32,123 bases of DNA from positions 1-32,123 of the forward strand of contig JAPKMU010000010.1 in the NCBI GenBank assembly GCA_026645745.1, in the 5' to 3' direction. The DNA is from Anaerolineae bacterium (GTDB lineage: Bacteria > Chloroflexota > Anaerolineae > Aggregatilineales > Phototrophicaceae). A model generated the notes under the pieces. It made no database searches. It was not told the origin of the DNA and worked only from the letters and a program-made list of their open reading frames with translations. Each line of letters starts with the position of its first letter. Position 1 is the stretch's first letter. A program made the translations under genes and the position numbers. Shown here in pieces: positions 1 to 32,123 of this stretch.

Positions 1-2
1 CG

Positions 3-629
3 GTGATCGGGCGGCAGGCAGCCGAAATTTACCAGCACGGAGACTATCTTGATGTTTTGGCGCACCGCTTAACCGAACCGGGAGATGCTGCCTTCGTGAT
101 CGGTCAAGTGCCATCAGTGCTGGTGATGTTCCTGTTCGGTTTGGTGATCGGTCGAAGTGGTATTCTGCAAAAACCGGATGTATATCAGCCGATCTTGCGG
201 CGTTGGCTGTTTCCCTCTCTGCTGATCGGTTTGGCGTTTAACGTGGCGTTCGTAATTGGCTGGCGGGAACAAGACTCATGGCTGGCGGCGATTGGGGTGC
301 ACATTGGCGCGCCCGCACTCAGTTTCTTCTATGCCAGTGTTGTCCTGCTCAATATCGAACGCCTTCGCGCCCTTGCCCCGGTCGGGCAGATGGCACTCAC
401 AAATTATCTGACCCATTCCATCGTTTGCACCACAATTTTCTACGGCTACGGACTTGGCTTGTACGATCAAGTCACCCCTCTGGGTCAGGTCGCCCTCGTC
501 GTGCTGATCTACGGCACACAGATCATCTTCAGCGGTTGGTGGATGCGGCGGTTCCGCTTTGGTCCGATGGAATGGGTATGGCGCAGTCTGACGTATGGCA
601 AAGCACAGCCGATCCGGCGCAGCGTGTGA
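3..629 (+). CDS. DUF418 (YeiB-type) membrane protein, C-terminal part
   Basis: This is the 3' part of a multi-pass inner-membrane protein whose N-terminus lies before the window; the GTG at position 3 is only the first in-frame codon, not a credible start. The 208 visible residues hold about five or six hydrophobic segments (around residues 35-52, 68-86, 96-118, 136-153 and 160-180). The DUF418 C-terminal signature is clear: VGQMALTNYLTHS at residues 127-139 and GPMEWVWRSLTYGK at residues 187-200, just before the end. DUF418 proteins such as YeiB are membrane proteins related to acyltransferase-3-like families. Their substrate is not established, so no reaction is assigned. The next gene follows 91 bases downstream on the same strand. 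Family call is secure; function is unknown. Confidence 0.9.
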   Translation: MIGRQAAEIYQHGDYLDVLAHRLTEPGDAAFVIGQVPSVLVMFLFGLVIGRSGILQKPDVYQPILRRWLFPSLLIGLAFNVAFVIGWREQDSWLAAIGVHIGAPALSFFYASVVLLNIERLRALAPVGQMALTNYLTHSIVCTTIFYGYGLGLYDQVTPLGQVALVVLIYGTQIIFSGWWMRRFRFGPMEWVWRSLTYGKAQPIRRSV

Positions 630-720
630 ATCTCCAGAAATCGTTTACGCTTCGGTAACAGTGCAGGAACGAATTCGCGCCATGCTGTCGTGTAGAAGTT
701 AGCACATCAAGGATTAACAC

Positions 721-1779
721 ATGATGCGGTCAATCAATATCGGCAGCAGTTTAGTCATCGGGGTGGGCTGCGCGCTGATGATTAGCGCAGCAACCGCCGC
801 CGCTCAAGTGAACGAACCGGAGACGTTCGAGAACGATTCGATATATGATTCGGCGGCGGAATACAGCGCATCTGTGAGCGGTGAGGCATTTCTCGTTTAC
901 CGTGATGGGACGCTGGTCTACGAAGTGTATCAGAATGGTTATGACGGCGCGGAACCGCATCTGCTCGCCAGCGGCACGAAAAGTTTCTCGTGCGCAATTG
1001 CCGTACTCGCGATTCAAGATGGTTTGCTGACGCTTGATGAGCGCGTTGCGGACACGATCACCGAATGGGCAGATGATCCCGAACGCAGTCAAATCACGGT
1101 GCGTCACTTGCTTAGTCTCACCAGCGGGCTGTCCACCGGGCGTGGTCAAGACGCGCTGTTCCGCACCCCGGATAACGCGAGTATGCACATCAACGAGACC
1201 GAATTGGCGAGCCCACCCGGTGAGGGCTTTTATTATGGTCCCGCCAATTACTACATATTCGCAGAGCTGATGCGGCGCAAGCTGAACGGAGAGGATGCGT
1301 GGGAGTATTTGACGCGCCGCCTCCTTGAACCGATCGGTTTAGAAGCGGCAATCAACCGTGACCGAGCCGGAACGCCCGCACTTCCCGGCGGAGCGCGTTT
1401 GACCGCTCGAAATTGGGCGCGCTACGGACAATTGATTTTGCAAGACGGTATGTGGAACGGCGAACAGCTTCTCGATCCTGTGCTGATGTCTGAGTGTTTC
1501 ATCGGCTCAAACGCGAACATCGTCTACGGGCTTACGTGGTGGCTGTATTATTCCGGTCAAGGCGATTTCAACGTGTTCGATCCGCTGCCGGATCAACCGG
1601 ATGACGGAATCGAACTCGGCGTGAGCGAACCGAATGTAATCGTCGCGGCGGGTGCGGGTAATCAACGGTTGTATATCATCCCGGCAGCAAATCTGGTGAT
1701 CGTGCGTTTTGGGCAGAATGATCCACAGTTCTCAGATGTGGAACTGATCAGCCGGATCACGAGCAGCGGGGAGAGGTAA
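721..1779 (+). CDS. Secreted serine hydrolase, beta-lactamase/class C fold
   Basis: A 352-aa exported serine hydrolase. Residues 1-28 form a signal peptide (hydrophobic core ending AATAAAQ), so it should act outside the cytoplasmic membrane. The catalytic SxxK motif is S84-G-T-K87, in the usual position before a helix. The second motif is YGPAN at 172-176, the variant seen in many esterase-like members in place of YSN. A typical C-terminal HxG/KTG motif is not obvious; GAGNQRLYIIP near the end occupies the equivalent place. The family contains esterases, D-aminopeptidases and penicillin-binding-like proteins, so substrate cannot be deduced and antibiotic resistance should not be assumed. The start is supported by AAGGA at 709-713. 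It is followed immediately by the terminator at 1787-1826 and faces another, only distantly related, serine hydrolase. Confidence 0.88.
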   Translation: MMRSINIGSSLVIGVGCALMISAATAAAQVNEPETFENDSIYDSAAEYSASVSGEAFLVYRDGTLVYEVYQNGYDGAEPHLLASGTKSFSCAIAVLAIQDGLLTLDERVADTITEWADDPERSQITVRHLLSLTSGLSTGRGQDALFRTPDNASMHINETELASPPGEGFYYGPANYYIFAELMRRKLNGEDAWEYLTRRLLEPIGLEAAINRDRAGTPALPGGARLTARNWARYGQLILQDGMWNGEQLLDPVLMSECFIGSNANIVYGLTWWLYYSGQGDFNVFDPLPDQPDDGIELGVSEPNVIVAAGAGNQRLYIIPAANLVIVRFGQNDPQFSDVELISRITSSGER

Positions 1780-1786
1780 TCCCTCT

Positions 1787-1826
1787 AAATATCACCCGCA
1801 AGGATTGACCTGTGCGGGTGATATTT
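1787..1826. terminator. Bidirectional intrinsic terminator
   Basis: A perfect 14-bp inverted repeat (1787-1800 and 1813-1826, arm AAATATCACCCGCA) with a 12-base loop lies between two convergent genes. The 3' arm ends in a TTTT run on the plus strand and the 5' arm begins with AAA, giving U-ends in both directions. It sits 8 bases after the stop of the plus-strand hydrolase and 10 bases past the stop of the minus-strand hydrolase. Confidence 0.85.
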
Positions 1827-1835
1827 TCACGAAAT

Positions 1836-3344
1836 CTACTCGACGCGGTTCAAAGTCAGTTCGAGAGATGGCATTTGCACCGTCATCGACACCGATTCAC
1901 CTTCGGATTGGAAGAAAATCGGCACACCTGCCGCGCCGTTATTCACCACGAGATAAATGCCTTCCATGGGCAGCGGCACGGCGCGGAATGCCCATGCGCC
2001 CCGCCGAATGATGAGGGCGTTTTCGCCCATTTCTACCGACCATCCGTTTTCGTATTCCCCGACGAACGCGGCAGCAGCCTCCGCATCGAACGGTGTACCG
2101 AGCATCTGCTCACGGATCGATTCATACTGACCGATCATTTCATCGAAATTCTCATGCAGATAATCGGCAGCCTGAGACGGAAACCCATGCAGCATTTCAG
2201 CAAAAGCATACGTCAGCGCGTTGTTGAACTCACCACCAAGCGCCGAGTTCGCAAACTGAACCAGCCCGACATTCGACTCTGGGAAGATCACAATTTGGGT
2301 TAACCACCCTTGCCAACCGCCGTCATGCCAGCGCATCGGAACGTCGTTGTAACGCAGCGTCACCCACCCCATCGCGTAATGCGAATCCGAAAAGCCGGGG
2401 ATAGGCATCGGCAGCTCGACACCGGGCTGCCATGTTTCCGCCAGCACCGATTCATCGACGATTCGCTCACCGTCCGGCGTGACTCCGCCGTTCATCTGCG
2501 TAATCAAGTAGCGCGCCATATCATCGAGACTCGCCCAAACCGCCCCCGCTGGAGCGCCGATCCCAATCGGCGGATCGACCATCACCGAACTGGTGAAGCC
2601 TTCAGCGTCAAGCGGAATTTCATAGGGGAGCGCGTAGTTATCGCCGAGCAAACTGTGATCATCCGTCACAATCGCGCTGTCCATGCTGATTGGTTCGAAT
2701 ACCCGCTCCTCAAGCAGTGCGCTGTACGAAGCGACCGTCGGCTCGAGTCCAGCGGCAAGCGCGGCAGCATATCCCACAGCCGCATAAACTTCGTTGTTAT
2801 AGGCATAGTGTTCGCGGTATTCCCCGGTGATCGCCTGTCTTCCTATTGCGCCGATCAAATCCGCAAAGGTGTAGTCTCCCCAATAAAATCCGTCGAGCGC
2901 CCCCGATTCAAGTCCCGTTGCCATCCCCATCAGATCGCGTAGTGTCATCCGCGCCGTGAGTTCAGGATCAGCGGTGACGAAATCTGGCAAAATGTCAGTC
3001 ACCGGCATATCCCACGACAAAAGACCTTCCTCGACCAACTGTGCGATCAAAAACGAGGTCATGGATTTGGTGGTTGAACCGACGCGGAACAACGTTTCGG
3101 TCGTAAACGGCAGATTATTCTCAACATCGCGTAGACCGAACCCCTGTGCAAAAATGACTTCCCCATCTTCAATAATGGCGACGGCAGCGCCCGGAACATA
3201 GAAATGCGCCATTTCCTCGGTAATCAACTGGGTGAATTCAGCGACAAGTTCATCGGTAACAGTGGGCGCGTCCTGCGCCTGTGCAAATTGAATACTGATC
3301 GCGGCAAGCAGCAGCGATACGAGCAGCACTATGCGGTTTCGCAT
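1836..3344 (-). CDS. Secreted serine hydrolase (beta-lactamase family) with C-terminal extra domain
   Basis: A 502-aa exported penicillin-binding-protein-like hydrolase. The ATG at 3344 is chosen over the in-frame codon 33 bases upstream because it starts directly with a signal peptide (residues 1-24, ending AQAQ) and has an AAAGGTG ribosome-binding site about 6 bases before it. All three active-site motifs are present: S90-T-T-K93, Y182-N-N184 and H340-D-G342. The last ~80 residues form a separate beta-rich domain of the type found after the catalytic domain in many class-C-like hydrolases (DUF3471-like placement). It is the last gene of the minus-strand run after the sensor kinase, 79 bases downstream. 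Substrate is unknown; esterase or peptidase activity on the cell surface is as likely as a lactamase activity. Confidence 0.88.
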   Translation of the reverse strand: MRNRIVLLVSLLLAAISIQFAQAQDAPTVTDELVAEFTQLITEEMAHFYVPGAAVAIIEDGEVIFAQGFGLRDVENNLPFTTETLFRVGSTTKSMTSFLIAQLVEEGLLSWDMPVTDILPDFVTADPELTARMTLRDLMGMATGLESGALDGFYWGDYTFADLIGAIGRQAITGEYREHYAYNNEVYAAVGYAAALAAGLEPTVASYSALLEERVFEPISMDSAIVTDDHSLLGDNYALPYEIPLDAEGFTSSVMVDPPIGIGAPAGAVWASLDDMARYLITQMNGGVTPDGERIVDESVLAETWQPGVELPMPIPGFSDSHYAMGWVTLRYNDVPMRWHDGGWQGWLTQIVIFPESNVGLVQFANSALGGEFNNALTYAFAEMLHGFPSQAADYLHENFDEMIGQYESIREQMLGTPFDAEAAAAFVGEYENGWSVEMGENALIIRRGAWAFRAVPLPMEGIYLVVNNGAAGVPIFFQSEGESVSMTVQMPSLELTLNRVE

Positions 3345-3423
3345 CAACAGCACCTTTCGGCTCTTAAGTTGTCTCACTGAGTAGTACGGACAGCGGGCTG
3401 CGAAGTTGCAGATGCACTGGTGG

Positions 3424-6273
3424 TTAATTCACCTTGATAGGCGCGCCACCGTTCATTGCGCGATCACCATGCGGAGCATGCCAGATCACCGTGACGCTCG
3501 TACCGCGCCCACCCTCGCTTTCGATTTCGACCACTGCGCCGACAGACTCCGCCCGTTCGCGCATATTTTCCAGCCCAAAACCAACGACAGCACGCTCTGG
3601 ATCAAAACCAACGCCGTTATCAGTGACGGACAGCATCGCCTTCTGCGGTTCCTGAATGAGGTGAATACGAAACTCGGAGGCTTGGCTGTGCTTGAGGATA
3701 TTGTTGATGCTTTCCTGCGCGATCCGGTACAGCATTTCGTGAACATCCGATGGAAGCGCATCACCGCCCCCATGCACTTCGAGCGAGGCTTCGATGTCGC
3801 GCCGCCCGCGTGCCGCGTCGATCAACTGACGAATCAATGTTGGCAGCGCGGTACGGGTGACGGCTTCCGGTCGAAGCTCGAGCAGAAGCGTCCGCATTTC
3901 CGCCAGCGCCGACTTGTTCAATTTCATCAATTCCACCACCAGCTTCGACGCCTCTTCCGGCTTTTGACTCCATTGTGACGGCAGTCCTTCAGCGATCAAC
4001 GCGGAAGAAAACAGCGTCTGGCTCACGGCGTCATGCAAATCACGCGCCAACCGCTGGCGCTCATGCACTTTGGCAGCTTCTTCGGCTTCTTGCGCCAAAC
4101 GGACACGCTCAAATGCTTGAGCGCCCTGCACCATCAGCGCCGCCATCACCTGCTGATCGGCATCCGTCCACAGCGGCGGTGAACGAAAGGCGAAGACAGC
4201 GATCCCCAAAACGCGATCTTGAGCGATCAACGGCAAAAATGCCTGACTTGTGCACTGAGCAACCATCGGAAACGCGGCGGCAGCAGGACACATTGCGGTC
4301 ATTTCCTCGGTGGTCATGAACCACAGCGGAACGCGATGTGCTGCCGCGTATCCCCCCGGAAACGCATCCGTGATTTCAATCAGTGTGTGTGCACTGTCTT
4401 CGGGATTATCAAAACCGAACGTGTAAATCCGTTTCAGCCACTTCCCCTTGTGGATAACGCAGTACGCGCCCATGTCCGCTTTGATATACGCCGCCCCCTG
4501 CGTGATGACGAGTTCGCTAACTTCTTCAAATGTTTTCGCTTTCGCCAGCGCAGCAGTCATCTCTTGCAGCCGTGACACACGTTCCATTGCGCGCTCTGCG
4601 TTGCGGCGGGCTTCGGCTTCTTCCTCAAACAAGCGCGAACGTTCCAGCGTTTGCGCGCAGTATTCCGTAATGGTGATCAATAAGCGGCGCAGAGTCTCAT
4701 CAAGAATACGTTCGGTGGGGAACGCCGCGAGAATGCATCCAATCGGCTTCTTGCCAACAATCAACGGCAGATACGCAGCGGCGCGGATTGGGGCAGTTCC
4801 CGCCGTACCCATCTTGATAAAATCGGAGAAGCGATCTTGATAACTGGTTTCGGAATCCACCCACAGCGGCTCGCCGTTGCTGAACACCGTCCCGGCGATC
4901 TCCAACTTCTGAAGCTCAACGCGGTCATTTGGCTCCACTCGTGTGATCTGATCGCCGTACTGGCGCGCGACAATGCGCAGGGTCTTGGTTTTGGGGTCAA
5001 GCAGTGCCACTGCTCCCAAGTGACAGCCCACCGGCATCAAGCCTTTTTGGATGACCGTTACCGCGACATCACTTGAGGTCAGCGCTTCTGTTAGGGATGC
5101 ACTTAACAGGCGAAGAATGTCATTTCGGTCATCTGCCTGTTGGCGTTCGTTGATCTCATGGCGGAGGCGCTGGTTGGTTTGTGTGAGTTTCTCCATTTGG
5201 CGCGCGTCTTCTGCCTCAAGTGACTGCGCCATATTGTCAAAGGCGCTGATGAGCGCATTCAGTTCTGCCATATCGGAGGTCAGTTCCGCGCGGGCATGCA
5301 GTTTCCCCGCTGCGATACCGCGAATAGCCGCCGTCAAACTGTTGATCGGGTTGGTGATATAGCTGGCGCTTAACCACGCGAAACCAATACCGAAGGCGAC
5401 AACCGCCGCCAAAATCAAAAAGTTGCGTGTACGTAGGGATTCGGCTTCTTCAAGGACATCATATTCGCTCACGCCGACGACGATATGCATTTGTCCGCTG
5501 GTTGTACTCAGTGCGGTGAAGCCGAAAATATAGGGGGTGCCCGCATAGGAAAGCCCGCGAATTGAACCGCGCAATGTGGAAAGCGCAGTCTCGCGGATTG
5601 GCACATTCAAGTAGGGCTGACCGATCCACGAAGGTTCTTCAGGGTAACGTGCTAAGACGACTCCGTTGCGGTCAAGCAAGGTGATGATGGCACTGCGCGG
5701 AAGATCAGTCGAAGACAAAAACTCATTCAGCCACTGGAGCGAAAGACTAGCCGCGAGGAGAAAATCCAACTCCCCGTCGTCTGTATAGATGGGCTGTGCC
5801 AACGTAATAACCGGCACGTTCGTGACGGGACCTATTCGATATTCGCTTACGCTGAACCCACCCGTTCGAATGGCTGCTTGATACCATTCAAAATTCGCGT
5901 TGTTGATCGGTGCACGTTCAGGGGAACTACGGCAGACGCTTATATGCGTTTCGCCATCAACGACAAAAAACGAGGCATAACGCGGCAGTTCATGGAGTAG
6001 ATCGGCAAGCAGGCTGTGGCAAGCTTCAACATCCCGATCGCGGATTGCCGGATAACGCGCCAGTGTTAGCAGCAGCAGTCGTGTGCTTTCGACATAATCG
6101 TAGTTATCTGCCGCGATCTGATCCGCAAGAGCCTGTACATCCTCCTCGCCTTGAGCCAACGCCGCCTGTTCGGCATCATACGAACTCAAAGCAACCAAAC
6201 CGGTAACCGGAAGGAAGATCACCAGCGCCAGAAGGACAATTCGAGTTTGCAGACGCTGTATTCGCAGTCGCAT
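3424..6273 (-). CDS. Sensor histidine kinase, NarL/HPK7 type, with Cache, HAMP and two GAF domains
   Basis: A 949-aa membrane sensor kinase. Order: TM1 (about residues 10-31), extracytoplasmic double-Cache-like sensor (about 35-280), TM2 (about 284-304), HAMP (305-358), coiled coil, GAF-like domain (about 385-550), second GAF-like domain (about 570-725), HisKA_3 dimerisation helix and HATPase. The phospho-acceptor is H747 in RDLHD, followed by the N-box QESINNILKHS and the DNGVG and GFGLENMRER nucleotide motifs. Such kinases pair with LuxR/NarL-type response regulators, but none is encoded in this window, so it is an orphan here. The ATG at 6273 is preferred to an upstream in-frame codon at 6306 because AAGGG sits 8 bases before it, overlapping the ATPase stop; the ATPase ends 11 bases upstream, implying co-transcription. 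The signal sensed is unknown; an ion or envelope stimulus would fit the neighbour. Confidence 0.9.
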   Translation of the reverse strand: MRLRIQRLQTRIVLLALVIFLPVTGLVALSSYDAEQAALAQGEEDVQALADQIAADNYDYVESTRLLLLTLARYPAIRDRDVEACHSLLADLLHELPRYASFFVVDGETHISVCRSSPERAPINNANFEWYQAAIRTGGFSVSEYRIGPVTNVPVITLAQPIYTDDGELDFLLAASLSLQWLNEFLSSTDLPRSAIITLLDRNGVVLARYPEEPSWIGQPYLNVPIRETALSTLRGSIRGLSYAGTPYIFGFTALSTTSGQMHIVVGVSEYDVLEEAESLRTRNFLILAAVVAFGIGFAWLSASYITNPINSLTAAIRGIAAGKLHARAELTSDMAELNALISAFDNMAQSLEAEDARQMEKLTQTNQRLRHEINERQQADDRNDILRLLSASLTEALTSSDVAVTVIQKGLMPVGCHLGAVALLDPKTKTLRIVARQYGDQITRVEPNDRVELQKLEIAGTVFSNGEPLWVDSETSYQDRFSDFIKMGTAGTAPIRAAAYLPLIVGKKPIGCILAAFPTERILDETLRRLLITITEYCAQTLERSRLFEEEAEARRNAERAMERVSRLQEMTAALAKAKTFEEVSELVITQGAAYIKADMGAYCVIHKGKWLKRIYTFGFDNPEDSAHTLIEITDAFPGGYAAAHRVPLWFMTTEEMTAMCPAAAAFPMVAQCTSQAFLPLIAQDRVLGIAVFAFRSPPLWTDADQQVMAALMVQGAQAFERVRLAQEAEEAAKVHERQRLARDLHDAVSQTLFSSALIAEGLPSQWSQKPEEASKLVVELMKLNKSALAEMRTLLLELRPEAVTRTALPTLIRQLIDAARGRRDIEASLEVHGGGDALPSDVHEMLYRIAQESINNILKHSQASEFRIHLIQEPQKAMLSVTDNGVGFDPERAVVGFGLENMRERAESVGAVVEIESEGGRGTSVTVIWHAPHGDRAMNGGAPIKVN

Positions 6274-6284
6274 GACGCCAGCCC

Positions 6285-8708
6285 TTATGGCTCGGTGATC
6301 TTCCACAATTGGTTGATGGGATGGCGGGCATGCATGGATGATTCAACGAGCATCACATTGAGCAAGAACAGAGCAGTAATCAACAGTGCAATCAGCGGCG
6401 GCACGGGCATGAATCCAATGATGCCCAAGAGCATATAGGGCACGATCAACCCGACGATCAAAAATACCGCGCCGAGGATGACACTTCCCCTATGTTGGAT
6501 AAATGTACGCGGGCGGCTGAATTCGACACCCTGCGCCCACAAGAAAATATACATTCCATATAGCAGTATATACAACGTCAGCGCGGAACGCGAAATTTCG
6601 ACGTTGTATCCTTGTGACCGGAACGTCACGAAGTAGAGCAGCCCTAACGCCACCGCACCGATGATTCCGCTGGTGATCACGAAATCAAGCACATCGCGCC
6701 GGAAGCGTGTCATCATCTTGGGCTTGAGGATGCCTAAGCCGTAGAAACCGCCTTGAATATTCGACGTGAAAAACGTCGCAATCGCGACCTGAGCGGGTGA
6801 AATTGGGAATGGCAGGGTCATGAGTGCCGCGAAGATCATCAGCAGCGTGATAAAAGCGTTCTTCGCCAGAAACATGATCGCGGTTGCATAAACCGTGCGC
6901 GTGATCTCACCGCCACGCCCAAAGGCAATCGGGAGCGTCGTCATCGCATTGTTGAGCAGGATGATATCCGCGACATCCTTGGCAATCCGCGCGCCGTTGT
7001 TCATCACCACCGCGAGATTAGCCGCCTTGAGCGCCGGGACATCGTTCACGCCGTCCCCAACCATTGCGACGTACTCGCCTTTCTTTTGCAGCGTGTGGAT
7101 CACCCGCCGTTTTCCATCCGGGCTGATGCGCGCGAACAACTGCGCTTCGCTGACAATCGCATCCAGATCGCCGTCGGTCATCGCGTCCACTTGTTCGCCC
7201 GTGTAAGCGCGTTCAATCGAGATTCCCGCCTGCTCCGCAATTGCTTTGACCGTCCGCATGTTGTCGCCGCTGAGGATTTTCAGCTTCACATTGAGCGCGC
7301 GGAATTGATCGAGCGTGGTATGGATATCCGGTCGAATTTGATCGCTCAAAACAAGGAGCGCCAGCGGTTGAATATTGCCGCTCAATTCACTGTCAAGCGT
7401 TCCGCTTACGCGCCCGAATGCAAGGACGCGCATTCCTTTTTCTGCCAGCGAATCTGACCGCATCATCGCCGTTTCTGCGATTCCGTTTGGGCTGTGTGCC
7501 AGCAGGCGATCCGATGCGCCGAGGATCAAGGTTTCGCCAGAAAAATGGATCGCGCTCCACTTGCGCGCCGATGTAAACGGCGTTTCGCGGGTTTTCGTGC
7601 GCGGCTTGCCTTCGACCGGGTTGGCTTCAAGATACGTTTGAACCGCGTGTGACGTGGTGTTATGGCTGGCAACATTGCTGACGAAATCGCGCAGCAAAAA
7701 CACGATTTCGTCTTCGGTCGCCGTGCCGAGCGGAATGATCTGGTGCAGGCATAATTCGTTCTTCGTCAGCGTCCCCGTTTTATCGAAGCACAACACGGTT
7801 GCATTGCTCATGCTTTCGACCGCGTTCACGCGCTGAATCAGCGTTTTGTGGCGGCTGAGGAGAATCGCGCCGACCGTCAGTGACAGCGTACTGACGAGCA
7901 CTAACCCTTGCGGGACGAGGCTGGTGATCAACACGACGAGATCACGCGCGATATGCAGCGGATTCTTTTCTTGGAGGATGCCCGCAACAAGGATTGATGC
8001 GCCGAGGACAAACATTGCCAGAATACTCAGTTCGACAAACGCGGAAACACGCTGCTGAGTCGGCGTAAGGATGCGCTTGTATGCCTTCGCAATGCTCGTC
8101 AAGCGGTTGACGGTGCTTTCGCGCCCCACCTGAGTCGCGCGCATCAAGCCCGCCCCCGCCAGCACATACGAGCCGGAGGTACACGGATCACCAACGACCT
8201 TTTCGATGGGATCGCTTTCGCCGGTAAGCTGTGACTCGTCAATTTCCAGCGCATCCGAATAGATAATTTCGCCGTCCACTGCGAGGAGTGCTCCGGGCGT
8301 GAGCAGAATTACATCGTCTTTGACGATCTCACGCGCTGGAAGGGTGACAAGTTGACCATCCCGGTAAACCTGTGCTTCTTTCGATGCCAGCGCCGCCAGT
8401 TGATCGAGTTTCCGCTTGGCACTGACTTCTTGAGCCGTACCTAAGATTGTGTTGGTGATGACCGAGAATCCGGCGGTAAACAACGTCGCCCAATCGCGGA
8501 AGAAAAACACGACGATCAACAAAACGGACAGCGTGATGTTGAACAGATTGAGAAAGTTATCGCGGGCAATATCCCAATAGCTGCGTCCGGTGCGCGGCTG
8601 GTATGCGTTCGTTTCGCCGCGCGCGACGCGCTCGGCAACTTCGGCTCGTGTCAGCCCATGATGGGATAGGCTCGAAACAGGGGTCTGGATCGGGTCAATT
8701 ACGCTCAT
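6285..8708 (-). CDS. Cation-translocating P-type ATPase, CtpE-like
   Basis: An 807-aa P-type ATPase lacking N-terminal metal-binding domains. The actuator motif TGES is at 162-165, the phosphorylation motif DKTGTLT starts at D309, the nucleotide-binding motif KWSA is at 383-386, and the hinge motif GDGVND is at 551-556. Membrane helices flank these, with a long C-terminal hydrophobic block (about 600-790). Overall layout and length resemble mycobacterial CtpE, a calcium transporter, and the N-terminal segment GLTRAEVAERVARGETNA is typical of that group; ion specificity is inferred, not shown. The M4 motif reads VPQGL (265-269), with Gln267 where calcium pumps usually carry Glu. A GGAAA ribosome-binding site lies 6 bases before the start. 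The glycosyltransferase ends 26 bases upstream and the sensor kinase begins 11 bases downstream. Confidence 0.9.
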   Translation of the reverse strand: MSVIDPIQTPVSSLSHHGLTRAEVAERVARGETNAYQPRTGRSYWDIARDNFLNLFNITLSVLLIVVFFFRDWATLFTAGFSVITNTILGTAQEVSAKRKLDQLAALASKEAQVYRDGQLVTLPAREIVKDDVILLTPGALLAVDGEIIYSDALEIDESQLTGESDPIEKVVGDPCTSGSYVLAGAGLMRATQVGRESTVNRLTSIAKAYKRILTPTQQRVSAFVELSILAMFVLGASILVAGILQEKNPLHIARDLVVLITSLVPQGLVLVSTLSLTVGAILLSRHKTLIQRVNAVESMSNATVLCFDKTGTLTKNELCLHQIIPLGTATEDEIVFLLRDFVSNVASHNTTSHAVQTYLEANPVEGKPRTKTRETPFTSARKWSAIHFSGETLILGASDRLLAHSPNGIAETAMMRSDSLAEKGMRVLAFGRVSGTLDSELSGNIQPLALLVLSDQIRPDIHTTLDQFRALNVKLKILSGDNMRTVKAIAEQAGISIERAYTGEQVDAMTDGDLDAIVSEAQLFARISPDGKRRVIHTLQKKGEYVAMVGDGVNDVPALKAANLAVVMNNGARIAKDVADIILLNNAMTTLPIAFGRGGEITRTVYATAIMFLAKNAFITLLMIFAALMTLPFPISPAQVAIATFFTSNIQGGFYGLGILKPKMMTRFRRDVLDFVITSGIIGAVALGLLYFVTFRSQGYNVEISRSALTLYILLYGMYIFLWAQGVEFSRPRTFIQHRGSVILGAVFLIVGLIVPYMLLGIIGFMPVPPLIALLITALFLLNVMLVESSMHARHPINQLWKITEP

Positions 8709-8734
8709 TGAGTTTCCATAAGTTCACAATACGA

Positions 8735-9919
8735 CTATGCCGCGTGTACCTTTCCCATTAAGGGCTGATACGCCAACGTCACAAAACGCTGATAACGCGC
8801 CAGCGGGCTGTTTTCAGCCGCCCAATCGTGCGCGCTGCCGCGCATTGCGGCGAGTCTATCTGAATCGTGGAGCAAAGCATCCAATTGGCGCGCGATCATC
8901 GTGACATCATCAAGCGAGAACTGCATCCCTGCTCCGGCAGCGAGCACTTCCGGGGCGCTTCCGGCGGTATCCGCCGTAAAGACAGGAATGCCCATCGCCA
9001 TCGCCTCAAGCGATACCAGCCCAAATGTTTCATTCCAGCTCGGCATGATGAATAGATCCGCAGCGGCATATGCGCTCCACAAGTCCGCCCCTTTCAACCA
9101 ACCCGTCAGCGTAACATTCGGCAGGTCTTCGAGTAATTTCTGCAAGAAGCCCCCGCCCACTGCGATAAACTGCACATGCGGCAGCCGCTGTGCCAACTCC
9201 GCCAACAGTTGAATATTCTTGTCCGGCGCAAAACGCCCGACGTACAAAACGTGTGGACGATGCGCAGACAGCGCAAAACGCTTGACGAACGCATCTCGAT
9301 CTGCCAACGACGGATCAAAATCATGGCGGAGCGTAGCGGGGACAAGGATCGGATTCGTGTTCAAACTGCGTGCGCGAATACCGGCGGCGATTTTTTCCGC
9401 TTCACAGCACACGACATCGCACGGTTCATAAGCAATTTTCTCGCTGATGCGGTTGAAGGTCTGCATCACCGCCGACGCGCCATGACGCAAAACCGGATTA
9501 GGGTACATCACCTTGAGAACCTGCGGCGTTTGCATCGACAAATAATCGGTATGGAAGTAGCCAACAAGCGGAACACCGAAGTCTTTTGCCAACCGTTTGC
9601 CAAGCATCCCCACTGGACCGGGCGTTGCAATGTGCAGCATATCCGGCTCAGAGTCTTCGATGGCATGGCGGAACTGTTCCCGATCAGGGAGATCAAGACG
9701 GATACTCGTATCGACCGGCATGTGAATACTCACCCGCGATCCGACTCGCGCCAGCGTTGAGCCGTTGACCAACTCACGACTGGGCGGTGAACCATGCGCG
9801 GTCGGCGCGATCACCGTCAGATGCACGCCCGCTTCACGCGCAAGATGAAGCTGACTCCAGTACGTGGTGCTAATCCCGCTGATATGATCGAATGCGTCCA
9901 GCAGTATGCAAATATTCAC
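8735..9919 (-). CDS. GT4-family glycosyltransferase
   Basis: A 394-aa glycosyltransferase with two Rossmann domains (GT-B). The N-terminal domain begins NICILLDAFDHISGIST, and the C-terminal domain carries VLYVGRFAPDKN, AYAAADLFIMPSW and the family's E-x7-E motif in ETFGLVSLE. It resembles the mannosyltransferase-like GT4 enzymes that build membrane glycolipids, but donor and acceptor cannot be read from sequence. The GTG at 9919 is chosen although the frame stays open to an ATG at 10000: the extra 27 residues look non-conserved, a perfect TATAAT lies inside them at 9956-9961 (minus strand), and GGAAAG precedes the GTG. It is the first gene of the minus-strand run and reads on into the P-type ATPase. 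Confidence 0.88.
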   Translation of the reverse strand: MNICILLDAFDHISGISTTYWSQLHLAREAGVHLTVIAPTAHGSPPSRELVNGSTLARVGSRVSIHMPVDTSIRLDLPDREQFRHAIEDSEPDMLHIATPGPVGMLGKRLAKDFGVPLVGYFHTDYLSMQTPQVLKVMYPNPVLRHGASAVMQTFNRISEKIAYEPCDVVCCEAEKIAAGIRARSLNTNPILVPATLRHDFDPSLADRDAFVKRFALSAHRPHVLYVGRFAPDKNIQLLAELAQRLPHVQFIAVGGGFLQKLLEDLPNVTLTGWLKGADLWSAYAAADLFIMPSWNETFGLVSLEAMAMGIPVFTADTAGSAPEVLAAGAGMQFSLDDVTMIARQLDALLHDSDRLAAMRGSAHDWAAENSPLARYQRFVTLAYQPLMGKVHAA

Positions 9920-9955
9920 GCGACTTCGCTTTCCGGTTGCATCAACGCGCCCATC

Positions 9956-9961
9956 ATTATA
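9956..9961 (-). promoter_or_regulatory. -10 box for the glycosyltransferase-ATPase-kinase run
   Basis: The minus strand reads TATAAT here, a perfect -10 hexamer, 36 bases before the GTG start at 9919. The -35 match is poor at 17-18 bp spacing (TTGATA occurs at 20 bp). It supports the shorter start for the glycosyltransferase. Confidence 0.5.
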
Positions 9962-10111
9962 CGCGAAACGACAGCGGAACGTATCAACGCCCGTGACCAA
10001 ACTGCACCCGCCAGATGTAGGGGGATCAATCGGTCAAATCGGCGCGATAATGAAACATGTCGGGGAACTTCTGCCCCGCTTGCGTCGAATGCACAAAGGA
10101 CATGATCACTT

Positions 10112-10795
10112 ATGGACATTCAACTCAAACACCAACCCTCGTATGCCGTCGCTGTCGTCCGGCTCGAACCGCGTGAAACCATCAAGGCGGAAAGCGGTGC
10201 GATGGTCAGTTATTCAGATGGGATCACCATTGAGACCAAGTCAGAAGGCGGATTCCTCGGTGGGCTTAAGCGTATGGTCGGCGGCGAAAGTTTCTTTCAG
10301 AACACCTTCACTGCCGGAAACGCGGGCGGCGAAATCCTGTTCGCGCCCACCCTCCCCGGCGACTTGACCCTTGTCGAAATCACCCCAAGCGCGCCGTTTA
10401 TGCTCCAAAGCGGCGCATTCGTCGCGGGCGAGTCCGGGGTTTCATATGATACTAGTTGGGGTGGTGCGAAAGGTTTCTTTGGCAGCGGCAGCTTGCTCCT
10501 TCTCAAAGTAACCGGTCAGGGAACAGTTTTGGCGTCCTGCTTTGGCGCAATCGAGACTCGTGAACTGCGCTCTGGAGAACGTTACACGGTTGATACCGGG
10601 CATATTGTTGGTTTTGATGCGTCAATTCAGTTCAGCGTCAAGCGTGTCGGCGGCTGGAAATCAACAATTTTGAGCGGCGAAGGCTTGGTCTGCGAATTGA
10701 CTGGTCCGGGTCGCGTGCTGCTCCAGACCCGCAGTGAAGAAGCATTCGCAAGCTGGATTATCGCCCGTGTTCCCCGTCAAAGTTCCAGTTCATAA
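10112..10795 (+). CDS. AIM24/TIGR00266-family protein
   Basis: A 227-aa soluble protein of the TIGR00266 (AIM24-like, tryptophan RNA-binding attenuator-like fold) family. Diagnostic segments are the N-terminal ESGAMVSYSDGITIETK, the glycine-rich GGFLGGLKRMVGGESFF at about residues 46-62, and the GSLLLLKVTGQGTVLASCFGAI segment near 126-147. Homologues are widespread in bacteria and archaea with no agreed function; the yeast relative AIM24 is mitochondrial. The ATG has AAAGGA at 10095-10100, 11 bases upstream, slightly long. It diverges from the glycosyltransferase (192 bases between starts) and is followed by a 111-base interval of inverted repeats before pdxT. No signal peptide or membrane segment is seen. 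Confidence 0.88.
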   Translation: MDIQLKHQPSYAVAVVRLEPRETIKAESGAMVSYSDGITIETKSEGGFLGGLKRMVGGESFFQNTFTAGNAGGEILFAPTLPGDLTLVEITPSAPFMLQSGAFVAGESGVSYDTSWGGAKGFFGSGSLLLLKVTGQGTVLASCFGAIETRELRSGERYTVDTGHIVGFDASIQFSVKRVGGWKSTILSGEGLVCELTGPGRVLLQTRSEEAFASWIIARVPRQSSSS

Positions 10796-10804
10796 CCGCT
10801 CACT

Positions 10805-10845
10805 ATCAAGCTAACCAATTCAGATTGTGCGAATTGGCACTTGAT
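10805..10845 (+). promoter_or_regulatory. Hairpin between the AIM24-like gene and pdxT
   Basis: A two-part stem: outer ATCAAG (10805-10810) with CTTGAT (10840-10845), a small internal loop, then CCAATTC (10815-10821) with GAATTGG (10831-10837) and a 9-base loop. No T-run follows, so it is not a standard intrinsic terminator. It stacks directly against the next inverted repeat (10848-10906). Confidence 0.5.
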
Positions 10846-10847
10846 CC

Positions 10848-10906
10848 AGAAAACGTTCTCCATCACGATAAGGCTGTCAAGCACTGTGAATGAGAGAACG
10901 TTTTCT
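10848..10906 (+). promoter_or_regulatory. Perfect inverted repeat abutting the pdxT start: operator pair or RNA switch
   Basis: AGAAAACGTTCTC (10848-10860) and GAGAACGTTTTCT (10894-10906) are perfect 13-base inverted copies with a 33-base spacer, and the second ends one base before the pdxT ATG. Each arm is itself a near-palindrome around AACGTT, the central step typical of LacI-family operators; the centres are 45 bp apart. Folded as RNA, the 3' arm holds the only purine-rich ribosome-binding sequence (GAGAGAAC), so pairing would hide it. Confidence 0.6.
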
Positions 10907-11503
10907 ATGAAGATCGGTGTCCTTGCGCTACAGGGCGCGTTTGTCGAACATGAGAAAATTCTCAACGCATTAGGCGCAGAAGCGGTTCAGGTGCGCCTCC
11001 CCACTGACCTCGAAGGATTGGATGGGCTGATCATCCCCGGCGGCGAAAGTACAACCATCGGGCAGCTTGCAGCAACGTTCGGCTTGATCGAGCCGCTGCG
11101 CGCGTTTGCGCGTTCAAAGCCGACATGGGGAACATGCGCCGGAATGATCTTTCTTGCTAAGGATATTGGCAGCGACCGTCAGCCGCTGCTTGGATTGATG
11201 GATGTGACCGTCAACCGTAATGCCTTCGGACGGCAGATCGACAGTTTTGAGACAGACCTTGATGTGCCGAAATTGGGCGATGCCCCGTTTCATGCCGTGT
11301 TCATTCGCGCGCCGCTTGTCACAGCGACGGGCGAAGGTGTTGAAACACTCGCAAGCCTTCCCGATGGGCGAATCGTTGCTGTCGAACAGGGGCATCTGCT
11401 CGCAACCGCATTTCACCCGGAATTGACATCGGATCATCGTTTCCATGCGTATTTTCTAGCACAAATCCGCGCAGGACAAAAAAGCAGCGCAGGATCGGCA
11501 TAA
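10907..11503 (+). CDS. pdxT: Pyridoxal 5'-phosphate synthase glutaminase subunit PdxT
   Basis: A 198-aa class-I glutaminase that hydrolyses glutamine and channels ammonia to the PdxS synthase, which makes pyridoxal 5'-phosphate from ribose 5-phosphate and glyceraldehyde 3-phosphate. Family hallmarks are complete: PGGESTT at about 44-50, the nucleophile C77 in WGTCAGM, and the H170/E172 pair in AFHPEL. Length is normal for PdxT. The frame is open 66 bases further upstream, but the ATG at 10907 starts exactly at the conserved [12 protein letters not shown]. No pdxS lies in the window; in many bacteria pdxS and pdxT are adjacent, so this copy is detached. Expression is probably controlled by the inverted repeat ending at 10906. 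The next gene starts about 100 bases downstream with its own likely promoter. Confidence 0.95.
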
Positions 11504-11510
11504 GTTCACC

Positions 11511-11538
11511 TTTGCAATCGGCGTGTTGATGCTACAAT
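11511..11538 (+). promoter_or_regulatory. Candidate extended -10 promoter of the hyperacidic protein gene
   Basis: TTTGCA at 11511-11516, a 16-base spacer and TACAAT at 11533-11538 preceded by TGC (extended -10). A second GCTACAAT copy follows 21 bases later (TACAAT at 11554-11559). It lies 64 bases before the start at 11602. Confidence 0.45.
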
Positions 11539-11601
11539 ACGCGCGCTTTACGCTACAATGAGGCTAATTGGCTGATCGCACCTGGGCAGGTGAAGGCGAC
11601 C

Positions 11602-11889
11602 ATGACATACGAACTCGAACTTTTCTTGAATCGTGTAGACTATCCCGATGGTGATGAAGATATTATCGAAGATGAGGAACTCGACGTAGAAGAAGAATTC
11701 GTCGATGAGGACGAAGAATTCGTCGATGAGGACGAAGAATTCGTTGACGAGGACGAAGAATTTGATGATTTCGACGACGATGACGACTTCGACGATGATG
11801 ATGACTTCGACGATGACGATGACGACTACTACGACGATGACGACGATGATGATGACTACTACGACGATGACGATGACGATGACTACTAA
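11602..11889 (+). CDS. Hyperacidic small protein of unknown function
   Basis: A 95-aa protein with no recognisable family. Residues 1-20 are mixed (MTYELELFLNRVDY...), residues 21-54 are Glu-rich with three copies of FVDEDEE, and residues 55-95 are almost only Asp broken by F, YY and a final Y. By count, 45 Asp and 18 Glu against one Arg and no Lys, a net charge near -62. The repeats are encoded by three tandem 21-bp units at 11695-11757. The ATG at 11602 has AAGG five bases upstream; a GTG at 11590 is also in frame. No signal peptide or membrane segment is seen. The steady codon phase through the acidic run and the good ribosome-binding site argue that it is real. Possible roles (cation binding, mimicry of nucleic acid, charged tail) are guesses. 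The propeller gene starts 24 bases downstream. Confidence 0.7.
   Translation: MTYELELFLNRVDYPDGDEDIIEDEELDVEEEFVDEDEEFVDEDEEFVDEDEEFDDFDDDDDFDDDDDFDDDDDDYYDDDDDDDDYYDDDDDDDY
11695..11757 (+). repeat. Three tandem 21-bp units coding FVDEDEE
   Basis: GAATTCGTCGATGAGGACGA plus A repeats at 11695, 11716 and 11737. The first two copies are identical and the third has two silent changes. The repeat is in frame within the hyperacidic protein and can expand or shrink without frameshift. Confidence 0.9.
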
Positions 11890-11913
11890 TCGTCTTTAGC
11901 GCGGGAGCGCAGC

Positions 11914-12921
11914 ATGCGTGCATGGAAGTTCGCTTTTGCGGTGATGTGCGCGATCGCAGTTGTAGGAGGCATTTGGGCGCAAGACGCTCAACCTGCCGCA
12001 CCTACGCCGATCGCAACGGTGGACGCCGGGGACTTCCGTGCGCTCACGATTAGTGCGAATGGTCGCTGGATGATGGTCGCAGACGCGGCTACCTCTCGAC
12101 TTCGTGTTTATGATCTTGAAACCGAAATCCCGACACTTGTCGCATCCCCAGAACTTTACGGAACACCGCTCGATGCTGCTGCCATTGGTCAGGCAGCATT
12201 GATCGCGTTGGATACAGGCGGACGGGCTGGGGTAGCGGAGATCGTTGCAGCGATTGATTACGATCCAAATCAGCCGTTCGCTTCGGTGAACTTAATTGAC
12301 CTCACAGATCGTCCGCGCAGGGTCAGCGCATCGCCCGATGGTTCATGGGGAGTCATCGTTGGCGGCAGTGGTTATACACTGTTTGAAATCCTCTCCCCCG
12401 AAGACGTGAATTCGACGTTCTACCCCACCCCCGTCTCGGATGCTGCACTGCTGCCTGACACGGTGTTTTTGGCAGATCGAAACAGCCCGCGCATTATGAC
12501 GGCTGCACTCGAATCCGGTGCGCAAGCATCGATCAACCGCAGTGTGACGATTGAACTTCCAGCGCTGGCAGAACGGCTTGCGCTCAACTTGAGCGGCACG
12601 CTGGGCGCGGCGGCATTGGCAGACGAATCGATTGTGCTGTTTGATCCCGCATCAGGCGATGTGATTTCAATTCTGGGATCAACACCTGCATCAGATTTGC
12701 ATTTCCTCAGTTTTGAAAGTGGGGAATGGCTGGTTGTTTTATCCGATGATCGCCAAGCCGTGACGCTGATCGATGTCAGTTCACCGGCGAATCCCGGCGA
12801 AATCGGTGCGCTTGAACTCCCCGCCGATGCGTCAATCATTCAGGCGATTACGACGTATGGCAACTTGATCTTCGTGGCAGATCGCGCGACGGTTCGGATT
12901 TTCCAAGCATCACAGCCTTAA
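11914..12921 (+). CDS. Secreted beta-propeller-like protein
   Basis: A 335-aa exported protein with a signal peptide at residues 1-22 (core AFAVMCAIAVVGGI, cleavage near WAQ). The rest is a series of short beta-rich repeats such as ALTISANGRWMMVADAATSRLRVYDL and VSASPDGSWGVIVGG, the pattern of WD40/PD40-like propellers with 'S.DG.W..V' strands. No catalytic residues are recognised; such proteins usually provide binding surfaces. GGGAG about 7 bases before the ATG supports the start. It lies 24 bases after the hyperacidic gene and is probably co-transcribed with it; one speculative reading is that the two act together. A new promoter for the next gene starts only 13 bases after its stop. Confidence 0.75.
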   Translation: MRAWKFAFAVMCAIAVVGGIWAQDAQPAAPTPIATVDAGDFRALTISANGRWMMVADAATSRLRVYDLETEIPTLVASPELYGTPLDAAAIGQAALIALDTGGRAGVAEIVAAIDYDPNQPFASVNLIDLTDRPRRVSASPDGSWGVIVGGSGYTLFEILSPEDVNSTFYPTPVSDAALLPDTVFLADRNSPRIMTAALESGAQASINRSVTIELPALAERLALNLSGTLGAAALADESIVLFDPASGDVISILGSTPASDLHFLSFESGEWLVVLSDDRQAVTLIDVSSPANPGEIGALELPADASIIQAITTYGNLIFVADRATVRIFQASQP

Positions 12922-12933
12922 CCGAACCGCCTC

Positions 12934-12962
12934 TTTACATTCGCTTAAAATCCGCGTATAGT
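12934..12962 (+). promoter_or_regulatory. Near-consensus sigma-70 promoter of the DUF1003 leader
   Basis: TTTACA at 12934-12939, a 17-base spacer, and TATAGT at 12957-12962. Each hexamer matches consensus at 5 of 6 positions. Transcription should begin near 12969, right where the first hairpin of the leader starts. Confidence 0.7.
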
Positions 12963-12968
12963 GGGTTC

Positions 12969-13289
12969 ACCAATGAGGAGCAGAAGTGCTCCTTATTGGC
13001 TTGCATATTTGTTGAGGTACACACACTCAATGGACGCTGGCAGTACCTACGAACAGTTGCCGTCATTACCCGGCGGCGGTACGCCTGCCTGATCCTCCCC
13101 TAAGCTTCACACCTCTGTGTGCATGCGGGGAAAATCGGCGGTGTCACCGCCGACCCCGTTCAGCGGGGCAACCCCGGTGCAATGTTTGGCTCTGTTCCAC
13201 GCAAAACGAGTTCGCTTCACAAAAACAGGTGTTTGCCTAAGTGATTCTTGGGCTGCGTCTGCATAAACCGCTGCATGGAAGGAGTCGCT
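12969..13289 (+). ncRNA. Candidate structured 5' leader (cis-regulatory RNA) of the DUF1003 gene
   Basis: The 368-base interval 12922-13289 holds no gene. From the predicted start of transcription it contains: a 13-bp hairpin with a GAAG loop (12970-12982 with 12987-12999, one G-U pair); TTGAG/CTCAA (13012-13016/13026-13030), which competes with AGGTAC/GTACCT (13015-13020/13043-13048); a bulged stem GAC..GGCA/TGCCGTC (13033-13042/13058-13064) whose loop contains the GTACCT strand, giving a possible pseudoknot; GGCG/CGCC (13072-13075/13082-13085); a 7-bp stem TCGGCGG/CCGCCGA (13135-13141/13147-13153); and CGGGG (13164-13168), which can pair with either flanking CCCCG copy (13154-13158 or 13172-13176). 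The ribosome-binding site AAGGAG follows at 13279-13284. I could not match it by eye to the M-box, manganese, c-di-AMP, guanidine, TPP or cobalamin riboswitches. Confidence 0.5.
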
Positions 13290-13934
13290 ATGTACAACGA
13301 TCTGCTGCTCAAGGGCATGGTCACGCCGACCGACGATGAAGCCGAAATCCAAGAACTGATCGATGAGATCGAAGAATTGGAAAACCTGCTGAGTCCCGAA
13401 GCGCAAACATTGATCCGCGATTTGCGCCCACTCATCGTCACCGATGACGTGTACGAAGAAATGGATGAATCTGCTAGTTTTGGCGAACGGATGGCAGATC
13501 GCATCGCCTCATTTGCCGGAAGTTGGCGCTTCATCATCATGTTCTTTCTGATCATGGTGGGATGGATCGGCATCAATGCTGTGCTGGGCACGAATGCGTT
13601 TGACCCGTTCCCGTTCATCTTGCTGAACCTGACGCTTAGCACGCTCGCCGCGATGCAAGCGCCTGTTATCTTGATGTCCCAGAATCGGCAGGCGACCAAA
13701 GATCGCGCCGTTGCCGATAACGATTATCAGGTCAATTTGAAAAACGAAGTCGAAATCGCGGACTTGCACCGCAAGATCGACTCGCTGGCGGACGCGCTGA
13801 CGATGCAAACCCGTTTGGTTAACGTGTTGGTCGAAGCGCGCCGCAAGGAACTCAATGCGACCGTGCGTATGATCGAACACGCCCGCACCGATGGGCAGAT
13901 GGGAAGTTTGGGAAATCTCAGCGTTGGAAGATAA
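13290..13934 (+). CDS. DUF1003 membrane protein
   Basis: A 214-aa inner-membrane protein of the DUF1003 family. An acidic, coiled-coil-prone N-terminus (residues 14-45) is followed by the signature FGERMADRIASFAGSWRFII (64-83), TM1 (about 79-99), FDPFPFILLNLTLSTLAAMQAP (104-125) covering TM2 (108-128), then MSQNRQATKDRAVADNDYQVNLKNEVEI and a C-terminal coiled coil. Function of the family is not established. The ATG at 13290 is preferred to in-frame starts at 13248 and 13275 because AAGGAG lies five bases before it. It has its own promoter and a long structured leader, so its expression is probably conditional. The downstream interval to the TetR gene is 328 bases. Confidence 0.9.
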   Translation: MYNDLLLKGMVTPTDDEAEIQELIDEIEELENLLSPEAQTLIRDLRPLIVTDDVYEEMDESASFGERMADRIASFAGSWRFIIMFFLIMVGWIGINAVLGTNAFDPFPFILLNLTLSTLAAMQAPVILMSQNRQATKDRAVADNDYQVNLKNEVEIADLHRKIDSLADALTMQTRLVNVLVEARRKELNATVRMIEHARTDGQMGSLGNLSVGR

Positions 13935-13987
13935 CCCCCGTTGTTGATTTTCAAGCGCTCGGATGGGACATTGTTTGGATTTTGCAG

Positions 13988-14020
13988 ACAAATGATTCCC
14001 TTCCGGGCGTATTCATTTGT
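13988..14020 (+). promoter_or_regulatory. AT-rich inverted repeat downstream of the DUF1003 gene
   Basis: ACAAATGA (13988-13995) and TCATTTGT (14013-14020) form an 8-bp stem with a 17-base loop. It could be a weak terminator (no strong T-run) or an operator. The rest of 13935-14262 holds the TetR promoter and no gene. Confidence 0.35.
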
Positions 14021-14086
14021 AAATTCGTTTGCAGAACCTCACGATAATGTCTGTTTTCCGAAACTTTTCTGTTAGACTCCACAATC

Positions 14087-14116
14087 TTTACACTTGCCCT
14101 CGCCATAGCGTATGAT
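14087..14116 (+). promoter_or_regulatory. Promoter of the TetR gene
   Basis: TTTACA (14087-14092), an 18-base spacer and TATGAT (14111-14116). Predicted start of transcription is near 14123, leaving a leader of about 140 bases before the ATG at 14263. Confidence 0.55.
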
Positions 14117-14262
14117 ACTAGGGAAGGGTATACTTTAGTTCACCTATTGCCGACAGGCGTAAATGCCCGTTCATCGGACAACGTTTGAACAATCGCAGTA
14201 TAACTTTACCTGAAATGGCTTGTTAGGTATGCCCTTCCGCCTAATAAGTGACGGAGTTACAC

Positions 14263-14889
14263 ATGAGTATCGAGAAAGTAATGCGCCGCGTACCGCGTCA
14301 GCAGCGGAGCCAGCGGCGAGTTGAGATCATTCTCAACGCCGCTGCCGAGTTGGTCAGCGAAATGGGCTATGAAGCGATGACCACATCGCTTATCGCAGAG
14401 CGCGCAGATACCTCAATTGGTTCGCTCTATCAGTTTTTCCCAAACAAAGACGCCGTACTTCAAGCACTTGCAAAACGTTATCTGGGGGATATGCGTCTGC
14501 TGACCAGTCGTTTATTCACGCCGGATGTCGAATACGTTCCGCTTCCAGTTCTAGTTGACCGCACCATTAATGCGCTGGTTGAATTCGAGAATACACATCC
14601 CGGATTCACCCTGATCTTCAACAGTGCGGGAATATCCGAGGACTTGAAAGCAGCAGCGGATTCAATTACCGACGCGATGATTACGGACTTTGAGCGGGTA
14701 ATCGCACTCAAAGCGCCCGTAATTCAGGTATCTGATCGGCGGAGTTCAGCGCAAATTGCAATGAGTATCATCAAAGGGGTACTGCCGCTGACGATGACCA
14801 AGCACTCGGAACAGCGTGACCGGGTGATCATCGAATTCAAACGCGCACTGCTGGCATATTTGACGGCACTCACGGATGCAGCCCACTGA
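14263..14889 (+). CDS. TetR/AcrR-family transcriptional regulator
   Basis: A 208-aa one-component repressor-type regulator. Residues 12-62 form the TetR DNA-binding domain: RRVEIILNAAAELVSEMGYEAMTTSLIAERADTSIGSLYQFFPNKDAVLQAL carries the helix-turn-helix (about 38-58) and the invariant 'G(S)LYxFFxNKDAVL' end. The C-terminal ligand domain (about 70-208) is not diagnostic. GGAG at 14253-14256 supports the start. No efflux pump or enzyme gene is divergently placed next to it, so its target is not evident; it may act on its own promoter or at a distance. It ends just before a 13-bp hairpin and converges with the FAD oxidase gene. Confidence 0.9.
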   Translation: MSIEKVMRRVPRQQRSQRRVEIILNAAAELVSEMGYEAMTTSLIAERADTSIGSLYQFFPNKDAVLQALAKRYLGDMRLLTSRLFTPDVEYVPLPVLVDRTINALVEFENTHPGFTLIFNSAGISEDLKAAADSITDAMITDFERVIALKAPVIQVSDRRSSAQIAMSIIKGVLPLTMTKHSEQRDRVIIEFKRALLAYLTALTDAAH

Positions 14890-14895
14890 AATCAA

Positions 14896-14925
14896 TTGAG
14901 CGGTGCAGCGACCTGCACCGCTCAA
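14896..14925. terminator. Strong hairpin between convergent TetR and FAD oxidase genes
   Basis: A perfect 13-bp stem (14896-14908 with 14913-14925, arm TTGAGCGGTGCAG) and a 4-base CGAC loop. The T-run is weak on the plus strand (AAAACT follows); the minus strand continues TTGATTTC. The position between two convergent genes fits a bidirectional terminator. Confidence 0.65.
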
Positions 14926-14994
14926 AAACTACCGCGTATCCGGCAAATGACCGCGCATTTGTCGAATGGTTTTGCGCGCTTTGGGAATGGGGCA

Positions 14995-16383
14995 CTAGCT
15001 TTCTAAGAAAATCTTCCCCGGATTCAGAATACCGTTCGGGTCAAGTGTGTGCTTAATCGCGCGCATCACATCCAAACCCTCACCGTGCTCCATCGGCAGA
15101 TACTTTGCCTTACCGATCCCAACGCCATGCTCTCCGGTCGCTGTGCCGCCAAGCTCAATCGCGCGCTGGACGATTCTTCCATTCGCCTCCATCGCTTTCG
15201 CAAAATCATCCGGTGAACGATAGGGAAACTCAACATGAATATTGCCGTCGCCCGCATGACCGATCATGTAGGCGGTGATGCCCATCTCCGCTTTGACGCG
15301 CTCAATCGTACTGATCAAATTGGGGTATTGGCTGATCGGCACAGCAACGTCGTTGATGAAGAATTTCTGATCCGGGTGCGACCTCACCATGATCTCATAC
15401 GAGGCATGGCGGGCATGCCATAATCGTTTGCGCTCTGCCGCATCAGTCGCGGTGTGAATACGGAGCGCCCCCATTTCTTCGCAGATCGCTTTCACGCTCT
15501 CGATCACGCTCTCCAGTGCTTCGGGCAGTGCGACATGGAATTCCATAAACAACGTCGGATGGTCGGGCAGGTCTACGCCTTCGGTTTCGCGGAGCATACG
15601 ACAGTGCGCCGCATCCACCAATTCAAGCGCCGCCGGGTCTAAGCCGCTCCCGCGCACCGCGACGACGGTTTGTACCGCCGCTTCGACATCGGCAAACGAG
15701 GCGACGATCGCGCTCATGTGCGCCGCGATTGGGACAAGTTTCAGCGTGGCTTCGGTGATCACACCGAGCGTGCCTTCGCTGCCGACGAACAGGTGCAGCA
15801 AATCATAGCCGCTCGACTGTTTGACCGAGCGCGATCCGACGCGGATCAAGCGCCCATCTGCCAGCGCGACCTGCATCCGCAGAACGTTATCTTTGCTCGC
15901 GCCATATTTGACGGTTCGGATTCCGGCGGCGTTGTTCGCCAACATGCCGCCAACAGTGGCGTTCGCGCCCGGATCAGGCGGGAAGAACAAACCGTAACGC
16001 GCCAGCGCCGCGTTCAAGTCCTTGTGCCCAATTCCCGGCTCAACCGTAACTTGAAAATCATCAGCGTGAACTTCGATGATCCGCGTCATCCGTTCGAGCG
16101 AAAGCAATATCCCCCCGTAAAGCGGGATCGAATTCCCCTCAAGCCCCGTGCCCACGCCCCAAGGCGTCACCGGAATACAGCGCTCATTTGCCAATTTCAG
16201 CACGGCGGCGATTTGCTCGGCTGTTGTGGGAAAGATCACGACTTCGGCATCGTGAGCGGGGTGATGCGACTGGTCTTGCGCGTGTAATTCGATTTCGGCG
16301 CGGGCAGTGCTGACTGCTTCAGCACCGAGAATGGCGATCAAATGTTGGATAATGTCCGGCGTGACCGGGGAGAAGTGAGGCAT
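14995..16383 (-). CDS. FAD-linked oxidase, GlcD / D-lactate dehydrogenase type
   Basis: A 462-aa flavoenzyme of the FAD-binding 4 / FAD-oxidase C family, which oxidises D-2-hydroxy acids such as D-lactate or glycolate. FAD-binding motifs are PWGVGTGLEGNSIP (74-87) and the PGANATVGGMLANNAAG stretch (138-154). The C-terminal substrate domain has GHAGDGNIH (375-383) and GEHGVG (417-422), with the metal/substrate-binding histidines characteristic of D-lactate dehydrogenases and GlcD. Length and single-chain form fit the LDHD-like group; D-lactate versus glycolate cannot be separated here. No signal peptide is present. A purine-rich AAAAGGAT precedes the ATG, and the propeller gene ends only 3 bases upstream, so the three minus-strand genes from 19100 are probably one transcript. 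Confidence 0.92.
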   Translation of the reverse strand: MPHFSPVTPDIIQHLIAILGAEAVSTARAEIELHAQDQSHHPAHDAEVVIFPTTAEQIAAVLKLANERCIPVTPWGVGTGLEGNSIPLYGGILLSLERMTRIIEVHADDFQVTVEPGIGHKDLNAALARYGLFFPPDPGANATVGGMLANNAAGIRTVKYGASKDNVLRMQVALADGRLIRVGSRSVKQSSGYDLLHLFVGSEGTLGVITEATLKLVPIAAHMSAIVASFADVEAAVQTVVAVRGSGLDPAALELVDAAHCRMLRETEGVDLPDHPTLFMEFHVALPEALESVIESVKAICEEMGALRIHTATDAAERKRLWHARHASYEIMVRSHPDQKFFINDVAVPISQYPNLISTIERVKAEMGITAYMIGHAGDGNIHVEFPYRSPDDFAKAMEANGRIVQRAIELGGTATGEHGVGIGKAKYLPMEHGEGLDVMRAIKHTLDPNGILNPGKIFLES

Positions 16384-16386
16384 GAT

Positions 16387-18168
16387 CTATCCTTTTTGCA
16401 GCGTGACGTCAGGATTATAGCCCCGTGCCCATACGGTTAGCACCGCCGTTTCCGGATCAACAGTAATACGCAAATGATCGGCGGCGGGAGATTCATCTAA
16501 TCCCATCAAAGGGATAAAGGCTTGATCTGGCGCTTGTCGAGGCTCACCGGATGGCACATTCCATACGTCGATGCTCCAATTGTTGGGTGCGTAAAGCAGG
16601 TTGTTCCCCGGCAGCCATCTTAAGATTGATCCCCACTGCGTATCACCGCGAAGAATCATCACAGTACGCCGCTGACGCAGATCATAAACATGCACAGCGC
16701 TGGCGAAACCGTGATATTCGTATATCAGGCTTTCAACCGCGACATAACGACCATCGGGACTCCACGAAACTGTTCCGATTTCTGCGGGAGAACTTGGAAT
16801 ATTGGCAAGGTTACCGCTGGGATTGAATTGAAAGTACTCTTGATCACGCGCCAGTAGAGTCCCAGTTTGCGATCGGATTTGCAGTTCATCAACACCGCTG
16901 ATTGCGATATAGTCACCAGTGCTGTTCCAAGCCACATCATCGATCGCCGAAAGACCAGTGTCAAGCTGCGTTCGTAGTTGAGCATCATAATCGATTAGCG
17001 ACAACACTCCGCTAGAGCGGGTGGTAAACGCCCAAAAACCTCCGTTCGATTGAGAAACGTAGAAATTGGTACACAAGCCGCATGGGGAATCCACTGGCGC
17101 AAGCGTATTTGTGTCTAAAACGATCATGCCTGTGAATGGCGATTGAAAATTCATCCGGCTTACCAAATACTCACCATCAGGGGTAAGCAGGTTTGGCAGA
17201 AGAAAATAGCCGGGCAGTCCCCGTTCCTTGAGCAACTGACCAGTGCGTGCATCCCAAAGTTGGATGTTCGGATTGAAACCATACATGCTGGTTGTCGTGA
17301 TAAGCCGCGTGCCGTCAACCGTCCAGAAAACCTGCCCATATCCCGGCGCAATCCACGCATTGAGCGATCTATCGGCTGAACAAGGGCTTTCAGATGGGCG
17401 TTTTCCAAACATGAACGGATGCTGGATTTTGCTTTGCCTTAAAGTTTGCAGGCGTTCAAACGTGACGGTATCCCAAATCGTCAGCACGCCGTGATCCCCG
17501 GCGCACATCTCACCGCCGCGTTTGGTTGCGATCATCGTGCCGTCAGGACTCCACCACATGCCGCCGAATCCCTCCGGCGTACCGCGCAAGCGATGAATGC
17601 GCTGCCATGTTGCCGTATCGTAGAAATCGATATCGGTGAGCCGCCTGAGCGCCAGCCGCGTTTGATCGGGACTCCAAGCGATTTGATCAAAACCGGAAAA
17701 CTGTGCGAGCATCTCCTGAGTGTGCATGTTGACGATGCGCATCGCGCGCTCACCGCTGTACAAGCTGGCGTGTCCGGTCAGCTCATGCCACTCGATTTGC
17801 GTGATCAGCACATCCGGGAATAGACGTGTCAACCGCAGCCCATCAATCTTGTAGATCGACCACAGGTCTTTATCGTCTTGCAGCGCCAACCAAGCCCCAT
17901 CGGGACTCCAGTCGAGTGCTTGTACGATCATCGGGAAAACTGCGATGACTTCCAATTCCGGCGTCACCAAGCGCAGCCCCGTCGAAGCAGCGACCGCCAG
18001 CCAATCCCGCCGAGGATGCCACATCACATCGTAGATCATGCCATGACCCAACGTCATCACACGGGTGTAGCCCTCGTCGCGATCAATGTCATTTGTGGGC
18101 GGCGTCGGTTGGCTGGATACGGATAACGCCAACAAACCACTCATGATCAATGCGAATAGGTATCTCAC
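16387..18168 (-). CDS. Secreted WD40-like beta-propeller protein
   Basis: A 593-aa exported protein. The GTG at 18168 is chosen because it overlaps the preceding stop codon as GTGA and directly starts a signal peptide (MRYLFALIMSGLLALSVSS). The rest carries many WD40/PD40 strands with the 'WSPDG.W/T.IA' pattern (DWSPDGAWLAL, AWSPDQTRLAL, WWSPDGTMIATKRGG, SWSPDGRYVAVES), enough for one or two propellers of about seven blades. No enzyme motif is seen; a scaffold or ligand-binding role outside the cell is inferred. Downstream the FAD oxidase starts after 3 bases. Confidence 0.82.
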   Translation of the reverse strand: MRYLFALIMSGLLALSVSSQPTPPTNDIDRDEGYTRVMTLGHGMIYDVMWHPRRDWLAVAASTGLRLVTPELEVIAVFPMIVQALDWSPDGAWLALQDDKDLWSIYKIDGLRLTRLFPDVLITQIEWHELTGHASLYSGERAMRIVNMHTQEMLAQFSGFDQIAWSPDQTRLALRRLTDIDFYDTATWQRIHRLRGTPEGFGGMWWSPDGTMIATKRGGEMCAGDHGVLTIWDTVTFERLQTLRQSKIQHPFMFGKRPSESPCSADRSLNAWIAPGYGQVFWTVDGTRLITTTSMYGFNPNIQLWDARTGQLLKERGLPGYFLLPNLLTPDGEYLVSRMNFQSPFTGMIVLDTNTLAPVDSPCGLCTNFYVSQSNGGFWAFTTRSSGVLSLIDYDAQLRTQLDTGLSAIDDVAWNSTGDYIAISGVDELQIRSQTGTLLARDQEYFQFNPSGNLANIPSSPAEIGTVSWSPDGRYVAVESLIYEYHGFASAVHVYDLRQRRTVMILRGDTQWGSILRWLPGNNLLYAPNNWSIDVWNVPSGEPRQAPDQAFIPLMGLDESPAADHLRITVDPETAVLTVWARGYNPDVTLQKG

Positions 18169-19100
18169 CCAAACAATCCCTTTCGCGGCACGGGCGCATG
18201 CGTGAGTGTCGTATAACCGCCGCCGTATACGTCCCACATCGGGCGCAAGTCGGTCAGGACGGTTTTCACGTCTTTAAGCTGCGTGCGGCGGTAGACAATT
18301 TCTAGATAGCCGCCGTACTGCTTGAATACATCCTGCACATGCTCGGCTGTGATCGCAATATCCCATTTCCATTTCGCCGCGACGTAGAAGTAGTAAATGG
18401 CGTACACCGCCGCAGTGACCGCGCTCACACCGCGCACGGAATAATTCCATAAGTCGATGTTCTCACCGCTGACCGCCGCCAGTTCCGCCATCAGGATCAA
18501 CGCGGACGCCGCCCGCACCTGCCGGATCACGCTGCCGCCGTCATTGCCTTCGACCGCTTTCGGGATAAACCCTTGTGGGCGCACATCTTCGCGGATCGTC
18601 ATTTCAAAGAATGGGACTTGATCGCGTAATAGCTTCGGCTGATCCAACACCACACCCGCCGTCATATTGAGAAGCGCCATCCACAGCGTTTCGACATAGC
18701 CAGCGCGGTCTCCCTGAGCACTCAACCAATCGCGCCGCGCTGCGAACGCATCCATCCAGCGCGTTTGTAAGCTCGGTTCGTTTGCAGGATGATCGCGGAG
18801 CATTTCAAACGCTTGTGCCAGCGCCGCCGTTTCGCTGATCGTGTCGATCAGCGGGCAATCCGGTGAAGGTGTTTCAGCAGTCAGCGTTTCGAGCGAATAT
18901 AATGCCGCCGCGCCCGCCGCCGCGTTTTGGGCGAACTTCCATAAAAATCCCGCGCGCACCACTGCCGCCGAACCGGTGAACACATCGGTATTCATCCGGT
19001 CAAATGCTGTCTTGAAGGGTTCGCGCTCCCGGTGATGGATTGCTTCGCGCACCTGCTCTGCCATGAAATACAAGCCGCAGTGATTCATTTTCGCAACCAT
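18165..19100 (-). CDS. Alginate-lyase-like (alpha/alpha-toroid) protein
   Basis: A roughly 311-aa helical protein. The N-terminal NHCGLYFMAEQVREAIHHREREPFKTAFDRM resembles the opening of the alginate lyase family (PF05426: 'HPGL...AEDL...R..ge.PF..AF..L'). The later VRAASALILMAELAAVSGENIDLWNY resembles its conserved 'R...L..L..LAELA...G.DLW' helix. This is a distant resemblance judged by eye, and the catalytic Asn/His/Tyr set cannot be confirmed, so lyase activity is not claimed. Start is uncertain: ATGs at 19139, 19100, 19088 and 19064 are in frame and none has a good ribosome-binding site; 19100 keeps the family-like region. No signal peptide is evident. It ends in GTGA shared with the propeller gene, implying translational coupling. 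Confidence 0.6.
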   Translation of the reverse strand: MVAKMNHCGLYFMAEQVREAIHHREREPFKTAFDRMNTDVFTGSAAVVRAGFLWKFAQNAAAGAAALYSLETLTAETPSPDCPLIDTISETAALAQAFEMLRDHPANEPSLQTRWMDAFAARRDWLSAQGDRAGYVETLWMALLNMTAGVVLDQPKLLRDQVPFFEMTIREDVRPQGFIPKAVEGNDGGSVIRQVRAASALILMAELAAVSGENIDLWNYSVRGVSAVTAAVYAIYYFYVAAKWKWDIAITAEHVQDVFKQYGGYLEIVYRRTQLKDVKTVLTDLRPMWDVYGGGYTTLTHAPVPRKGLFG

Positions 19101-19208
19101 TCCGCCCCAATGTATGGGAATACAAACGTTCCATCGCATCAAAATCCGGTACGATGATACCAAATCCGGCGCAGTCAGCCGCCGCCAGTTTCCGGTTCAG
19201 CGATTTAG

Positions 19209-19227
19209 TGTTACAGTCGTGTTACAG
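19209..19227. promoter_or_regulatory. 11-bp-phased direct repeat, OmpR/PhoB-type box candidate
   Basis: TGTTACAG occurs at 19209-19216 and 19220-19227, exactly one helical turn apart, with a degenerate TGTCATG at 19232-19238. It lies between divergent genes. Direct 7-8-mers at 11-bp phase are the layout bound by OmpR/PhoB-family response regulators. Confidence 0.4.
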
Positions 19228-19261
19228 TAAGTGTCATGCGTAACAGTTGAAGGTTATCCCA

Positions 19262-19993
19262 GTGACCGACCAGCCGCCCCGCGACGACCGTCCAACCGAT
19301 CCGCTGCGCTCGCCTGTGCGCCCGACGCCGCCGACACCGCAGTCCGTGCCCGATCCCGCGCCGGTGCCGACTCCACCTGCACAGCCGAGTCCGTTAACTC
19401 GTGATCCGGCAGCCGCGCTCAATCTGCTGCGTTCCAAAATGGAAACCATCGCAGACGAGTTTGCGCAAGGCAAGATCAACAGCGTTCAGTTTCACATGCT
19501 TTACCGTCGGCACAGTGAACAGCGCGCCATCATCGAAAAACTCATTGAACGCAACCCGGATAGTGACGCATGGCAGCGCGTCGTCGGAACGGGGCAAACG
19601 GGATTCTTGCGCAGCCAATACGCGGCGCAGCCGTTGTATTACGCCGTGTTTCGCGTCGGCGTTGAGCGTCCGATGCAGTTTGGCGGCAAGCAAACCGCAA
19701 ATGAGCCGCTGCTTTCATCAATGGCAGCAAAGTTGTGGGCGCTCCGCAATCGTCCAAATCCCGGCTTGGCGCGCAAGGCACTGCCAAGCGGTCAGTGGGT
19801 GATTATCGCAACCGGAGAGTATGCGGGAACATTCGTGGTGTTTTCGATGGAACCATCGAACGCACAAGCGCGGCTCGTGCGCGACTTACACGCCGACTTT
19901 GAGCGTGCCAACGCCGCGAGTTTTCAGCGCGGGCAGTTCGTCGCTGAACGGATGGTATTCCCTCAGCGCGCACTCGCTGAAGGGAGTGTTTGA
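19262..19993 (+). CDS. Hypothetical protein with proline-rich N-terminus
   Basis: A 243-aa protein I do not recognise. Residues 1-48 are a low-complexity Pro/Asp/Thr-rich tail, likely disordered. Residues 50-105 look helical (LNLLRSKMETIADEFAQGKINSVQFHMLYRRHSEQRAIIEKLIER). The remainder is a mixed alpha/beta domain (QPLYYAVFRVGV...GQWVIIATGEYAGTFVVFSMEP) reminiscent of a GAF- or roadblock-like fold without a diagnostic motif. GTG at 19262 is preferred to an upstream TTG at 19247 because AAGG lies 8-9 bases before it. No signal peptide or membrane segment. Its 3' end overlaps the 3' end of the convergent propeller gene by 31 bases. It diverges from the alginate-lyase-like operon with the phased repeat between them. 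Confidence 0.75.
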   Translation: MTDQPPRDDRPTDPLRSPVRPTPPTPQSVPDPAPVPTPPAQPSPLTRDPAAALNLLRSKMETIADEFAQGKINSVQFHMLYRRHSEQRAIIEKLIERNPDSDAWQRVVGTGQTGFLRSQYAAQPLYYAVFRVGVERPMQFGGKQTANEPLLSSMAAKLWALRNRPNPGLARKALPSGQWVIIATGEYAGTFVVFSMEPSNAQARLVRDLHADFERANAASFQRGQFVAERMVFPQRALAEGSV

Positions 19994-20964
19994 TCCGGGA
20001 CGGTTTTCTCGCCGTTGGGCTTGATCGGCTTCACTTCATCCGAGCCATCATCACTGAGAAATCCCGGCAGCGGTTTGAACCGTGACACACTGGTGACGCA
20101 CACGACTCCGCCGACGGTAAACGCGAGGACGCCGCGCGTGTTCACAGCAATCGAGCCGATTGCCCCGGCTGGAAAAGCGGGTCCCGGTGTGATGACGATC
20201 CGCCGCGCTTCGGCGATCAAATCGACTGCGAACCGCTGATACATCAACGCAAAGGTTTCGCCGTGATAAATGCGAACCACGCTGTTATCGAGGTCGGTGG
20301 TTACAACCACCTTGCCATTCGATGACGGTCGCATCATTCCCATCGTGTAATGAATATCCAATTTGCGCTTGAGTTTGCCCGCCGCGTTGTAAACGGCAAT
20401 CTGTTTGCCATTCGAGACGAAAACAGATGCGCCGTTTCCGGTAATGGTCAAGTCAGGGCGGAGTTCTGGTTCAATCGTCAATCCGGTTGGGTATGAGCCG
20501 ACGTAAAGCTGCTGCTGAAATAGATGCAGCGTCCCCGCCGTATCCAGCGCCGCAACCAACCCGAAAGAACGATCAACATCAATGGCGGCAAGGTCGGTCA
20601 CGCCTTCCTTGAGTTCCAGCGGCGTTTCTTTCGCATCAGCATAATAGCTCAAGGATGCTGCGCCTGTGCGGAGCACGCGGAACTGTCCGTTTGGGCTGTT
20701 GAGCAGGGTTAAGCTGCCCGCCTTCGCCACCGGAAGCATGACATCATTCGGCGCTTTCAGGCTGTTGAGAAATGTCTGCCACGCGTCACCGGAGCGTTCC
20801 TGTGGGGGCTTTGCAATCGTGATTTCGCCGCGTGTGACCCCTGTTTGCAGGTCAAGAAAAGTCACTTGATCCGAACGCAGCCAAACCGCCAACAGCGATG
20901 GTTTCCCGGCAAGAATATCGACGCTTCGGATGGGACGTTCGACCAAATATGCGCGCCACGACAT
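19963..20964 (-). CDS. Cytoplasmic beta-propeller-like protein
   Basis: A 333-aa protein made of repeated short beta segments (DILAGKPSLLAVWLRSDQVTFLDL, TDLAAIDVDRSFGLVAALDTAGTLHLFQQQ, ITGNGASVFVSNGKQIAVYNAAG, SNGKVVVTTDLDNSVVRIYHG), the look of a WD40-like propeller. Unlike the two other propellers in the window it has no signal peptide. The final ~30 residues are charged and probably disordered. ATG at 20964 is chosen over the longer open frame to 21027 because AAGGG precedes it and MSWRAYLVERPIRSV looks like a natural beginning. No catalytic motif. It converges with the proline-rich protein gene, overlapping its last 31 bases, and diverges from the epimerase gene. Confidence 0.7.
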   Translation of the reverse strand: MSWRAYLVERPIRSVDILAGKPSLLAVWLRSDQVTFLDLQTGVTRGEITIAKPPQERSGDAWQTFLNSLKAPNDVMLPVAKAGSLTLLNSPNGQFRVLRTGAASLSYYADAKETPLELKEGVTDLAAIDVDRSFGLVAALDTAGTLHLFQQQLYVGSYPTGLTIEPELRPDLTITGNGASVFVSNGKQIAVYNAAGKLKRKLDIHYTMGMMRPSSNGKVVVTTDLDNSVVRIYHGETFALMYQRFAVDLIAEARRIVITPGPAFPAGAIGSIAVNTRGVLAFTVGGVVCVTSVSRFKPLPGFLSDDGSDEVKPIKPNGEKTVPDQTLPSASAR

Positions 20965-21097
20965 TGGCGTTTGCCCTTCTCTTGAACATAAGCAGTGGGG
21001 ATGAAATTCGTTTGTGTACCCCCACACCCATACGCGTAAACATACTATGCTTTGTTGAGAATCGCCAACAACTGCTTAATTTGTTTGGTAAATCTTA

Positions 21098-21112
21098 ATG
21101 CGATGATCGCAT
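21098..21112. promoter_or_regulatory. 15-bp palindrome between divergent genes, operator candidate
   Basis: ATGCGAT-G-ATCGCAT is a perfect palindrome around a central G, in the 274-base divergent interval between the propeller (start 20964, minus) and the epimerase (start 21239, plus). It is 51 bases before the TATCAT -10 candidate of the epimerase. Confidence 0.45.
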
Positions 21113-21160
21113 CTTTTGCCGGTGGTTAATATCACACTGCGCCGCGTAAAACGGAACTTA

Positions 21161-21169
21161 TGGTATCAT
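21161..21169 (+). promoter_or_regulatory. Extended -10 element of the epimerase gene
   Basis: TGGTATCAT: an extended TGn motif directly before the -10 hexamer TATCAT (21164-21169). No good -35 is visible, which is usual for extended -10 promoters. It lies 69 bases before the ATG. Confidence 0.4.
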
Positions 21170-21238
21170 CCCCCGGTCTACTTCTCTATTCGAGCATAGG
21201 CAGATTTCGGCGCAGGATCATCAAAAGGCGTACCCAGC

Positions 21239-22195
21239 ATGGCAGTACTGATCACGGGCGGAGCGGGCTTCATTGGCAGTCGCTTAGCGGCACATTGGAT
21301 GTCACAAAGCGAGCAGGTGATCATCTTTGACAACTTCAACACTTATTACGATCCTGCCATCAAGCGGCAAAACGTCGCAGCGCTCGGTGATCGTGTCATC
21401 CTTGTAGAAGGTGATGTCCGCGACCAAGCCGCTGTTCATGCGCTGTTCGCGGCGTACCCGATTCGGCGTGTCGCGCATCTCGCCGGAATGTCAAACGTCC
21501 GCTATTCGATGGATCAAGGTACGTTGTACAGCGATGTGAACACCACAGGCAGCGTGACTCTGATGGACGCGGCGCGCAAACATCACGTTGAGGTGTTCGT
21601 CCTTGCGTCCACGTCGTCGGTGTACGGCAGCACATCGCGCATCCCGTTTGTCGAAGATGACGCCGCATCAATGCCCCTTGCCCCTTACCCCGCAAGCAAG
21701 CGCGCCGCCGAAATCTTCGCGCACACGTATCACCATATGTACGGCTTGAACGTCAATGTGCTGCGATTTTTCAACGTGTACGGTCCAAACGGACGACCGG
21801 ATATGATGCCGCTCAAAGTCTTGAAGGCGATCCATCACGGCACGCCGATTCCGGTGTTCAGCGGCGGTGAACTCAAACGTGATTGGACGTACATCGAAGA
21901 TGTGGTGCAGGGAGTTACATCGGCTTTAAAGCGCCCAATGGGGTATCAAATCATCAACTTGGGCTTTGGATCACCGATCACGCTGAATGCCTTCATTCGC
22001 ATTTATGAGCAGTTGATCGGCAAACAGGCGATCATCGAAGATGTGCCGACGCCGCCGAGCGAACCGCTGATCACGTACTGCGATAACAGCCGCGCCCGCG
22101 ATTTGCTCGACTTCAAGCCATCCACGCCCATTGAACAGGGATTAGCGAACACGTGGGCGTGGTATCAGCGCGAATTTCTAAGTGGACTACCCTAG
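21239..22195 (+). CDS. NAD-dependent nucleotide-sugar epimerase/dehydratase
   Basis: A 318-aa extended short-chain dehydrogenase/reductase. The NAD-binding loop GGAGFIG is at 7-13, the active-site serine/threonine segment STSSVYG at 124-130, and the catalytic Y150-x3-K154 in YPASK. DNFNTYYDP at 31-39 and HLAGMSNVRYSM around 80-91 are typical of UDP-glucuronate or UDP-glucose 4-epimerases, so it probably supplies an epimerised nucleotide sugar for surface glycans. Exact substrate is not readable. AAAGG lies about 11 bases before the start. Its last 9 bases overlap the end of the convergent LiaF-like gene. With the two GT4 glycosyltransferases in the window it fits a glycan-building role, although they are not one operon. 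Confidence 0.9.
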   Translation: MAVLITGGAGFIGSRLAAHWMSQSEQVIIFDNFNTYYDPAIKRQNVAALGDRVILVEGDVRDQAAVHALFAAYPIRRVAHLAGMSNVRYSMDQGTLYSDVNTTGSVTLMDAARKHHVEVFVLASTSSVYGSTSRIPFVEDDAASMPLAPYPASKRAAEIFAHTYHHMYGLNVNVLRFFNVYGPNGRPDMMPLKVLKAIHHGTPIPVFSGGELKRDWTYIEDVVQGVTSALKRPMGYQIINLGFGSPITLNAFIRIYEQLIGKQAIIEDVPTPPSEPLITYCDNSRARDLLDFKPSTPIEQGLANTWAWYQREFLSGLP

Positions 22196-23131
22196 CACTT
22201 CAAGCCGGATGCGCCCATTTGGAACGGAAAGCGTAAAACGCATCACCAATTCGGCGGCATCGATCCGGCGCGATTCCAAAACCTGACCGCCGGAAAGCAA
22301 GTTATATAGGGATGCGTCATGCTCTGGTGTGCTTGAACGCGCCGAAATATCAAAGCGTCCCGCGACTGCGTCCGGTACAAACAGCGTTAAATCGCCGCCG
22401 TTGACAGCGATCTCACCGAGGCTGTCTTCTGGTTGGCTGAACAATGGATCATAGCTCGGCAAGGTGACAACCACATCACCGCCGCCCACGCTCACATTCA
22501 AGCGTTCGAGCGACAGTCCGCCCAAGTTCAGCGTAACCGTACCGCTTCCGCCGTTCACCTGTAAATCAACTGGCACGTTCGGCGGAACCTGCAATGAAAG
22601 TGTCGCCCGCCCGATGTCGTTCAAACCGGGAAAGCCTTCAGTCAGCGTTTCGGTGAGGACAAGATCAGCAGTATCGTCAGTATTTTCGGCATAGCGCGTT
22701 TCGAGCATATTCGCTGCCGCGCCCGCGTACTGCCCGCTTATTCCACCTGCTTGATCCAACCCGGTGAACAAGTCAATATCTGTCGCCAACGTGGTGATAT
22801 TGACGCGCAGCAAGGTAATTGTCTCGCTGACCGTTTCGTTGATCGTGGATTGGGTTTCACTGCTCAAGCGACCCGCGCGGCTGTTGTAGGCGGAGAATGC
22901 GATCCCCCCCACCAACACGCCGCTGATCACCAGCGCGATCAAACCGCTTGCAGGAACACGATCCCGCAGAATAAACGCGATCCCCACCAGCACGAGCAAA
23001 ACAGGCAGTCCGCGATTGATCAGGTCGATCAATCCGGTAGGCAGGACATTAAACTGAAGGGCAGCAAAGTACGCCGCCCCCGCCAGCACGATCAAGCCCG
23101 CTAATCCATTGGTTCGCCGCTGTACGCGCAT
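22187..23131 (-). CDS. LiaF/toast-rack-like membrane protein
   Basis: A 314-aa protein. Residues 10-80 hold about three membrane segments in the LiaI/LiaF style (GLIVLAGAAYFAALQFNVLP, the short 'INRGLPVLLVLVGIAFILRD' unit, IALVISGVLVGGIAF). From about 95 onward is a beta-helix-like domain with repeated 'V.G.G.VTL..', as in LiaF/toast-rack/DUF4097 proteins that sit against the membrane in envelope-stress systems. It starts 4 bases after the PspC gene stop, so the pair forms one operon. In Firmicutes, LiaF-type proteins restrain a sensor kinase responding to cell-wall stress; a comparable role here is inference. The 3' end overlaps the epimerase gene by 9 bases. Confidence 0.78.
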   Translation of the reverse strand: MRVQRRTNGLAGLIVLAGAAYFAALQFNVLPTGLIDLINRGLPVLLVLVGIAFILRDRVPASGLIALVISGVLVGGIAFSAYNSRAGRLSSETQSTINETVSETITLLRVNITTLATDIDLFTGLDQAGGISGQYAGAAANMLETRYAENTDDTADLVLTETLTEGFPGLNDIGRATLSLQVPPNVPVDLQVNGGSGTVTLNLGGLSLERLNVSVGGGDVVVTLPSYDPLFSQPEDSLGEIAVNGGDLTLFVPDAVAGRFDISARSSTPEHDASLYNLLSGGQVLESRRIDAAELVMRFTLSVPNGRIRLEVLG

Positions 23132-23135
23132 CGAA

Positions 23136-23489
23136 TCAGCCCCTTAGCTGCCGGAGGAAAAAGACGGCGCTCATCACGACTGCCGCGCCCAACCAAAAGG
23201 CGTTGACACCCGGCAGCACAACCAATGAGAAAGTCGTCACCACCCACGCCGCGCCGATCAGTAAGATCAAGAGGAGCGCGAACAACGCCGGGAATTTTCC
23301 CCGCCGTTCGACAAACGACTGCTGCGGCACGATCCACCACAGAAGGATATAGACGACGCCAAAACCGCCCAGCGTGAGCAAAGTCAAGGCAGCAAACAGG
23401 ATGCGAACAGCCCACGCATTAATACGCAGTGCCGCGCCGAGTCCGCCGCAGACCCCACCAAAAACGCGATCGGTGAAACTTCGCTGCAT
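23136..23489 (-). CDS. PspC-domain membrane protein
   Basis: A 117-aa inner-membrane protein. The PspC domain fills residues 1-57: RSFTDRVFGGVCGGLGAALRINAWAVRILFAALTLLT, then the long TM and the ending YILLWWIVPQQ. Two further hydrophobic segments follow (about 65-85 and 90-112). PspC proteins sense or relay membrane damage together with partners, here the LiaF-like protein encoded 4 bases downstream. The ATG at 23489 matches the family start; an in-frame TTG at 23510 is less likely. The promoter at 23534-23562 serves the pair. Confidence 0.88.
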   Translation of the reverse strand: MQRSFTDRVFGGVCGGLGAALRINAWAVRILFAALTLLTLGGFGVVYILLWWIVPQQSFVERRGKFPALFALLLILLIGAAWVVTTFSLVVLPGVNAFWLGAAVVMSAVFFLRQLRG

Positions 23490-23533
23490 AAGGTCAACTC
23501 GAAATCGCAAGGTGCGCCAATCATCGGAGGTTC

Positions 23534-23562
23534 ACTATAGCCGCAAACGCCAAAAATGTCGA
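23534..23562 (-). promoter_or_regulatory. Near-consensus promoter of the PspC-LiaF-like operon
   Basis: On the minus strand: -35 TCGACA (23562-23557), a 17-base spacer, -10 TATAGT (23539-23534). Each hexamer matches consensus at 5 of 6 positions. It lies 44 bases before the PspC start, in the divergent interval with the amidohydrolase. Confidence 0.65.
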
Positions 23563-23642
23563 ATTGGTTGCGGCGGCGAAGGCGAACGCGCATAATCGAC
23601 CCTTGACTGATCCGTTTATAAAACGACTGCTGAGTACCGCCT

Positions 23643-25232
23643 ATGCCCACGCCGCGCATATTCTATAACGGAACGATCCATACGCTTGACCCGAATATTC
23701 CGACCGCGAGTGTCCTATTCAGCGATGAATACGGGCAAATTCGCTTTTGCGGCTCGATTGTTGAACTCGGCACGGTCGCGCCGAGCACCAAACGGGTTGA
23801 CCTCGGCGGTCGCACGCTGATTCCGGGGTTCAATGATGCGCATGTCCATGTATGGAAGCTTGGACTGCTGCTGACGATTCAAGTGGATGCACGCGGCGCG
23901 GCTGCCCCATCGATTGATGCGATCATCGCGCGTTTCCGTGAGCGTGCCGAGTCCGTCCCCGCCGGAACATGGCTGCTTGGTCGCGGTTACAACGAAGCCG
24001 CACTCCCAGAACGTCGTCACCCGACCGCCGCCGATCTCGACCTTGCCGCACCGGAGCACCCAATCGCGCTCACGCGCACCTGTGGGCATATGATCGTCGC
24101 CAATACGCTGGCGCTGAAACTGGCGAATATCACCGCCGAAACGCCTGATCCTCCCGGCGGCGTAATCGTCCGTGATGAATCAGGCAATCCAACCGGACTG
24201 TTACAAGAAACGGCGATGGGGCTGATCACCCGAGCCATCCCCGATCTTGACCCTGAAACGATGGGGGCAGCGATCCGTGCGGCGACGTATCACCAACTGC
24301 GCTTGGGCATTACCAGCGCAACCGATCCGCTGCTGATGCCGCATCACTTGAGCGTCTACCGCGAACTTGATGAAGCGCATGATTTGGCGATGCGCATCAA
24401 CGGTTTACCGATCCGACGCCCGGACGGTGGCACAGAGACTCTGCCGCTGCCTGAAAAGCACCTCAGCGAGATGCTGCGCGTGGATACGGTTAAATTCTTC
24501 GCGGACGGCGGCTTAAGCGGCGCAACGGCAGCCCTCAGTGTGCCATTTAAGGTGACGGGAACGCACGGCGTTCTACGCTTTGAGGACGATGAACTGTTCG
24601 AGTTGATGTTCGAAGCGCATGTCAACGGCTTCCGTATCGCCACCCACGCCATCGGGGATGTCGCGCTCGAACAGGTGATCAGCACCTACGAGAAGCTGTA
24701 TGCCGCGCACCCGTCGGAACTGCGCCACCGGATCGAACATCTCGGTTTACCGAGCGCCGATCATTTGCGGCGCTGCCAAGCGATGAACGTGATCGCCGTG
24801 CCGCAGACGGTATTTTTACCCGCGCTTGGGAATACCTACCGCCGTTATCTGCCGGACGAGTTTTTCCCGCGCTGCTACCCCGTGCGGAGTATGCTCGACG
24901 CAGGGTTAACCGTCGCGCTAAGTTCGGATGCGCCAGTCGTACCGGATGATAATCCGCTGTTGGGTATGAAAGCCGCGCTCGACCGGCTTGATCCGTTCGG
25001 TGAACCGATCGCGCCGGAACAAGCGATCACGCCGTATGAAGCGCTTTACGCTTACACGATGGGCGGCGCGATTGCGTCCGGGGATGCGGATAATCGCGGC
25101 AGCTTGACGCCGGGGAAATGGGCAGACATGACCGTGTTGAGCGCCGATCCGCTGACCACGCCGCCGGAGGAACTCACCTCGATCACGGTGGATGAAACAT
25201 ATGTCGGCGGAATGCTGGTCTACGAGCGGTGA
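23643..25232 (+). CDS. YtcJ-like metal-dependent amidohydrolase
   Basis: A 529-aa member of the amidohydrolase superfamily (amidohydrolase 3, YtcJ/NfdA-like). Metal-binding set: H67-x-H69 in NDAHVHV, a Lys candidate K284 in VKFFADGG, H335 in THAIGD, H366 in RIEHLGL and D429 in SSDAPVVPDDNP. The N-terminal beta-sandwich (IFYNGTIHTLDP) and the ending 'G..TPGKWADMTVLSADP' are standard. These enzymes hydrolyse amide-like bonds in varied small molecules; the substrate is not predictable. Cytoplasmic, no signal peptide. The ATG begins where the family starts. It diverges from the PspC operon, and YchF follows after 75 bases, perhaps with its own promoter (TATACT-like sequence near 25267). Confidence 0.92.
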   Translation: MPTPRIFYNGTIHTLDPNIPTASVLFSDEYGQIRFCGSIVELGTVAPSTKRVDLGGRTLIPGFNDAHVHVWKLGLLLTIQVDARGAAAPSIDAIIARFRERAESVPAGTWLLGRGYNEAALPERRHPTAADLDLAAPEHPIALTRTCGHMIVANTLALKLANITAETPDPPGGVIVRDESGNPTGLLQETAMGLITRAIPDLDPETMGAAIRAATYHQLRLGITSATDPLLMPHHLSVYRELDEAHDLAMRINGLPIRRPDGGTETLPLPEKHLSEMLRVDTVKFFADGGLSGATAALSVPFKVTGTHGVLRFEDDELFELMFEAHVNGFRIATHAIGDVALEQVISTYEKLYAAHPSELRHRIEHLGLPSADHLRRCQAMNVIAVPQTVFLPALGNTYRRYLPDEFFPRCYPVRSMLDAGLTVALSSDAPVVPDDNPLLGMKAALDRLDPFGEPIAPEQAITPYEALYAYTMGGAIASGDADNRGSLTPGKWADMTVLSADPLTTPPEELTSITVDETYVGGMLVYER

Positions 25233-25307
25233 TCAGCTTCACCCTATGCGCGCCTACGATTTCTTTTATACTTGCCCCGTTATGACGACTGACGAGAAAG
25301 CGAAACG

Positions 25308-26381
25308 ATGAAACTCGGCATTATCGGGTTACCCAACAGCGGCAAGACGACGATTTTTAACGCACTCACCCGCAGCACGCTCGCAACCGGAGCAGGCACC
25401 AGCGGACAATTCGAGATTCACACAGCGGTTGTGAATGTGCCCGATACCCGCGTCGATCAACTGCGCGACATGTACAAGCCGAAAAAGACAACCTACACCC
25501 AAGTCACGTATGTCGATATTGGCGGCTTGGATAAGGGCATCGGTGAAGGCGGACTCAAAGGTGAATTCCGCAACCAGCTAGGACAGCTTGACGGCTTTAT
25601 TCATGTTGTGCGCGCCTTCAAAGACGAGAACGTCCCGCACCCATATGACACCATCGATCCGCAGCGCGATGTCGAAAGCCTTGACGGCGAATTCATCCTC
25701 ACCGACCTCGTGATGGTTGAAACGCGGCTTGAAAAAATCGACGCTGAACTCAAACGCAAGGGCAAAACCGCCGATAAAGCCGTGCTCGATGAGCAGGAAA
25801 TGATGAACCGCTTGAAGGCTCAGCTTGAAGCGGAAAAACCCCTGCGCGATCTCAATTTAACCGAAGCGGAGCTTAAACCTTATCGCGGCTACGGCTTTCT
25901 CACGCTCAAGCCCACGCTGATCGTCGTCAACACGGACGAAGCGACGGGTGATGTAGGGATTGCTTATGAACACGCCATGAGCATGGTCGTCAACCTGAAG
26001 GGGCGCATCGAAGCCGAACTCAGCCAGCTTGACCCCGACGACGCGGTGATGTTCATGGAAGAATACGGGATCACCGAGTTGAGCGCGGATCGCGTGATTC
26101 ATGTGAGCTACCAACTGATGAACATTCAATCATTCTTCACCGTTGGCGAAGATGAAGTGCGCGCTTGGAGCGTGCCCATCGGCGCGACTGCCCCAGAAGC
26201 GGCGGGCGTGATCCATTCCGACTTGCAGAAGGGTTTTATCCGCGCCGAAGTGATGAATTATGCCGATCTGCTCGCCGCCGGAAGTGAAGCCGCGCTCAAA
26301 ACTGCGGGCAAATTCAAACTGGAAGGTAAAGAATACATCGTCAAAGACGGTGATATTCTGCATATCCGGTTCAATGTGTAG
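25308..26381 (+). CDS. ychF: YchF/OLA1-family ribosome-associated ATPase
   Basis: A 357-aa Obg-family P-loop protein that, unlike most relatives, prefers ATP; homologues bind ribosomes and act in stress and redox regulation. The P-loop is GLPNSGKTT (7-15), where most YchF proteins have NVGKST. The G3 region is DIGGL (70-74), and the altered G4 motif is NTDE (208-211), the NxxE type associated with ATP preference. A helical insert (about 130-190) and the C-terminal TGS domain (from about residue 275, ending KEYIVKDGDILHIRFNV) are complete. Start is set by the family's N-terminus. A G/C-rich repeat element follows, then a glycosyltransferase gene on the same strand. Confidence 0.95.
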   Translation: MKLGIIGLPNSGKTTIFNALTRSTLATGAGTSGQFEIHTAVVNVPDTRVDQLRDMYKPKKTTYTQVTYVDIGGLDKGIGEGGLKGEFRNQLGQLDGFIHVVRAFKDENVPHPYDTIDPQRDVESLDGEFILTDLVMVETRLEKIDAELKRKGKTADKAVLDEQEMMNRLKAQLEAEKPLRDLNLTEAELKPYRGYGFLTLKPTLIVVNTDEATGDVGIAYEHAMSMVVNLKGRIEAELSQLDPDDAVMFMEEYGITELSADRVIHVSYQLMNIQSFFTVGEDEVRAWSVPIGATAPEAAGVIHSDLQKGFIRAEVMNYADLLAAGSEAALKTAGKFKLEGKEYIVKDGDILHIRFNV

Positions 26382-26413
26382 CGACCTTTGCAGGCTTGTC
26401 TGATATTTAAGCC

Positions 26414-26535
26414 AAACCTCTCCCCCCGCCCCCCCTCTCCGCTGGCGCAGCGAGGGGGTGATCCATGCGTCTGGGCTACGAGCAGCGCTTTTTTCTCCCC
26501 TCCCCAAATGCTTTAGGGAGGGGGAGGGGGAGGGG
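26414..26535. repeat. C-rich/G-rich imperfect palindromic repeat with G-quadruplex motif
   Basis: Between ychF and the glycosyltransferase lies a segment with pyrimidine tracts (26417-26440), a GAGGGGG tract (26452-26458), another pyrimidine tract CTCCCCTCCCC (26495-26505) and a G tract (26516-26535). CTCCCCTCCC pairs almost perfectly with GGGAGGGGGAG around the AAATGCTTTA loop. The G tract is GGG-A-GGGGG-A-GGGGG-A-GGGG, a textbook four-run G-quadruplex with single-base loops. AAACC at the start and GGTTT at the end are also complementary. It looks like a dispersed intergenic repeat; copy number cannot be judged from one window. Confidence 0.6.
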
Positions 26536-26599
26536 TTTCTTTTCAATATTGACCAAGCCTTCCACTCCCACGCAAGCAGCGCGAATGGAAGAACCCCCC

Positions 26600-27736
26600 A
26601 TGACCCACAACCTTTTCATCGCATCAGGCATATTTCACCCGGAATCCGGCGGACCCGCGACCTATCTCCATGAGATTCTGCCGCACCTACAGGAGCGTGG
26701 CTGGGAAGTTCGCCTCGTCACCTACGCGGATCGCGCGGATGTTGGCGGCGATTACCCATATCCCGTCACGCGGATCGCGCGAACCGGATTACTCAAGCGC
26801 ACCGCTGACTATCGCGCCGCCGCCCGTCCGCTGCTCGATTGGGCAGACGTGACCTATCTGCATACACTTGGCTTGCCCTTGAGCGGCGCGAAATCGCCGC
26901 GCGTCGTTAAAGTCGTCGGTGATCTGGCGTGGGAGCGGGCTGTCCGCAAAAAATGGATCGCACCGACGACCGATATTGACGACTTCCAAAAGAGGACGAA
27001 CTCGATCCCCGCCGCGCTCGGCAAGATCGCACGCGCACGCGAAGCCCAGCGGCTCAACGGTGTGATTGTGCCGAGCGAATATCTCAAGCGCATGGTGATC
27101 GGGTGGGGTGTGAAACCGGAAAACGTGCAGGTGATCTATAACGCCATGCCGCCGCACTCCATCAGTGTGCTGCCATCGCGGGAAGATGCCCGCCGCCAAG
27201 TTGGATTCGCAGATGAACCGACTCTTGTCACCGTCGGGCGAATTCTGCCTTGGAAAGGCGTCGATCACTTGATCACAGCCGTTTCGCGGATTCCTAAAGT
27301 GCGCCTTGTCGTCGCGGGTGACGGCGATCTGCTTCCGGCGTTGAAAGCACAAGCGGAAGCGCTGCGTGTGGCGGATCGGGTGGCATTTTTGGGGAAAGTC
27401 CCGCGTGCCCGTGTCGATCTGCTCATGCGCGCCGCCGACTACACCGCGCTGTATTCCGGCTATGAAGGCTTAAGCCACACGCTGTTGGAAAGTCTGCGCG
27501 CCGGAACACCGTGCATCGCCAGCGCCAAAGGTGGCAACCCGGAGGTGATCCGCGACGGTGAAAATGGGCTGCTCGTGCCGTATGTCAACGTCGATGCGCT
27601 GACCGAAACGATCCGCGCGGCACTCGTGCCGGGGATGCGCGAAAAACTGGCGGCGAACGCGCATATTGGCATGGAGCGTTTCACATTTGAGCGCATGGTC
27701 GAAGCGACCGACGCAGCGCTCAAGGCGTTTATATAG
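26600..27736 (+). CDS. GT4-family glycosyltransferase
   Basis: A 378-aa GT-B glycosyltransferase. The N-terminal domain begins with the family opening THNLFIASGIFHPESGGPATYLHEILPHL (acceptor side), and the donor-side domain has VTVGRILPWKGVDHLI, ADYTALYSGYEG and the E-x7-E motif in EGLSHTLLE. Probably cytoplasmic or membrane-associated, adding a sugar to a lipid or polymer; donor unknown. ATG at 26600 is chosen although the frame is open through the repeat element to 26465, because the upstream stretch is low-complexity repeat translation and GGAAGAA lies 6 bases before this ATG; ATG 26585 is a second possibility. It is only distantly similar to the glycosyltransferase at 8735. Confidence 0.9.
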   Translation: MTHNLFIASGIFHPESGGPATYLHEILPHLQERGWEVRLVTYADRADVGGDYPYPVTRIARTGLLKRTADYRAAARPLLDWADVTYLHTLGLPLSGAKSPRVVKVVGDLAWERAVRKKWIAPTTDIDDFQKRTNSIPAALGKIARAREAQRLNGVIVPSEYLKRMVIGWGVKPENVQVIYNAMPPHSISVLPSREDARRQVGFADEPTLVTVGRILPWKGVDHLITAVSRIPKVRLVVAGDGDLLPALKAQAEALRVADRVAFLGKVPRARVDLLMRAADYTALYSGYEGLSHTLLESLRAGTPCIASAKGGNPEVIRDGENGLLVPYVNVDALTETIRAALVPGMREKLAANAHIGMERFTFERMVEATDAALKAFI

Positions 27737-27797
27737 CGCAACGGGCTGCGTGTTTCTGCGTAAAGATAGAATACGTGATCGATAAAGCGGAGACACA

Positions 27798-28265
27798 ATG
27801 TACCAAACCGTTAAACGTTGGCTGTATCGCGGAAATCGCCCCAACTGGATCGCCCAACTGATGAATAAGGCATGGGCAGCATTTCACGCCTCTGGGATTA
27901 TTCCGAACTGGGTCAAATTGGAAGTGATCGGCAGAAAATCCGGCAAGCTGATCACGCTGCCTGTCGTCGTCGCCATCATCAACGGCGAACGTTATCTCGT
28001 GTCAATGTTGGGCGATGAGGCACAGTGGGTCTTAAACGTGCGCGCCGCCAATGGCAAAGCATACGTCACGAGCGGTCGCCGCTCCGAAGTGAGGCTTGAA
28101 GAAATCCCCGTCGATCAGCGTGCCCCGATCTTGAAAGCATACCTGCAAGCCGCGCCGGGCGCACGCCCGCACATTCCGGTGAACAAAGATGCGCCGCTGT
28201 CAGAATTTGAAGCGGTCGCAGCATCGTTCCCTGCATTTCGGATCACGCCGCTCGCTCATTCGTGA
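27798..28265 (+). CDS. Ddn-like F420-dependent (deazaflavin) nitroreductase family protein
   Basis: A 155-aa single-domain split-beta-barrel protein of the DUF385/Ddn family. The family core is clear: LEVIGRKSGKLITLPVVVAIINGERYLVSMLGDEAQWVLNVRAANGKAYV (about residues 41-90). Characterised relatives (mycobacterial Ddn, FGD-linked reductases) bind F420, and F420 occurs in Chloroflexota; cofactor use here is inferred from family. GGAG lies about 8 bases before the ATG. It is 61 bases after the glycosyltransferase and its last 10 bases overlap the convergent metallo-hydrolase gene. Confidence 0.9.
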   Translation: MYQTVKRWLYRGNRPNWIAQLMNKAWAAFHASGIIPNWVKLEVIGRKSGKLITLPVVVAIINGERYLVSMLGDEAQWVLNVRAANGKAYVTSGRRSEVRLEEIPVDQRAPILKAYLQAAPGARPHIPVNKDAPLSEFEAVAASFPAFRITPLAHS

Positions 28266-29236
28266 TACATCCACACACCGTCCTGTTCTTCGACGGTGAG
28301 CGTGCCATCTTTCACAAGAAAATCGAGATGCGCCAGTGATTCGACCAGTGCGAAACGCATCTCATGGGTGGTCAACCGTGAAAAATCAAACAGCGTGACC
28401 GCGACAGTGTGCGCGTTCGCGCCGTGCCGCGCCGCTTGATATGCCGATTCCAAGCGCGCGTCGTGATGCGCGATCAATTCGTCAATGCGCTTACGCCAAT
28501 ACTCGATCAGCGTCTTGTGACCCGGCAGCGCCACCCGAACCGGCAGATCGCGCAGTGAGCGCAGCGATTTGAGAAAGTCGGGGAGTGGGTGCGGATTGCC
28601 GCCAAACCATACCCCGATATTCGGCGTGATCTTGTTCAGCACATGATCGCCGGAGAACATCAGCCCATCGGCTTGATCGAAAAAGAGAAGCTGTCCATCG
28701 CTGTGACCCGGCGCGTGAATTGCCAAACATGCACGGTCGCCGATCATGACGGTTTCCCCCGGCGCGATGGTCGTCTCACAAGTGGGATGTGGGAAAGTCA
28801 TCGCCCGCGTGGAGCTAATCCCGCTGATGATGGCGGTGCTGAGATCATCTGATGCGCCGCTTTTACGCATCTGATCGCGCACATCGTTATCTCGTTCGCC
28901 GCGTTCTTTCCACACGCGGTTCGCCATATCACGCTCAATCTGCGATAGGCGAACTTCGGCATGAGGGCTGCGCGCTTGCAGCCACCCCGCCAACCCGTAA
29001 TGATCCGGGTGGGTGTGCGTCAGGATGATCTGCTGAACGCTCTCCGGCATCATTTCGAGTTCGTCGAAAGCGGCTTGCCATGCCTCAAGCGCGGGCGGGT
29101 GATTCAATCCGGTGTCGATGATCGTCCAGCCGTGCGCGCCGCGCACAAGATACACGTTGACCCGGTTGAGCAAAAATGGAAGCGGAATATGAAGCTGATA
29201 AATGTCTTCTTCGATTTGGTGGAGTGGGCTTACCAT
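28256..29236 (-). CDS. Metallo-beta-lactamase-fold hydrolase
   Basis: A 326-aa MBL-fold enzyme. The zinc-binding motif is H74-T-H76-P-D78-H79, followed by H178 in APGHSDG, D197 in SGDHVL and H240 in LPGHK: a complete binuclear site. A C-terminal helical extension (about 250-326) is of the type seen in glyoxalase II-like and LACTB2-like members. Substrate is unknown (thioester, lactone or phosphoester all possible). No signal peptide. The ATG overlaps the stop of the upstream J-domain gene by 7 bases (ATGGTAA), implying translational coupling. Confidence 0.92.
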   Translation of the reverse strand: MVSPLHQIEEDIYQLHIPLPFLLNRVNVYLVRGAHGWTIIDTGLNHPPALEAWQAAFDELEMMPESVQQIILTHTHPDHYGLAGWLQARSPHAEVRLSQIERDMANRVWKERGERDNDVRDQMRKSGASDDLSTAIISGISSTRAMTFPHPTCETTIAPGETVMIGDRACLAIHAPGHSDGQLLFFDQADGLMFSGDHVLNKITPNIGVWFGGNPHPLPDFLKSLRSLRDLPVRVALPGHKTLIEYWRKRIDELIAHHDARLESAYQAARHGANAHTVAVTLFDFSRLTTHEMRFALVESLAHLDFLVKDGTLTVEEQDGVWMYHE

Positions 29237-30099
29237 CGTCTCTGCATCTTAATGTAAGTGTAGGCTTCGTTGATCTCTTTGAAGCGCGCTTCGGCTTCAT
29301 CCTTCGGAAGTCGTGAAACATCCGGGTGAAGTTCGCGCGCAAGCTGACGAAATGCGGTTTTCACGTCGTGTTCGGCAGCGTCGGCGGTCACGCCGAGCAG
29401 TTCCAATGACTTATCGAGCTTGGTTTGTGGGCGCGGAGGCGGCGGGATTTCTTGTTCAGCGTGTTCGCTGCCCCACGATGCTGCCCCATTCCATACATAT
29501 TGCCATGTTGCGCTGTTTTGACGCCGATATTCGCGGCGGAATCGCTCCCGTACCGCGCTGGCATCGGCGGATTTCCAAAAGGCTTCGGTTCCGAAGTAGG
29601 CGATCAACCAATCCCCTTTGATCGCTGCGGGCGATTTCACCCACATGCGATAGCTCGGCAGGTTAGCGAGTGTTACATCGGGTCCGTACCAAATTTCGAC
29701 TTCGCTGCGCCCAAACGACCGAAAATGCACCTGCCCCACATGCGCCCCGTCGTCATCCACGCGATAGGTGTAGATGCGATCCTTAAAGAGCGCATGGAGC
29801 ATCACTAAAGAATCATCGGGGATAAACCGCTCACCATCACCGGGGAGCAGTGCTGCGTCGAGCAAGATCAGCGTGCCAATACCCGCACGCGTCGCATCGC
29901 TCACCAAGCGTTTGAGCACGCGCGGCTTTGGCAAGTTCCACATCAAGGTGACATGGATGGTTAACCCGCCCCACGTATGCGCGATCAGCGACGGATCGCG
30001 CTCCGGGTCGCGGGTATCCTCGCGGCGCACATGACAATAACGCACGCTGTTAATGTTCATCAATGAGCGTGCAAGCCAGCGCTTGACATCCTCAATCAT
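29230..30099 (-). CDS. Unknown domain with C-terminal J domain
   Basis: A 289-aa protein. The last ~60 residues form a DnaJ-type J domain: LELLGVTADAAEHDVKTAFRQL with HPD at 258-260 and the helix IV ending EINEAYTYI, so it can in principle recruit a DnaK/Hsp70. No Gly/Phe-rich or zinc-finger region exists, so this is a type-III J protein with the J domain at the C-terminus. Residues 1-215 are an alpha/beta domain I do not recognise (GTLILLDAALLPGD, YRMWVKSPAAIKGDWLIAYFG). A PPPPRP linker separates the two. Start at 30099 is family-independent and without a clear ribosome-binding site; it sits inside an inverted repeat. Coupled by overlap to the MBL hydrolase. Confidence 0.82.
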   Translation of the reverse strand: MIEDVKRWLARSLMNINSVRYCHVRREDTRDPERDPSLIAHTWGGLTIHVTLMWNLPKPRVLKRLVSDATRAGIGTLILLDAALLPGDGERFIPDDSLVMLHALFKDRIYTYRVDDDGAHVGQVHFRSFGRSEVEIWYGPDVTLANLPSYRMWVKSPAAIKGDWLIAYFGTEAFWKSADASAVRERFRREYRRQNSATWQYVWNGAASWGSEHAEQEIPPPPRPQTKLDKSLELLGVTADAAEHDVKTAFRQLARELHPDVSRLPKDEAEARFKEINEAYTYIKMQRRW

Positions 30100-30156
30100 G
30101 CGGTTTTGGAATCTCGTTGAACCATGACCGCCATTATAGTTGAAAACCGCATGATT
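30094..30156 (-). promoter_or_regulatory. 14-bp inverted repeat covering the J-protein start codon, with consensus -10 in the loop
   Basis: AATCATGCGGTTTT (30094-30107) and AAAACCGCATGATT (30143-30156) are perfect inverted copies separated by 35 bases. The arm at 30094-30107 contains the ATG of the J-domain gene on the minus strand. The loop carries TATAAT on the minus strand (30138-30133). A transcript started there would lack the distal arm, whereas read-through from the S9 peptidase gene would contain both arms and could fold over the start codon. Confidence 0.6.
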
Positions 30157-30167
30157 TTTTCACGCAC

Positions 30168-32075
30168 TCACGCAAAGATCACGTACTGATTCAGAAAAGC
30201 GAGAATCGCCCGGTAATAATGCGCCGTCGTCTCCGCTTTTCGCCAACCGTGTCCTTCGCCCGGATACACATGATACTCATGTGGGACGCCGCGCGCCTTG
30301 AGTGACGCCGCAATCGCGTTCGACTGGGCAATCGGCACGGCTTCGTCAGCATCCCCGTGAAACAGAATCACGGGATCGGTGATCTTGTCGGCATGGAACA
30401 GCGGCGACCGCTCCCGATAGCGTTCGGCATCATCCGGCAGCACACCCACAAGCTGATCGTTGTAGCGCGATTCAAATTTCCAATCGCCGCCTTCCAACGC
30501 CAGCGTAAACTGATTGCTGATCCCGTATGCACACACCCCGGCACGGTAGAACCCCGGCATCGTAACCAGCGATTGCAGTACGCTGTAACCGCCCGCGCTC
30601 CCGCCCATGATCACAAACTTGGTAGGGTCAGCGAGTCCTTGCGTCGCCAGCCATGTCGCGCCGCGTGCGCTGTCTTCGACATCGTAAATCCCCCACATCC
30701 CCCGGTGCTTGAGCATATAAGCGCGTCCGTAGCCGGTGCTGCCCCGGTGATTCGGCGCTAAAACGGCGTAACCGCGTGTGGCGAAGAACTGAACATCATG
30801 CTGAAAATTCGTGCGCTGCTGTGATGTCGGTCCGCCGTGTACCAGCACGATCAGCGGCGGCGCGCCGGGAGATTCAAAGCGTTGGCTGGCGGGTGGGAAG
30901 TAAACACCGTGCGCGGGTTCACCGTCAAAACTCGTCCATGAGATCGGTTCGCCCTTCGAAAGCGCATCCGCCGCAATCGATTCGGTGGACGAGCGGCGGC
31001 GCACACTGACCCGTCGCGGGGCATCCGGCTTAATCGTGAGCAGACGATCCGACTGTACATGCGATCCGGCGATCACGGCGATTCGTCCAGTGTTCGGCGC
31101 GGTGGCGATCTGCGTCAAATAGTTGTAGCCCTCTAAGCCGTCGATCTGCATATGGCTGCCGCTGTTGAGATCGACCTGCCACAATGACCAGACGCCGCCG
31201 GGAGCGTTGCGCAAATAGGCGATGACATGATCGTTCATCCAACCATAGACGCGGTTTCCCTGCCGCCATGTGGGGACGCCGTGTTCAAATGCTTCAGTCG
31301 TGATCTGTGTGTGTTCGCCTGTGCTGAGGTTGTAGGTATACAACTGCCACCAGCCCGACGCATCGCTCACATAGGCGAGTCGCGTGCCATCCGGCGAAAA
31401 CTCCGGCTGCTGAACCGAGGTATCGTTGTCCCCTGTGATCAGTGTCGATTCTTCAAGATAGGGTACGCCGAGCGGATCAACTGCCAGCGTGATCAGATGA
31501 AGCTGCGTCCCGTCCCAAGGCATATTCGGGAAATCCCATGCGATATAAGCGATCTGCTTGCCGTCGGGACTCCATGCGGGCTGCATGACGAAATCCGTGC
31601 CATACGCGAGTTTGCGCGGGAAATGCCGCCCGTTGCTGTCAACCAGTGCTAAACCATCCGTGCCTTCGTAATGATGGACGTAGACGATCCATGCCCCATC
31701 GGGCGAAACACGCGGCGCGGCACATGATCCGAAAGTCGGCGTGATCGCTTTGGTGCGTCCACCCGTGACGGGAACGCGGTACAGTCGTCCATTTTTTCCC
31801 GCGAAGACGACAACTCCATTATGAACGGTGAATTCACCGCCGCCGTAGCCGATTCCGCCGCGCACGTTTTGTTCAACATCCGTCAAGTCGTGGAGCGCAT
31901 CACCGGGGCGCTGCGCGACCACGAGATTTTGTGATCCTGTTTGAAAAGTGCGCGTTTCGCTCCAAACGAGTGTCTCACCATCCCATTGAACATCTTGAAG
32001 GCGGAGCGTTCCGGCGGTCATCCCAGCGGAGATTGGGCTGCTCCATGTGCCAAACGGGGCTTTTTCACGCTTCAT
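30168..32075 (-). CDS. S9-family prolyl oligopeptidase-type serine peptidase
   Basis: A 635-aa peptidase. The N-terminal ~370 residues form a beta-propeller with PD40 strands (APRVSPDGAWIVYV, PAWSPDGKQIAYIAW, PEFSPDGTRLAYVSD) that restricts access to the active site. The C-terminal alpha/beta hydrolase domain holds the catalytic triad: S493 in GGSAGG, D577 in HGDADEAVP and H609 in GEGHG. LVHGGPTSQQ at 411-420 is the oxyanion-hole region. The acyl-aminoacyl-peptidase/dipeptidyl-peptidase group is the nearest; no signal peptide, so cytoplasmic. AAGGA lies about 12 bases before the ATG, and a TATAAC -10 candidate lies at 32106-32101 (its -35 would be outside the window). It is followed after 68 bases by the J-domain gene. 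Confidence 0.93.
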   Translation of the reverse strand: MKREKAPFGTWSSPISAGMTAGTLRLQDVQWDGETLVWSETRTFQTGSQNLVVAQRPGDALHDLTDVEQNVRGGIGYGGGEFTVHNGVVVFAGKNGRLYRVPVTGGRTKAITPTFGSCAAPRVSPDGAWIVYVHHYEGTDGLALVDSNGRHFPRKLAYGTDFVMQPAWSPDGKQIAYIAWDFPNMPWDGTQLHLITLAVDPLGVPYLEESTLITGDNDTSVQQPEFSPDGTRLAYVSDASGWWQLYTYNLSTGEHTQITTEAFEHGVPTWRQGNRVYGWMNDHVIAYLRNAPGGVWSLWQVDLNSGSHMQIDGLEGYNYLTQIATAPNTGRIAVIAGSHVQSDRLLTIKPDAPRRVSVRRRSSTESIAADALSKGEPISWTSFDGEPAHGVYFPPASQRFESPGAPPLIVLVHGGPTSQQRTNFQHDVQFFATRGYAVLAPNHRGSTGYGRAYMLKHRGMWGIYDVEDSARGATWLATQGLADPTKFVIMGGSAGGYSVLQSLVTMPGFYRAGVCAYGISNQFTLALEGGDWKFESRYNDQLVGVLPDDAERYRERSPLFHADKITDPVILFHGDADEAVPIAQSNAIAASLKARGVPHEYHVYPGEGHGWRKAETTAHYYRAILAFLNQYVIFA

Positions 32076-32123
32076 GAAAATTCTTTATCCTTGGATGAGG
32101 GTTATAGGGGGATGATTTTAGAC

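Follow-up and report, generated by a model that had tools for sequence, protein, structure and literature searches.

In E. coli and Salmonella, the upstream ORFs (uORFs) mgtL and corL sit in leaders that can adopt two mutually exclusive structures (PMC11552253). Proline or acidic residues in mgtL lead to inefficient elongation at low Mg2+, and this in turn leads to higher mgtA expression; translation of corL is inverse to corA expression, and uORF translation is likewise inverse to that of mgtA (PMC11552253). Other leaders bear comparison with these. The M-box (ykoK) occupies the leader of Mg2+ transport genes, and the trp and ilv amino-acid attenuators combine a leader peptide with alternative pairing of successive strands.

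The leader analysed here precedes a gene for a DUF1003 membrane protein in a 32,123-nucleotide stretch of DNA from an Anaerolineae bacterium (contig JAPKMU010000010.1; hereafter the window). Closely similar regions lie before magnesium transporter genes in relatives, which makes it likely that the leader is a magnesium-responsive switch of a new kind. It shares with mgtL–mgtA and corL–corA a uORF upstream of Mg2+ transport genes (that of mgtL containing proline and acidic residues), two exclusive RNA folds, seen here by covariation only, and the overlap of the uORF with the 5′ switching strands. However, the phylum, the peptide and the RNA fold are different, the main target is DUF1003, and the apparent output is covering of the Shine–Dalgarno (SD) sequence, whereas that of the enterobacterial leaders is Rho termination. 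Rfam gave no match to the enterobacterial mgtA or corA leaders, either at gathering score in the window and at the loci of relatives or at E 10 in positions 12800–13400. In our reading, which is one by analogy, the Chloroflexota element would work like mgtL-type attenuation but would not be a member of that family.

In contrast to the M-box, a conserved and apparently translated uORF is integral to the Chloroflexota element, and no gathering-score match to RF00380 was found in the window or at the loci of relatives. The mgtE motif (SRC-65-1) of Thioalkalivibrio is likewise a candidate leader RNA before mgtE, and includes the SD sequence and start codon; in the part of the source drawn on here, it is reported only from Thioalkalivibrio and without a uORF or two-state model, and it is set apart on that description (PMC11109978). 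Unlike in the trp and ilv attenuators, there is no run of one regulatory amino acid, the targets are transporters and no terminator was seen. The arrangement that marks a leader-peptide attenuator, a conserved short ORF overlapping alternative RNA strands, is present, with translation judged from the coding signature.

The DUF1003 gene and its leader

Of 154 genomes of the order, 49 hold the DUF1003 gene (Table 1), and the orthologues elsewhere in the order are 61–80% identical to that of the window. Its start is placed at ATG 13290, which is conserved (MYNDLL); TTG 13248, the start of the longest ORF, shows no such conservation and was rejected. The AlphaFold model of the protein, with a helix at residues 79–102 and a long helix at 108–210, reached a pTM of 0.38 and was left out of fold searches. 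To our knowledge, DUF1003 is a widespread family of uncharacterised function, and a literature search on it returned no paper tying the family to magnesium.

A blastn search with the leader against 101 related genomes gave, for several of these, a matching block of 50–60 nt at the corresponding position upstream of the orthologue. From the DUF1003 orthologues of the window's order (Chloroflexota, Anaerolineae), 48 distinct leaders were gathered; the named records among them are mostly Anaerolineae MAGs, one being labelled Aggregatilineales. The alignment used below, A2, comprises 41 sequences. With a mean column identity of 46%, overall sequence conservation of the leader is modest.

A first-pass annotation of the same DNA had proposed a TTTACA-17-TATAGT promoter followed by about 320 untranslated, structured bases, possibly of an unnamed class. 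The promoter recurs upstream of the uORF in nearly all of the 48 relatives, mostly as TTTACA with a spacer of 16–17 nt, and scores 9.7 on average as against 7.4 in shuffles. The length of about 320 nt from promoter to DUF1003 start holds, and the leader is indeed structured, folding more stably than dinucleotide shuffles (z −4.56; 0 of 100 shuffles as good). A hairpin at the position of the 5′ stem-loop beats shuffled sequence in 45 of 48 leaders, its stem sequences being unrelated. Rfam gave no family at gathering score in the window, no plausible one at E 10 in 12800–13400 and no relevant match at the leader loci of relatives, in agreement with an unnamed class. The leader is not untranslated throughout, in that a conserved uORF, overlooked in the first-pass annotation together with its overlap with the 5′ strands of key helices, occupies part of it.

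A conserved leader peptide

The uORF is present in all 48 distinct orthologous leaders, begins with ATG and spans 18–28 codons. Across A2, the ATG is kept in 41 of 41 sequences and the frame is open in all 41, compared with 7 and 3 for the other two frames. All gaps from the uORF start to the Gly codons are multiples of three, whereas downstream control regions vary in length by any number. One proline is found in 41 of 41 sequences through three synonymous codons, and one glycine is also invariant. From this coding signature, the uORF is almost certainly genuine and presumably translated.

In 13 of 41 sequences, His, Ser, Leu or Phe stands in place of the second proline; a strict Pro-Pro stall is therefore not a conserved feature. 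Counted over 51 peptides, an acidic residue lies N-terminal to the prolines in every one, and Pro-Pro occurs in 37. An SD-like core lies 5′ of the uORF in 35 of 48 leaders; in the window, the uORF is preceded by no more than a weak and distant SD-like sequence (TTGAGG). The Ser codons at positions 5–6 are almost always AGT AGT in most leaders (e.g. L048), more uniform than the peptide requires, which suggests an RNA-level role for these codons.

Two mutually exclusive sets of helices

RNAalifold, applied to the first whole alignment, recovered mainly helix A and part of helix B, and the helices were therefore examined by strand swapping. In this swap test, pairing between a leader's own two strands is compared with pairing between strands from different sequences, in subsets below 75, 62 and 55% identity; the best duplex per window is taken, and relatedness is not fully removed. 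At 75%, helices P1, A, B, C, K, F and H were all positive (Table 1) and all five control pairings were negative. At 55%, a subset of 14 sequences, the seven helices remained positive with z 2.0–5.3, C being the weakest. Pairs were counted on a sequence-only MAFFT alignment and set against a tree-aware null, in which the changes of each column were replayed at random along a FastTree tree. For double-change cells, the null gave 0/300 for A, C and E and 2/300 for B, and slid controls resembled the null.

Table 1. Features of the DUF1003 leader, all on the forward (+) strand of the window. Swap z refers to the 75% subset and the null to double-change cells; ON and OFF are putative states.
Feature	Position	Sequence or strands	Set	Observations
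Sigma-70-type promoter	12934–12962	TTTACA-17-TATAGT		Consensus scan; hexamers and spacing recur in relatives
5′ stem-loop	12970–12999	CCAATGAGGAGCA-GAAG-TGCTCCTTATTGG		Presumed 5′ end of the RNA
uORF (leader peptide)	13030–13092	MDAGSTYEQLPSLPGGGTPA		ATG 13030, TGA 13090–13092; 20 codons
Helix P1	13039–13043 with 13085–13089	uORF start with uORF end	OFF	Swap z 7.2
Helix K	13051–13056 with 13192–13197	GAACAG (Glu-Gln codons) with CTGTTC	ON	Swap z 7.0; occupies the anti-SD strand
Helix A	13071–13082 with 13141–13152	5′ strand in uORF Gly codons	ON	Swap z 7.7; null 0/300
Helix B	13089–13100 with 13127–13138		ON	Inside A; swap z 5.0; null 2/300
Hairpin C	13135–13142 with 13146–13153	TCGGCGGT with ACCGCCGA	OFF	8 pairs in the window; swap z 5.2; null 0/300
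Hairpin E	13154–13158 with 13164–13168	CCCCG with CGGGG	ON	Null 0/300
Helix F	13120–13123 and 13126–13130 with 13178–13181 and 13172–13176	CGGGG/CCCCG, flanking TGCA/TGCA	OFF	Swap z 7.4; crosses A and B
Helix H	13195–13203 with 13272–13280	Anti-SD TTCCACGCA with TGCATGGAA	OFF	Swap z 4.0; overlaps the DUF1003 SD region (GGAAGGAG, 13277–13284)
DUF1003 gene	13290–13934	Membrane protein, 214 aa		Pfam PF06210, E 3.5e-38

Helix A is paired in 93.5% of cells, with both sides changed in 10 of its 12 pairs, and its signal is lost when the 3′ strand is slid by one to three columns. Hairpin C, which has this 3′ strand in common with A, is paired in 81.8% of cells and has 36 double-change cells. The registers of K and P1 slide between lineages, and the column-pair count of K is low (59%) for this reason; compensatory pairs of K include GAACATAAGC/GCTTATGTTC (L063), GCAGAAAC/GTTTCTGC (L069) and TGCTGCCTC/GAGGCAGCA (L059). 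Hairpin E is missing in several relatives. A further hairpin within the uORF (D, CCGCC/GGCGG) was an attractive candidate but was rejected at a covariation z of 0.5, the codons being the better explanation of its conservation.

Helices K, A, B and E nest as one fold, helices P1, C, F and H as another, and the two sets are mutually exclusive. A and B each share a strand with C, K and H have TTC in common, P1 crosses K and A, and F crosses A and B. The DUF1003 ribosome-binding site would be free in the first set and covered in the second. Judged from the aligned leaders, the two covarying sets are very probably real, and the output is likely to be covering of the SD sequence. Two covarying folds with common strands argue clearly for a naturally bistable RNA.

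When the helices were imposed as constraints, the SD-free fold lay a median 2.7 kcal/mol above the minimum free energy and the SD-covered fold 14 kcal/mol above it. The RNA alone should thus be open, and something must close it. Since nearest-neighbour energies make the SD-covered fold so much the weaker, the passage of a ribosome may not suffice for closing.

The first-pass annotation had described a cis-acting sensor with two pairs of competing helices. A cis-acting control element with exclusive helices, conserved and covarying in related orthologues, is what the comparison yields, though the helices are largely other ones. The proposed exclusive pair TTGAG/CTCAA versus AGGTAC/GTACCT does not covary in relatives (z 0.6 and −0.2) and is not conserved. 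A CGGGG had also been placed between two CCCCG copies; it does form the 3′ arm of hairpin E with the first copy, but for the second, the 5′ CGGGG of helix F is the better supported partner. Similarly, the suggested pseudoknot-type helix is matched by long-range crossing competition, but between strands other than those named.

Copies before magnesium transporter genes

A covariance model built from A2 was run over 154 genomes of the order and found the element in 51, including 48 of the 49 that hold a DUF1003 orthologue. The one genome with an orthologue but no model match (L071, G023:C28) has an upstream region without a uORF of the same type. One match precedes mgtE in G022 (E 4e-22), which has a second copy before DUF1003, and matches precede corA in G076 (E 2e-13) and G081 (E 5e-12); the identity of all three transporter genes was confirmed by Pfam. 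The peptides of the G022 mgtE, G076 corA and G081 corA copies are, as listed, MNASLNSSEQGPPLPGGNSAS, MNEDSSSNEQAPPLPGGQDTQR and MNEDSSLNEQLPASPRGNIAPRR. Of the helices, A, K, F and P1 are retained in the mgtE copy and K and H in the G081 copy, whose 11-position B is not significant alone; the G076 copy has the uORF but no significant helix. Helix H has 8 bp both before mgtE (CTGTTTCC/GGAGGCAG) and before one corA (CCTCCATA/TATGGAGG). Furthermore, mgtE lies directly 3′ of DUF1003 in G037 (about 80 nt) and G035 (about 18 nt).

This context, which the first-pass annotation overlooked, suggests that the element probably belongs to a Mg2+ regulon, with the target genes and analogy pointing to Mg2+ as the signal. 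The leader probably ties the uncharacterised DUF1003 family to magnesium and gives it a concrete, testable assignment to magnesium homeostasis. The case may be likened to that of an Nramp-related protein for which Mg2+ transport was demonstrated earlier (PMC4072509).

At about 75 further CorA and MgtE loci in the order, the CorA genes of the window's own genome included, there was no convincing match, and the element is therefore not a group-wide means of Mg2+ control. A weak R1 match in G028:C20 (21.9 bits) is probably due to chance. Model scans at the level of the class and of the phylum, each over about 400 genomes, yielded no more than one weak, truncated match in addition; they score few candidates per genome, and weak copies can escape. 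Distant DUF1003 loci in other phyla had no Rfam Mg2+ riboswitch and, by tblastn, no mgtE or corA neighbour.

The element is preceded by a pdxT (SNO glutaminase) gene in the window (10841–11503), in G037 (L099:5–595) and, at the mgtE copy, in G022 (L201:3196–3783), where mgtE thus seems to hold the place of DUF1003.

Proposed mechanism and alternatives

Sequence comparison establishes the uORF, the two covarying helix sets and the link to mgtE and corA. The reading that best accommodates them, and which we hold with slightly more confidence than doubt, is a Mg2+-regulon attenuator that couples translation of a leader peptide to an RNA with two states. Within it, the assignment of the ON fold, the role of the ribosome and Mg2+ as the signal are inferred, and translation of the uORF is somewhat favoured as the sensor. 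The undisturbed RNA would prefer K-A-B-E, in which TTCC would be held by the Glu-Gln codons of the uORF and DUF1003 would be translatable. As the strands of K, A and P1 overlap uORF codons, a ribosome on the uORF would melt these helices. Once a ribosome moving through had melted K and A, the downstream strands would pair as C and F, and the freed TTCC would pair with the SD region (H), shutting DUF1003. When Mg2+ is scarce, ribosomes would drop off or stall at an early point of the peptide, which is acidic and contains Ser and Pro, and with uORF translation failing, the SD-free fold would win.

A direct metal-binding riboswitch, with K-A-B-E and the F strand as aptamer for Mg2+ or another metal and the uORF as a secondary modulator, is unlikely. 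The junction-like covarying fold with its crossing helix F would suit an aptamer, known Mg2+ riboswitches target the same kinds of genes, and an M-box of M. tuberculosis controlling a uORF is known (PMC12810186). However, 5′ strands placed in codons of a kept reading frame are unneeded by an aptamer, and at the mean column identity given above there is no invariant binding core outside the uORF. The first-pass annotation had named a riboswitch or an attenuator; direct ligand binding is not needed, and a uORF-driven attenuator fits better.

Such an attenuator might instead sense EF-P activity, prolyl-tRNA, general ribosome capacity or stress, with Mg2+ transporters targeted indirectly. The invariant proline and the prevalence of Pro-Pro are compatible with this, as are the action of EF-P on mgtL (PMC6460261) and the resemblance of a group B streptococcus DUF1003 protein to a Lactococcus protein associated with tolerance of acid and multiple stresses (PMC4839699). 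Against it, Pro-Pro is not invariant and, DUF1003 apart, all identified targets are members of Mg2+ transporter families; this alternative is quite improbable. Very improbable is a switch acting by transcription termination, Rho-dependent or intrinsic, with helix H as a by-product: Rho serves the mgtA and corA leaders (PMC11552253), but a scan of the leader found no intrinsic-terminator-like site, and H covaries with the SD region and extends to the mgtE copy and one corA copy.

Beyond the Mg2+-regulon attenuator as such, it is tentatively proposed that Chloroflexota independently evolved a Mg2+-sensing leader, where translating a short, acidic Ser/Pro peptide may directly settle which of two complete folds the RNA takes and so open or cover the ribosome-binding site of Mg2+ homeostasis genes, and that DUF1003 could be a new Mg2+ transporter or regulator. 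If true, this would be a leader-peptide Mg2+ switch outside enterobacteria, and would suggest more than one origin for ribosome-based sensing of Mg2+ through proline/acidic leader peptides.

Further observations on the leader loci

Two records labelled Pleurocapsa minor and Bacteroidetes (L086 and L107) bear an Anaerolineae-type DUF1003 gene and leader, probably through mislabelling or misbinning of contigs. In four MAGs from a single related genus, the DUF1003 leader has a tRNA-Cys gene nearby (L098:2522–2594, L101:580–652, L046:2597–2669 on the (−) strand, and L088:2535–2607); in L098, L088 and L046 this gene is close upstream of the leader.
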